Source of the DNA: Actinomyces gaoshouyii
Lineage (GTDB): Bacteria; Actinomycetota; Actinomycetes; Actinomycetales; Actinomycetaceae
Length of the DNA: 64,000 bases
Direction of reading: 5' to 3'
NCBI RefSeq assembly: GCF_002072175.1
Contig: NZ_MVIV01000005.1
Span: forward strand, 67,714 to 131,713
A program made the position numbers and the translations under genes. This document shows positions 1 through 64,000 of the stretch, piece after piece. Below the pieces are notes generated by a model, which was not told the origin of the DNA, did no database searches, and saw only the letters and a program-made list of their open reading frames with translations. Positions within the stretch are counted from its first letter, which is position 1; the number at the start of each line of letters is the position of its first letter.

Positions 1-666
1 CGGGACGGGCACCCACATGTCCTCGCAGACCTCCACGTGGAAAACGAGGCCAGGGACGTCGGCGACGTCGAAGAGCAGGTGGGGACCGAAGGGCACGGTC
101 GCGTCAGCGGTTCCCGTGACTCCCGGCCCCCCGGGCCCCCGCACCCCCCGCAGGCGCGCGCGGCGCTGGTCGACCTCAGGAGCGTCGCCGGCGGCGAAGT
201 GCCGGGCCTCGTAGAACTCGCGGTAGGTGGGCAGGTAGGACTTGGGGGCGACGCCGCGCACGGCCCCTCCGGCGATGACGACGGCGCAGTTGAACAGGCG
301 ATCGCCCACGCGGATCGGGGCCCCGATGACGATCGCTGGAAGGAAGTCCTCGCTCGCGGCCCGGATGGTCTCGATGGCGGCCAGCGCCGCATCGAGGAGG
401 ACATCGGCGTGGAGGAGGTCGTCGATGGCGTAACCGGTTAGGCACAGCTCGGGGAAGGCGGCGAGGCAGACGCCGTCCTCCCCGAGCGCCCGGGCCTGGT
501 CGATGATGGCGGCGGCGTTCTTATCCGGGTCGCCGGGCACGGCAGGCAGGGTGACGGCGGCGACGCGAGCGAATCCCTGGTCGTAGGCGGAGCGGAAGAC
601 GATGCTCGGGCGGCCCGCGGCCTCGTCCTGCGGGTCCGCCCAGTGCTGGGTGTCCTGGGTTGCCAT
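1..666 (-). CDS. nadE: NAD+ synthase, glutamine-hydrolysing (5' part, cut by window edge)
   Basis: The last step of NAD synthesis: amidation of nicotinate adenine dinucleotide using ammonia from glutamine. Only about 222 N-terminal residues are in the window; they are the nitrilase-type glutaminase domain. The catalytic triad is visible: Glu in AAFPELCLTGY (about residue 68), Lys in PKSYLPTYREFYEARHF, and Cys in VEVCEDMWVP near the cut. The stretch closely resembles the mycobacterial large NadE. A Gly/Pro/Arg-rich insertion precedes the Cys motif. The synthetase domain must lie beyond base 1. The ATG at 666 was chosen because the family's N-terminus aligns from there. It is preceded by CAGGAT six bases upstream and no Shine-Dalgarno sequence, as expected for a leaderless gene. 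Confidence 0.9.
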   Translation of the reverse strand, partial: MATQDTQHWADPQDEAAGRPSIVFRSAYDQGFARVAAVTLPAVPGDPDKNAAAIIDQARALGEDGVCLAAFPELCLTGYAIDDLLHADVLLDAALAAIETIRAASEDFLPAIVIGAPIRVGDRLFNCAVVIAGGAVRGVAPKSYLPTYREFYEARHFAAGDAPEVDQRRARLRGVRGPGGPGVTGTADATVPFGPHLLFDVADVPGLVFHVEVCEDMWVPVP

Positions 667-733
667 GCCATGATCCTGCCATGATCCAAGCCGGCTCGGG
701 CCCGGCCCGGCCCACGTCGCCCCGGACCGGCGC

Positions 734-1744
734 TCAGATGGAGGCGCGGCGCACCAGCCGCCCTGGCAGCAGGGTCCGGGCCGGCACGCTCTCACCCCTC
801 AGCATGGCCGCCAGGCGCTCGACGCCGACCCTGCCCATCTCCTCGAAGGGAAGCGCCACGCAGGTCAGGCCGGGGCGGAGCTGCACGGGGGCGAGGTCCT
901 CGTCGTCGATGCCGATGATGGCGACATCGTCGCGCACGCGCAGGCCGCGCTCGCGCACAGCGTCGTAGGCGCCGATCGCCATCCTGTTGTTGCCGCACAG
1001 GAGGGCGGTCGTCCACGGGTTGGCGTCGAGGAGCTGGCCCGCGGCCCGGTAGCCGCCCTGGATGGTGCCGTACCCGACGGCGGTGGCAACGCCATCCCAG
1101 TCGATCCCGGCGCGCGTGAAGCTGGCCCGGTAGCCGTCACGCCGGGGCCGGGCACCGACGTCGGCCCCGGAGACCTCGATGACGCCGATGTCCCGGTGCT
1201 CCCCGGTAAGGAGCGCATCGGCCTCGAGACGGGCGATGCGCTCCTCATCGGGTCGGACGCTGGGACGCCCGCTGTCCGATGACTGGCAGTTGATGAGGAT
1301 CGTGGGGATGTCACGGACCTCGGCCGGCAAGGTGACCTGGGCGCCACTGGCGCGCGCCTGGAGGACGGCGCCCACCCGGTGCTCCAGGAGCGAGGCGACG
1401 GCGCGGCGGTCGTCCTCCGCGCGCCCCGTGGTGGGGATGAGGAGTAAGGGCATGCCCTCGCGCAGGGCGGCGTCCTGCATGCCGCGGATGATGGAGGAGG
1501 CCTGCGGGCCGGTGAGGATGTCGGTGACCACGCCTAGGGCGCTGCTCGACCGGGGGTGGGCGAGGCGCGCCGTCCCCTGCGGCCGGTAGTCGAGCTCCTT
1601 CGCGGCCCGGAGGACCCTCGCCCGCGTGGCCTGGGGGATGCGCGAGTCCGGGCGGTCGTTGAGGACGAAGGAGACGGTGGTCCGCGACACTCCGGCGGCG
1701 CTCGCGATATCCGCCATCGTCGCCCGGCGCTCCATACGGCTCAC
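734..1744 (-). CDS. LacI/GalR-family transcriptional regulator
   Basis: 336-residue DNA-binding repressor of normal LacI length. The N-terminal helix-turn-helix (TMADIASAAGVSRTTVSFVL, about residues 9-28) is followed by the hinge region and a periplasmic-binding-protein-like effector domain that starts at about residue 65 (SSSALGVVTDILTG). The GTG at 1744 is chosen because GGAGGAGG sits seven bases upstream; an ATG three codons later is the alternative. It is divergent from the HAD phosphatase at 1832, and an inverted repeat lies between them, so autoregulation or control of that neighbour is possible. The effector is unknown; LacI proteins usually sense sugars or nucleosides. Confidence 0.9.
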   Translation of the reverse strand: MSRMERRATMADIASAAGVSRTTVSFVLNDRPDSRIPQATRARVLRAAKELDYRPQGTARLAHPRSSSALGVVTDILTGPQASSIIRGMQDAALREGMPLLLIPTTGRAEDDRRAVASLLEHRVGAVLQARASGAQVTLPAEVRDIPTILINCQSSDSGRPSVRPDEERIARLEADALLTGEHRDIGVIEVSGADVGARPRRDGYRASFTRAGIDWDGVATAVGYGTIQGGYRAAGQLLDANPWTTALLCGNNRMAIGAYDAVRERGLRVRDDVAIIGIDDEDLAPVQLRPGLTCVALPFEEMGRVGVERLAAMLRGESVPARTLLPGRLVRRASI

Positions 1745-1772
1745 GGGCGGGCCTCCTCCCGGATCGATGCTC

Positions 1773-1809
1773 CGTGCCCACGATGCCACAGGGAGGCCCC
1801 GTGGGCACG
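1773..1809. promoter_or_regulatory. Inverted repeat in divergent promoter region (candidate operator)
   Basis: Perfect 10-bp arms CGTGCCCACG (1773-1782) and CGTGGGCACG (1800-1809) separated by 17 bp, between the divergent LacI regulator and HAD genes. The right arm ends 10 bases before the TACGCT hexamer that serves as the probable -10 of the HAD gene. It could be a two-half-site operator or a leader hairpin. Binding by the adjacent regulator is inference. Confidence 0.4.
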
Positions 1810-1831
1810 CGCCGCGCGCTACGCTCATGGG

Positions 1832-2593
1832 ATGGCGGTCACAGTTCTTCCCTCCCATCCGGGCTTCACGATCCGAGCAGTCCTGTGGGACATGGATGGC
1901 ACTCTCATAGACTCCCAACCGTTCTGGGATGAGGCCTTCGTCACCCGCACCCGCGAGGCCGGGGGCGCTCCCACCCGGGGGATCGTGGAACGCCTCACCG
2001 GAGCGTCCATCGAGACGGCGCGGCGACTCATCGCGGAGACGGGCGCCGTCTCCGACTGGACGGACCCGGCCGCTGGGGATCTCTTCACCGCGATCGCCGA
2101 CGACGTCGGGGCACGCGTGGCGGCCTCCCCTCCCTTGCTCCCCGGCGCGGAGCGGATCACCTCGGCCTTGGCGCAGCGCGGAGTCGCGCAGGCGATCGTG
2201 TCCGCTTCCCCCCGCCGGATCGTCGAGAGCGTGGCGCGCGCCCTGGGGGACGTGTTCGCCGTGACCATCACGGGGGACGACGGCGCGGGTGCCAAGCCCG
2301 ACCCCCTCCCCTACGCCACGGCGGTCGAGCGACTCGGCCTGACCCCCGCGGAATGCGTCGTCGTGGAGGACTCGGCGACGGGCGTGGCCTCGGCCCGTGC
2401 CAATGGGATCCATGTGGTCCAGATCGGCGCGACCAAGGTGTTCCCCGCCGATCCCGGGCTCGTCGTCGTGCCCGACCTGACCTCGGTGACGCCCCATGCC
2501 CTCCTGCGAGAGGACCGGCGGGATGCCCCCACAGGCGGTGCCGCCACTGCCGGCACCGCGCCGTCTCCGGATCAGCACCGGGGGGCACGATAA
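1832..2593 (+). CDS. HAD-superfamily hydrolase (phosphatase, beta-PGM-like subfamily)
   Basis: 253-residue soluble phosphatase of the HAD-IA group. Motif I is DMDGTLIDSQ (about residues 21-30, nucleophile and acid Asp residues), motif II is the Ser in IVSASPRR, motif III is the Lys in GAKPDP, and motif IV is VVEDSATGVASA. These resemble phosphoglycolate and sugar-phosphate phosphatases; the substrate cannot be read from sequence. The ATG at 1832 follows TACGCT by six bases with no Shine-Dalgarno sequence, suggesting leaderless transcription. An overlapping ATG at 1827 is in another frame. The last 20 or so residues are Ala/Gly/Thr-rich and probably disordered. Confidence 0.85.
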   Translation: MAVTVLPSHPGFTIRAVLWDMDGTLIDSQPFWDEAFVTRTREAGGAPTRGIVERLTGASIETARRLIAETGAVSDWTDPAAGDLFTAIADDVGARVAASPPLLPGAERITSALAQRGVAQAIVSASPRRIVESVARALGDVFAVTITGDDGAGAKPDPLPYATAVERLGLTPAECVVVEDSATGVASARANGIHVVQIGATKVFPADPGLVVVPDLTSVTPHALLREDRRDAPTGGAATAGTAPSPDQHRGAR

Positions 2594-2971
2594 ACACCGT
2601 TGAACCCCCTCCCCCTGTTGCTCCCTGTCCCGGGAGGGCCTGGAGAGGGGACTGGTCGAGGAGATCCGCGCCCTGGGCCACGGGGTCAATCCGGACCGCC
2701 AATTCGCGAGCGCGCTGTGAAGGTCTTCTCATGAGGATCGTCAGGCATATTCACGGACCGATCCATGAGCTCCGACATCTCGTTACGGAAATGTGATCCC
2801 GCGGGCGCCGGGGCTCCGATCTGGCGATTCTCCGCCGTTTCGAACGGATCGGGACTCGGCGAGATCCCATTCCACGACAACTTCTGAGCGACGAATGTGC
2901 TTCGCGGCGATCAAGTCGCATATGATGACGCCGTCGGGAAACGCCCCGGCACGAGGAGATCAGGGACTCCG

Positions 2972-3046
2972 ATGACATGCCGCGGCGCTCGGGACTCGCG
3001 CGTTTCAGGGACCGCGCCCCCGTACCCGACCGGGGCCCCGCACTGA
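2972..3046 (+). CDS. Candidate 24-residue small ORF ending inside a terminator loop
   Basis: ATG at 2972 to TGA at 3044. The TGA forms the tetraloop of the terminator at 3032-3064. A GAGGAG lies about 13 bases before the ATG, and TATGAT at 2921-2926 could be the promoter -10. The peptide starts MTCRGARDSR and has no recognised domain. It may instead be a short non-coding RNA with a chance reading frame; the terminator is the solid part of this unit. Confidence 0.2.
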   Translation: MTCRGARDSRVSGTAPPYPTGAPH

Positions 3047-3064
3047 GGTGCGGGGCCCCTTTTT
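3032..3064 (+). terminator. Rho-independent terminator
   Basis: Perfect 12-bp stem (GGGGCCCCGCAC / GTGCGGGGCCCC) with loop TGAG, followed directly by five T residues. It is the only classical T-tailed terminator noted here. No ordinary gene ends just upstream on this strand, so it probably closes a short transcript. Confidence 0.85.
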
Positions 3065-3114
3065 CGTTCCTCACGGACGACACATGTGAAATCGGGCATA
3101 CTATACCCACGTCC

Positions 3115-3233
3115 TTCAGGATCGCTTCTCACATAAATAGTAACAGAAAAATAACATCCTGAAATAGGAGCCGCTCTTAGTGGGATATCGCCATCCCTAC
3201 GGTCATCCGACATACATGGTTGGCATTCAGGAT
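3115..3233. repeat. Three copies of an 8-mer, TTCAGGAT, in an AT-rich patch
   Basis: TTCAGGAT occurs at 3115-3122 and 3226-3233, and its inverse ATCCTGAA at 3156-3163. The first and second copies form an inverted repeat around an A/T-rich spacer (ATAAATAG, AACAGAAAAATAAC). Three copies in 120 bp is unexpected at this base composition. Possible protein-binding sites; no gene clearly starts here. Confidence 0.45.
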
Positions 3234-3322
3234 CACCCGCAACCCATACCCCTGCAGGTACCCGATGCTCGTCCACCCGCCCTCTTTGCGGGGCGCGGGG
3301 AGCGGCACCACGAGCGCTATGC

Positions 3323-3365
3323 GCGATGGCGCGCCCGACCTTTTCCTGGCCGGGCGCGCCATCGC
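3323..3365 (-). terminator. Terminator hairpin downstream of clpB
   Basis: Perfect 15-bp arms (GCGATGGCGCGCCCG at 3323-3337 and its complement at 3351-3365) with a 13-base loop, starting 11 bases past the clpB stop codon. There is no T tract, as is common for high-GC terminators. Confidence 0.65.
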
Positions 3366-3376
3366 GATGCGTCGCT

Positions 3377-6115
<2,739 letters not shown>

Positions 6116-6192
6116 ATGCGGGCCTCCTTGAGGACCTGAGTGCGACGCCGCCGGACGGTCCGGGCATCTTCGACGGGAGCAACCCCCGCAAG

Positions 6193-6213
6193 GGTGAGTC
6201 TATTCCACTCAAC
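6193..6213 (-). promoter_or_regulatory. HAIR operator for HspR upstream of clpB
   Basis: On the minus strand the site reads GTTGAGT-N7-ACTCACC, matching the HspR inverted repeat CTTGAGT-N7-ACTCAAG at 11 of 14 arm positions. It lies 78 bases before the clpB ATG. HspR is encoded in this window at 16985-17437. Confidence 0.85.
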
Positions 6214-6292
6214 TCTGCGTGATCCTCGCCCGTCCTCCCCCGCGGGCGCCGGATCCCGCCGAAGGAGAGCCGTGAGCGGTCCCGCACCACGA

Positions 6293-6335
6293 GGTGGTCC
6301 CCACCGCCCCGGTATTCGGGGCGGTGGGGACCACC
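6293..6335 (-). terminator. Terminator hairpin after the serine protease gene
   Basis: Perfect 19-bp arms (6293-6311 and 6317-6335) with a five-base loop GTATT, 41 bases past the protease stop codon. No T tract. It separates the membrane protein/protease operon from the clpB promoter region. Confidence 0.75.
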
Positions 6336-6376
6336 GGCTTCGAGCGGTCGACCGGAACGGCCCGCTCAGCCGCGCC

Positions 6377-7273
6377 TCACTGCTCGCCGCGGTCCCCGCC
6401 CTCGGACTCCTGGGCGTCCGGACGGCGGCGCATGACGAAGTAGGTGCCGGCACCGGCAGCCACCAGGGCGACAGCCCCACCACCGATCCACAGCGGACTC
6501 AGCCCGTCGGAGCCCGACACGGCGTCGTCGCTCCTGGCCCCGCCCGAGCCCTTGTTGCTGCCGTCGACCACTCCCATGATCCACTCACGCTGCTCCGCCA
6601 CCTGGGCGTAAGCGGCGTTACTGGAGCGCGTGTCATCGCCCTCGGTGTCAAGGCTCGCGGAGAGCACGCCGACGAGCTCGCCGTTGACGAACAGGGGAGC
6701 CCCGGAGTCGCCGGCCTGGGTCTTGGCGCCGTCCTGCGCCGTGACCTGGATGGAGGGGGCGCCCTCGTAGAGGGAGATCTCGCTGAAGCCCTCGATCTTG
6801 CCGCGCGCTGTGGGCAGGCGGGTCTGGCCGCCGGAGCCGTCCTCGGACCAGCCGTACATGGTGCCCTCACCGGAGTCAGGGGTCTTGGAGGCGAGCGTGG
6901 GGTAGCTGGACAGGCCCATGTCCTCCACGGTGTGCAGAAGGGCGAAGTCACCAGCGGGAGCGACCTCCCACCGGTCGATGGCCACCGTGCGCTGGTTGCT
7001 TCCCTGGCCGAGGCGCACCGACCCGGCGGGGTTGGGGTACGTGTCGACGCAGTGGCGGGCGGTGAGCACCCAGTGGGGAGCGATCGCGGCGCCGGTGCAG
7101 CCACCCGCCTCACTACCCGTGCCGAGCTCCTCGGAGACGACGGCATTGGACTCGTCATTCTCCTCGGCGAAGGTGCTGGACTCCAGCGCCTGGGCGGCTG
7201 TCGCCGGGAGCAGGATCGTCAGGGCGATGGCCGAGGTGGCCACGACGGCGCGAATGGGGCGCAGGATTTTCAT
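6377..7273 (-). CDS. Secreted, membrane-anchored trypsin-like serine protease
   Basis: 298 residues. A signal peptide (hydrophobic residues 9-29) leads into an S1/chymotrypsin-type domain with a complete triad: His74 in LTARHCVD, Asp109 in GDFALLH and Ser190 in QAGDSGAPLF. Cys59 and Cys75 match the conserved disulfide next to the catalytic His. A transmembrane helix (about 258-280) followed by RRR anchors it with the catalytic domain outside; no LPXTG sorting motif is present. It starts 10 bases after the upstream membrane-protein gene, with AAAGGAA as ribosome site across the gap, so the two are cotranscribed. A role in processing cell-surface proteins is inferred from location only. Confidence 0.85.
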   Translation of the reverse strand: MKILRPIRAVVATSAIALTILLPATAAQALESSTFAEENDESNAVVSEELGTGSEAGGCTGAAIAPHWVLTARHCVDTYPNPAGSVRLGQGSNQRTVAIDRWEVAPAGDFALLHTVEDMGLSSYPTLASKTPDSGEGTMYGWSEDGSGGQTRLPTARGKIEGFSEISLYEGAPSIQVTAQDGAKTQAGDSGAPLFVNGELVGVLSASLDTEGDDTRSSNAAYAQVAEQREWIMGVVDGSNKGSGGARSDDAVSGSDGLSPLWIGGGAVALVAAGAGTYFVMRRRPDAQESEGGDRGEQ

Positions 7274-7283
7274 GGTGTTCCTT

Positions 7284-8396
7284 TCAGTTCAGGTCGGTGG
7301 CAGTGTGCTGTGCGGTGGACGGGGAGCGGAGGGCTCCGGAGCGCCCGAGGGCGGGCCGGGGCGGCAGGGTCGTGCAGGAGACGGTCTGCACGATGCGGCG
7401 CACCGCCCACTCCAGGGGGCCGTGGTTGAAGCGTGTGCGGATGATCATGGCCACTGCCATGCTCCCCAGGACCGTTCCCACCGCCAGCACCGGGAAGTGC
7501 GTCGGGCCGGAGGCAGTCAGGACGGCGCCCGCAGTCAGCACGTGGACGACGTACACGGTCAGGGACATCGACCCCATAGCCTGCAGCGGGTACAGCCACC
7601 GTCCGGCCCTGCCGGCGATGAGGCTCAGGCTGATGACCACCAGAGCGCCGCCGGTGGCCGAGACGAGGTCGACAAAGCTACCGGTGTGGGTCTCCGGGTT
7701 GATCAGCGCCAGGAGGAGCAGCCGGTCGCGGCTTCCCTGGAAGGCGGAGTCGATGTTCACGACGTCGCTCAGGTAGGTACCGGTCACGGCGGCCAGGAGA
7801 CCGGCCGCGGCGACCATCGCCTGGGCAGGCACCGACGCGACGACCAGCAGACGGTGCACCAGCACGCCCACCACCATGTAGGCGGCCCAGGTCACCGCCG
7901 GGTAGGGGGCGACGAGGAAGGGAGGCAGGACAGTCATAAAGGACACGGCGTGCACGACGGCGGAGGCGACGGCAAGCCACAGCAGCAGCACGGCCAGGGC
8001 GCGGTTGGTCCACCGCGGGACACAGGCGAGGGCGATGTAGCAGATGCCGAAAGCCTGCAGCACGACGGAGATGTCCCCTGAGAAGGGGTCGATGAGCTGG
8101 TGGATGACGATGAGCAGGGCGCCGCGGACCATGAGTGCGTGCCGGGAGGAGGCCAGGGCCGTCCCGCCCTCACGGACGCCGCGGGTGGACATGATCGACA
8201 GGGAAACGCCCGCGAGCACGGCGAACAGCGCGGAGGGGAAGCCGATGAAGAGCACCCCTGCCTCTCCCTGCGGCATCATGATGTGCGCGATGATCATCCC
8301 GATCAGGGCGATCGCGCGAGCGATGTCGAGCCCGACGATACGCGCGGCGCGGGATGCAGCAGGCGCTGCCGATGACGTTGTTGGCGATACTGACAT
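7284..8396 (-). CDS. Polytopic membrane protein, DUF418/acyltransferase-like
   Basis: 370 residues with about 10 hydrophobic segments. The N-terminal motif GLDIARAIALIGMIIAHI is typical of DUF418/DUF1624 and related acyltransferase-3-like membrane proteins, which may move acyl groups to cell-envelope molecules. The ATG at 8396 was chosen because the membrane domain starts shortly after it; longer upstream reading lacks protein character. The tail after the last helix is basic and Pro-rich. It is the first gene of an operon with the serine protease and divergent from the response regulator at 8604. The substrate is unknown. Confidence 0.7.
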   Translation of the reverse strand: MSVSPTTSSAAPAASRAARIVGLDIARAIALIGMIIAHIMMPQGEAGVLFIGFPSALFAVLAGVSLSIMSTRGVREGGTALASSRHALMVRGALLIVIHQLIDPFSGDISVVLQAFGICYIALACVPRWTNRALAVLLLWLAVASAVVHAVSFMTVLPPFLVAPYPAVTWAAYMVVGVLVHRLLVVASVPAQAMVAAAGLLAAVTGTYLSDVVNIDSAFQGSRDRLLLLALINPETHTGSFVDLVSATGGALVVISLSLIAGRAGRWLYPLQAMGSMSLTVYVVHVLTAGAVLTASGPTHFPVLAVGTVLGSMAVAMIIRTRFNHGPLEWAVRRIVQTVSCTTLPPRPALGRSGALRSPSTAQHTATDLN

Positions 8397-8603
8397 GGCT
8401 GCGACAATATGAGCCTCTTTGTTGTCGTAGCGTAAAAGCCGGGCGCAGACGGGATAACACCACTCCCGGCGCCGGCGTGAGCGGCAAGGCCCCTTCGAGC
8501 AGTCGCAGGACGCGTGAGCGGCAGGGCCCGGCCCCATCCCGGGAGGATGCCAGGCCACCGCGTAAGATTTGGGAGGGATGATGAGGAAGGCTGAAGGGAT
8601 CTC

Positions 8604-9263
8604 ATGCGTGTCCTGGTGGTTGAGGACGAGTCCTACCTGGCAGAGGCGATCGCCCGGGGCCTGCGCCGCGAGTCGATGGCCGTGGACGTGATCGGCGACG
8701 GGCTGGAGGCCCTGGAGGCGATCAGCACGACCGACTATGACGTCGTCGTCCTGGACCGGGATCTGCCGGGGATGCACGGCGATCAGCTCTGCGCACGCCT
8801 GGTCACGGACTTCCCGCGCACCAGGGTTCTCATGCTCACGGCCGCCAGGTCCCTGGACGAGCGCGTCAGGGGCCTGTCGATCGGCGCGGACGACTACCTC
8901 ACCAAGCCCTTCGAGTTCCCCGAGCTCGTGGCGCGCCTACTGGCCCTGGGCCGGCGCAGCCAGCCGGCCCGCACCCCGGTGCTCCAGGCCAACGGCGTGC
9001 GCCTGGATCCCTTCCGCAGGGAGGTGGCGCGTGACGGGCAACAGGTACAGCTCAGCCCCAAGGAGTTCGCGGTCCTGCGGGTCCTCATGGAAGCCGACGG
9101 CGGCGTACTATCCGCCGAGACCCTCCTGGAGAAGGCGTGGGACGCGAACGCCGACCCCTTCACCAGCTCGATCCGGGTGACGATCTCCCACCTGCGCAAG
9201 CGCCTGGGGCAGCCGTGGGTGATCCAGACGGTCCCAGGTGCCGGCTACCGCTTCGGGAGCTGA
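8604..9263 (+). CDS. Two-component response regulator, OmpR/PhoB family
   Basis: 219 residues. The receiver domain (1-118) shows acidic pocket ED (8-9), phospho-acceptor Asp51 in VLDRDLPGMHG, Thr79 and Lys101 in LTKPF. The C-terminal winged helix (about 125-219) ends in the typical IRVTISHLRKRLG...VPGAGYRF. It is followed by the sensor kinase with a six-base gap, so they form one operon. TAAGAT at 8562-8567 could be a -10, giving a leader with GAAGGG before the ATG. The regulated genes are unknown; the divergent membrane protein/protease operon is a candidate target by position only. Confidence 0.95.
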   Translation: MRVLVVEDESYLAEAIARGLRRESMAVDVIGDGLEALEAISTTDYDVVVLDRDLPGMHGDQLCARLVTDFPRTRVLMLTAARSLDERVRGLSIGADDYLTKPFEFPELVARLLALGRRSQPARTPVLQANGVRLDPFRREVARDGQQVQLSPKEFAVLRVLMEADGGVLSAETLLEKAWDANADPFTSSIRVTISHLRKRLGQPWVIQTVPGAGYRFGS

Positions 9264-9269
9264 GGAGCG

Positions 9270-10445
9270 GTGCGGAGGACCAGCACGTGGCGCCGTCGCC
9301 GTCTGACGCTGCGCACCCGCCTGACCCTGAGCTACGCGGGCCTGGTGACGGCCTCCGGCACGGTCCTGGCCGCCGTCGTCTACCTGTACATGCGGCTCGT
9401 ACCGGTCAGCTTCGAGCCGATCCTGCCCGAGGAGGGGGACGACGCCGTCGAGATCCAGCTGTACCTGGCGCTCATGATGTCCGAGTTCTTCAGGACGATG
9501 CTCGTCATCTCCCTCGGCGCCCTCCTGCTGCTGTCGCTGCTGTCCGCCGTGATCGGGTGGGTCGTAGCCGGGCGCATGCTGGCGCCGCTGTCAGCCATGA
9601 GCGAGGCCTCCAGGCGTGCGGCGCACGGTGACCTCGGCCAGAGGCTGGACCTGCACGGCCCCCACGACGAGATCCGCGACCTGGCGGACACCTTCGACCA
9701 CATGCTGGCATCGCTGGAGGCCTCGTTCACCGCGCACCGGCGCTTCGCCTCCAACGCCTCCCACGAGCTGCGCACGCCCCTGGCCACGACCCAGGCGATG
9801 ATCGACGTGACACTGGCGGACCCCGAGGCCTCGGTCGAGCAGCTGCGGACCATGGCCGAGCGGGTGCGCGAGACCAACCGCGCCAACGTGGAGACGGTAG
9901 ACGCCCTGCTGGACCTGGCCCAGGCGCAGTCCGGCACCCTGGCCCACGAGCGCGTGGACCTGGCGGGGATCCTGCGCTCGGTGCTGGCGGACGCGGCCGA
10001 GGAGGCCCGCTGCCACCAGGTGAGCCTGCCCCGCCCGCCGCGCGCGAGCGCCGTGGTCGAGGGCGACCCGGTACTGCTGCGTCAGGCCGTGTCCAACCTC
10101 GTGCGCAACGCAGTGCGCCACAACCGGCCGGGTGGCAGCGTGTCCACGACCATCAGCGGCGCCGAGCCTCGAGCAAGCTCACCGGGGCAGGGCGGGACGG
10201 TCGAGGTCTCAGTGGCCAACACCGGCCCGCTCGTATCCGAGGAGGACCTGGAGACCCTGTGCGAGCCCTTCGTGCGCGGCGCGGGCCGAGGTCGCACACG
10301 CGGCAGCGGTCATGGACTCGGCCTGGCGATCGTCTCAGCCGTAGCGGTTGCCCACTCAGGCAAGCTGAGCCTGGCACCACGACCGGGCGGAGGGCTGGTC
10401 GCCGCCCTGGAGCTGCCGTCGGCGCCGTGCCAGGAGGATGAGTAG
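9270..10445 (+). CDS. Two-component sensor histidine kinase
   Basis: 391-residue membrane kinase paired with the preceding regulator. Transmembrane helices at about 20-41 and 78-100 flank a short extracytoplasmic loop of about 35 residues rich in acidic residues (PEEGDDAVE), suggesting sensing of a cation or membrane signal. A HAMP domain follows (100-152), then the phospho-acceptor His165 in SNASHELRTPLATT, an HATPase domain with N-box NLVRNAVRHN, and G-box GSGHGLGLAIV. The start is GTG with GAGGAGC just upstream. Overall architecture resembles CseC/CutS-type actinobacterial kinases. Confidence 0.93.
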   Translation: MRRTSTWRRRRLTLRTRLTLSYAGLVTASGTVLAAVVYLYMRLVPVSFEPILPEEGDDAVEIQLYLALMMSEFFRTMLVISLGALLLLSLLSAVIGWVVAGRMLAPLSAMSEASRRAAHGDLGQRLDLHGPHDEIRDLADTFDHMLASLEASFTAHRRFASNASHELRTPLATTQAMIDVTLADPEASVEQLRTMAERVRETNRANVETVDALLDLAQAQSGTLAHERVDLAGILRSVLADAAEEARCHQVSLPRPPRASAVVEGDPVLLRQAVSNLVRNAVRHNRPGGSVSTTISGAEPRASSPGQGGTVEVSVANTGPLVSEEDLETLCEPFVRGAGRGRTRGSGHGLGLAIVSAVAVAHSGKLSLAPRPGGGLVAALELPSAPCQEDE

Positions 10446-10534
10446 CCCTCCCGTCACCGCCGTGGCGACAGGCATGATCAGCAGTTGGCCGACGGCGACG
10501 ATCCGACCCGGCTCCACGGACGTACCCTTCGGAC

Positions 10535-10960
10535 ATGGCATCCACCGGATCCGCCCTGGAGCGCGCCTCGGAGCTCCTCGACTACGCGGCCACGCTTCCC
10601 GGGGCCTGGGTGGGGCACAAGCCCGAGTGGGGCACGAGCGTGGCGAGCATCGGCCCCCGGCTCTTCGCGCTGCTCCTGACCCACACCGACGGCAGGCTCA
10701 TCGTCAACGTGAAGCTCGACCCGGAGGATGCCATCGCCGTGCGACACTCCATCCCCTGGACCGAACCCGGCTTCCACCAGTCCAAGAGGCACTGGGTGAG
10801 CATCGACCTCACCGCACCCGGGTACGATGCCGATACCGCCCACGAGCTCGTCGAGGACTCCTACAGACTCGTCCACTCGCTGCTCCCCCGCGCTGTCCAG
10901 CAGGCCCTGCGCCTGGCCGCCACTACCGCGGAGGCGTCGCGCCCCACCTGGCAGTGGTGA
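10535..10960 (+). CDS. MmcQ/YjbR family protein
   Basis: 141 residues of the YjbR (DNA-binding-like, CyaY-fold) family. Recognisable blocks are LPGAWVGHKPEWGTSVASIG, LIVNVKLDPEDAIAVRHS, PGFHQSKRHWVSIDL and a C-terminal LVEDSYRLVHSLLP. The molecular role of the family is not established. The ATG follows TACCCT by six bases, so the mRNA is probably leaderless. It is separate from the two-component genes (gap of 89 bases). Confidence 0.85.
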   Translation: MASTGSALERASELLDYAATLPGAWVGHKPEWGTSVASIGPRLFALLLTHTDGRLIVNVKLDPEDAIAVRHSIPWTEPGFHQSKRHWVSIDLTAPGYDADTAHELVEDSYRLVHSLLPRAVQQALRLAATTAEASRPTWQW

Positions 10961-11128
10961 TCCGGGAGTCCTGGCCGAGGCGGGGCAGGGCCCGGCCTCA
11001 GGCATCTGTTCGCGCTTGCCGCACCCTGTTGTGGGGATCATCAATTTGCCCTGCGGGACTGTATCTGATTTCATCATGCCGGGCACGCGCCGTCCGGCGC
11101 GACGTCCCCTCACGGAAGGGAGAGCACC

Positions 11129-11311
11129 ATGGGGATCGACGACCTCAGGGACAAGGCCAGCGAGGCCCTCAAGAGCGACAAGGCCGAGACCATCAGCGAC
11201 AAGGTCCTCGGCGCCGCGGCCGGCGCCGCCAAGAAGGTCACCGGCGGCAAGTTCGACGAGAGGATCGATTCCGCCGTCGAGACCGTCGACTCCAAGCTCG
11301 GCAACGAGTGA
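11129..11311 (+). CDS. Small MT0933-like (putative antitoxin) protein
   Basis: 60-residue, highly charged helical protein. The segment KKVTGGKFDERIDSAVETVD matches the conserved part of the MT0933/Rv0909 antitoxin-like family. AAGGGAG seven bases before the ATG is a good ribosome site. No toxin-like partner lies next to it, so either it acts alone or the antitoxin label of the family is misleading; CsbD-like stress proteins look similar. A strong hairpin terminator follows. Confidence 0.7.
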   Translation: MGIDDLRDKASEALKSDKAETISDKVLGAAAGAAKKVTGGKFDERIDSAVETVDSKLGNE

Positions 11312-11376
11312 CCATCAGCGGCGCAGCGCTGCTGCGCCGCGCTCGCTCCGACGAGCCCGGCATCCCGGCCGCCGTC

Positions 11377-11413
11377 GTGTGGGGCCCCACGCCATGCGCG
11401 TGGGGCCCCACAC
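11377..11413 (+). terminator. Terminator hairpin after the MT0933-like gene
   Basis: 15-bp perfect arms (GTGTGGGGCCCCACG and its complement) with a seven-base loop, 65 bases past the stop of the small gene and 43 bases before the end of the convergent hydrolase. It can serve both strands. Confidence 0.75.
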
Positions 11414-11455
11414 GTGCAGTGCGGTAGTGCGAGAGGCTCGCCGCGTGCCGTCGCG

Positions 11456-12298
11456 TCACGGCGCGGGGACGGCGCCCTCGCTCAAGTCGTTGATGGCACG
11501 GACGATCGCCTCGGGGGCGTCGAGCATCATCAGGTGCCGCGATTGCGGCAGTCGCCGGATCTCCAAGCGGGAGAAGACCGTATCGAGAGCCTGCTCCTGG
11601 TAGCCGGAATGGAAGGGCATGCCCTCCAGGACGATCACAGGGGCCGCCACGGGCCCGCCCCGCTCATCGCGCAGCGCGGTCAGATCGGCTGCCTGAGCGC
11701 TGTAGGACGCGAGCTCGGCGGCAGCGGCGGACAAGGCCTCGCGAGTTTCATGGCAGGCGCGCCACAGCGGGTCGTCTACCGCTTCCGGGTGCGAGGTCTC
11801 CCGCCGCATCCCGAACCGGACCACGGCGGCTGCCGCGCCGCGCAGCGGGTCGAGGCGGAGGGCGGCGCCCACCGCGCCGGCCAGCGCCTTTGCCGCTGCG
11901 CGGCGCAGATGGCCGATGCGGACACCCACCTCCACTGCCGGGTCGGCGAGCACGATCCCCGCCACCGCATCCGGGCGCAGACGCGCCAGGGCCTCGGCCT
12001 GGAAGGAGGACATGGAGTGGGCCACGATGATCACCGGCTCATCGCCATCGATGATCCGGGCCAGGATCCGTGTCCCGCTGAGGAGGTCGGGAGCACCCTC
12101 ATTGACGGAGCCGCCGCATCGTCCGGGACGGTCGACGGCGATGATGGCGCGCCCCGGCAGGGCCTTGACCACGGTCTCCCATGCCACCGAGGCCATGCCG
12201 CACCCGTTGAGGAAGAGCACGGCAGGTCCGGATCCCGGGCGGCGGTGGACGGCGTGCTCGGCGATCCGGCCCTCCCAGCGGCGCTGCGCATCAGTCAT
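11456..12298 (-). CDS. Alpha/beta hydrolase in the lysX operon
   Basis: 280-residue alpha/beta-hydrolase fold protein. The nucleophile elbow is AHSMSS (Ser95), the oxyanion region is FLNGCG (about 29-34), and the C-terminal catalytic His is in SRHLMMLDAP. Its start overlaps the DUF998 gene by eight bases, which in turn overlaps lysX by four, so all three are translated from one message. Aminoacyl-phosphatidylglycerol hydrolases are encoded beside aminoacyl-PG synthases in other bacteria (for example AhyD and PA0919), so a role in removing lysine from membrane lipids is a reasonable inference. No signal peptide is seen, which would put it in the cytoplasm unless it associates with the membrane. 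Confidence 0.8.
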   Translation of the reverse strand: MTDAQRRWEGRIAEHAVHRRPGSGPAVLFLNGCGMASVAWETVVKALPGRAIIAVDRPGRCGGSVNEGAPDLLSGTRILARIIDGDEPVIIVAHSMSSFQAEALARLRPDAVAGIVLADPAVEVGVRIGHLRRAAAKALAGAVGAALRLDPLRGAAAAVVRFGMRRETSHPEAVDDPLWRACHETREALSAAAAELASYSAQAADLTALRDERGGPVAAPVIVLEGMPFHSGYQEQALDTVFSRLEIRRLPQSRHLMMLDAPEAIVRAINDLSEGAVPAP

Positions 12299-12916
12299 GC
12301 TGCTCCCGAGGCAGGCGCCACGCCAGGTGGGCGATCCAGAGCGAGCACAGGAGGATCTGCACGATCTGGACGGGTCCCTGCGCGCCTGGGAGCACGTAGG
12401 GAGCCGCCACGCTGATGAGCAGCAGCACGGTCACCACCGCGGCCAGCCAGACCACCTGCCGGACCCGCCGGTTCCACCCCCTGCAGGCAGCGAGCGCCAG
12501 GGCGACGATGACGATCATGGCGACCTGCGCCGTCGAGGTGAAAACAGAGGCCGCCTCGTGCAGCCGCCGTCCCATGCTCGGCACGGCGGCGCAGGCCTGG
12601 TCCCTGCTCTCGGCGCAGGGCAGGTTGAAGATCGCATCGAGGGCCGTGCCGACCGCCACCCCGAGCAGGGCGAGGCAGAGACGCTGACTCCAGCGGGCGC
12701 CGATCCACCCCGCCCAGCCTCGTCGGCCGAGGAGGGCGATCGCCGCGAACACGGCGGCGGCGGCGATGTCGGCGGCGCGGAAGAAGTCGTGGAAGGGCTG
12801 GTCGGCGGCGGCGAGCTCGGAGACGTATCCCAGGAGGGCGTCGGGGCTGCCGTTGAGGGGCCAGGCCAGCCACGTGTTGTAGAGGACGACGGCGAGGATC
12901 GCCAGGATCCGCCCGC

Positions 12917-12920
<4 letters not shown>
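12291..12920 (-). CDS. DUF998-like integral membrane protein
   Basis: 209 residues with about six transmembrane helices (near 5-18, 48-64, 80-98, 120-142, 152-172, 180-197). Pattern and size fit the DUF998 family of unknown function. It is sandwiched by overlapping reading frames between lysX and the alpha/beta hydrolase. Helical membrane proteins of this kind are often found with lipid-modifying genes, so a role in lipid flipping or presentation is possible but unproven. Confidence 0.7.
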
Positions 12921-16183
<3,263 letters not shown>

Positions 16184-16361
16184 GGCGTTACCTCCTGAGG
16201 GAGCGGGGTGGAAATGGGAGGGCATGGGGGCATTCTTCTCTCAGGAGGGGAGCGGACATCTCGTCCACGAGGAGGAACCGCTTCAGGAAACGCTCAACCG
16301 CTGGGTTGCAGACGGGGCACCCTCACTCATAGGGGATCCCGATGGTCAGCTCCCGCTCAGA

Positions 16362-16814
16362 TCAATCCTGTGGGCCCCTGAGGGATAGGTGACGCGCGAT
16401 CTCCAGGATCAGGCGGAACAGGAGGAGCTGGGCGAGGACGCGGGCACCGTCGCCCAGGAGCGTGGAGAACAGGAAGCGCATCCAGGCCGCGGATGCCCCG
16501 TATTCGATTCCCGCAGTGATGGCCAGCCCGGTGATGACGTCGAGCAGCCAGCCACCCCCGTAGCACAGGGCCGCGACAAGGAAGATCTGGTGGGCGTGCT
16601 TGCCCGCGAAACCGACGGAGCCGTTGAACAGGGCGCTGAGCATCGAGTCGCCCGCGGGCCTGGCCGGGGCCGGCTGACCGGGCATCTGCTGGCCCGGAGC
16701 GTACTGCGCCGGCTGGGGATGCTGGTACTGGGCCTGATAGCCGCCGGGGGTACCGGGAGCGGAGGGCGCTGACTGCCGGTGATAGGGCGGGCCGGGGGTC
16801 ATCGGCTGAGACAT
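16362..16814 (-). CDS. DUF4282 membrane protein with Pro/Gln-rich N-terminus
   Basis: 150 residues. Residues 1-58 are rich in Pro, Gln, Tyr and Gly (for example QAQYQHPQPAQYAPGQQ), a likely disordered cytoplasmic segment. Two hydrophobic helices follow (about 78-100 and 115-140) and the end RVLAQLLLFRLILEIARHL is typical of DUF4282. AAGGAG eight bases before the ATG supports the start. Function unknown. It lies alone between hspR and lysX, all on the minus strand. Confidence 0.7.
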   Translation of the reverse strand: MSQPMTPGPPYHRQSAPSAPGTPGGYQAQYQHPQPAQYAPGQQMPGQPAPARPAGDSMLSALFNGSVGFAGKHAHQIFLVAALCYGGGWLLDVITGLAITAGIEYGASAAWMRFLFSTLLGDGARVLAQLLLFRLILEIARHLSLRGPQD

Positions 16815-16984
16815 CGTGGGATCTCCTTGATATGGGGGACCGCATCAGACTACAAGATCGTCGGCAGGACGGGGCATGACGGTCCGCAAAGCACCGGGAG
16901 GAGCGCCTGTGAACACGGGCACGAGGCTCCTCTCCTGAGGCGGGAATCCTCCCGGGCGGACGATCGTCTCCCGAGGGCGGCGCC

Positions 16985-17437
16985 TCATCGGCCCAGAGCG
17001 CCCGGCACCTGCCGCTCGACCCGGATGGGGCGCCCTCCCCTGGAGGGGACTACCTGGACCTCTCCGTCGGCGGCCGCGGCGAAGACCCTCTCGAAGGCGG
17101 CTTGCCGGAGGCGCAGGAGCCGATTCTCGTCCTCCAGGCCCTCCACGCGGGACTCGAGGGCGAGGATGCGGGCGATGCCCTCCAGGTTGACGCCCTCCCG
17201 ACTGAGAGCCTGGATGCGGCGCAGCCGCTCGACGTCGTGGTGGGAGTAGCGCCTCCCCCGCCCGGGGGTCCGAGCAGGGCGAACGAGTCCGAGGCGATCG
17301 TACTGGCGCAGGGTCTGGGGGTGCATGCCGGCGAGCTCGGCAGCCACGGAGATGACGTAGACGGCGCGGTCGGCCGCGTCCTCGGCGAGAAAGTCAAGGC
17401 TCTGGCCGGTGGCGCGCGAGACTCGCCGGGCGTTCAT
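16985..17437 (-). CDS. hspR: Heat-shock repressor HspR (MerR family)
   Basis: 150 residues. A MerR-type winged helix (about 27-95: [20 protein letters not shown], then [19 protein letters not shown]) is followed by a coiled coil ([25 protein letters not shown]). HspR binds HAIR sites with DnaK as co-repressor and releases them under heat stress. It is the last gene of dnaK-grpE-dnaJ-hspR, its ATG overlapping the dnaJ stop by four bases. HAIR sites at 21155-21239 (own operon) and 6193-6213 (clpB) are its predicted targets. Confidence 0.95.
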
Positions 17438-18444
17438 CTTGCGGCCTCAGCCCTCAGCGTGGCGCGCGGATCGGTGCCCTCCATAGCGGCGTCGAAGTCC
17501 TGAAGGGCCTTCTTGGCGCTCTTCGAAAGCTTCTTCGGCACGGCGACCTCGACGGTGACGAGCAGGTCGCCCGTGTGCTTGGCGGTGGCGATGCCCGCGC
17601 CGGGGATCCGCAGGACGGTCCCCGAGGGCGTCCCCGGCTTGATGCGGACCCTCTTGTGGGACCCGTTGAGGAGCGGGACCTCGACGTCGGCGCCGAGCGC
17701 GGCCTCGGCCAGCGAGACGGGCAGGTCCATGCGCAGGTTGGCGCCATCGATGGAGTAGACGGGGTGCTTGGCCACGGAGATCGTGACGATCATGTCCCCG
17801 TTGGGCCCCCCGTGGTTGCCGGGGCGGCCCTTGCCGGCCAGGCGGATCCTCTGGCCGTCATGGACACCGGCGGGGATGCGCACGGTCATGGTGCGCTTGT
17901 CCGCGGTGAGCTCGACAGTGGCGCCGGCCACGGCATCGCGCAGGGACAGCGTCGCGCTGGTGATGACGTCGGAGCCCTTGGTGGCCTCTGGCGCACCGCC
18001 GAAGCCCCCGAAGTTGAAGGCGCCAGGGCGGCCATTGCGCCGGGTAGGGCTGGGCGTACCGCCGAACATGCGCAGAAGCTCGTCGAGGTCGGGCTCGGTG
18101 CCGCCGGCAGAGAAGCGGACATTGCCGCCCCCGCCGAACATGGAGGAAAGGATGTCCTCGAAGCCGCCCCCGCCGCCGGTGCCCCCGGCGGTGAACCGGG
18201 CACCGCCGCCGGTCATGTTGCGGATAGCGTCGTACTGCTCACGCTCCTTGGCGTCGGACAGGACCGCGTAGGCCTCGCCGACCTCCTTGAAGCGCTCTGC
18301 GGCGACGGCGTCGTCGGGATTGCGATCGGGGTGGTAGTGCTTGGCGAGCTTGCGGTAGGCCTTCTTGATGGCCGCGGAGTCGGCGTCCTTGGCGACGCCG
18401 AGGACCGCGTAGAAGTCCTTGGTCATCCAGTCCTGGCTGGCCAT
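17434..18444 (-). CDS. dnaJ: DnaJ-family co-chaperone lacking the zinc finger
   Basis: 336 residues. The J domain (10-75) carries the HPD motif in [10 protein letters not shown] long Gly-rich linker (about 82-165: [19 protein letters not shown] and onward) leads to two beta-sandwich substrate domains and the C-terminal dimer region. No CxxCxGxG repeats exist, so it is a type B J protein (DnaJ1/CbpA-like), as is usual in the hspR operon of actinobacteria. It stimulates DnaK ATPase and delivers clients. AGGAGG is followed by a short spacer to the ATG. It sits 158 bases after grpE, a gap that contains two strong hairpins. Confidence 0.93.
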
Positions 18445-18505
18445 GGGTCACCTCCTCCTCACTGGGGTGATCGTTGGTTCGTTCCTTGCGGCTGTGCACT
18501 TGTTC

Positions 18506-18582
18506 CCGCTCGCCCCGCCGGGCGGGGCGAGCGGGGCCCGGCTGGTGGCGCGGGCCCGTTCGGGCCGGGCCCACGCCACCAG
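18506..18582 (-). other. Two strong hairpins in the grpE-dnaJ spacer
   Basis: First in the direction of transcription: 17-base arms at 18566-18582 and 18542-18558 with a single mismatch. Second: 14-base arms at 18521-18534 and 18506-18519. Neither is followed by a T run. They lie inside the operon, so they may partially terminate, stabilise the dnaK-grpE 3' end, or mark an RNA-processing site that sets different levels for dnaK/grpE and dnaJ/hspR. Confidence 0.6.
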
Positions 18583-18602
18583 TCCCGCCCGGCGGTGCTG
18601 GG

Positions 18603-19243
18603 TCAGGCCGGGTTGGAGACCTGCACGCGGGCGGGCCGCACGACCCGCTCGCCGAGACGGTAGCCGGGCTGGAGGACGAGGGCGATCGTCGGCTCGTCGA
18701 CCTCGGTGGACTCCACCGCCATGAGGGCCTCGTGGATGGTGGGGTCGAAGGTCTCGCCCACAGCGCCGAAGCGCTCCAGGGCGAACTTGTCCCCCAGGAT
18801 CGTCTCGAGCTTGGTGACCGTGGTCTCGAAGGGACCGGTGAGGTCGCCGTGCTGGCGGGCGAGCTCGGCCTCGTCGAGGACCGGGATGAGGGCCTCGACG
18901 ACGCCGGCGGCGCCGGCCTCCTGGTAGGCCGCCACCGATTCGCGAGAGCGGCGCACGAAACCCTGGTACTCCTGCTGGAGGTTGTACAGGTCCGCGCGGG
19001 CGCGGGCGAGCTCGTCGGTCAGGCGGGCGCTCTCGGCCCTGGCCTCGACCAAGGGATCGGGCTGGTCCTGCGCCTCCTGCTCGAGGCGCCCGGCGCCCTC
19101 GTCATCACCCGCCGCCTGGGCGGTGCCACTCGGGGCGGTGTCGAGGTCGACGCCGTCGAAGGCGGACTCGACCGCCTCGGCGAGGCTCGGGTCGATGGGC
19201 TCGCAGTCCGCGCCGTCGCCCTCGGAAGCGCTGGGGCCCGCAC

Positions 19244-19247
<4 letters not shown>
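18603..19247 (-). CDS. grpE: Nucleotide exchange factor GrpE
   Basis: 214 residues. An acidic, disordered N-terminus (about 1-75) is followed by the long dimerising helix ([20 protein letters not shown]) and the beta-wing head ending in [18 protein letters not shown], the family's C-terminal signature. It releases ADP from DnaK. The GTG start overlaps the dnaK stop in GTGA, indicating translational coupling. Confidence 0.95.
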
Positions 19248-21109
<1,862 letters not shown>

Positions 21110-21154
21110 GTGGCGCTCCTTGATGCTCGTGGGCTTGCGGGGCATGGGCCCCTG

Positions 21155-21239
21155 ATTGAGTCGTATGCGCTCAAGGATTGTGATTGAGTCAGTCATTGTC
21201 AACTTCCCAACCGCTTGTCTTGAGCCCGACTGACTCAAC
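21155..21239 (-). promoter_or_regulatory. dnaK promoter region with two HAIR sites and one degenerate copy
   Basis: HAIR 1: ATTGAGT-N7-GCTCAAG (21155-21175). HAIR 2: CTTGAGC-N7-ACTCAAC (21219-21239). Between them, TTGAGT-N7-TGTCAA (21184-21202) is a degenerate copy. On the minus strand, TTGACA (21198-21203) inside this region is a good -35 for dnaK. Overlap of operator and promoter fits HspR repression of dnaK-grpE-dnaJ-hspR. Confidence 0.88.
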
Positions 21240-21621
21240 CCCTGAGCACCTCAAGGCATTCCCACCCCCCAGTGATGCCCGCCACTCCATGGAGCCGGGG
21301 CCGCGCCGCACCCCGGGCGCGCCCAGGCATGCCTTCAGGTTTCTTTCAGGTGACATGGGTTCAATGGCCTCACCGTCGGACGATGCGCGACGCGAGGGTT
21401 GGGGAACCCGTTGACCCGAGAGGCATCGAGGCCGGCAAGGGTCCTAGGGAGCCCGCGCCGGTCGTTTCGACGAAGGAGGCTGCCTCCTCCCCTGTCATGG
21501 GAACCGGGGGAAGTCGATCAGCCTCATGAACGAAGGGCCCGCGGCCCCGGGAATCGCCACTCGGGGCCGCGGGCTCCTGTCATGCCGAACGCGCCCCCGG
21601 ATCAACCGCTAGCATGAGGCC
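21240..21621. other. Intergenic stretch between dnaK promoter and VapB-like gene
   Basis: About 380 bases with no gene recognised. Plus-strand frames are short and low in protein character. A hairpin with 13-bp arms lies at 21537-21574. A ten-codon ORF at 21498-21530 with GAAGGAGG upstream precedes the hairpin but is too short to call. Confidence 0.5.
21537..21574 (+). terminator. Hairpin terminator upstream of the VapB-like gene
   Basis: Arms GCCCGCGGCCCCG (21537-21549) and CGGGGCCGCGGGC (21562-21574) with a 12-base loop and no clear T tract. Which transcript it ends is unclear. Confidence 0.5.
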
Positions 21622-21957
21622 GTGATCTTCAAGGCCGTGGGGGAGTCCGCGCCCTACCCCGATCACGGGGCGAGGGAGCAACGCGTGTGGGCGACGATCG
21701 CCCCCCGCCAAGTGCGGCTCGACCAGCTCATCACCACTCGCGCCACCCTCGACCTGCGCGATCTGCTCGATGAGGACTCCACCTTCTACGGGGATCTGTT
21801 CGCACATATCGTGTCCTGGCGCGGCGGCCTCTACCTGGAGACGGGCCTGCACCGTGCCCTGCGCGCGGCCCTCCACGGGCGCACCATCATCCACGGCAGG
21901 ATCCTGGAACTCGACGATTCAGGGCGCCCGCTCCTGGCACCGCCCCCGCCGGCCTGA
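21622..21957 (+). CDS. Conserved actinobacterial protein, VapB-antitoxin-like annotation
   Basis: 111 residues. It begins MIFKAVGESAPYPDHG and contains IAPRQVRLDQLITTRATLDL, LLDEDSTFYGDLFAHIVSW and YLETGLHRALRAALHGR, a combination conserved in actinobacteria upstream of a LytR_C protein, as here. Databases usually label the family VapB antitoxin, but no PIN-domain toxin is present, so that label may be misleading. The GTG start follows TAGCAT by six bases, suggesting a leaderless mRNA. Confidence 0.8.
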   Translation: MIFKAVGESAPYPDHGAREQRVWATIAPRQVRLDQLITTRATLDLRDLLDEDSTFYGDLFAHIVSWRGGLYLETGLHRALRAALHGRTIIHGRILELDDSGRPLLAPPPPA

Positions 21958-22042
21958 TCGACTCCCCGCGCCACGTAGCGGACCACCCACTATCATGGGC
22001 CACAGCCCGCGCTCCTGGCACCGGTCCATTAGTCTGGGGAGC

Positions 22043-22663
22043 ATGAGCGCTTCGGACCCTCGATCTGAGTACCGTCGACACCTTCAGCACCGGCAGAAGG
22101 TCGTCATCGGCTCGGTGCTGGTTGCCCTCGCCATCGTCCTCGTGACCAGCATCGGCGTGCACACGGGGCTGCTCCCCTCCTACGACCCGGGCTTCTCAGC
22201 CGATCCCAAGGCCTCCGCGACCTCCGTCGCCCAGCCCTGCCCACCCGCCGGGGCGACCACGGTGGACCTCACCACCATCCAGGTCAGGGTCTACAACGGC
22301 ACCCAGAACGCGGGGCTGGCCGGCGTCGTCGGCGACTCCCTGGAGCGGGCGGGCATGACGATCCTCGAGCGCTCCGACTGGCCCAACGGCGACTACAACG
22401 GCGATGTCGCTATCTCCACATCCCGCGCGGGGCTCACCAACGCCTACTCCCTGGCGCGCGCCTTCAACGGCATCGTCATCGTCCTGCTCGACACCAATCG
22501 GGACCCCACCGACACCTCGGTCTCCGTGATCATCGGCACCGACTACACCTCCGGCCTCATGTCCCCCAATGCCATAGGCGAGCTCACCGCCGGGGAGTCG
22601 ATCAAGGCGCCATCATCCTGCACATCCGTGGCCCCCGAGGAGCCGGTGGCCACCGTCCACTGA
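22043..22663 (+). CDS. LytR_C-domain membrane-anchored protein
   Basis: 206 residues. A short basic cytoplasmic N-terminus, one transmembrane helix (about 24-43) and an extracytoplasmic LytR C-terminal domain (about 78-180: IQVRVYNGTQNAGLAGVV, then SLERAGMTILERSDWP). The domain also occurs at the end of LytR-CpsA-Psr cell-wall ligases; here it is alone. The ATG follows TAGTCT by seven bases with no ribosome site. It is paired with the VapB-like gene, as in many actinobacteria; its role is presumed to be at the cell wall. Confidence 0.85.
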   Translation: MSASDPRSEYRRHLQHRQKVVIGSVLVALAIVLVTSIGVHTGLLPSYDPGFSADPKASATSVAQPCPPAGATTVDLTTIQVRVYNGTQNAGLAGVVGDSLERAGMTILERSDWPNGDYNGDVAISTSRAGLTNAYSLARAFNGIVIVLLDTNRDPTDTSVSVIIGTDYTSGLMSPNAIGELTAGESIKAPSSCTSVAPEEPVATVH

Positions 22664-22698
22664 GCCGCTCCGCACGCACGCGAGCAGCCCCCAGCGGA

Positions 22699-22741
22699 TT
22701 CGCGCCGTCGCTCGCAGGACTACTGCGGACGACGGCGCGAA
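22699..22741. terminator. Bidirectional terminator hairpin
   Basis: Outer arms TTCGCGCCGTCG / CGACGGCGCGAA (12 bp) enclose an inner stem CGCAG-GACTA-CTGCG. It lies between the convergent LytR_C gene and uracil permease gene, 36 and 29 bases from the two stop codons. Confidence 0.75.
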
Positions 22742-22770
22742 GTCGTTGATGGCACGGGGCCGGGGAGCTC

Positions 22771-24207
22771 TTATTCGGGGCCCGGACCGGCAGCGCGGGT
22801 CGTGGCCTGCTTCTTGACGCTGCGCCGGGAGTAGGCGGGGCCCTCCAACTCGGTGCCCGCGGGCGCGGAGGCGGGCGAGACCTCCTCGAGGCTCGTGCCC
22901 CGCGCCTTCGAGATGGCTCGCATGGAGTGGTAGACGACGATCGCGGCGCCGGAGCCCAGCGCGATCCCGGAGAAGGTCATATCGCCGATGACCCAAGTGT
23001 AGTCGGCGATCGCCACGACCATCGCGACGGCGGCGGTGTTGAGGTTGACCGGGTCGGAGAAGTCCACGCGGTTCTGCACCCAGATGCGCACGCCGAGCAT
23101 GCCGATCATGCCGTAGAGGATCGTGGCAGCGCCGCCGAGCACGCCTGCGGGAATCGTGTTGATGAGGGCGCCGAACTTCGGCAGCATCGACAGGCCCAGC
23201 GCGCCGATGGCGGCGACGACGTAGGCGGCGGTGGAGTAGACGCGGGTGGCGGCCATGACACCGATGTTCTCGGCGTAGGTGGTGGTTCCCGAGCCGCCGC
23301 CGGCCCCGGCCAGGATCGTGGACAGGCCGTCGGAGATGAGGGCGCGACCGGTGAGGCCGTCCAGGTTCTCCCCGGTCATCGCGGAGACGGACTTCACGTG
23401 GCCGATGTTCTCAGCGATGAGGACGAGCACGACCGGCACGAACAGGCCCATGAGGCTGAGGTCGAAGGAGGGGGCGCGCAAGTGCGGGGCGCCCACCCAG
23501 CCGGCGGCGTCGATGGCGGAGTAGTCCACCTCGCCGCGGACCATCGCGGTGGCGTAGCCCACGAGCACGCCCAGCAGGATCGCCAGTCGCCCCATGATGC
23601 CCTTGAACAGGACGGTGATGAGCAGGATCGCCACGATGGTGACGACGGCGGTCACCGGCGCGGTCCTGACATTGCTCCAGGCAGCGGGAGCCAGGTTGAA
23701 TCCGATGAGGGAGACGATGGCGCCGGTGACGATCGGCGGCATGAGACGATCGATCCAGGTCACGCCCGCAACATGGACGATGGCGCCGATGAGCAGCAGC
23801 GAGGCGCCCGCCATGATGATGCCGCCCTGTGCGAGCGAGGCCCTGGCCTGGTCGAGGGGCGCCCCGCTCTTGGCGTCGAAGCCGGTGACGGCGGCGATCG
23901 GCGCGATGAGGGCGAAGGAGGATCCCAGGTAGGAGGGCAGGCGCCCGGAGGTCACCACGAGGAACAGCAGAGTGCCCAGTCCGGTGAAGAACAGCGTCGT
24001 CGCCGGGTCGAAGCCGGTCAGGAGGGGCACGAGGAAGGTCGCGCCGAACATGGCGACGATGTGCTGCATGCCGATGCCGACGGTGCGCGGCCATGAGAGG
24101 CGCTCCGAGGCGGTGACGACGGCGCCGGGCCTGATGGATCGTCCGTCCCCATGGAGGGACCAGCCCCGGAAGAGCGGGGATGAGGACGATAGGGGCGATG
24201 AGGGCAC
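22771..24207 (-). CDS. uraA: Uracil permease, NCS2/UraA family
   Basis: 478-residue proton symporter with about 14 helices. Family signatures: a first helix region with GMQHIVAMFGATFLVPLLTG, the substrate-binding segments LIAENIGHVKSVSAMTGENL (key Glu in AENIG) and AGAGGGSGTTTYAENIGVMA (second key Glu). This pattern is that of uracil transporters rather than xanthine ones. GTG at 24207 is selected for AGGAG seven bases upstream; longer versions would add low-complexity sequence. The C-terminal 50 residues are hydrophilic. Works with upp (34761) in uracil salvage. Confidence 0.88.
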   Translation of the reverse strand: MPSSPLSSSSPLFRGWSLHGDGRSIRPGAVVTASERLSWPRTVGIGMQHIVAMFGATFLVPLLTGFDPATTLFFTGLGTLLFLVVTSGRLPSYLGSSFALIAPIAAVTGFDAKSGAPLDQARASLAQGGIIMAGASLLLIGAIVHVAGVTWIDRLMPPIVTGAIVSLIGFNLAPAAWSNVRTAPVTAVVTIVAILLITVLFKGIMGRLAILLGVLVGYATAMVRGEVDYSAIDAAGWVGAPHLRAPSFDLSLMGLFVPVVLVLIAENIGHVKSVSAMTGENLDGLTGRALISDGLSTILAGAGGGSGTTTYAENIGVMAATRVYSTAAYVVAAIGALGLSMLPKFGALINTIPAGVLGGAATILYGMIGMLGVRIWVQNRVDFSDPVNLNTAAVAMVVAIADYTWVIGDMTFSGIALGSGAAIVVYHSMRAISKARGTSLEEVSPASAPAGTELEGPAYSRRSVKKQATTRAAGPGPE

Positions 24208-24331
24208 TGCGCTTCTCCTGTCGCGGGTTGGGGAAGGACTAGCGGCGTCGCCTCCCGTGGGTTCGGGGGCGCTCGCGGGTTCCTCCGCCAAGAGGATGCG
24301 GGCGGCGGCCCGCCGGGGTGAGGATACTGCC

Positions 24332-24643
24332 ATGGCCTCGCCGCGCGCCCCGTTCCCGGGAACCGAGTCCCTCGATCCGACGCAGATCCTCTCCGGACCC
24401 GGCTACCAGGCGCCCCCGGTGCGCACCGACGGCGTCGCCACGGCGGCGCTCCTGTGCGCGATCCTCTCCTTCATCCCCCTGGTGGGGCTGGCCGCCGCGG
24501 GCCTGGGCATCTGGGCGCTCCGGCGGCTGCGGCGCTCCTACGGCACCGGCCGGACGCTTGCGCGCCTGGCCATCGTCGTGGGGGCAACGGCGTCCGTCCT
24601 CCAGCTGTGGATCCTCGTGGCCATCGTGGCGACCGCAGGATGA
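24332..24643 (+). CDS. Small DUF4190-like membrane protein
   Basis: 103 residues: a hydrophilic N-terminus (1-33, with TQILSGPGYQAPP), then two helices (about 37-60 and 78-100) separated by a basic loop RRLRRSYGTGRTLAR. The sequence VATAALLCAILSFIPLVGLAAAGLGI is typical of DUF4190 proteins of actinobacteria. Function unknown. Divergent from the uracil permease and in line with the amidotransferase-like gene. Confidence 0.65.
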   Translation: MASPRAPFPGTESLDPTQILSGPGYQAPPVRTDGVATAALLCAILSFIPLVGLAAAGLGIWALRRLRRSYGTGRTLARLAIVVGATASVLQLWILVAIVATAG

Positions 24644-24725
24644 GCGCGCCCGAGCACGGGCCCCGCCCGTTCGGGCAGCGGCCATGACATCTGCCCGTAG
24701 CGAGGCCTGGCCTAGGGTGGATCGC

Positions 24726-25460
24726 ATGAAGCCCTTCATCATGGTATCGACGCGTCCCGAGATCAGCGCCGCCGAGGACGAGTACGAGTCCTTCCTGTCC
24801 CTGGGCCGGATCGATCGCGCGGACCTGACCCATGTGCTGCTCGAGGAGGTCGACTTCCTCGGCTCCTTCAACGCCGAGGACGTCTCCGGCGTCCTCATCG
24901 GCGGAAGCCCCTACAACGTCTCCACGCCCGAGGCCTCCAAGAGCCGCTCCCAGCTGCGCATCGAGGAGCAGGTGAGCGAGTTGATCGCCGTCGCCCTGAC
25001 CAAGGGGGTTCCCGTCCTGGCCACCGGGTTCGGCCTGGAAGTCCTGGCCGCCCACCTCGGCACGGCCACGTCGGCCGAGTTCGGTCAGACCCTGGGCACA
25101 GCGGAGGTGTTCCTCACCGAGGAGGGGCGCCACGACCCGCTCCTGGAGGGGATGCCGCCCTCCTTCACCGTGCTCGTGGGGCACCATGAGGGCGCCGTGG
25201 GCGTGCCCGAGCACGCCGTGCTGCTCGCCTCCTCCCCAGACTGCCCCGTGCAGATGCTCCGGGTGGGCTCCTCGGTCTACGGCACCCAGTTCAATCCCGA
25301 GCTCGATGCCGACCGCTTCGCCCAGCGCATAAGCATCTACACCGACGCCGGCTACGGGCATCCCGGGCAGGTCGACGAGCTCCTGCGCGTCGTGCGCGGC
25401 GGGGAGCACGTGGCGGGCCGGATCATCGCCCGCTTCTTCGAGCACTTCGCCCGGGACTGA
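24726..25460 (+). CDS. Degenerate class I glutamine amidotransferase-like protein
   Basis: 244 residues with the whole class I GATase fold, but catalytic residues are missing. The nucleophile elbow reads VLATGFGLEVL, with Gly101 where the Cys of the usual GxCYG motif should be. The His-Glu pair reads GTQFNPELD, with Asn190 in place of His and Glu192 kept. The rest (IGGSPYNVSTPEASKS, LVGHHEGAV, SSPDCPVQMLRVG) is well conserved and the frame is intact, so it looks like a maintained pseudo-enzyme that binds a ligand or partner. The ATG follows TAGGGT by seven bases (leaderless). Convergent with the nucleoside phosphorylase. Confidence 0.8.
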   Translation: MKPFIMVSTRPEISAAEDEYESFLSLGRIDRADLTHVLLEEVDFLGSFNAEDVSGVLIGGSPYNVSTPEASKSRSQLRIEEQVSELIAVALTKGVPVLATGFGLEVLAAHLGTATSAEFGQTLGTAEVFLTEEGRHDPLLEGMPPSFTVLVGHHEGAVGVPEHAVLLASSPDCPVQMLRVGSSVYGTQFNPELDADRFAQRISIYTDAGYGHPGQVDELLRVVRGGEHVAGRIIARFFEHFARD

Positions 25461-25509
25461 CTGGCGGCCGCCCACGGGCCGGAGGCGCCCCCTGCGCTAA
25501 GCCCGCGGA

Positions 25510-26361
25510 TCAGCCCAGAGTGGCCAGAGCGGCCTCGATGACGTCGCAGATCACGACCGGCGCGGGCCTGTGAGCCACGGGCATCCCGACCGGCGGGGTG
25601 ACGGCGGCGCGGCGGCCCGCCGCCCGGGCGGCGCTACGACGGCCCGAGCCCGGGCGCGGGGGCGCGCCCGCGATCGAATCGACGTAGAGCAGGCCCGCTA
25701 CCTTGACCCCCCGCACCGCCAGGGCCATGGCCTCGGCGACCGTATCCATGACAACGACGTCGGCGCCGAGCCCCCCGAGGACCGCGGCCTCGGCGCGGCC
25801 GGGGCGCACCGGCCCGGGGACGAGTGCGGCGACGGCGCTGCCGCTGACGCCGTCGACACCGGCGACGACCTCCGTGAGGGGCTCATCCCAGGTGGCCTCG
25901 ACGGGGCCGGTGGCGGGGAAGAGAGGGGTGCCGGAGAGGTTGAGGTGGTCGCCCATGGCGAGGAGGTCCCCGAGCTGCTGGGATCCCAGTGAGGAGGCGC
26001 GGCCGACGAGGAGGGCGGCGCGAACGCCGGCGCCCGCGGCGATGCGGGCGAAGGCGGTGGTGCGGCGGGCGGCGCGGCCCTCGAACAGGCAGGTGCGGCC
26101 GCGGGCGACGAGCACGCCGAGACCCCCGCGGTCGTAGGACATGAGGGAGTCCTCCTGACCCGAGGAGCCGGGCGCGGAGACACCGGGGAGGAAGGAGAGG
26201 CGGACGCGGGAGGACGGGCGCCCCCAGGCGTCGTCGAGGTCGGTCAGGAGCGCGGGCTCGGCGATGACGAGCAGGTCGTGGCGGGCACGGCCCGTGGCGA
26301 GAACGATGGAGGCGCCTGCGGGGTCCTCGTCCCATGTTCCGGCGGCGGGGGACGTTGCCAC
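25510..26361 (-). CDS. Purine nucleoside phosphorylase family protein
   Basis: 283 residues of the trimeric purine nucleoside phosphorylase/MTAP family: phosphorolysis of purine nucleosides to base and ribose-1-phosphate. Supporting segments are MGDHLNLSGTPLF (substrate loop, like TDHINLTG), SYDRGGLGVLVARGRTCLFEG and VVMDTVAEAMALAVRGVKVAG (like STVPEAI in the family). The Ala/Arg-rich stretch GSGRRSAARAAGRRAA near the C-terminus is unusual and may be a disordered loop. Fits the salvage genes elsewhere in the window. Divergent from hrpB. Confidence 0.8.
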   Translation of the reverse strand: MATSPAAGTWDEDPAGASIVLATGRARHDLLVIAEPALLTDLDDAWGRPSSRVRLSFLPGVSAPGSSGQEDSLMSYDRGGLGVLVARGRTCLFEGRAARRTTAFARIAAGAGVRAALLVGRASSLGSQQLGDLLAMGDHLNLSGTPLFPATGPVEATWDEPLTEVVAGVDGVSGSAVAALVPGPVRPGRAEAAVLGGLGADVVVMDTVAEAMALAVRGVKVAGLLYVDSIAGAPPRPGSGRRSAARAAGRRAAVTPPVGMPVAHRPAPVVICDVIEAALATLG

Positions 26362-26601
26362 GGGGTCTCCCTCCAGTTGTCTCCGAGTGCTCCGGGTCCA
26401 GCCTACCCGTTCACGCTGTCAGGACCCTATGAGACCCGTCGCCGCCGTGCCGCCGGGCGGACCGCTGATCAAAGCCGGCGGCAGGGAGGGATCGTATTTC
26501 CCCTTCTCGATCGAGTTGACCGACTGGCGGGGCAGGCGAGCGCGCGGAGCGGCGCGAGGCTGCGGCCGAGTCCGCGGGGCGCCCTGGGGGACAATGCCCC
26601 C

Positions 26602-29600
26602 ATGACACCGGCCGATCGCACGAGTCCGGGCGCACCCGGGCAGGCCGCCCTCGAGGCGCTCCTGGCCTCGCCGCCCGCCCTCCCCGTCGTCGCCGGGTTG
26701 TCGCGGCTGCGCTCCATGCTGGCCTCCCCCGCTCCCGACGGCGGGGCGCCGGCCCTCGTCGTCACGGCCCCTCCCGGAACGGGCAAGACCACGCTCGTGC
26801 CGCCGCTCGTGGCGCGGGCGCTCTTCGAGGCCGGGGAGGGCGGGGCCGTCGGGCGCGTCATCGTCACCCAGCCTCGCCGCGTGGCCGCCAGGGCCGCCGC
26901 GCGGCGCCTGGCCGACCTGCTGGGCGAGGAGGCCGGAGGAACCGTCGGCTACGCGGTGCGCGGAGAGCGCCGCACCGGGCCGGACACCCGCATCGAGGTC
27001 GTCACGGCGGGCCTCCTCCTGCGCCGCCTCCAGACCGAGCCGGACCTGCCGGGCGTGGGCGCCGTCATCCTCGACGAGGTCCATGAGCGGGCGCTCGACG
27101 CCGATCTCCTCCTCGCACTGCTGCTCGATACGCGCGCGGGGCTGCGTGAGGACCTCACCCTCATCGCGATGTCGGCGACGCTGGACGCGGGTCGTCTGCG
27201 CGAGCTGCTCGGCGGGGCGACTGGGGGCACGGGCATCGAGAGCGCCGGCGGCGGAGTGGGGGAGGCCGGAGCGCTCGCCCCGCTGCTCGATGTGCCCGGC
27301 GCGCTCCACCCCATCACCGAGCACTGGGCGCCGCCGCCCACGACCACGGCGCGGCTGGGCCCGCGCGGGGTGCCGAGGGACTTTCTCGCGCATATCGCCG
27401 CGACCACGGTGCGGGCGCTGGCGGAGCACGACGGCGATGTTCTCGTCTTCCTCCCCGGCGCGCGGGAGGTCGACGACGTCGTCACCCGCCTGCGCCAGAG
27501 CCCGCCGGGGGCCGGGGGCAGCGCGGGAGGAGCGGATGTGCTGCCGTTGCACGGGCGGCTTCCCGCGGCGGCGCAGGACGCGGCACTGGCACCGAGCCCG
27601 CCGGGGCGGCGTCGGGTGATCGTGTCGACGAATGTCGCCGAGTCCTCGCTGACCGTGCCGGGGGTGCGGATCGTCGTCGACTCGACGCTCGCGCGCGAGC
27701 CGCGCCTCGACGTCGCCCGCTCGATGAGCTGGCTGACCACGGTGGGAGAGTCGCGGTCGGCGGGGGCTCAGCGGGCGGGACGCGCCGGCCGCGAGAGGCC
27801 GGGCGCGGTCTACCGGTGCTGCACGGCCTCGGACTGGGCGCGCGCAGCGGCCTCCCCCACCCCGGAGATCCTGTCCGCCGACCTCACCGGGCTCGCCCTG
27901 GAGCTGGCGGCCTGGGGCGCCCCCGGCGGGGTGGGGCTGCACTCGCCGGCCTGGATCGATCCACCGCCGGAGGCGGCGATGCGGGCCGCCGAGGAGGCAC
28001 TGGTCTCACTCGGGCTGCTTGAGCCCAGTGGGAGGGGCGGCGACGTGGGAGACGACCACATCGACACCGATGGAGGCCGGGCACCGGGCATGGGCGCGAT
28101 CACCCCGCTGGGCCGGGCTGTCGCGGCGATCCCGGCGCCGGCGCGTCAGGCTCGGGCTCTTCTCGTGGCGGCGGGCATGATCGGGGCTCGGCCAGCCGCT
28201 CGCGCCGCGGCGCTCCTCACCTCTGACCTGCGGGCGCCGGGAGCGGATCTGACGGCGCTGGCGAGGTCGGTCCGCGAGCGCCGGACGGGCGCGCGGAACG
28301 CCGGGCAGTGGAGCCAGGAGGCCGCGCGTCTTGAGCGATCGGTCATGCGCGCGCTCGCCGACGCGGGGGCCGCGAGGGGCTCGGGCGCGGCGGCGGGCGC
28401 CCAGGAGGCGCTGCGCGCCCCGGGCCACTTCAGTGCCCTGAGCACTCCGGGGACCGACGGCGCCCGGGCTCTTGGCGGCCTCGACAGGCTCAGCGGACTG
28501 GGCGGACTGGGCGGCGCCGAGGAATCGGTTGCGCTGGTGGCGGCGCTGGCCCACCCCGAGTGGATCGCGCGTCGCCGCGACTCGACGGGCTCAGCCGGTC
28601 CAGCGGGCTCGACCGGTCAGGCCGCGCCCGGTGGCTCTTCGCGTCCCGTCGGCCCCATCCCCGGGCGGGCGCGGGCGGAGGTCGCCTACGCGAGCGTGGG
28701 TGGCACGGGCCTGCGTCTGCCGGCGGATTCCCCACTCGCCTCCTCGCGCTGGCTGGCGGTGGCCGACGTCGACCGCTCCCCGGGCTGCGGCGATGCCCTC
28801 ATCCGGGCGGCGGCCCCTCTTGACGAGGAGGTGGCCCTCGCCGTCGCCGCGGATCGGCTCAGCGAGGAGGCCCGGACCATGTGGGCTGATGGCCGCCTGC
28901 GCACGGAGCGCGCCCGCTGCCTCGGTGCGATCGTCCTGGCCACCGCTCCCGGCCCGCCGCCGAGCCCGGACGAGGCCGCGAGCGCCGTCGCCCGGGCAGT
29001 ACGGGAGGAGGGCCTGGGAATCCTGCCCTGGAGCGACGGGGCGCGTGAACTGCGCGGCCGCCTGGCGCTGCTGAGCACCGAGATCGGCGAGCCCTGGCCG
29101 GCGATGGACGACGAATCGCTGGTGGACGCTGCCGAGACGTGGCTGGGACCGGCCGTCCAGGCGCTCATGGCGGGCGGCGGGCGCTTCGTTCTGCGGAGAC
29201 TGGACACGCTGGCCGCGCTGCGGTCGCTCCTTCCGTGGCCCGAGGCGGCGCGGCTCGATGAGCTCGCCCCGGAGCGCCTGGAGGTGCCGTCCGGCTCGCA
29301 TGTCCGTCTGGCCTATACGGGCGACGACGGCGAGTCACTGCCCCGCCCGGTGCTGGCGGTGCGGGTGCAGGAGTGCTTCGGCTGGGCGAGCACGCCGCGC
29401 GTGGCGGGTGGGCGGGTCCCGGTGCTCATCCACCTGCTCTCCCCGGCGCGCAGGCCCGTCGCGGTGACGGACGACCTCGCCTCCTTCTGGGCCCAGGGGT
29501 ACCCCCAGGTGCGCGCCGAGCTGCGCGGACGCTACCCGAAGCACGCCTGGCCGGAGGACCCGTGGTCCGCCCCGGCGACTCGAGGGACGGGGCGGCGCCG

Positions 29601-29613
29601 CTCCCGGGCCTGA
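26602..29613 (+). CDS. hrpB: ATP-dependent RNA helicase HrpB
   Basis: 1003-residue DEAH-family helicase. Walker A TAPPGTGKTT (55-64), TQPRRVAARAAARRLA (motif Ia), DEVH box ILDEVHERALD (157-167), SAT motif MSATLD, helicase C domain with STNVAESSLTVPGV and QRAGRAGR, then HA2-like and the HrpB-specific C-terminal domain ending in the family pattern GYPQVRAELRGRYPKHAWPEDP. It is about 150 residues longer than typical HrpB because of Gly/Ala/Ser-rich insertions (about 205-220 and 640-690). ATG at 26602 is chosen; an open frame continues upstream without homology. GACAAT six bases before it could be a -10. Confidence 0.93.
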   Translation: MTPADRTSPGAPGQAALEALLASPPALPVVAGLSRLRSMLASPAPDGGAPALVVTAPPGTGKTTLVPPLVARALFEAGEGGAVGRVIVTQPRRVAARAAARRLADLLGEEAGGTVGYAVRGERRTGPDTRIEVVTAGLLLRRLQTEPDLPGVGAVILDEVHERALDADLLLALLLDTRAGLREDLTLIAMSATLDAGRLRELLGGATGGTGIESAGGGVGEAGALAPLLDVPGALHPITEHWAPPPTTTARLGPRGVPRDFLAHIAATTVRALAEHDGDVLVFLPGAREVDDVVTRLRQSPPGAGGSAGGADVLPLHGRLPAAAQDAALAPSPPGRRRVIVSTNVAESSLTVPGVRIVVDSTLAREPRLDVARSMSWLTTVGESRSAGAQRAGRAGRERPGAVYRCCTASDWARAAASPTPEILSADLTGLALELAAWGAPGGVGLHSPAWIDPPPEAAMRAAEEALVSLGLLEPSGRGGDVGDDHIDTDGGRAPGMGAITPLGRAVAAIPAPARQARALLVAAGMIGARPAARAAALLTSDLRAPGADLTALARSVRERRTGARNAGQWSQEAARLERSVMRALADAGAARGSGAAAGAQEALRAPGHFSALSTPGTDGARALGGLDRLSGLGGLGGAEESVALVAALAHPEWIARRRDSTGSAGPAGSTGQAAPGGSSRPVGPIPGRARAEVAYASVGGTGLRLPADSPLASSRWLAVADVDRSPGCGDALIRAAAPLDEEVALAVAADRLSEEARTMWADGRLRTERARCLGAIVLATAPGPPPSPDEAASAVARAVREEGLGILPWSDGARELRGRLALLSTEIGEPWPAMDDESLVDAAETWLGPAVQALMAGGGRFVLRRLDTLAALRSLLPWPEAARLDELAPERLEVPSGSHVRLAYTGDDGESLPRPVLAVRVQECFGWASTPRVAGGRVPVLIHLLSPARRPVAVTDDLASFWAQGYPQVRAELRGRYPKHAWPEDPWSAPATRGTGRRRSRA

Positions 29614-29745
29614 GGACGGAGCGCCCCGACTCGCGACTCCGCCGCGCTCGCAGCCCGCAGGGCGCGGCGCCGGGGCTTGAGCGGGGACTGCCCGCCTCGC
29701 GCCGGCCTGCTGCGCGTCGGTGCCCGGGCGTGCCAGGCTGGCCCC

Positions 29746-30687
29746 ATGAGCGCGAGCGTGTTCCGCAAGGTTGATGAGGGGCCGGTCTCCACGGCGGTGG
29801 AGGCGCAGGGCCTGAACTGGCTCGCCGAGGCGATGCCCGACGGCGGCGCGCACGTCGTCCCGGTGACGCAGGGCGAGGGATGGATCGAGGAGCCGCGGCT
29901 CAGCCACGGGGGCACCACGGCCGAGGCCGCGGAGGCCTTCGGCCGCGCCTTGGCGGTCACCCACGCAGCGGGCGCCCCGTTCTTCGGGGCATCTCCCCCG
30001 GGATGGGACGGCATCGGGCAAATGGGGCGCTCGCGCATCCGGCTGCGTCCCCATGATTCCTCCGATCCGGCGGTCATCAGCCGACCGTGGGGAGCCTTCT
30101 ACGCCGAGGACCGCATTGGCGCCTACATCGCCGACTGCCGGGACTCCGGAGCGCTGAGCGAGAGGGGCGCGCGGGTGCTGGACAGGGTCTGCTCGCGGCT
30201 TGCCGACGGCGTCTTCGACTCCCCGCAGCCGGCGCTCGTCGAGGCGGGGGCAGCGGCGCGGGGGCAGGCGCGCGCGGTCTCCCGCACGCATGGGGACCTG
30301 TGGTGCGGCAACGTGCTGTGGGTGCCGGTCGGGGAGACCGACTGGGCGCCGTCGGGCACGGGGCTCGGGCCGCGGCTGACCGGGGGCACGGCGCGAGCGG
30401 CGGCAGCCGGCTCGGGTTCGAGCGGCGGCCTGCCGGGCGATGTCGGCGTCCTCATCGACCCGATGGCGCAGGGCGCGCACGCGGAGACAGATCTGGCAGC
30501 GCTGGGGATGTTCGGGCAGTCGCATCTCACGCGGATCATCGGGGCCTACAACGAGGTCTCACCGCTGGCCGCCGGGTGGCGCGAGCGGGTGGGACTGCAC
30601 CGCCTGCACATGCTCATGATCCACGTGTTCCTCTTCGGCGGCGGCTACGGGATGGAGGCGGTCAACCAGGCGCGCCAGTACGTGTGA
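29746..30687 (+). CDS. Fructosamine kinase family protein
   Basis: 313 residues of the FN3K/aminoglycoside phosphotransferase-like family, which phosphorylates fructosamines or ribulosamines on glycated proteins and amino acids. Shown by FRKV (N-lobe), the catalytic loop SRTHGDLWCGNVLW and the metal-binding DP in VLIDPMAQGAHAETDLA. A Gly/Ser-rich insert (GTARAAAAGSGSSGG) lies between catalytic loop and metal site. The N-lobe is shorter than in classic FN3K. ATG follows CAGGCT by six bases. Confidence 0.85.
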   Translation: MSASVFRKVDEGPVSTAVEAQGLNWLAEAMPDGGAHVVPVTQGEGWIEEPRLSHGGTTAEAAEAFGRALAVTHAAGAPFFGASPPGWDGIGQMGRSRIRLRPHDSSDPAVISRPWGAFYAEDRIGAYIADCRDSGALSERGARVLDRVCSRLADGVFDSPQPALVEAGAAARGQARAVSRTHGDLWCGNVLWVPVGETDWAPSGTGLGPRLTGGTARAAAAGSGSSGGLPGDVGVLIDPMAQGAHAETDLAALGMFGQSHLTRIIGAYNEVSPLAAGWRERVGLHRLHMLMIHVFLFGGGYGMEAVNQARQYV

Positions 30688-30767
30688 GCCGCTGGCGCCG
30701 CTCTGGGCGCAGACGGCACCACTGGGTGCGGAGCACGACCAGCGCAAAGCGCCCGACGAGCCACGAA

Positions 30768-30800
30768 TGAGGGCCCCGATCACGCGGATCGGAGCCCTCA
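30768..30800 (-). terminator. Terminator of tRNA-Ser
   Basis: On the minus strand TGAGGGCTCCGATC and GATCGGGGCCCTCA form a 14-bp stem with a T-G wobble and a five-base loop. It starts eight bases after the tRNA 3' end. Confidence 0.75.
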
Positions 30801-30808
30801 CTTACTGG

Positions 30809-30894
30809 CGGTAGCGCTGGGATTCGAACCCAGGGTGGCTATGAACCACACAGACTTTCGAGATCTGCACCTTCGGCCGCTCGGACACGCTACC
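30809..30894 (-). tRNA. tRNA-Ser, anticodon CGA
   Basis: An 86-base cloverleaf: acceptor GGTAGCG pairs with CGCTACC, discriminator G, long variable arm (GTGTGGTTCATAGCCAC) typical of serine tRNA, T-arm CCTGGGTTCGAATCCCAGC. The anticodon loop CTCGAAA gives CGA (bases 30858-30860 on the plus strand), reading UCG. CC follows the discriminator in the genome but not a full CCA. It stands alone with its own terminator. Confidence 0.95.
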
Positions 30895-30971
30895 TCAGGC
30901 GTCGAGGGTACACGCACGTGAGCTTCCGGCCCAACCGACCGCCCCTGCGACCTCCCTCACCCTCCCCTGCG

Positions 30972-31041
30972 CGAGACCGGTCGAAAATAGGAGCGAGACC
31001 GGTCGGCGGACCGGTCTCGCTCCTATTTTCGACCGGTCTCG
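30972..31041. repeat. Perfect 33-bp inverted pair of the GACCGGTC element
   Basis: Two copies of the dispersed element in opposite orientation: plus copy 30972-31004, minus copy 31009-31041, four-base spacer GGCG. The arms are identical over 33 bases. Within each arm GAGACCGGTC occurs twice, 22 bases apart. The minus copy lies 17 bases past the stop codon of the acetyltransferase gene. As RNA on either strand this would form a very stable hairpin, so it probably also terminates transcription. Confidence 0.85.
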
Positions 31042-31058
31042 ATGGGCGGCGGGCGGCC

Positions 31059-31643
31059 TCAGGAGGCCGGGATCTCGCGCAGAACCACAGCGGGGACTCC
31101 GCCGACGATGACGCCCGCGGGCACATCCCGCGTGACGACGGCGCCCGCGGCGACGACCGACCCGTCACCCACGGTCACGCCCTTGGTGATGACGGCCTTG
31201 GCGCCGACCCAGACATCGTCTCCGAGCCGGATGGGGGCGGGGTAGGTGGTGGCGCGGTCGACGACGGCGAGGCCGTGATCGAGGGTCGCCATGACGACGT
31301 CGTGCCCGATGAAGCAGCGATCGCCGATCCAAATGCCGCCCTGATCCTGGAAGCGGCACCCGGAGTTGATGAACACGTCGTCGCCGAAGTGGGTGTTGGC
31401 GCCGAAGTCGGTGGTGAAGGGCGGGAAGAGCCGCAGTGTTTCGGGCACCGGGCGGTGGGCGATCCGGGACAGCAGATCGCGGATCCCGTCGGGATCGTGG
31501 AAAACGGAGTTGAGCTCGGCCGTGAGGCGCTGCGTCTCGATGGCGAAGGCGCCCTGGAAGGCGCCCTCGGGAGTTCCAGGGCACACCGGCCTGCCGGCGT
31601 CGACATGGTCCAGGAAGGCCTGGAGGGTCATCTCGCCGCTCAT
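31059..31643 (-). CDS. Sugar O-acetyltransferase (LacA/MaaT-like)
   Basis: 194-residue left-handed beta-helix acetyltransferase using acetyl-CoA. A short maltose-acetyltransferase-type N-domain (about 30-60) is followed by FTTDFGANTHFGDDVFINSG and hexapeptide repeats (IWIGDRCFIGHDVVMATLDH, with the catalytic His in LDHGL) and VWVGAKAVITKGVTVGDGSVV. The acceptor is likely a galactoside or other sugar; the exact one is unknown. It lies between two GACCGGTC elements. Confidence 0.88.
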   Translation of the reverse strand: MSGEMTLQAFLDHVDAGRPVCPGTPEGAFQGAFAIETQRLTAELNSVFHDPDGIRDLLSRIAHRPVPETLRLFPPFTTDFGANTHFGDDVFINSGCRFQDQGGIWIGDRCFIGHDVVMATLDHGLAVVDRATTYPAPIRLGDDVWVGAKAVITKGVTVGDGSVVAAGAVVTRDVPAGVIVGGVPAVVLREIPAS

Positions 31644-31732
31644 TGAACTCTCCTCTGCCGCTCGCCGACCGCCCTGCCCTTATCCACCAGGGCGCACACG
31701 CTAATGCTACGCGCCCGCCTGTGGAGAACCGC

Positions 31733-31763
31733 CCGGTTTCGATGCTGTTTTCGACCGGTCTCG
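31733..31763 (-). repeat. GACCGGTC dispersed element, copy 3
   Basis: Minus-strand copy with the consensus spacer GAAAACAGCATCGA. The second half is AACCGGG, a two-base change. It starts 16 bases past the tadA stop codon. The flanking GCCTGTGGAGAACCG just to the left is shared with the copy at 39837-39867, so the repeat unit extends to about 46 bp in these two. Confidence 0.8.
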
Positions 31764-31779
31764 ACGAAATGAGAGAGGT

Positions 31780-32307
31780 TCAGCGGCGGGGGGCGAAGAA
31801 GTCCTGGAGGAGGGCGGCAGAGGCCTCGGCACGCAGCCCGGCGACGACCTCTACCCGATGGTTCGCCCGGGGGTCGCGCAGCACGTCGCGGATCGAGCCG
31901 CAGGCCCCGGTGCGCGACTCCCAGGCGGCCAGCACCACGCGGGCGAGCCTCGCCAGTTGGATCGCACCGGCGCACATGGTGCAGGGCTCCAACGTCACAA
32001 CCAGCGAGCAGCCGTCCAGGTGGGAGTCGCCCAGTACCTTCCCGGCAGCGCGCAGGGCCCGGATCTCGGCGTGGGCGGTCGGGTCGCACTCGGTCCGGCG
32101 GGCGTTGGCCGCCCCGGCGAGGACCTCGCCGCCGGCATCCAGGACGACGGCGCCCACGGGCACCTCCCCGGCCCGCGCGGCCCCCTCCGCCAGGGCGAGT
32201 GCGCGGTCCATCGCGGCGCCGTAGCGCTCCTCCAGGAGCGCCGGGCACCGGGTGCCCGAAGCGGCCCCGGCGAGAGCGCGGGGCGTGGGCGAGGATGGAT
32301 CGGTCAC
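31780..32307 (-). CDS. tadA: tRNA adenosine deaminase TadA
   Basis: 175 residues. It converts A34 to inosine in tRNA-Arg(ACG). The zinc/catalytic motifs are HAEIRAL (His79, Glu81) and PCTMCAGA (Cys109, Cys112), with EVPVGAVVLD at the N-terminal part of the fold and the tRNA-contact region RVVLAAWESRTGACGS. GTG at 32307 is preceded by GGGAGG; starting at the internal ATG (residue 33) would also leave the fold complete. The end FFAPRR fits TadA. Confidence 0.9.
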   Translation of the reverse strand: MTDPSSPTPRALAGAASGTRCPALLEERYGAAMDRALALAEGAARAGEVPVGAVVLDAGGEVLAGAANARRTECDPTAHAEIRALRAAGKVLGDSHLDGCSLVVTLEPCTMCAGAIQLARLARVVLAAWESRTGACGSIRDVLRDPRANHRVEVVAGLRAEASAALLQDFFAPRR

Positions 32308-32521
32308 GCCCCAAGCCTCCCACAAGCCGCAGGACCCGCCGGCGCGCGATCGCCGCTCGCGCTGCCCGCGCCGCCCCGCCCCCTCGACGGCGGTGCTCCC
32401 ATCGCCGCCACCTCGGACCGTCATCGCTCCGATCTGCCATTCCCAGGATCCTCCCAGCATCGGGAGGGTGAATGACCTACAGACGTGACGCCTTTGGGAC
32501 TCGGGGAGAAGGAGACAGCAA

Positions 32522-34708
32522 GTGAGCACTCAGACGGATCGGCCCCCTCTCGCACCCCAGGACTCCCCCGGGGCCAACGACTCCGAAGGGGCCCCTGACA
32601 AGAGCCTCAACACCACTGTGTTCGTGATCTCGGGAGGAGTCATCGGCGCCCTCGCTCTCACGGCGATCCTCGTCCCGCGCACCATCCAGGGCATCTTCGA
32701 CACCGCCGTCGCCTGGGCGTCGCGCTGGTTCGGCTCGTTCTACATCCTGGAGATCACGGCGGTCCTCGTGTTCGTCGTCTTCCTGGCGCTGTCGCGCTAC
32801 GGCACCACGCGGCTGGGGCCCTCCAACTCCACCCCGGAGTTCTCCACGTTCTCCTGGGCGGCGATGCTCTTCGCGGCGGGCGTGGGCACGGGGATCATGT
32901 TCTTCGCCGTCGCCGAGCCCGTCTCCCAGTACCTCGCGCCGCCCACGGGGGCTCCCGAGACCGAGGAGGCCGCTCGCAACGCGATCGTCCTGACCCTCCT
33001 CCACTACGGGGTGTCGGGCTGGGGCCTGTACTCCCTGTTGGGGATGTCACTGGCCTACTTCGCCTACCGGCGCCGCCAGCCGCTCGCGGTTCGCGCCACG
33101 CTGCGCCCGATCCTGGGCCACCGCACGGATGGGATCCTCGGCGACGTCGTGGACGCGGCCGCACTCATCGGCGGTGCGATCGGGATCGCGGCCTCCCTCG
33201 GTGTGGGGATCGTCCAGCTGAATGTCGCGCTGACGATCCTGTTCGGCATCCCGCAGGGCACAGCGGCCCAGATCGGGCTCGTGGCGCTGTCAGTCCTCAT
33301 GGCGACGGCGTCGGCGGTCTCGGGAGTGGACCGGGGGGTGCGCATGCTCTCGAACATCAACGTCCTACTGGCGATCGCCCTGGCGCTGTGGGTGCTGATC
33401 ACGGGGGACACGGCATTCCTGCTGGATGCGCTGGTGGGCTCGATCGGCGACTATGTCACCTCGTTCCCGGGCCTGACCCTGGAGACCTACGCCTGGAACC
33501 GCCCCGCCGAGTGGCTCAACGGCTGGACCCTGTTCTTCTGGGCGTGGTGGATCACGTGGGCCGCCTTCGTGGGGGTGTTCCTGGCGCGCATCTCGCGCGG
33601 CCGCACGATCCGCCAGTTCGTGCTCGGCTCGCTGGCGCTGCCGCTGACCTACGTCATCATGTGGGTGTCGATCTTCGGCAATCACGCCCTGTCCATTGTG
33701 CGGGGCGGCGACCGGGCCTTCACCGAGCTCACGGCCTCCGCCCCGGAGCAGGGCTTCTACGCGCTGCTCAAGGCCCTTCCCGGGGGCCCCGCCCTGGTGG
33801 CGCTCTCGCTGTTCATCGGGATCCTGTTCTACGTGACCTCGGCGGACTCGGGCGCCCTGGTGATGGCGAATCTGTCCACGCGCACGCACACCGGGGATGA
33901 GGGCGACGCCCGGCCGTGGCTGCGGATCTTCTGGGCGGTACTCGTGGGCGTGCTGACGATCGCCATGCTGCTGGCGGGCGGCATCCCGATCCTCCAGCAG
34001 GCGACGATCGTCATGGCGCTGCCCTTCAGCGCTGTTCTACTGCTGGTCATGTACGGGCTGTGGAAGGCGCTGTACACGGAGGCGAGCCACCGCGATGCCC
34101 GCTCGCACGTCTTCCGGAACCGCGCGCTGGGCCTGACGGGCACGGCCGCGGGCCTCAAGCGCATCTCGTGGCGGGATCGGCTGTCGCACACCTTCGAGTC
34201 GGTCTCCCCCGCCCAGGCCCAGCGCGCCCTGGGCACCAGGATCGTGCCGGCCCTGGAGGCGGTGGCCGCTGAGCTGCGCAAGGAGGACCTGGTAGCCGAG
34301 GTGTACGTGGAGGGTCCGGAGGCGCAGGACCCCGACGACGAGCGCAACTTCCTGGGCCGCGCCACCCTCCTGGTCACAGCGGGGCCCGAGGCCGGCTATG
34401 GCGAGAATGCCGCCGAGCTGGCCGTGACCCCGACCTCCGAGGGCGCGGCGGAGGGTGGAACAGTGGCGCCCGCGGTCGAGCGCTCCAGCGGGCTCGACTC
34501 CTTCCGCTACGTGGTTCGGATGGTGCAGGCCCCGGTGGCGGCCTTCGGCGTCGTCGTCCATGAGGCGGATGACCTCACGGTGCGACTGGAAGTGCGCCCG
34601 CGCGGCGGCGGCCAGGGCTACGACGTCATGAATTGGACCGCGGACCAGGTGGCCCACGACGTGCTGGACCACTACGAGAGCTGGCTGGACTATCTGGGCA
34701 ACGCCTGA
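32522..34708 (+). CDS. BCCT-family glycine betaine/choline transporter
   Basis: 728 residues. About 12 transmembrane helices between 33 and 540, with BCCT signatures FAAGVGTGIMFFAVAEPVSQY, LHYGVSGWGLYSLLGMSLAYF and the Trp-rich helix WTLFFWAWWITWAAFVGVFLARISRGRT. The long cytoplasmic C-terminus (about 545-728) resembles BetT-type proteins, in which it senses osmotic stress. GTG start with AAGGAG seven bases upstream. Imports an osmoprotectant; choline and betaine cannot be told apart from sequence. Confidence 0.92.
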   Translation: MSTQTDRPPLAPQDSPGANDSEGAPDKSLNTTVFVISGGVIGALALTAILVPRTIQGIFDTAVAWASRWFGSFYILEITAVLVFVVFLALSRYGTTRLGPSNSTPEFSTFSWAAMLFAAGVGTGIMFFAVAEPVSQYLAPPTGAPETEEAARNAIVLTLLHYGVSGWGLYSLLGMSLAYFAYRRRQPLAVRATLRPILGHRTDGILGDVVDAAALIGGAIGIAASLGVGIVQLNVALTILFGIPQGTAAQIGLVALSVLMATASAVSGVDRGVRMLSNINVLLAIALALWVLITGDTAFLLDALVGSIGDYVTSFPGLTLETYAWNRPAEWLNGWTLFFWAWWITWAAFVGVFLARISRGRTIRQFVLGSLALPLTYVIMWVSIFGNHALSIVRGGDRAFTELTASAPEQGFYALLKALPGGPALVALSLFIGILFYVTSADSGALVMANLSTRTHTGDEGDARPWLRIFWAVLVGVLTIAMLLAGGIPILQQATIVMALPFSAVLLLVMYGLWKALYTEASHRDARSHVFRNRALGLTGTAAGLKRISWRDRLSHTFESVSPAQAQRALGTRIVPALEAVAAELRKEDLVAEVYVEGPEAQDPDDERNFLGRATLLVTAGPEAGYGENAAELAVTPTSEGAAEGGTVAPAVERSSGLDSFRYVVRMVQAPVAAFGVVVHEADDLTVRLEVRPRGGGQGYDVMNWTADQVAHDVLDHYESWLDYLGNA

Positions 34709-34760
34709 ACCGGGCCCCGCAGCAGCCGCGCCGGCGCCCCGAGCGCCGTAGGCTGATCCC

Positions 34761-35399
34761 ATGCATCTCATCGACGTCGACCACCCCCTCATCGATCACA
34801 AGCTGGCGGTCCTGCGGGACCGGACGACGAACTCGGCGGTGTTCCGCCAGCTCGTGGACGAGCTCGTCACTCTGCTGGCCTATGAGGCGACGCGCCATGT
34901 GCGCACCGAGCCGGTGGAGATCGCCACACCGGTGGCAATGGCGCAGTGCCACCGGATCGCGGCGCCGCGGCCGATCGTCGTGCCGATCCTTCGGGCGGGC
35001 CTGGGAATGCTGGAGGGCATGACGCGCCTCCTGCCCACGGCCGAGGTGGGGTTCCTGGGGATGAAGCGCGATGAGCAGACCCTGGAGGTGGACACCTACG
35101 CCAACCGCCTGCCGGATGATCTCTCGGGGCGCCAGTGCTTCATCGTCGACCCGATGCTCGCCACCGGCCACACACTCACGGACGCCACGAACTACCTGCT
35201 GGACCGGGGCGCGCGGGATGTGACGGCTCTGTGCCTGCTGGCGGCGCCGGAGGGCCTGACATACCTGGAGGAGACCATCGGGGACCGCGCGAATGTCACG
35301 GTGGTGACGGCCGCGGTGGATGACCGCCTCAACGAGCTGGGCTACATCGTGCCGGGCCTGGGCGACGCCGGGGACCGCCTCTACGGCATCGTGGATTGA
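34761..35399 (+). CDS. upp: Uracil phosphoribosyltransferase
   Basis: 212 residues, usual size. Converts uracil and PRPP to UMP. PRPP-binding motif [13 protein letters not shown] (127-139), RAGLGMLEG flap region (79-87) and the uracil-binding C-terminus [18 protein letters not shown]. The ATG follows TAGGCT by six bases, so it has its own leaderless promoter despite lying 52 bases after the BCCT gene. Partner of the uracil permease at 22771. Confidence 0.96.
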
Positions 35400-35590
35400 A
35401 ACCACCGGACAGGGCGCGGATCCGCACATCGCACCTCTGATAGTGGGCTCGTCGCCCCATTCGCCGATCCCGTGAACGGATCGCGGCGACGGTGATACCC
35501 GCCTTGGCATCCGCAGCCTCACACCCCGCAACGGCCATGTCGGGGAGGCCATCGCCGGATCATCACGGTTCGGTTGCTATTCTCGTGGCC

Positions 35591-35647
35591 ATGCACGATG
35601 GTCGCCGCCCCTGGGGCAGTGACCAGAGCACTTCCACAGCGAACTGA
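35591..35647 (+). CDS. Candidate 18-residue leaderless small ORF
   Basis: TATTCT (35578-35583) is followed by seven bases and an ATG, the same geometry as many genes in this window. The ORF encodes MHDGRRPWGSDQSTSTAN and its TGA lies within the first arm of a 21-bp terminator hairpin. The compact promoter-ORF-terminator layout suggests a real short transcription unit, coding or not. There is no homology to report and no clear -35. Confidence 0.3.
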   Translation: MHDGRRPWGSDQSTSTAN

Positions 35648-35686
35648 CTGGTCCGGTCGCGCGAGCGCGCGACCGGACCAGTCAGT
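35643..35686. terminator. Bidirectional terminator hairpin between upp/small ORF and metQ
   Basis: Perfect 21-bp arms (35643-35663 and 35666-35686) around a two-base centre; the real loop will be a little wider. It is 57 bases past the metQ stop and directly at the stop of the small ORF on the other strand. No T tract. Confidence 0.75.
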
Positions 35687-35743
35687 GAAGGCCGGGGCCG
35701 GGGAACCGCGGACCCGGTGAGGCCGAGGACCCGGGCAAGGCGA

Positions 35744-36604
35744 TCAGAAGGCCGGGCGAACGGAGCCGTCGGCCCAGGTGCTCTCGATGTAGGACTTGAA
35801 GCCCGCGGAGTTCATGATCTCGGCGAGCTTCTTGAGGGACGCGTTGTCCTTGTCCTCCGAGCGCACCACGAGCTGGTTCGCCGGGGCGGCGTCGACGGAC
35901 TCGAGCTTCAGGGCGTCGACAGCGGGCGTGAGCCCAGCGTCGAGGGCGTAGTTCCCATTGAGGACCACGGCGGCGGCGTCCTGCATCGTATTGGCGACCT
36001 GGGCGCCGTCGACCGTCGTGAAGGTGAAGTTGTGCGGGTTGTCAGTCACATCGGAGTCGGTGGGAAGCTTGGCGGCGGGGTCGAGGGTGAGGAGGCCTGC
36101 GGCCTCGAGCAGCTTGAAGCCGCGGGCGGTGTTGGCCGGGTCGTTGTTGAGGACGATCTGCCCGCCCTCGGGGATCTCCTCGATCGTGGTGGCCTTCTTG
36201 GAGTAGATGCCCATGGGCTCCACGTGAACGTCCGCGATGGACACGAAGTCGTAGCCGTGCTCCTCGATCTGCTGCTTGAGGTAGTTGGGCGTCTGGAAGA
36301 AGTTGGCGGCGATGGAGCCGTCGTTGAGGCTGATGTTCGGCGTCGTGTAGTCGTTGATCTCCTTGATGTCCAGGTCGATGCCGGTGCCGGACAGGAGGTT
36401 GTCCTTGATATAGGTGAGCATCGTGACGTGGGGCTGAGGGGTGGCCCCGATGGAGATGACGACGGTGTCACCGTCCTTCTTCGCGCCCTTGAGCTGGTTG
36501 CCGGAGTCTGAGCCGCAGGCGGCCAGGGTGGCGGCGACGGCGGTGGTCAGGGCACCGGTGGCGAAGGCGCGCCGGGAGATCGGGGAGGGCAGGAGCGTGA
36601 TCAT
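35744..36604 (-). CDS. metQ: Methionine ABC transporter substrate-binding lipoprotein MetQ
   Basis: 286 residues, NlpA/MetQ family. The signal sequence has a twin-arginine-like start (SRRAFATGALTT) and a lipobox TLAAC with lipidated Cys30, so export may be by Tat. Binding-domain segments: VVISIGATPQPHVTMLTYIK, NDYTTPNISLNDGSIAANFFQT, VEPMGIYSKK and NNDPANTARGFKLLEAAGLL. AAAGGAAA lies before the ATG. Last gene of metN-metI-metQ, after a 102-base gap. Confidence 0.93.
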   Translation of the reverse strand: MITLLPSPISRRAFATGALTTAVAATLAACGSDSGNQLKGAKKDGDTVVISIGATPQPHVTMLTYIKDNLLSGTGIDLDIKEINDYTTPNISLNDGSIAANFFQTPNYLKQQIEEHGYDFVSIADVHVEPMGIYSKKATTIEEIPEGGQIVLNNDPANTARGFKLLEAAGLLTLDPAAKLPTDSDVTDNPHNFTFTTVDGAQVANTMQDAAAVVLNGNYALDAGLTPAVDALKLESVDAAPANQLVVRSEDKDNASLKKLAEIMNSAGFKSYIESTWADGSVRPAF

Positions 36605-36706
36605 GGGGTTTCCTTTCGATGGAGGGGCTGTGGTGCTGGGGCGGGTTCGATCGTGTTCCAGCGATGCGCGCCGTCGTCAAAGCGCTCGGTGCCGACTGGC
36701 GGGGCC

Positions 36707-37438
36707 TCAGCGGTGGTCCACCAGCCGGCTGAGCATGTCGCCCGCGAGCTGGATGATGCCGACGATGAGGACGATGAGGACGACGGTGACGATCATGACG
36801 TCGATCTGGTTGCGCTGGAAGCCGTACTGCACGGCCAGGTCGCCCAGCCCGCCGCCACCGACGGCGCCCGCCATCGCCGAGTAGCCCAGCAGCGTGATGA
36901 GCGTGACCGTGGCCGACTGGATGAGGGTGGGCAGGGCCTCGCGCACGAGCACGCCCCAGGTGATCTGATTGCCGGAGGCGCCCATCATGAGGGCCGCCTC
37001 GACCTTCCCGGCCTCCACGTTGTTGACGGCGGTCTCCACCAGGCGCGCGTAGAAGGGGATGGCCCCCACGGTCAGGGGGACGCAGGCCGCCTGCCAGCCG
37101 AGCGAGGAACCGGCGATGATGCGGGTCAGCGGCAGGATCGCCACCATGAGGATGATGAAGGGCAGCGAGCGGCCGATGTTGACGACCTGGGAGAGGACCT
37201 CGTAGACGACGCGGTTGGAGTGCTGACCGCGCTTGCCCGTGGTCACCAGGGCCAGCCCCAGCAGGAGGCCGAGCAGCACCGCAAGTGCCCCGGAGATGAG
37301 GGTCATCTCGAAGGTCTCCACGGTGGCGGGCCAGAGCTTGTCCGTGATGGCGGGGTTGTCCAGCCATCTCCTGTCCCGCGCGCCCGTGGGCAGGACGCCG
37401 AGGGGCTCCAGGTGGGCAGCGGCTTTCAGGGCGATCAT
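36707..37438 (-). CDS. metI: Methionine ABC transporter permease MetI
   Basis: 243 residues with about five transmembrane helices. The coupling loop with the EAA-type motif is VEAALMMGASGNQITWGVLVREALPTL (about 165-190), which docks on MetN. Its ATG overlaps the metN stop by four bases (ATGA). Methionine importer, controlled with metN by the SAM riboswitch upstream. Confidence 0.92.
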   Translation of the reverse strand: MIALKAAAHLEPLGVLPTGARDRRWLDNPAITDKLWPATVETFEMTLISGALAVLLGLLLGLALVTTGKRGQHSNRVVYEVLSQVVNIGRSLPFIILMVAILPLTRIIAGSSLGWQAACVPLTVGAIPFYARLVETAVNNVEAGKVEAALMMGASGNQITWGVLVREALPTLIQSATVTLITLLGYSAMAGAVGGGGLGDLAVQYGFQRNQIDVMIVTVVLIVLIVGIIQLAGDMLSRLVDHR

Positions 37439-38514
37439 GAGCGCACCTCCGCAGTGGCGCCGACGGCGGCCAGGGCGTCGACGACGCCGGGGGCCCTCTC
37501 GGCGGGGACGGTCAGGGCGAGGCGGCCGACCTGGGCCCGCCCCAGGGTCTCAAAGACTCCCCCGACCACGTCCGCGCCGTGCTCGGAGGCGATGGCGAGC
37601 ACGTGCGCGGCTGCCGGCTGGCCCGGGTGGGCGGTGAGCGCGACGTCGATGACGGCGTCGCCCTCGGCCGGCGAGCCATCCGGGATCGCGGGGACGGGCA
37701 CGAGCTCGTGGGACAGGCGCGAGTCGACGTCGGAGACGACCTCCTCGATCGGCCCGGACTCCACGATGCGGCCGGCCTCCAGGAGGCTCACGGAGTCGCA
37801 GACCTGGCGCACGACGCTCATCTCGTGGGTGATGATGACGACGGTGACGCCGAGGCGGTCGCGCACATCCTTGATGAGGTCGAGGATCGAGCGGGTGGTC
37901 TCGGGATCGAGAGCGCTGGTGGGCTCGTCGCACAGGAGCACGGCGGGCTGATCCGCCAGCGCACGGGCGATACCGACGCGCTGCTTCTGGCCACCGGAGA
38001 GCTGGCTGGGGTAGGAGCCGCCGCGATCGGCGAGGCCCACGAGGTCGAGCATCTGGGCGACCGTCTCGTGGCGCTCCCCCTTGGCAACGCCGGCCAGGGC
38101 GAGCGGGTAAGCGATGTTCTGCGCCGTCGTGCGCGAGTCGAGCAGGTTGGCGTGCTGGAAGACCATGCCGATCCTGCGGCGGGCCTCGCGCAGCTCGCGG
38201 GGCCGCAGGGCGGTCATGTCCTGGCCGGCGACGCGCACCTCGCCGTGGGTGACGGGCTCGAGGGCGGTCAGGCAGCGGATGAGCGTGGATTTGCCGGCGC
38301 CGGAGGTCCCCACGATCCCATGGATCGAGCCCGCGGGCACATTGAGGGTGAGACCGTCGAGGGCGCGGACCTGCGTGCCGTCGCGCAGGGTGTAGACCTT
38401 GACGACGTCGCGCAGGGAGATCATCGAGCCCTCCGCCGATCCGGCGTCGGCGAGCGCGTCAGCGCCGACGGCGCCAGCCTTGATCGGCTCGGTACCCGGG
38501 TTCGGATCGCTCAT
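37435..38514 (-). CDS. metN: Methionine ABC transporter ATPase MetN
   Basis: 359 residues. Walker A GTSGAGKST (69-77), signature LSGGQKQRVGIARAL, Walker B VLLCDEPTSALD, H-loop VIITHEM. The C-terminal 95 residues are the NIL/ACT-like domain that binds methionine and inhibits transport. There is a 30-residue N-terminal extension before the usual MISLRDV start; the upstream ATG is kept because GGAGGA sits right before it, next to the riboswitch. First gene of metNIQ. Confidence 0.95.
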   Translation of the reverse strand: MSDPNPGTEPIKAGAVGADALADAGSAEGSMISLRDVVKVYTLRDGTQVRALDGLTLNVPAGSIHGIVGTSGAGKSTLIRCLTALEPVTHGEVRVAGQDMTALRPRELREARRRIGMVFQHANLLDSRTTAQNIAYPLALAGVAKGERHETVAQMLDLVGLADRGGSYPSQLSGGQKQRVGIARALADQPAVLLCDEPTSALDPETTRSILDLIKDVRDRLGVTVVIITHEMSVVRQVCDSVSLLEAGRIVESGPIEEVVSDVDSRLSHELVPVPAIPDGSPAEGDAVIDVALTAHPGQPAAAHVLAIASEHGADVVGGVFETLGRAQVGRLALTVPAERAPGVVDALAAVGATAEVRS

Positions 38515-38521
38515 GAGTCCT

Positions 38522-38606
38522 CCATCGGTCCTGGCGGAAGCACCCTCACCCTCTCAGGGGGTTGCTGCAGCGTCGTCGAGCCAGGTCTCTCAACTGCTCT
38601 GGATGG
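38522..38606 (-). ncRNA. SAM riboswitch (S-box class) controlling metNIQ
   Basis: In transcript direction the conserved S-box blocks appear in order: CCAGAG, GAGAGACCTGGC (cf. GAGGGACTGGC), GACGACGCTGCAGCAACC (cf. GATGAAGCCCGGCAACC), a short stem CCCCCTGAGAGGG, then GGGTGCTTCC (cf. GGTGCTAATTCC). P1 is CCATC pairing with GATGG. P1 ends seven bases before the metN ATG and leaves no room for a terminator. P1 can be extended by TCCT pairing with AGGA of the Shine-Dalgarno sequence, so SAM binding should block translation. Class SAM-I is favoured; SAM-IV is an alternative. Confidence 0.85.
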
Positions 38607-38616
38607 TCAGGAGAAC

Positions 38617-38644
38617 GGTATAAAGCCGAGTCGCCGGCGCGCAA
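38617..38644 (-). promoter_or_regulatory. metN promoter
   Basis: -35 TTGCGC (38639-38644), 16-bp spacer, -10 TATACC (38617-38622). Transcription would start at about 38610, a few bases before the riboswitch P1 strand. Confidence 0.6.
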
Positions 38645-38723
38645 GCCGGGCGGCGATTCCGGGACCAAGGTCACGGAATGGCGACGCGGCACGGGAGGGG
38701 CCACCCGGATCTACGATGCCTGC

Positions 38724-39737
38724 ATGACCATGATCATCCCGGACCTCCTGGGCGGGCCCTGGGTGGCGCGCCATATCCCCGTCACCCCTTCCGAAGCCGC
38801 GCCCGGGGCGGATCACGCGATCCTCGTCCACCAACGCGGCGCCGGGGCCGCCCGGCACGCGCGGGCGGTGCTGTACATCCACGGCCGGACCGACTACTTC
38901 TTCCAGACGCACCTGTCGGCCGCGCTCGATGGAGCGGGCTACGAGTTCTACGCCCTGGAGATGCGCGGCTGCGGGCGGGCGAGCGCCGACCTTCCCGAGG
39001 GCTCCTTCCCGCACGACACCACGGACCTGCTCGTCTACGACGAGGAGATCACCGAGGCGGTGCGGATCCTGCGCGAGGAGAAGGGGCACGACGCCGTCGT
39101 CCTCAACGCGCACTCCACGGGCGGGCTGTCCGCGGTGCTGTGGGCGGCGGACCACCCGGGACGGGTCGCGGCCATCACACTGAACTCGCCGTGGCTGGAT
39201 CTCAACGCCTCGGGCTTCATGCGCTCCTACGGCACTGCGGCGGTGGACCTCATGTCGCGGTGGATGCCGGGGCGGGTCATCACGAACCCGGCAGCGCCGG
39301 AGGCGGATGACGAGGACGCCTTCGAGGCCGACCCCTACACCCGCTCCCTGCACGCCAGATGGGGCGGGGAGTGGGACTGGGACCTCGCACTCAAGCCCTC
39401 GCCCGGTTGGCCGGCGCGAGCGGGCTTCCTCACGAGCGTGCGCCGCATGCAGCGGCGGGTGCGCCATGGCCTGGGGATCGAGGCACCGGTGCTCCTGTGC
39501 TGCTCGACGGCGTCGGCGGCCCCCGGCGCCGGTCGCGAGGCGGTGCTGCGGGCGGACGCGGTGCTCGACGTCACGCAGATGGTGGAGCGCGCGCCGTTCC
39601 TCGGCGAGGATGTCACCGTGCGGCAGATCCCCGGCGGGGTGCACGACCTCGCGCTCTCCCCCGAGCCCGCCCGCGGCGAGTACCTGGCGACCCTCACCGG
39701 CTGGCTGAGCGCCCGCCTCCCCCGCCCCTCCCACTGA
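38724..39737 (+). CDS. Alpha/beta hydrolase (lysophospholipase/monoacylglycerol lipase-like)
   Basis: 337-residue serine hydrolase. Oxyanion motif YIHGRTDYFF (51-60), nucleophile elbow NAHSTGG (Ser131), and C-terminal His in PGGVHDLALS. The pattern ALEMRGCGRAS is shared with monoacylglycerol lipases. No signal peptide. ATG follows TACGAT by six bases (leaderless). A GACCGGTC element starts ten bases after the stop. Confidence 0.82.
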   Translation: MTMIIPDLLGGPWVARHIPVTPSEAAPGADHAILVHQRGAGAARHARAVLYIHGRTDYFFQTHLSAALDGAGYEFYALEMRGCGRASADLPEGSFPHDTTDLLVYDEEITEAVRILREEKGHDAVVLNAHSTGGLSAVLWAADHPGRVAAITLNSPWLDLNASGFMRSYGTAAVDLMSRWMPGRVITNPAAPEADDEDAFEADPYTRSLHARWGGEWDWDLALKPSPGWPARAGFLTSVRRMQRRVRHGLGIEAPVLLCCSTASAAPGAGREAVLRADAVLDVTQMVERAPFLGEDVTVRQIPGGVHDLALSPEPARGEYLATLTGWLSARLPRPSH

Positions 39738-39747
39738 TCAATCCGTG

Positions 39748-39867
39748 CGAGACCGGTCGAAAACAGCACCGAGACCGGTTCGCCGCCCACAGGCCCTCCT
39801 CCACTCTCGCGGCGGGGAGAGCCTGTGGAGAACCGGCCGGTCTCGATCGCTATATCAACCGGTCTCG
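39748..39867. repeat. Facing pair of GACCGGTC dispersed elements (copies 4 and 5)
   Basis: Plus copy at 39748-39779 follows the hydrolase stop (39737). Minus copy at 39837-39867 covers the last codons and stop of the convergent phosphatase gene. The outer flanks also match as inverted repeats (CCACAGGC and GCCTGTGG), so the whole 120-bp block can fold as an imperfect hairpin. The spacer of copy 5 (TGATATAGCGATCGA) differs from the GAAAACAGC consensus while keeping both ACCGG cores. Confidence 0.8.
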
Positions 39868-40521
39868 CATGAGGACGGACAGGGCGGGGGCGAGCTCATC
39901 GACGACGCGCTCGACCATCGCCAGGGTGTCCTCGAAGTCCTCCATCCCGCCGTACCAGGGGTCGGGCGCGTCGAGCCGCGACCGGGAGACCAGCCCCTGC
40001 GCGATCGCCGCCAGATCCGCCGCGCTCTTGGGGTCGAACTCGCGGAACATGCGGATGCGCCGCCCCGCGCTCCGGGGCCCCTCCGGCTCGTCGATGATGA
40101 CGACCGCCCGCTGCGCGCGGCGCATCAGCTCGCGCTCATGCGAGGCGGTCATCGCCAGGATGAGATCGGAGCCCGCGATTTCGGCATCCGTGATGCGGTG
40201 GGCCCGGTGCGAGGCGATGCGCGCCGCCACCGCTCCCCCGCCGTCGCAGCCCTCGCCGTAGCCGCTGGCGAGCAGAAGACGCCTGGCCCGCGAGTCCATC
40301 GGGTTGCCGCGCTCCTCGCCGGAGACCCCGGAGGAGGCCACCTCCACGCGCCCGGCCAGGCCCGCCGCGCCGAGCCGATCGAGGAGGACAACCTCCGCCA
40401 TCGCGGAGCGGCAGATGTTGCCCGTGCACACCATTATGACCCGGTAGGGACCGTCGGGGTCGCGCGGGACGGGCAGGACGCGGGGCTCGCCGGGGACGGA
40501 GCCGGTAGGATTCGAGATCAT
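39850..40521 (-). CDS. Low-molecular-weight protein-tyrosine phosphatase
   Basis: 223 residues. P-loop VCTGNICRSA (Cys32, Arg38) and the general-acid loop DAPDPWYGG near residue 190 define the LMW-PTP/PtpA/Wzb family. It is longer than usual (about 160) because of a 25-residue N-terminal extension and an insertion around 85-105. The last residues (MRDRLI) are encoded by a dispersed repeat, so the natural C-terminus has been replaced or extended by it. CACGAT stands six bases before the ATG. Role in dephosphorylating tyrosine kinases or host proteins cannot be decided. Confidence 0.88.
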   Translation of the reverse strand: MISNPTGSVPGEPRVLPVPRDPDGPYRVIMVCTGNICRSAMAEVVLLDRLGAAGLAGRVEVASSGVSGEERGNPMDSRARRLLLASGYGEGCDGGGAVAARIASHRAHRITDAEIAGSDLILAMTASHERELMRRAQRAVVIIDEPEGPRSAGRRIRMFREFDPKSAADLAAIAQGLVSRSRLDAPDPWYGGMEDFEDTLAMVERVVDELAPALSVLMRDRLI

Positions 40522-40559
40522 GACCCGATCGTGCCAGGTCCGCCCTTAGGCTCGCCCCC

Positions 40560-42311
40560 ATGACTGATCCCCGCGCGTCCTACGGGACCCCCGCGCATCC
40601 CGCGTCCCCTCGCACGCCCACCGCGGTCGACGCCGTCGCCGAGCGCTATGCGGAGCGCCTGGCAGCACTGTCCCCCGAATTCGCCCTCTACTCCGGCCTG
40701 CCCGGCCGACTCGGCGCCCTGGACGACTACTCCCCCGCCGGCTTCTCGGCTCTAGCCGATCTGCGCGCCCAGACCCTGGCCGCGCTCGATACCGCCGCCC
40801 CCGTCGACGACGTCGACCGTGTGACGATCGCAGCCATGCGCGAGCGCTTCGGCGTCGAGGACGAGTTGCATGAGGCCGGCGAGGACCTGCGGGCGCTGAA
40901 CAACATCGCCTCTCCGATCCAGACGATTCGCGATACCTTCGACAACCACCCCATGGCCACCGCGGGCGACTGGGAGAGCTTCGCCTCCGCCCTGCGGGCG
41001 GTGCCCGGGGCTCTCGCAGGGCACCGCGAGTCGCTGCGGGTGGCGGCCGCGCGCGGGCTCACCCCCGCCGCTCGGCAGGTGCGCGCCTGCATCAAGCAGG
41101 CCCAGGACCAGGCCGGGAAGGCGTCGTCATCCTTCACGGCACTGATCGAGGGGGCGCGCCTCGCCGACGGCGGCGCCCTGCCAGCCGCCCTCACAACGGA
41201 CCTGCGGGCAGCCGCGCGCGAGGCCCGCGCCGCCTACGCCGAGGCGGCCCACTGGCTGGCCACCGATATCTCTCCGCTCGCCACCGGCGACGACGCCGTG
41301 GACCGCGAGCGCTACGAGAGATTCAGCCGGGAATTCCTGGGCACGCGCATCGACCTGGACGAGACCTACGAGTGGGGCAGGGAGCGCCTGGCGGCCATCG
41401 ACGCCGAACAGCAGGACATCGCAGCCTCGCTCTACGGGCCGGGCACCACCGTGGCCGAGGCCCTGGAGCGGTTGGGCGCCGACGCCTCACGGCAGGTGCG
41501 CGGCACGGAGGCGCTGCGGGCCTGGATGCAGGAGACCTCGGACGCGGCGATCTCGGCGCTCGACGGCACCCAGTTCGACATCCCCGCCCCCCTGCGCGCC
41601 CTGGAGTGCCGGATCGCGCCGTCGTCCACCGGCGGCATCTACTACACCGCGCCGAGCGACGACTTCTCCCGCCCGGGCCGCATGTGGTGGTCCGTTCCGG
41701 CCGGGACGGAGGACTTCGCGACCTGGCAGGAGCGCACCACGGTGTTCCACGAGGGGGCGCCGGGGCATCACCTTCAGATCGGCATGCAAACTCTTCTGCG
41801 CGATGAGCTCAATTCCTGGCGACGCCACGGCTGCTGGGTCAGTGGGCACGGCGAGGGCTGGGCCCTGTACGCCGAGCGGCTCATGGCGGACCTCGGCTTC
41901 CAGGAAGACCCGGCCGACCGCATGGGGATGCTGGATTCCCAGCGGCTGCGGGCGGCGCGCGTCGTGCTCGACATCGGCGTGCACCTGCGCAAGGAGCGGC
42001 CCGCTGAGCTCGCCGCCCTGCCGGGCGTGGGCGAGGGGCACTGGGACGCGGGCTCGGCATGGGCCTTCCTGCGGGCCAATGCCGCGATGGGCGAGTCCTT
42101 CCTGCGCTTCGAGCTGGACCGTTACCTGGGCTGGCCGGGGCAGGCGCCGTCCTACGCCGTCGGGCAGCGCCTATGGGAGGAGGCGCGGGACGCCTCGTTG
42201 GCGGCGGCGCGCGCGGCAGGGGCCGATGACTCCCTCAAGGCATTCCACGCCAGGGCGCTGCGCCTGGGCAGCGTGGGTCTGGACGTCATGCGCGAGGCAC
42301 TGGCCGCCTGA
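40560..42311 (+). CDS. DUF885 family metallopeptidase-like protein
   Basis: 583 residues. The signature HEGAPGHHLQ (397-406) followed by GEGWALYAERLMADLGF is the zinc-peptidase-like core of DUF885 proteins, distantly related to M32/M3 peptidases; His397, Glu398 and His403 or His404 would bind metal or act in catalysis. Cytoplasmic (no signal). It is probably a dipeptidase or carboxypeptidase; the substrate is unknown. ATG follows TAGGCT by seven bases, divergent from the phosphatase with only 38 bases between. Confidence 0.85.
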   Translation: MTDPRASYGTPAHPASPRTPTAVDAVAERYAERLAALSPEFALYSGLPGRLGALDDYSPAGFSALADLRAQTLAALDTAAPVDDVDRVTIAAMRERFGVEDELHEAGEDLRALNNIASPIQTIRDTFDNHPMATAGDWESFASALRAVPGALAGHRESLRVAAARGLTPAARQVRACIKQAQDQAGKASSSFTALIEGARLADGGALPAALTTDLRAAAREARAAYAEAAHWLATDISPLATGDDAVDRERYERFSREFLGTRIDLDETYEWGRERLAAIDAEQQDIAASLYGPGTTVAEALERLGADASRQVRGTEALRAWMQETSDAAISALDGTQFDIPAPLRALECRIAPSSTGGIYYTAPSDDFSRPGRMWWSVPAGTEDFATWQERTTVFHEGAPGHHLQIGMQTLLRDELNSWRRHGCWVSGHGEGWALYAERLMADLGFQEDPADRMGMLDSQRLRAARVVLDIGVHLRKERPAELAALPGVGEGHWDAGSAWAFLRANAAMGESFLRFELDRYLGWPGQAPSYAVGQRLWEEARDASLAAARAAGADDSLKAFHARALRLGSVGLDVMREALAA

Positions 42312-42382
42312 GGCCGGCCGGGAGCCCGCGGGCGACCCTCAGTCCCGCGCAGCTGGTACGGCAGTGGCCCCCGAGAACTGTG

Positions 42383-42414
42383 ACCGGTTTCGATCGTGAT
42401 TTCGACCGGTCTCG
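42383..42414 (-). repeat. GACCGGTC dispersed element, copy 6
   Basis: Minus-strand copy directly after the ribokinase stop codon (one base gap). Spacer GAAATCACGATCGA. It lies in the 104-base gap between the convergent DUF885 and ribokinase genes. Confidence 0.8.
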
Positions 42415-42415
42415 C

Positions 42416-43318
42416 TCAGGAGACGGGGGCGATAGCCACGTAGGAGGCGGCGGCGCCGGCGGCGAGGACCGCCGTCGAGCCGGCGCGCATGCCCTCGGCC
42501 ACGGCCGAGGCGAAGCCGTGCCCCGCGGCGAGCGCAGCGGCGAGCACGCCGACGCTCGCATCCCCGGCGCCCGTCGTATCCACCACGGGCCCCAGATCAA
42601 TGGCCGGCATATGCCCGCTGCCCTCGGCGCAGGCCCACACCGCCCCGGCGGCGCCGAGCGTGACGAGCACGCCCGCGATCCCCCGCTCGCGCAGGGCGGC
42701 CGCCGCCGCGAGCGCCTCCTCCGGACTACCGGGCGCGGGCGAGCCCAGTACGAGCCCGCACTCGGTCTCGTTGACCACGAGCACATCGACGCCGGCCAGG
42801 GTCTCCGGCGCGATCGAGTAGACGGGCGCGAGGTTGAGGACCACACGGGCCCCGGCCCGGTGGGCCCATTCGATGACCTCCTCATTGGTCACTGCCGGGA
42901 CCTCCCCCTGGAGGACGACGACGTCGTCGACGCCCACGTCGATCGCCTCGGCGGCCTGCGCGCCGGTGACGCGGGCGTTGGCGCCGGCGTCGAGGATGAT
43001 CGTGTTCTCCCCGGTGGCGCTGACGGTGATGAACGCGATACCGGTGGTGTTCTCCTCATCCGTGCGCAGCGCGCTCACGTCCACGCCGTGGCCACGCAGC
43101 TCCTCGCGCAGGGTGATGCCTGCGGCATCCCCGCCCACACGGCCGACGAGCAGGGCCTCGGCGCCCCCGTGAGCGGCGGCCGCGGCCTGGTTGGCTCCCT
43201 TGCCGCCGAGCCTGTAGCTCGTGGATGTCCCCGCCAGGGTCTCCCCCGGCGCGGGGAAGCGCTCGACGGTGACGGTGATGTCCTGGTTGACCGATCCGAC
43301 GACGATGACGCGCCCCAT
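42416..43318 (-). CDS. rbsK: Ribokinase (PfkB family)
   Basis: 300 residues. N-terminal GSVNQDITVTVERFPAPGET, substrate motif YRLGGKGANQAAAAA and C-terminal anion hole/catalytic motif DTTGAGDASVGVLAAALAAG with catalytic Asp. These are typical of ribokinase, which phosphorylates ribose released by the nucleoside hydrolases next door. Divergent from that operon with a 178-base shared control region. The usual Phe after GAGD is Ala-Ser here, a small deviation. Confidence 0.87.
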   Translation of the reverse strand: MGRVIVVGSVNQDITVTVERFPAPGETLAGTSTSYRLGGKGANQAAAAAHGGAEALLVGRVGGDAAGITLREELRGHGVDVSALRTDEENTTGIAFITVSATGENTIILDAGANARVTGAQAAEAIDVGVDDVVVLQGEVPAVTNEEVIEWAHRAGARVVLNLAPVYSIAPETLAGVDVLVVNETECGLVLGSPAPGSPEEALAAAAALRERGIAGVLVTLGAAGAVWACAEGSGHMPAIDLGPVVDTTGAGDASVGVLAAALAAGHGFASAVAEGMRAGSTAVLAAGAAASYVAIAPVS

Positions 43319-43496
43319 GGCATGAGCTCCTTCGCTTGGGCGGACGGGCTATCAGGGTACCGCCCGTTCCCCTGCCATCCCCGCCTTTTCCGATGATCGA
43401 TGGCCTAGAATGGGAGTCGCCGATCAGGGGCGCCGGCCCACTCGCCCCTTGTCCGGCGCGCCCTCCCTGGCAGTCACGCTGACGAAGGAGTCGAAT

Positions 43497-44441
43497 GTGG
43501 CCACCACGATGATTCTCGACTGCGACCCGGGTCATGATGACGCCATCGCGATCCTCCTCGCGCTGGGCAGCCCCGAGGTCGACCTGATCGGCATCACGAC
43601 GATCGGCGGCAACCACGGCCTGGACAAGGTCACCCATAACGCCCGCGCCGTCTGCGAACTCGCGGGCCGCCCGGAGACGCCCATCCACGCCGGCTGCCGG
43701 CGCCCCCTCATCCGCCGGCCCATTGACGCCGCCTACATCCACGGCGAGACCGGTCTCGACGGCGTCGACCTGCCCGAACCGTCCCGACCGCTCGCCGCCC
43801 AGCACGCCGTCGACTGGCTCATCGAGACGATCATGGGCCGTGAGCCCGGGACGATCACGATCGTCCCCACGGGTCCGCTGACGAATATCGCGATGGCGGC
43901 CCGCCTGGAGCCGCGCATCGTCGCGCGGGTCAAGGAGATCGTCCTCATGGGCGGCGCCTACGGGGTCGGCAACGCGACGCCGGTGGCCGAGTTCAACATC
44001 CTGTGCGATCCCGAGGCCGCCCAGATCGTATTCAACGAGTCCTGGCCCGTGACCATGATCGGGCTGGACGTCACCCACCGGGCGCTGTGCACTCCCGAGG
44101 TCCAGGCGGACCTGTGCGAGGCGAACCCGCGCCTGGCCGATGCCGTCGGCGGGCTGATGGACTTCTTCCGCTCCACCTACCGGGATCAGGAGGCCTTCCC
44201 GGATCCGCCCACGCACGACCCCTGCGCCGTCGCCCGCGTCATCGACCCGAGCCTCATTCCCACCAGGCGCTGCCCGATCGACGTCGAGCTGCGCGGGACG
44301 CTGACCTACGGGATGACCGTGACCGACATGCGCGCGCTCGTCGACGACTCCGACCCCGCCTGCACCACCCGGGTGGGGACGGGACTGGACGCCGAGCGCT
44401 TCTGGGAGCTCGTGGCCGACGCGCTCGCGCGCCTCGGTTGA
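43497..44441 (+). CDS. Inosine-uridine-type nucleoside hydrolase, first copy
   Basis: 314 residues. Hydrolyses ribonucleosides to base and ribose. Calcium-binding DCDPGHDDA (near the N-terminus), VPTGPLTNIA, and the C-terminal HDPCAV mark the family. GTG at 43497 has GAAGGAG eight bases upstream; TAGAAT at 43406-43411 may be the -10, giving a leader of about 80 bases. A perfect 14-bp palindrome CGAGACCGGTCTCG (43745-43758), the core of the dispersed element, occurs inside the coding region. First gene of an operon with the transporter and second hydrolase. Confidence 0.93.
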   Translation: MATTMILDCDPGHDDAIAILLALGSPEVDLIGITTIGGNHGLDKVTHNARAVCELAGRPETPIHAGCRRPLIRRPIDAAYIHGETGLDGVDLPEPSRPLAAQHAVDWLIETIMGREPGTITIVPTGPLTNIAMAARLEPRIVARVKEIVLMGGAYGVGNATPVAEFNILCDPEAAQIVFNESWPVTMIGLDVTHRALCTPEVQADLCEANPRLADAVGGLMDFFRSTYRDQEAFPDPPTHDPCAVARVIDPSLIPTRRCPIDVELRGTLTYGMTVTDMRALVDDSDPACTTRVGTGLDAERFWELVADALARLG

Positions 44442-44485
44442 CTCATCCCCTCCCCGCCCCCGAGCGTCTCTCGAAGGAACCGATC

Positions 44486-45733
44486 ATGTACTTGGCCATC
44501 AACGTCCTGGGCATCGCCGTCTTCCTGGCGGCGGGCTGGCTGCTCTCCCATGACCGCAAGAGGATCCCTTGGCAGTCCGTGGCGATCCTGACCGCCCTCA
44601 ACCTCGTGATCGCCTGGGTCCTCACGAGCTTCACCTGGGGGCGCGCGGCCATCGAGGGCGCGGCCGCGGGCTTCAACGAGCTCGTCTCCGTGGCCTGGAA
44701 GGGCATCAACTTCGCCCTGGCGAACTGGGTGGGGGCCGAGGGAGTGGACCCGATGCCCGTGAACTTCGTGGTCAGCGCCCTGCTGCCGATCCTGCTGGTG
44801 GTGCCCGTCTTCGACATCCTCACCTATATCGGCTTCCTGCCCTGGCTCATCAAGTGGATCGGCTGGGGACTCAGCGCGGTCACCCGCCAGCCCAAGTTCG
44901 AGGCCTTCTACTCCATCGAGATGATGTTCCTGGGCAACACGGAGGCCCTGGCGGTCTCCAAGCTGCAGGTGCAGCGGATGAGCCCGGCGCGCAACGTCGT
45001 CATCGCCATGATGTCGATGAGCTGCGTGACGGCATCGATCCTGGCGGCCTACATCCAGATCGTTCCGGCGGAGTTCGTACTGACAGCGGTGCCCCTCAAC
45101 TGCCTCAACGCGCTCATCGTCACCTCCATGCTCTACCCCGTCCACGTGCCGCCCGAGGAGGACATCATCGTCACCTACGAGGGTGTCGACGACTCCGAGG
45201 ACGCCGACGGCGCGCAGAGCAGAGCGGCGAAGGAACCGTTCTTCTCCTTCCTGGGCGACTCGATCCTGGGCGCCGGCAAGCTCATCCTCATCATCACCGC
45301 CAACGTCATCACCTTCGTGGCCCTGGCGGCCCTCATCAACAAGATCCTCGGAGCGATCTGGGAGCCGCTCTCCCTGGAGTCGGCGCTCGGCGTCGTCATG
45401 TACGGACCCGCGCTCCTGCTGGGCCTGGACACCTCCACCGCCTGGGACATGTCCCGGATCATGGGCCTCAAGCTGGTCACCAACGAGTTCGTGGCCATGG
45501 GGCAGGTGCAGCCCCACATCGGCGACTACGCGCGCCACTACCAGGCGGTACTCACCGTCTTCCTGACATCCTTCGCGAACTTCGGGACGCTCGGCATGAT
45601 CATCGGCTGCTTCAAGGGCCTGGTGGACAAGGAGCGCAATGACCTCATCTCCAAGAACGTGGGCCGGATGCTCCTGTCCGGGATCCTCGTCTCGCTGCTG
45701 TCGGCCGGAATGGTCGGTCTGTTCGTCTGGTGA
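44486..45733 (+). CDS. Concentrative nucleoside transporter (NupC/CNT family)
   Basis: 415 residues with about 8-10 transmembrane segments. CNT signatures include LPWLIKWIGWGLS, EAFYSIEMMFLGNTEALAV (substrate-binding region, with the conserved GNTEA) and FANFGTLGMIIGCFKGL. Sodium- or proton-coupled nucleoside uptake. GAAGGAA precedes the ATG. Flanked by two nucleoside hydrolases in one operon, so imported nucleosides are split at once. Confidence 0.93.
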   Translation: MYLAINVLGIAVFLAAGWLLSHDRKRIPWQSVAILTALNLVIAWVLTSFTWGRAAIEGAAAGFNELVSVAWKGINFALANWVGAEGVDPMPVNFVVSALLPILLVVPVFDILTYIGFLPWLIKWIGWGLSAVTRQPKFEAFYSIEMMFLGNTEALAVSKLQVQRMSPARNVVIAMMSMSCVTASILAAYIQIVPAEFVLTAVPLNCLNALIVTSMLYPVHVPPEEDIIVTYEGVDDSEDADGAQSRAAKEPFFSFLGDSILGAGKLILIITANVITFVALAALINKILGAIWEPLSLESALGVVMYGPALLLGLDTSTAWDMSRIMGLKLVTNEFVAMGQVQPHIGDYARHYQAVLTVFLTSFANFGTLGMIIGCFKGLVDKERNDLISKNVGRMLLSGILVSLLSAGMVGLFVW

Positions 45734-45747
45734 GGGAGGAGCGAATC

Positions 45748-46698
45748 ATGACCCGTAAGCTCATTCTGGATCTGGACACCGGCATCGACGACGCCCTGGC
45801 GATCGCCTACGCCCTGGGCAGCCCGGAGGCCGAGCTCATCGGCATCACCACCACCTACGGCAATGTCCTCGTGGAGGACTCGGCGCGCAACTGCCTGGCG
45901 GTGCTCGACCTGCTCGGAGCGCCGCATGTGCCCGTCTACCCCGGCCTGCCCCACGCCCTGGCCCGCGACGGCTTCGAGGTTCTGGAGATCTCCGCCTTCA
46001 TCCACGGCCGCAACGGCCTGGGCGATGCGGCACTGACTCCCTCGCCCCGCGCCGTGGAGGGGACGAGCGCCGTCGACTTCATCATCGAGGCCTCCCGCGC
46101 CCACGGGGAGGATCTCGTGTACGTGCCCACTGGTCCGCTGACCAACCTGGCAGCCTCCCTGAAGAAGGACCCGGGCCTGGCTGAGCGGCTGACCGTGGTG
46201 CTCATGGGCGGGGCGCTCACGGTGAGCGGGAATGTCAGCCCGTGGTCGGAGGCGAATATCAGCCAGGACCCGGAGGCCGCCGACGCCGTCCTGCGCTCGG
46301 GGGTGAGCGCCACGATGGTCGGCCTCGACGTCACCCTCCGGACCCTGCTCACCTATGAGCACACGCGCCGCTGGCGCGAGCTGGGGACGGCCGCGGGAGA
46401 TTTCCTGGCGGATATGACGGACTACTACATCCGGGCCTATGAGACGACGGCGCCCGGGCTCGGCGGCTGCGGCCTGCACGATCCGCTGGCGGTCGGCGTC
46501 GCCGTGGACCCCTCCTTGGTGACGATGCTGCCCATCAACCTCGCGGTGGATCTGGAGGGCCCGACCCGGGGGCGCACCATCGGGGATGTGGAGCGCCTGA
46601 GCGCCCCGAGGACGAGCCGGGCGGCCGTGGCCGTCGACGCCGAGAGGTTCCTCACCGAGTTCATGTCCCGCGTCACCGCCCTGGCGCGGACCCGCTGA
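45748..46698 (+). CDS. Nucleoside hydrolase, second copy
   Basis: 316 residues. KLILDLDTGIDDALAIAYALG (Asp cluster for calcium), YVPTGPLTNLAASLKK and GLHDPLAVGVA are the family motifs. It differs clearly from the first copy, so the two probably have different specificities (for example purine versus pyrimidine). ATG at 45748 preceded by GGGAGGAG, 14 bases after the transporter stop; an in-frame GTG overlapping that stop is rejected. Confidence 0.92.
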   Translation: MTRKLILDLDTGIDDALAIAYALGSPEAELIGITTTYGNVLVEDSARNCLAVLDLLGAPHVPVYPGLPHALARDGFEVLEISAFIHGRNGLGDAALTPSPRAVEGTSAVDFIIEASRAHGEDLVYVPTGPLTNLAASLKKDPGLAERLTVVLMGGALTVSGNVSPWSEANISQDPEAADAVLRSGVSATMVGLDVTLRTLLTYEHTRRWRELGTAAGDFLADMTDYYIRAYETTAPGLGGCGLHDPLAVGVAVDPSLVTMLPINLAVDLEGPTRGRTIGDVERLSAPRTSRAAVAVDAERFLTEFMSRVTALARTR

Positions 46699-46826
46699 GC
46701 GGCGCGGCCCGGGAGTCGGAGTCGGAAGCACTGCTCATTTCCAGGCCTGCTGCGCGAGGAGCCTGTGAGGGGCGCGGGGTCGACAGGGCGCGAGGGCCGG
46801 CGCCCGCCTCACCGGCGCGGAGGCGG

Positions 46827-47618
46827 TCAGCCTTGCTGGGGCATCACGTAGGAGCAGCCCAGGGCGAAGGGGAAGCCGGGCTTGAGCAGGCAGGCGACGA
46901 CGGGCTCGGCGAGCTCGATGAGCAGGCCGGCGTCCAGGCCCCGCTCGGCCTCGGGACCGGCGCCGGCCAGGAGGGACTCGTAGGGGATGGACAGGTCGAG
47001 CAGCGACATGCCGCCCCGCCGATCCGCCTTGTCCCATGCGCCCCCCTCCATCTCCATGAGCGTTCCCAAGTGGAAGCGCATGACGCGCTGGGAGTCCACC
47101 TCGGAGGGCACGGAGAGGATGTGGTGGGCCTCGGGGTCGCGAGGAGCGCGCAGGGTGAAGACGAGGATGGCGCCGTCGCGAGCCGCCCTCAGCATGAGCC
47201 GGGCGATGTGGACGGCGAAGGATGCCGTGTCGAAGCCCCCGCTCATCGCCTCGGGCACGCTCAACGGCCCGTCGAGGGGGATGAGGACGCCCGTGCCGGC
47301 GTCGTTGATGGCGCGCCGCCCGGTGGGGCCCTCGGCGCGCAGGCGCAGGCCGCCCTCCTCCAGCGTCCCGACCTCGACGCGCTCAGCCCACCCCCCGGGC
47401 ACGCAGGAGGGCCCGGGCTCGGTCTCCACGTGCCCCAGCCCCAGGACATCGGCGAGATCAGTGCCATCGGCGGGCCGGTACCAGGCGATCTGGTCGCCGT
47501 CGAACCACAGGGGGACGACCCCGTTGAAGGGGATGCCGAAGCGCACATGCGCCGGCAGCGGCGGGATCGTCGGCGCTGGGGCGGGCTCGCCGGCGGGGCC
47601 CACGAGGTAGTCGCTCAT
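46827..47618 (-). CDS. Conserved hypothetical protein
   Basis: 263 residues, no recognised family. Predicted soluble, rich in acidic residues and Gly, with N-terminal PAPAPTIPPLP. Phrases such as RAEGPTGRRAINDAGTGVLI and the end GFPFALGCSYVMPQQG give no clear homology. TACCCT lies six bases before the ATG (leaderless). Alone between convergent and codirectional neighbours. Confidence 0.75.
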   Translation of the reverse strand: MSDYLVGPAGEPAPAPTIPPLPAHVRFGIPFNGVVPLWFDGDQIAWYRPADGTDLADVLGLGHVETEPGPSCVPGGWAERVEVGTLEEGGLRLRAEGPTGRRAINDAGTGVLIPLDGPLSVPEAMSGGFDTASFAVHIARLMLRAARDGAILVFTLRAPRDPEAHHILSVPSEVDSQRVMRFHLGTLMEMEGGAWDKADRRGGMSLLDLSIPYESLLAGAGPEAERGLDAGLLIELAEPVVACLLKPGFPFALGCSYVMPQQG

Positions 47619-47688
47619 GGGGCCAGGGTAGCGGGGCTCGCCGACCGGGCCCGGTGGATGGGGTTGGAACGGGCCCGAACGGGAGGGC

Positions 47689-47722
47689 GGCCCGGGCGCC
47701 GTCCCCCTTCAGCGCCCGGGCC
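47689..47722 (-). terminator. Terminator hairpin after the LssY_C gene
   Basis: Arms GGCCCGGGCGC and GCGCCCGGGCC (11 bp) with a 12-base loop, 31 bases past the LssY_C stop codon. No T tract. Confidence 0.65.
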
Positions 47723-47752
47723 CCGGACCGGATCGGCGGGCTCGCGGCGCGC

Positions 47753-53694
<5,942 letters not shown>

Positions 53695-53747
53695 TCACCA
53701 CGAAATGGCGGCAGAATGCCGATATCCACCCCTGATAGCCTCGCGCC

Positions 53748-54821
53748 ATGGCCGGTGGGAGCAGGAGTTCGGGGGCGCCGTCGCTCGGCGATGTCGCCCG
53801 CCTGGCCGGCGTCTCCACACAGACGGCCTCACGCGTCTCCATGGGCGCCGGCAATGTTCGCCCGGCCACCCGCGAGCGCGTGCTACGGGCCATGAGCCAG
53901 CTCGGCTACTCCCCCAACCGCGCGGCTCAGGCGCTGCGCCGCGGCTCCTTCAAGGCGATCGGCGTCCTCACCCAGCAGATCCAGCGCACCGGTGAGGCCC
54001 TGACCACGGCGGGCGTCGTCGAGGAGGCGACGAACGCGGGCTACGCGGTGAGCCTCGTGCAGGTGGAACGGCCCGAGTCCGATGACATGCGCACGGCGGC
54101 GGTCCGGCTCGCCCACCAGGCCATCGACGGGCTCGTCGTCGTCCAGGCGGGACGGGCGGGGCGCGAGCACCTCGCCCTGCCGCCGACCATGCCCGTGGCC
54201 GTCTCCGACTCCGCGCTCATGGGCTACTACCCCTCGGTCAGCGCGGATCAGGCCGGCGGGGTACGCGAGGCCATCAGTCACCTGCTCGCCCTGGGACACC
54301 GGACCGTCCACCACGTGGCCGGCCCCGAGGGCTCGCAATCCGCGCTCATCCGCCGCGCCGCATGGGCGGCGAGCCTGCGGGAGGCCGGCGCGCCGACGCC
54401 CGAGCCGCTGCCCGGGGACTGGAGCGCGGCCTCCGGGTACCGGGCGGGCCTGCGCCTGGCCGCCGACCCCGAGGTGACGGCCGTGCTGTGCGCGAATGAC
54501 GAGACGGCGCTCGGCCTCATCCGCGCCATGCACGAGCAGGGGCGCGCCGTGCCGGCCGATGTGTCCGTCGTCGGCTTCGACGGACTGGACCTGGGCGAGT
54601 TCAGCTTCCCGCCGCTGACGACGGTCCACCAGGACTTCAAGCGCCATGGGCGGGAGATGGTGCGCCTCGTCCTGGAGCAGGTGGCCTCTGGAGTGGTGGA
54701 CGGCTCGCGGAGCATCATCATCCCCACCGAACTCGTCCTACGGGGCTCGACGGCGCCCCCGAGCGCGCGTGCGGGCGAGGGGCAGACCCGGCAGGGGCGT
54801 GCGTGCGCACCCTCGGTGTGA
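53748..54821 (+). CDS. LacI-family repressor, probable lacZ regulator
   Basis: 357 residues. Helix-turn-helix SLGDVARLAGVSTQTASRVS (12-31) and hinge NRAAQALRRG, then the ligand-binding domain (IGVLTQQIQRTGEALTTAGV, CANDETALGLIRAMHEQG, VSVVGFDGLDLGEFSFPPLTTV). Divergent from lacZ, with the palindrome 53597-53612 as likely binding site. ATG follows TAGCCT by six bases. The effector is probably allolactose or a galactoside. Confidence 0.92.
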   Translation: MAGGSRSSGAPSLGDVARLAGVSTQTASRVSMGAGNVRPATRERVLRAMSQLGYSPNRAAQALRRGSFKAIGVLTQQIQRTGEALTTAGVVEEATNAGYAVSLVQVERPESDDMRTAAVRLAHQAIDGLVVVQAGRAGREHLALPPTMPVAVSDSALMGYYPSVSADQAGGVREAISHLLALGHRTVHHVAGPEGSQSALIRRAAWAASLREAGAPTPEPLPGDWSAASGYRAGLRLAADPEVTAVLCANDETALGLIRAMHEQGRAVPADVSVVGFDGLDLGEFSFPPLTTVHQDFKRHGREMVRLVLEQVASGVVDGSRSIIIPTELVLRGSTAPPSARAGEGQTRQGRACAPSV

Positions 54822-54834
54822 GCACAATCGAGTC

Positions 54835-55536
54835 ATGCTGCCCAAGGCCGACGCGTCCACTGCCCCGCCGATCACCCGCAGCGGCACCGCCGCCGATCTC
54901 GCCGCCGACCTAGCCGAGCGCCTGACGCGGCAGATCGGGCGCGATCCGGGTGGGCGCGTGATCGTAGGGCTCACGGGGGCGCCGGGATCCGGGAAGTCGA
55001 CGGCGGCGCGCGAGCTGACGGGGCTCCTGGCCGAGGCGGGGGCGCTGGCGGGCGAGGTGCCGATGGATGGCTTCCACATGTCCAACGCGGTGCTCGACGA
55101 GCTGGGGCGCCATGGGCGCAAGGGCGCTCCGGACACCTTCGATGTGGGCGGCTACCTCGTGACCCTGGACCGAGTGCGGCGCGGCGAGGAGGTGCTGGCG
55201 CCGGTCTACCGGCGCGACTTGCATGAGCCGGTGGCCGCGGGCACGCGGGTGTCCGGGGGCGGAGTCGTCGTCACGGAGGGGAATTACCTGGCACTGGGCG
55301 AGGGCGGCTGGCAGGCTGCGCGTGAGCGCATCGACCTGCTCATCATGCTGGTGGTGGGGCGCGAGGAGCTGGCCGCCCGGCTCGTGGCGCGGCATATGAG
55401 CTTCGGGCGGGACCGCGTGGCTGCGGCCCACTGGGTGCGCGTCGTCGATCTTCCCAATGCCGCACTGGTGGAGGCCAGCGCCCCCCGGTGCGACGAGCTC
55501 TGGACCTGCGCCCCGTCCTCCCACCGAAACCGGTAG
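54835..55536 (+). CDS. P-loop nucleoside/nucleotide kinase family protein
   Basis: 233 residues of the uridine kinase/pantothenate kinase-like (PRK) group, similar to YggC/FrcK-type proteins. Walker A GAPGSGKST (48-56), MDGFHMSN with catalytic Asp, RKGAPDTFDVGGY, and EGNYLAL. The substrate may be a sugar or nucleoside. CACAAT stands six bases before the ATG; it starts 13 bases after the LacI stop, so readthrough is also possible. The stop codon and last residues (HRNR) are inside a dispersed repeat. Confidence 0.85.
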   Translation: MLPKADASTAPPITRSGTAADLAADLAERLTRQIGRDPGGRVIVGLTGAPGSGKSTAARELTGLLAEAGALAGEVPMDGFHMSNAVLDELGRHGRKGAPDTFDVGGYLVTLDRVRRGEEVLAPVYRRDLHEPVAAGTRVSGGGVVVTEGNYLALGEGGWQAARERIDLLIMLVVGREELAARLVARHMSFGRDRVAAAHWVRVVDLPNAALVEASAPRCDELWTCAPSSHRNR

Positions 55537-55556
55537 AAAACAGCATCGAAACCGGT
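55525..55556 (+). repeat. GACCGGTC dispersed element, copy 7
   Basis: Plus-strand copy in which both halves carry GAAACCGGT rather than GAGACCGGT and the spacer is the consensus AGAAAACAGCATC. The preceding kinase gene's TAG stop codon (55534-55536) lies inside the first half. Confidence 0.8.
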
Positions 55557-55589
55557 CCCGCCCGCTGAGCAACGGCCCACGCTGGCATC

Positions 55590-55715
55590 ATGCTTGTGGC
55601 TTTCTCCGTGTCCCCGTCCACCACCGACGACCCCGATTCGCTGTCCGCAGCTGTCGCCCGCGCTGTGCGCGTGTGCCGCGATTCGGGCCCGCCATACGAG
55701 ACGACGTCGGCTGAG
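55590..55715 (+). pseudogene. 5' fragment of an MTH1187-family thiamine-binding protein gene
   Basis: The first 42 or so codons (start MLVAFSVSPSTTDDPDSLS, then AAVARAVRVCRDSGPPYETT) match the N-terminus of MTH1187/YkoF-like proteins. The expected continuation (a TTIEGEWDEV-like segment) is absent in all three frames; the frame carries on into low-complexity Pro/Arg sequence. A truncation by deletion or rearrangement is inferred. Confidence 0.6.
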
Positions 55716-55879
55716 CCGATCACCGGCGCGCCTCCTCCAGCAGGTCCGCGGTCGTATCCGCGTCGGGCCCCTCCCCGTCGCCGCGCAGACCGCTCACCGT
55801 CAGAACGTGACCCTCCGTATGGAGGTCGAGCTCGTGTCGGCGAGCTGGGGGATCCACGGATCGTGGGCGTCCAGGACAA

Positions 55880-56110
55880 GTGTCCAAGCGGCTCGTTCTA
55901 GTGATCGAGGTCGATGGTTCCCAGCACGAATGCTCAGAGGAGCGGATCCGGCGCGATCGGACCAAGGACTCAATTCTCACCTCTTGCAATATCCCGCTCT
56001 TGCGCCTCAGAACGAATGACAGCGGTCAGGAGGAACGGATCCGCGAGGCGCTGGACACGGCGCTCCTCAGATGGCGGCCACCCTCATCGCCGACATCGCG
56101 CCCTCGATGA
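55880..56110 (+). pseudogene. 3' fragment of a DUF2726/endonuclease-like protein gene
   Basis: About 65 residues: LVLVIEVDGSQHECSEERIR followed by DRTKDSILTSCNIPLLRLRT. The IEVDGxxH and ERDRxKD pattern is the C-terminal half of DUF2726/DUF559, restriction-endonuclease-like domains. The N-terminal half is missing. A GTG at 55880 opens the frame, but expression of such a short piece is doubtful. It ends in a low-complexity SPTSRPR tail. Confidence 0.55.
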
Positions 56111-56197
56111 CGCCATCAGCCGATAGAGACCGAGGCCGGCATCGAAGGGACGATCTCGGCGGGCGGAAGGGCCGCCGGGCTGGGGCAGACTGGGGCG

Positions 56198-58753
56198 GTG
56201 AGTCCTGAGCCACCCGCGGAGCCCATCGAACCGGCCCCCGCAGCGCCCATCTCGGCTGCGCCTCTTCCCGCGCGAGATCTCACCGCACTGCTGGAGACCA
56301 TCGGCGCGCGCGACGGCAGGCTGGTCCACCTCGAGCGCACACCCGCCCGGCCGGCCCGCCCGGCCGACTGGCCGTCCTGGGCCGACCCGGCCCTCGTCGC
56401 CGCCCTGGTCGCCTCCGGCATCCCTCGGCCCTGGATCCACCAGGCCCGGGCCGCCGACTCCCTCCACGCCGGCCACCACACCGTCATCGCCACCGGCACT
56501 GGCTCCGGGAAGTCACTGGCCGCCTGGCTCCCCGCCGTCTCCGACGTCCTCGGCGCCCAGCGCGCCGCTCACGCCAGCGGCACCGGGCACCGCATCTCCG
56601 CCCACGGCCATCGCCCCACCGCCCTCTACCTCGCACCCACCAAGGCCCTCGCCGCCGATCAGGCCGCCACCCTCGACCGCCTCTCCGCCCGCATCGAGGC
56701 CGTCCAGGCAGGCACCGCAGGCGCGCCGCGCCTCACCCTGCGCTCCGGCACCTGCGACGGGGACACTCCCCTGCCCGAGCGCGACTGGGCCCGCGCCCAC
56801 GCCGACATCGTCCTGACCAACCCCGACTTCCTCCATTTCTCCCTCCTGCCCGGCCATGAGCGCTGGGCCCGCCTCCTGCGCTCACTGCGCTACGTCATCG
56901 TCGACGAGTGCCACGCCTACCGGGGAGTCCTCGGGGCGCATGTCGCCCTCGTCCTGCGCCGCCTCCTGCGCCTCGCCCGCCGCCTGAACCCGGACTCCCC
57001 GGGGCCCACGGTCCTCGCCGCCTCGGCCACCGCCGCCGAGCCCGCCCTCACCGCCGCGCGCCTCATCGGGGCCCCGCCCGCCGATGTCGTCGCCATCACG
57101 GACGACGGCGCCCCCGCCGGGGAGCGCGCGCTGGCCCTCTGGCAGCCAGCCCTCATCGATCCGTGGGGTGCCGACCCCGCCGTCTCCACGGCCGATCCCG
57201 GCTCGGGCCCCGCCGACACCCCCAACGCCCCGGACCTGCCCTCGCCGCGCCGCTCGGCGACCGCCGAGGCCTCCGAGGTGCTCGTCGACCTTCTCAGCGC
57301 CGGAGCCCGGGCCCTCGTCTTCGTGCGCTCGCGCCGCTCCGCGGAGATCGTCGCCGAGCACGCACGCCGCATCCTCACCCGCTCCGGCCCGCCACTGGCC
57401 GACTTGGCCGACGCCGTCGCCGCCTATCGGGGCGGCTACCTGCCCGAGGAGCGCCGAGACCTGGAAACGGACCTGCGCCAGGGCCGCTTGCGCGCCCTGT
57501 CCACCACGAACGCCCTCGAGCTGGGCATCGACGTGACCGGCCTGGACGCCGTCCTCATCGCCGGATGGCCCGGCACCCGCGTCTCGCTGGGCCAGCAGGC
57601 CGGGCGCGCCGGGCGCGCGGGCAGCCCCGGCGTCGCCGTCCTCATCGCCTCCGACAACCCCCTCGACGCCTACCTCGTCCATCACCCCGAGGACGTCCTC
57701 ACCGCCCCCGAAGCCACCGTCTTCGACCCCGCCAACCCCTACGTCCTCGCCCCGCACCTGTGCGCGGCCGCCTCCGAGGCGCCCCTTCGCGAGGCCGACC
57801 TCGACCTCTTCGGCCTCCCCGATGAGAGCCTCCTGGCCGACCTCGCCGAGCGCGGGGCCCTGCGGCGGCGCCCCACCGGCTGGTTCTGGAACGCCGCCCT
57901 GCCCGGGCGCCCCCAGGACCTCACCACTCTGCGCGGGGACGGCTCGCCCGAGGTCCCCATCGTCGAGTCCCTCTCCGGCACCGTCATCGGCACCGCGCCC
58001 GGCGCCAGCGCCGACTCCTCCCTCCATGCCGGCGCCGTCTACATGCACCAGGGGCGCGCCTACGTCGTCGAGGAGCTCACCCAGGAGGCCGCCATCGTCA
58101 CCCCGCGTCTGGCCGTGGGTTACCGGACCCGGGCCCGCGAGCGCTCCAGCGTGCGCATCCTCGCCGAGCGGAGCGCCGAGACCTGGGGCGATGGCCTCAC
58201 CTGGAACCTCGGCAGCGTGGAGGTCACCAGCCAGGTCACCGGCTACAACAAGCTCGCCCTGCCCCGTATGGAGGTGGTCTCCCAGCACCCGCTGGACATG
58301 CCCGAGCGCGTCCTGCCCACCGCCGCCGTCTGGTGGACGATCCCTCTCGAGGCCTGCGAGGCCGTCGGCGTCACCCCGGCCCGGCTGCCCGGCGCCCTGC
58401 ACGCCGCCGAGCACGCCTCCATCGGCATCCTCCCCCTCCTGGCCACCTGCGATCGCTGGGACATCGGCGGGCTGTCCACCGCGCTGCACCCCCAGACCAT
58501 GCGCCCCACCGTGTTCGTCCACGATGGCGCCGCCGGGGGCGCAGGATTCGCGGAGCGCGGGCACCGCGCCGGGGCGCGTTGGCTGGAGGCCACGCTCGAT
58601 GTCGTCACCCAGTGCCGCTGCGCCGACGGCTGCCCCAGCTGCATCCAGTCCCCCAAATGCGGCAACAACAACGAGCCCCTGGACAAGGCCGGCGCCATCG
58701 CCCTGCTGCGACTGCTCGCCCAGGCCGCGCAGGCGGCGGTCCCCTTGTCCTGA
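56198..58753 (+). CDS. DEAD/DEAH helicase of the MrfA/YprA type (DUF1998)
   Basis: 851 residues. Walker A GTGSGKS (100-106), APTKALAADQ (motif Ia), DECH box VDECHAYRG (236-239 for DECH), SATAAEP, helicase C domain with LSTTNALELGIDVTGLDAV and GQQAGRAGRAG. The C-terminal DUF1998 region has four Cys in CRCADGCPSCIQSPKCG (about 806-822), the metal site of MrfA, a 3'-5' DNA helicase in repair of mitomycin adducts. An acidic/Pro-rich N-terminus of about 25 residues is extra. The GTG start follows CAGACT by six bases. Confidence 0.9.
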   Translation: MSPEPPAEPIEPAPAAPISAAPLPARDLTALLETIGARDGRLVHLERTPARPARPADWPSWADPALVAALVASGIPRPWIHQARAADSLHAGHHTVIATGTGSGKSLAAWLPAVSDVLGAQRAAHASGTGHRISAHGHRPTALYLAPTKALAADQAATLDRLSARIEAVQAGTAGAPRLTLRSGTCDGDTPLPERDWARAHADIVLTNPDFLHFSLLPGHERWARLLRSLRYVIVDECHAYRGVLGAHVALVLRRLLRLARRLNPDSPGPTVLAASATAAEPALTAARLIGAPPADVVAITDDGAPAGERALALWQPALIDPWGADPAVSTADPGSGPADTPNAPDLPSPRRSATAEASEVLVDLLSAGARALVFVRSRRSAEIVAEHARRILTRSGPPLADLADAVAAYRGGYLPEERRDLETDLRQGRLRALSTTNALELGIDVTGLDAVLIAGWPGTRVSLGQQAGRAGRAGSPGVAVLIASDNPLDAYLVHHPEDVLTAPEATVFDPANPYVLAPHLCAAASEAPLREADLDLFGLPDESLLADLAERGALRRRPTGWFWNAALPGRPQDLTTLRGDGSPEVPIVESLSGTVIGTAPGASADSSLHAGAVYMHQGRAYVVEELTQEAAIVTPRLAVGYRTRARERSSVRILAERSAETWGDGLTWNLGSVEVTSQVTGYNKLALPRMEVVSQHPLDMPERVLPTAAVWWTIPLEACEAVGVTPARLPGALHAAEHASIGILPLLATCDRWDIGGLSTALHPQTMRPTVFVHDGAAGGAGFAERGHRAGARWLEATLDVVTQCRCADGCPSCIQSPKCGNNNEPLDKAGAIALLRLLAQAAQAAVPLS

Positions 58754-58782
58754 CACGGCGTGAGGGGTCTAGGCTCACTCGC

Positions 58783-60516
58783 GTGCTGCTACAACTGCTG
58801 AGGACGCACCTGCGCCCTTACTACGGCCTGCTGGCCTGCGTGCTCGTTCTCGAGTTCGCACAGGTCATGGCCTCGCTCTACCTGCCGACTCTCAACGCGG
58901 ACATCATCAACCGCGGCGTGGCCACCGGCGACACCGGCTACATCTGGCGCACCGGCGGACTCATGCTCGCCGTGAGCGCCGCCCAGGGCGCCTGCACCGT
59001 GCTCGCCACCTACCTGGCGGCGCGATCGGCCATGGGCCTGGGGCGGGACCTGCGGGCCAAGATTTTCCACCGGGTCGGCTCCTTCTCCGAGCGGGAGGTC
59101 TCCTCCTTCGGCGCCGGCTCCCTCATCACCCGCAACACCAACGACGTCCAGCAGGTCCAGATGCTCGTCCTCATGGGCTGCACCATGCTCGTCATGGCGC
59201 CGATCATGGCGGTGGGCGGCATCATCATGGCGGTCACGCGAGCCCCGGGCCTCGCCTGGCTCATCGCCGTGAGCGTGCCGGTGCTGCTGTTGATCGTCGG
59301 CCTCATCGTATGGCGCATGGTGCCGCTCTTCCGCTCCTACCAGGACCGGCTCGACGCCATCAACCGGGTCCTGCGCGAGCAGCTCACCGGTATCCGCGTG
59401 GTGCGCGCCTTCGTGCGCGAGCGGGCCGAGACCGAGCGCTTCGCCGTCGTCAACCACGACATGGCGTGGGTGGGCGAGCGCGTGGGCCGCCTCTTCGTCG
59501 TCCTGTTCCCGCTGGTCATGCTCATCCTGGACGTCACGATCGTCGGCGTCCTCTGGTACGGCGGCCACCGTGTGGGCTCGGGTGACGTGGAGGTCGGCAC
59601 CCTCATCGCCTTCATGGCCTACCTCATGCAGATCCTCATGGGCATCGTCATGGCCTCCTTCATGACGATGATGATCCCGCGCGCGGCCGTGTGCGCCGAG
59701 CGCATCGGTGAGGTCCTGGCCATCGACTCGTCGCTGACCGTCGCGGAGGACGCCGTCACCGCTTTCCCGGAGCCCGGCAGCGTGGAGATGCGCGACGTCG
59801 CCTTCTCCTACCCCGGCGCCGAGGCGGCCGTTCTGGCCGGCGTCTCCTTCCGCGTCGCCCCCGGGTCGACGACGGCGATCGTCGGCTCCACCGGCTCGGG
59901 CAAGTCCACGCTCGTGTCCCTGCTGGCCCGGCTCGTCGACGCCACCGACGGCGAGGTGCTCATGGGCGGCCTGGATGTGCGCCGCGCTGAGCCCGAGGCC
60001 CTGTGGGCCACCCTCGGCCTCGTCCCCCAGAAGCCCTTCCTCTTCGCCGGCACGGTCGCCACGAACCTGCGGCTCGGCCGCGAGGAGGCCACCGACGACG
60101 AGCTGTGGGCAGCCCTGGAGGTCGCCCAGGCCCGCGACTTCGTGGAGGAGATGGACGGCGGTCTGGAGGCGGTCATCGCCCAGGGAGGCACGAACGTCTC
60201 AGGCGGGCAGCGCCAGCGTCTGGCCATCGCCCGCGCCCTCGTGCGCCGCCCGGACGTCCTCATCTTCGACGACTCCTTCTCCGCGCTCGACGTGTCCACG
60301 GACACCCGCCTGCGCGCGGCCCTCGCGCCTGCCACGGCCGGGGTGACGAAGATCGTCGTCGCCCAGAGGATCACCACCGTCACCGACGCCGATCAGATCC
60401 TCGTGCTCGACGGCGGACGGCTCGTCGGCACCGGCACGCATGAGGAGCTGCTGGGCACCTGCGAGGTGTACCGGGAGATCGTCTCCTCCCAGCTCGGACA
60501 GGAGGTGGCCGCATGA
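58783..60516 (+). CDS. ABC exporter half-transporter, subunit with degenerate Walker B
   Basis: 577 residues: six-helix exporter membrane domain (about 10-320) and an NBD. Walker A VGSTGSGKST (about 367-376), signature VSGGQRQR (473), Walker B LIFDDSFSALD, in which Asp497 replaces the catalytic Glu. This marks the degenerate-site subunit of heterodimeric exporters such as TM287/288 and TmrAB. GTG follows TAGGCT by seven bases (leaderless). Its stop overlaps the partner's start by four bases. Confidence 0.93.
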   Translation: MLLQLLRTHLRPYYGLLACVLVLEFAQVMASLYLPTLNADIINRGVATGDTGYIWRTGGLMLAVSAAQGACTVLATYLAARSAMGLGRDLRAKIFHRVGSFSEREVSSFGAGSLITRNTNDVQQVQMLVLMGCTMLVMAPIMAVGGIIMAVTRAPGLAWLIAVSVPVLLLIVGLIVWRMVPLFRSYQDRLDAINRVLREQLTGIRVVRAFVRERAETERFAVVNHDMAWVGERVGRLFVVLFPLVMLILDVTIVGVLWYGGHRVGSGDVEVGTLIAFMAYLMQILMGIVMASFMTMMIPRAAVCAERIGEVLAIDSSLTVAEDAVTAFPEPGSVEMRDVAFSYPGAEAAVLAGVSFRVAPGSTTAIVGSTGSGKSTLVSLLARLVDATDGEVLMGGLDVRRAEPEALWATLGLVPQKPFLFAGTVATNLRLGREEATDDELWAALEVAQARDFVEEMDGGLEAVIAQGGTNVSGGQRQRLAIARALVRRPDVLIFDDSFSALDVSTDTRLRAALAPATAGVTKIVVAQRITTVTDADQILVLDGGRLVGTGTHEELLGTCEVYREIVSSQLGQEVAA

Positions 60517-62597
60517 GCCGCGACAAGAGCGACGAGCGCGGCACGCGCGCGAAGACCGCGAAGGGCGCCGAGCGCGCGGACGGCGCCGCCGAGCTGAGCG
60601 AGGAGGACCTCAGGCTCGCCGCCTCGGCGCGGGCCGCCTCCGACGACTGGCACTCCGGCCCGCCCCCGGGCAGGGCTCAGGCCTTCTGGCCCTCCTTCCG
60701 CCGCATGATCGGCCTGCTGACGCCCTTCAAGGGGACGCTGGCGATCATCACGGTGGCCAGTGTCATCGGGGTCATCCTGTCCGTGGCCGCCCCCAAGGTG
60801 CTGGGCAACGCCACGAACGTCATCTTCGAGGGCGTCATCTCCTCGCGCCTGCCCGAGGGCGCCACGAAGGCCGAGGTGGTCGAGGGCCTGCGCGCGGCAG
60901 GCGAGACCGATATGGCTAATGTGGCCGCCGCGATGGATCTGCATCCGGGCCGGGGCATCGACTTCGAGCGCCTCGGCACGATCCTCGCCACCGTCCTCGT
61001 GCTGTACGTGACCTCCGCGCTCCTCATGTGGTTGCAGGGCTTCCTGCTCAACCGCATCACCGTGACCGCCATGTACCGGCTGCGCGAGCAGGTGGAGGCC
61101 AAGATCCACCGCCTGCCGCTGTCCTACTTCGATCAGATGCAGCGCGGCGAGATGCTCTCGCGCGTGACCAACGACGTCGACAACGTCACCAACACGCTCC
61201 AGCAGTCGCTGTCCGGGGCGCTGACCTCGATCCTCACGGTCATCGGCGTCATGGGGATGATGCTGTCGATCTCCTGGAGGCTGGCGCTGGTGGCGCTCGC
61301 CATCATCCCGCTCATGGGCGGGGTGTTCGGGGTCATCGGGCCGCGCTCCCAGAAGGCCTTCACCCACCAGTGGGCGCGCACGGGCCGCATCAACACGCGA
61401 GTGGAGGAGTCCTTCTCCGGGCACGCCCTCGTGCGGGTGTACGGGCGCACGCAAGCGGTGCGGGACGCTTTCGCCGCGGAGAACGACGAGCTCTACCGAT
61501 CGGCGCTGCGCGCGCAGTTCCTTTCCGGCATCATGATGCCGCTCATGCTGGTCATCTCGAACGTCTCCTACGTGGCGATCGCGGTGGTCGGCGGGATCAT
61601 GGTGGCCTCGGGGTCGCTGAGCCTGGGCGGCGTGCAGGCCTTCATCCAGTACTCCCAGCAGTTCTCCCAGCCGCTGGGCCAGCTCGGCGCGATGGCCACC
61701 TCGGTGCAGTCCGGCACGGCCTCGGCCGAGCGCATCTTCGAGCTGCTCGACGCCCAGGAGGAGAGCCCGGACGCCGGGGGCGCCCTGGCCGAGCAGGCCG
61801 GGGGCGCCCTGGCCGCCGGTGAGGACCGGGGCCCCGACGGCGCGGCCGGCGCCGGCGTCCTCGAGGTGGAGCACGCCCGCTTCTCCTACTCGCCCGGCAC
61901 CGAGCTCATCCGGGACCTCTGCCTGCGCGTGGAGCCCGGCCGCACCGTGGCGATCGTCGGGCCGACGGGTGCGGGCAAGACCACCCTGGTCAACCTGCTC
62001 ATGCGCTTCTACGAGCTCGACGGGGGCCGCATCACCCTGGACGGCCGGGACATCGCGTCGATGACGCGCCATGAGGTGCGCCGTCGGACGGGGATGGTGC
62101 TGCAGGAGCCATGGCTGTTCGAGGGGACGATCCGCGAGAACATCCGCTACGGGCGGCCCAGGGCATCGGATGAGGACGTGGAGGCGGCCGCCGAGGCGTG
62201 CTTCGTCGACCACATCATCAAGGCCCTCCCACAGGGCTACGACACGCTCCTGGAGGAGGACGGCGCGAATATCTCCACCGGTGAGCGCCAGCTGCTGACG
62301 ATCGCGCGCGCCTTCATCGCCAACCCCGCCGTCCTCATCCTCGATGAGGCGACAAGCTCGGTGGACACCCGCACGGAGCTGCTGGTCCAACGGGCGATGA
62401 ACCGGCTGCGCGAGGGCCGGACGAGCTTCGTCATCGCGCACCGACTGTCCACGATCCGCGACGCCGACACGATCCTCGTCATGGAGCACGGCGACGTCGT
62501 GGAGCAGGGCCGTCACGCCGAGCTGCTGGAACGCGGTGGGGCCTATGCCCGGCTGCACGCCGCCCAGTTCGCCGGCCGGGAGCCGGACTCGGACTGA
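60513..62597 (+). CDS. ABC exporter half-transporter, catalytically complete Walker B
   Basis: 694 residues. A hydrophilic N-terminus (1-65), six-helix membrane domain with an insertion between the first two helices (about 110-152), and an NBD with Walker A GPTGAGKTT (about 483), Walker B LILDEATSSVD with Glu612, but an altered signature ISTGERQ (587-593) in place of SGGQ. Together with the preceding subunit this gives one full and one degenerate ATP site. A tandem-repeat linker (GGALAEQAGGALA) precedes the NBD. Substrate unknown: drug or lipid exporters have this design. Confidence 0.93.
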   Translation: MSRDKSDERGTRAKTAKGAERADGAAELSEEDLRLAASARAASDDWHSGPPPGRAQAFWPSFRRMIGLLTPFKGTLAIITVASVIGVILSVAAPKVLGNATNVIFEGVISSRLPEGATKAEVVEGLRAAGETDMANVAAAMDLHPGRGIDFERLGTILATVLVLYVTSALLMWLQGFLLNRITVTAMYRLREQVEAKIHRLPLSYFDQMQRGEMLSRVTNDVDNVTNTLQQSLSGALTSILTVIGVMGMMLSISWRLALVALAIIPLMGGVFGVIGPRSQKAFTHQWARTGRINTRVEESFSGHALVRVYGRTQAVRDAFAAENDELYRSALRAQFLSGIMMPLMLVISNVSYVAIAVVGGIMVASGSLSLGGVQAFIQYSQQFSQPLGQLGAMATSVQSGTASAERIFELLDAQEESPDAGGALAEQAGGALAAGEDRGPDGAAGAGVLEVEHARFSYSPGTELIRDLCLRVEPGRTVAIVGPTGAGKTTLVNLLMRFYELDGGRITLDGRDIASMTRHEVRRRTGMVLQEPWLFEGTIRENIRYGRPRASDEDVEAAAEACFVDHIIKALPQGYDTLLEEDGANISTGERQLLTIARAFIANPAVLILDEATSSVDTRTELLVQRAMNRLREGRTSFVIAHRLSTIRDADTILVMEHGDVVEQGRHAELLERGGAYARLHAAQFAGREPDSD

Positions 62598-62642
62598 GGA
62601 CCCGCATGAGAGCGGTGGGGCGGGCCGGCACGGCAGGGGGAG

Positions 62643-64000
62643 TCAGGAGTCGCGGTTGCGCCGCGCCCGGCGGACCTGGCGCTTGATGTCGCGCAGCTCG
62701 TCCCATTCCTTGCGGACCTGGGCTCGGTGCTGCGCCCGCATGACCGCGCGCCGCTGCTGGGACTCCTCGCGATCGAGGTGAATCTGGCGGCGCATCTGCT
62801 CGCGCCAGCGAGTCCGCTCCTCCTCCACCCGGCGCAGCCGCTCGACCAGGGCGGCGGCCTCCTCCTCGCTCAGGCCCAGTCGGGTGACGCGCGACTCGCC
62901 GCGGCGCAACCCGGGCAGAGGCTTGGGCAGTGAGGGGAGGACGTGGCGGGCCGTGCCGCCCGCGCGCTGCGGGTCGGTTCCGCCGTCGAGCCGGCCGGCA
63001 GCAGTCGCGGCCCGGGCGGCACCGTCGTTCGGATCATGCTCCACCGTCGACGGGTACGCGGGCTGGCGGGGCTTGGAGGCCACGCGGATCTCCCCGTCCT
63101 CCTCGGTGATCGCTGAGGTGGAGGCGCCCTTGACCTCGCTGCCCACCGAGTCCACCGGGCCCTGGACGATGGCGAGGGCCTCGACGGCCGGGACGTGGTC
63201 GGCATCGGCGCCCAGGGCCAGGCCCAGCAGCGGCATGAGGAGGACGCTCACGGCGCCGGCGAGCACGAGCGTGGAGGCGATGGACGGGCTCATGGCGCCC
63301 GCGGTCACCGCGACCTGCGTGACGGCCACGATGATCGGAAGGGCGGTCGTGGAGTACGTGGCAATCTGCAGGCACTGGCGCATGGAGTAGGCGCGCAGGC
63401 CGTCGCGTCGGCGCTCGAGGCGGGCGGAGAGCCAGACCGGCAGGCCGCGGGTGAGGACCAGGAGCACGAGGAAGGCGCCCAGGTAGGTCATCGAGTCGGT
63501 GGTGATCTCCAGCTCGATGGCCATGCCGGAGGTGACGAAGAAGATCGGCACGAAGAAGCCGTAGGCGAGGCCGTCGAGTTTCTCCTCCAGCTCGCGGTTG
63601 CCGTCGGGCACGGCGTAGCGCAGGATGAAGCCGGCGGCGAAAGCGCCCAGGACGACGTCGAGGTCGAAGACCTCAGCGAGCGCGCACAGGCCCACCAGGA
63701 GCAGCACGGTGACGCGGATGGTGGTCTGCGCGGTCGTGGAGCCACCGAGGTGGATGAGGGCGACGAGGCGCTGCCCGGCGGCCTTGACGCGGTCGGTGAA
63801 GCGCACGATGAGCAGGGCGATGGCCAGGAAGAGGGCGAGCACTGCGGCGGATTGCCAGGTGGAGCGGCTTCCGAGCAGGAGGGCCATGAGGATGACGGGG
63901 CCGACCTCCCCGACGGCGCCGTGGTTGAGGATCGCGGCGCCCACGGCAGTGGGCAGGAGGCCGCGCTCACGCAGGATCGGCAGGATGGTGCCGATCGCGG
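62643..64000 (-). CDS. Cation:proton antiporter, CPA2 family (5' end cut by window edge)
   Basis: At least 452 residues remain in frame up to the window edge. Transmembrane segments carry PTAVGAAILNHGAVGEVGP, VFDLDVVLGAFAAGFILRYA (the CPA2 motif with Asp) and FFVPIFFVTSGMAIELE (typical of KefB/KefC-like antiporters). The C-terminal 170 residues are hydrophilic, ending in a charged coiled coil (EEEAALVERLRRVEEERTRW). There is no NAD-binding TrkA_N domain within this part. Convergent with the ABC exporter (45-base gap). Confidence 0.87.
   Translation of the reverse strand, partial: AIGTILPILRERGLLPTAVGAAILNHGAVGEVGPVILMALLLGSRSTWQSAAVLALFLAIALLIVRFTDRVKAAGQRLVALIHLGGSTTAQTTIRVTVLLLVGLCALAEVFDLDVVLGAFAAGFILRYAVPDGNRELEEKLDGLAYGFFVPIFFVTSGMAIELEITTDSMTYLGAFLVLLVLTRGLPVWLSARLERRRDGLRAYSMRQCLQIATYSTTALPIIVAVTQVAVTAGAMSPSIASTLVLAGAVSVLLMPLLGLALGADADHVPAVEALAIVQGPVDSVGSEVKGASTSAITEEDGEIRVASKPRQPAYPSTVEHDPNDGAARAATAAGRLDGGTDPQRAGGTARHVLPSLPKPLPGLRRGESRVTRLGLSEEEAAALVERLRRVEEERTRWREQMRRQIHLDREESQQRRAVMRAQHRAQVRKEWDELRDIKRQVRRARRNRDS

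Follow-up and report, generated by a model that had tools for sequence, protein, structure and literature searches.

Genes at the locus

The window, that is, the whole stretch of 64,000 nucleotides of Actinomyces gaoshouyii DNA that was analyzed, contains a single open frame for a protein of 244 amino acids at positions 24726-25460 on the forward strand. Pfam, NCBIfam, alignment, and a structure model identified the product as a class I glutamine amidotransferase (GATase) homologue with Gly101 and Asn190 at the two catalytic positions, and proteins of this form are called pseudo-GATases below. A gene for a small, two-helix, DUF4190-like membrane protein (24332-24643, forward strand; PF13828, 31.0 bits, under the cut-off of 35) lies 82 bp upstream on the same strand and is the probable operon partner of the pseudo-GATase gene. 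An NCS2-type nucleobase permease gene (22771-24333, reverse strand; its annotated start is probably too far upstream) runs divergently in the same syntenic slot, and locus comparison placed the outer border of this slot at a gene for a LytR_C-domain protein (21770-22663, forward strand).

On the other side, a purine nucleoside phosphorylase (PNP) homologue is encoded on the reverse strand at 25510-26361. Motif comparison showed that it no longer has the GSG loop, the GRTH His, the YxT portion of GPxYxT, or GMST, all of which we take to be catalytic; another type of PNP, found in other Actinomyces, retains them. An orthologue was present in 47 of 49 Actinomyces genomes, with the gene split in one (G012), and its dN/dS of 0.035-0.06 was stricter than that of DnaK calculated with the same script. 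The PNP homologue is thus a second putative conserved pseudoenzyme.

The neighbours were compared at 39 loci that carry a pseudo-GATase gene. An NCS2 permease gene lay within 1.3 kb in 31 and was missing beside it in eight, and a DUF4190-like open frame was found upstream in 33 (29 by tblastn and four by an upstream scan) and not found in the remaining six. In the A. ruminicola clade the permease gene was not adjacent and the DUF4190-GATase pair stayed together. Six loci of sister genera were chosen for their active GATase; four had an adjacent NCS2 gene, three of these (L187, L188, and L193) with DUF4190 in the same NCS2/DUF4190/GATase order and one (L191) without it, while L192 and L197 had neither gene. 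NCS2 genes occurred in 200 of the 213 Actinomycetaceae genomes, so that their presence carries no signal and adjacency alone does; co-occurrence with NCS2 was discarded as a functional test for this reason.

Other arrangements were also seen. In G002, which has neither a pseudo-GATase nor an active GATase gene, PNP-like, DUF4190-like, and NCS2 genes stood in a row on one strand (L182, G002:C1:727000-737000). At L084 and other loci, the interval between the pseudo-GATase and active GATase genes often also contained genes for a protein of the Sir2 family and for one that binds NAD(P); neither gene was found at the loci of the window's clade.

Replacement of the catalytic Cys and His

The first-pass annotation had described an intact class I GATase, free of frameshifts, in which the nucleophile Cys has become Gly101 and the active-site His has become Asn190, and had given ACYG and QFHPELD as the motifs of active homologues. 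Translation, alignment, and Pfam confirmed this description: the window protein reads ATGFG and QFNPELD at the two places, within one open frame. The codon of Gly101 (25026-25028, forward strand; 24726 + 3 x (101 - 1)) aligned with the nucleophile Cys, and that of Asn190 (25293-25295, forward strand; 24726 + 3 x (190 - 1)) with the catalytic His. The Glu two residues past the His position (E192) was invariant in 67 pseudo-GATases and 73 active proteins.

The Pfam GATase model (PF00117) scored the window protein at 30.7 bits, above the gathering cut-off of 22.8. The top NCBIfam model was PRK07567 (NF005743) with 243.4 bits, which is below the equivalog cut-off of 264. All pseudo-GATases scanned with this model fell under the cut-off (190-251 bits), and an active paralogue cleared it with 321.5 bits. 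With both Cys and His replaced, the window protein would have no enzyme activity.

Distribution and origin of the Gly/Asn pair

A search of 59 relatives found orthologues in 36 genomes of the genus, the window's own included, and the others shared 60-94% identity with it. TG and QFNPE were present in all 36, and the matches reported for the orthologues listed were free of internal stops. The strict QFNPE pattern, which pseudo-GATases with other residues flanking Asn could escape, gave 76 matches in 213 Actinomycetaceae genomes, of which 74 were pseudo-GATases and two were a PabA-PabB fusion. Carriers were 48 of the 49 Actinomyces genomes and 26 genomes of three other genera (3 in g31, 18 in g47, and 5 in g50), the latter found by the pattern, so that their Asn was given by construction and their Gly was not. 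When all sequences were inspected, both residues had been lost to Gly and Asn in 74 of 74 carriers. An alignment of this kind had been suggested in the first-pass annotation, with Cys and His kept by close orthologues as the sign of an error or of strain-specific decay; Gly/Asn was found instead in 48/48 Actinomyces carriers and 26/26 elsewhere.

Among 171 distinct homologues, 98 had Cys/His, 73 had Gly/Asn, and none was mixed or otherwise, and only these two forms occurred in a sample of 40 regions that had been gathered through homology, independently of the motif. The pseudo-GATase motifs were also sought in 84,980 species genomes, from which the window's own genome or a very near one was possibly left out, and 39 loci were returned, all in records titled as Actinomycetaceae genera except for one MAG titled only Actinomycetales. 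In an order sample of 396 genomes, the seven QFNPE-pattern matches were all within Actinomycetaceae; in a phylum sample of 396 genomes, the matches were the window gene and four other places, none of them a recognisable GATase. Named carriers include A. denticolens, A. timonensis, A. israelii, A. oris, and A. naeslundii. The elbow around Gly was variable (TGFG, TGVA, TGYG, and TGSA), and Thr100 was replaced by Ser in one carrier (G188).

In a tree of 149 proteins, the 67 pseudo-GATases lay on one side of a branch with an SH-aLRT of 97, and the clade was still held in a quick tree after both motif stretches had been removed (SH-aLRT 90). A tree with more active relatives, for which the Actinomyces rows of both kinds were thinned and 113 of 171 rows kept, separated 38 pseudo-GATases from 75 active rows with an SH-aLRT of 96. 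These trees indicate that Cys-to-Gly and His-to-Asn were replaced once, long ago, and then kept by one lineage. The AU test with pseudo-GATases and family-active rows held together gave a p-AU of 0.438, and the split may lie either inside or before Actinomycetaceae.

The two other QFNPE matches, L198 (G119:C3) and L199 (G121:C1), come from a sister genus, and from a reading of their sequence they appear to be fused PabA-PabB proteins, in which the GATase domain carries LGIGLGHQ and GLQFNPES. The identical pair of replacements, Cys to Gly and His to Asn, arose independently in this fusion.

Active relatives in the same genomes

In the 49 Actinomyces genomes, a close active paralogue was present in 38 and a divergent active type (LCFG) in 10, the window's genome included, and no genome had both. 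Each of the 48 carriers was accompanied by exactly one active type, and G002, the only Actinomyces without the pseudo-GATase gene, also lacked either active type; these counts are not independent, because the 10 LCFG cases come from a small number of lineages. The LCFG type, of which G000:C15:210775-211656 is an example, occurs where the close paralogue is missing. Independence of the window's clade from an active partner was considered and was withdrawn for Actinomyces, since the genomes without the close paralogue carry the LCFG type. The active gene and the pseudo-GATase gene lie on different contigs in the window's genome.

Outside Actinomyces, a full-length active relative was found in 18 of the 26 carriers and was not found in G110, G165, G166, G172, G174, G193, G196, and G210, of which the first seven were at least 99% complete and G210 was 85% complete. 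An active relative was thus found in every Actinomyces carrier but not in all carriers elsewhere. In G111 and G112, the two genes stood in tandem on one strand, with the pseudo-GATase gene first.

The finding of one active type in 48/48 Actinomyces carriers favours some link to the active relative. The main rival to the explanation that we prefer (see below) is a heteromer: the inactive protein would pair with the active paralogue encoded in its own genome and tune it, in the manner of the AdoMetDC prozyme, the fold of which differs from that of GATases. The tandems in G111 and G112 and the absence of both partners from G002 agree with such a pairing, as do the Actinomyces counts, but the active protein occurs without the pseudo-GATase in many genomes of the family, the two genes are apart in the window's genome, and the eight carriers without an active relative found make an obligate heteromer unlikely outside Actinomyces. 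We regard this explanation as possible, with odds clearly against it.

Structure model and conserved columns

The predicted structure of the window protein showed a full GATase fold with a mean pLDDT of 87.3, in which residues 191-230 had low confidence (block means 62-69). The nearest folds were TM1158 (Z 24.5), Arabidopsis gamma-glutamyl peptidase 1 (GGP1, 23.8), and DnfC (23.1); SpuA (21.4) and PuuD (20.8) were matched as well, and the Z values to many GATases were 20-24.5. The pockets of these and similar class I GATases accept gamma-glutamyl amides. Binding of a nucleotide or a partner, or a shift to regulation, had been proposed in the first-pass annotation. Nucleotide binding gained no support, because the nearest folds are class I GATases, with no pointer to a nucleotide among them, and only the neighbouring nucleobase permease hints in that direction; partner binding or a regulatory function is plausible in view of the conserved neighbours. 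According to the PDB titles, gamma-glutamyl intermediates are present in the structures of GGP1 H192N and SpuA H221N, and glutamine is present in that of a GMP synthetase with Cys changed to Ala, so a fold altered in this way can retain its ligand.

We also compared the conserved columns of 67 pseudo-GATases and 73 active proteins, after nine active rows of very distant sequence, namely the LCFG type and L050, had been set aside. Columns 100 (T/A), 101 (G/C), 190 (N/H), 7, and 63 were conserved differently, the differences at 7 and 63 being conservative. Conservation of at least 90% in both sets was found for 29 columns, which include G55, P62, H153, C173, P174, Q176, R179, Q188, F189, P191, E192, and D194 and span the HxE stretch, CPxQ, and QFxPE-D; by analogy with class I GATases, they would form the substrate pocket. 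Eight columns conserved in the active proteins, including Y102, A149, and A156, were loose in the pseudo-GATases. Most of the other columns that active relatives conserve were kept. Judged from the columns that were kept, pseudo-GATases most likely retain binding of a glutamine-like or gamma-glutamyl amide. Column 228 was His in 97% of the pseudo-GATases and in 0% of the active proteins.

Within the pseudo-GATases, 24 of 244 columns were invariant at pairwise identities down to 33%, with G101 and N190 among them. The nucleophile elbow is strained, and Gly may be favoured there, so the invariance of Gly alone is no proof of ligand binding. Requirements of the fold may instead explain why both residues never vary, and the appearance of the same pair in the PabA-PabB fusion also tells against reading it as a sign of ligand binding. 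A further explanation is an enzyme rebuilt for another reaction that would use Thr100, His153, Cys173, or His228. The near-invariant Thr100 in place of Ala and the His at 228 would suit it, although the region of His228 was modelled poorly; His153, which was invariant, and Cys173, which was present in 97% of the pseudo-GATases, are common to the active enzymes and hence not new. To our knowledge, no class I GATase works without its Cys, which counts against this explanation, and we consider it unlikely.

Selective constraint

The dN/dS of the window gene was 0.175 against A. denticolens, 0.19 against A. timonensis, and 0.38 against G033; values were taken from these three close species, and the all-pairs medians, with saturated distant pairs mixed in, were set aside. 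At the same locus, the values were 0.13-0.17 for the permease and 0.33-0.43 for the LytR_C protein. The dN/dS check that the first-pass annotation had recommended thus pointed to purifying selection. A single clade, Gly/Asn in 74 of 74 carriers, and a dN/dS of 0.18-0.38 together amount to shared descent under purifying selection, as expected of a conserved pseudoenzyme, and the pseudo-enzyme reading is well supported by the single origin, the fixed replacements, the purifying selection, and the retention of most conserved columns.

A pseudogene was rejected on the genus-wide presence of the gene, its open frames, and these dN/dS values. Slow decay of a functionless gene that lingers would agree with the absence of the gene from G002 and with the scores under the NCBIfam cut-off, but frames were open in 48 of 49 Actinomyces genomes, dN/dS was 0.18-0.38, and the same two replacements were fixed down to 33% identity, so that this explanation is very improbable. 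A sequencing or assembly error in the window's genome, for which no support was found, was rejected as having a negligible chance, the identical residues being present in 74 genomes and in the named strains.

Proposed origin and role

The explanation that we prefer begins in an ancestor of part of the Actinomycetaceae, in which a PRK07567-type class I GATase gene would have stood beside the genes for an NCS2 permease and a DUF4190 membrane protein. Tandem duplication of this GATase gene would have left one copy as an enzyme, and in the copy in the old slot the nucleophile Cys would have changed to Gly and the catalytic His to Asn, once, and been kept since. The active GATase that some sister-genus loci have in this slot and the tandems in G111 and G112 indicate that catalysis was probably lost in one tandem copy. 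The altered copy would be unable to make the gamma-glutamyl thioester and would have retained the fold and most conserved columns; it would most likely bind a glutamine-like or gamma-glutamyl amide without cleaving it and serve in sensing, scaffolding, or regulation. Its probable partner in this role is the DUF4190 membrane protein, and the permease is a possible one. We favour this explanation as a whole, a non-catalytic amide-binding sensor, scaffold, or regulator born from a tandem copy, by a modest degree, with the loss of activity, the ligand, the operon, the partner, and the role all inferred from the comparisons above. A more speculative idea, to which we give little credence, is that the two pseudoenzymes (GATase and PNP), both under purifying selection, sense ligands at the transporter in Actinomyces and, together with the DUF4190 protein, control the gating of the adjacent nucleobase permease.

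Relation to known systems

The closest described family is PRK07567/NF005743, which gave the best full-length match; unlike its members, the pseudo-GATases scanned score below the cut-off and lack Cys and His. The fold of Arabidopsis GGP1 and of bacterial SpuA/PuuD is the same over nearly the whole chain. In GGP1 H192N and SpuA H221N, an identical His-to-Asn exchange was engineered and Cys is still present, whereas the pseudo-GATase has lost Cys as well, and naturally.

Human CPS1 has a class I GATase domain that naturally lacks the nucleophile, with Cys changed to Ser294 (PMC4655335). In CPS1 the inactive GATase is a domain of the synthetase, whereas the window protein stands alone, has also lost His, and uses Gly/Asn. 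The trypanosome AdoMetDC prozyme is described as a catalytically dead paralogue that activates the live one (PMC5201418). There, as here, a dead copy exists beside an active one, but in some pseudo-GATase lineages no active one was found.

In a literature search that covered few subscription journals, no paper was found to describe a free-standing, catalytically dead GATase of class I from the PRK07567 family, to name PRK07567, or to link DUF4190 to a glutamine amidotransferase. Dead GATase domains are thus already known from CPS1, and a stand-alone one of the PRK07567 type is apparently new.

The protein offers a stand-alone bacterial pseudoenzyme with a birth that can be read from tandem copies and with a fixed pair of replacements, and active copies occupy the same slot in sister genera of its carriers. 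Human oral species, namely A. oris, A. naeslundii, and A. israelii, carry it. The same pair of replacements in the unrelated PabA-PabB fusion hints that class I GATases may commonly give up catalysis in this way while their fold is preserved.
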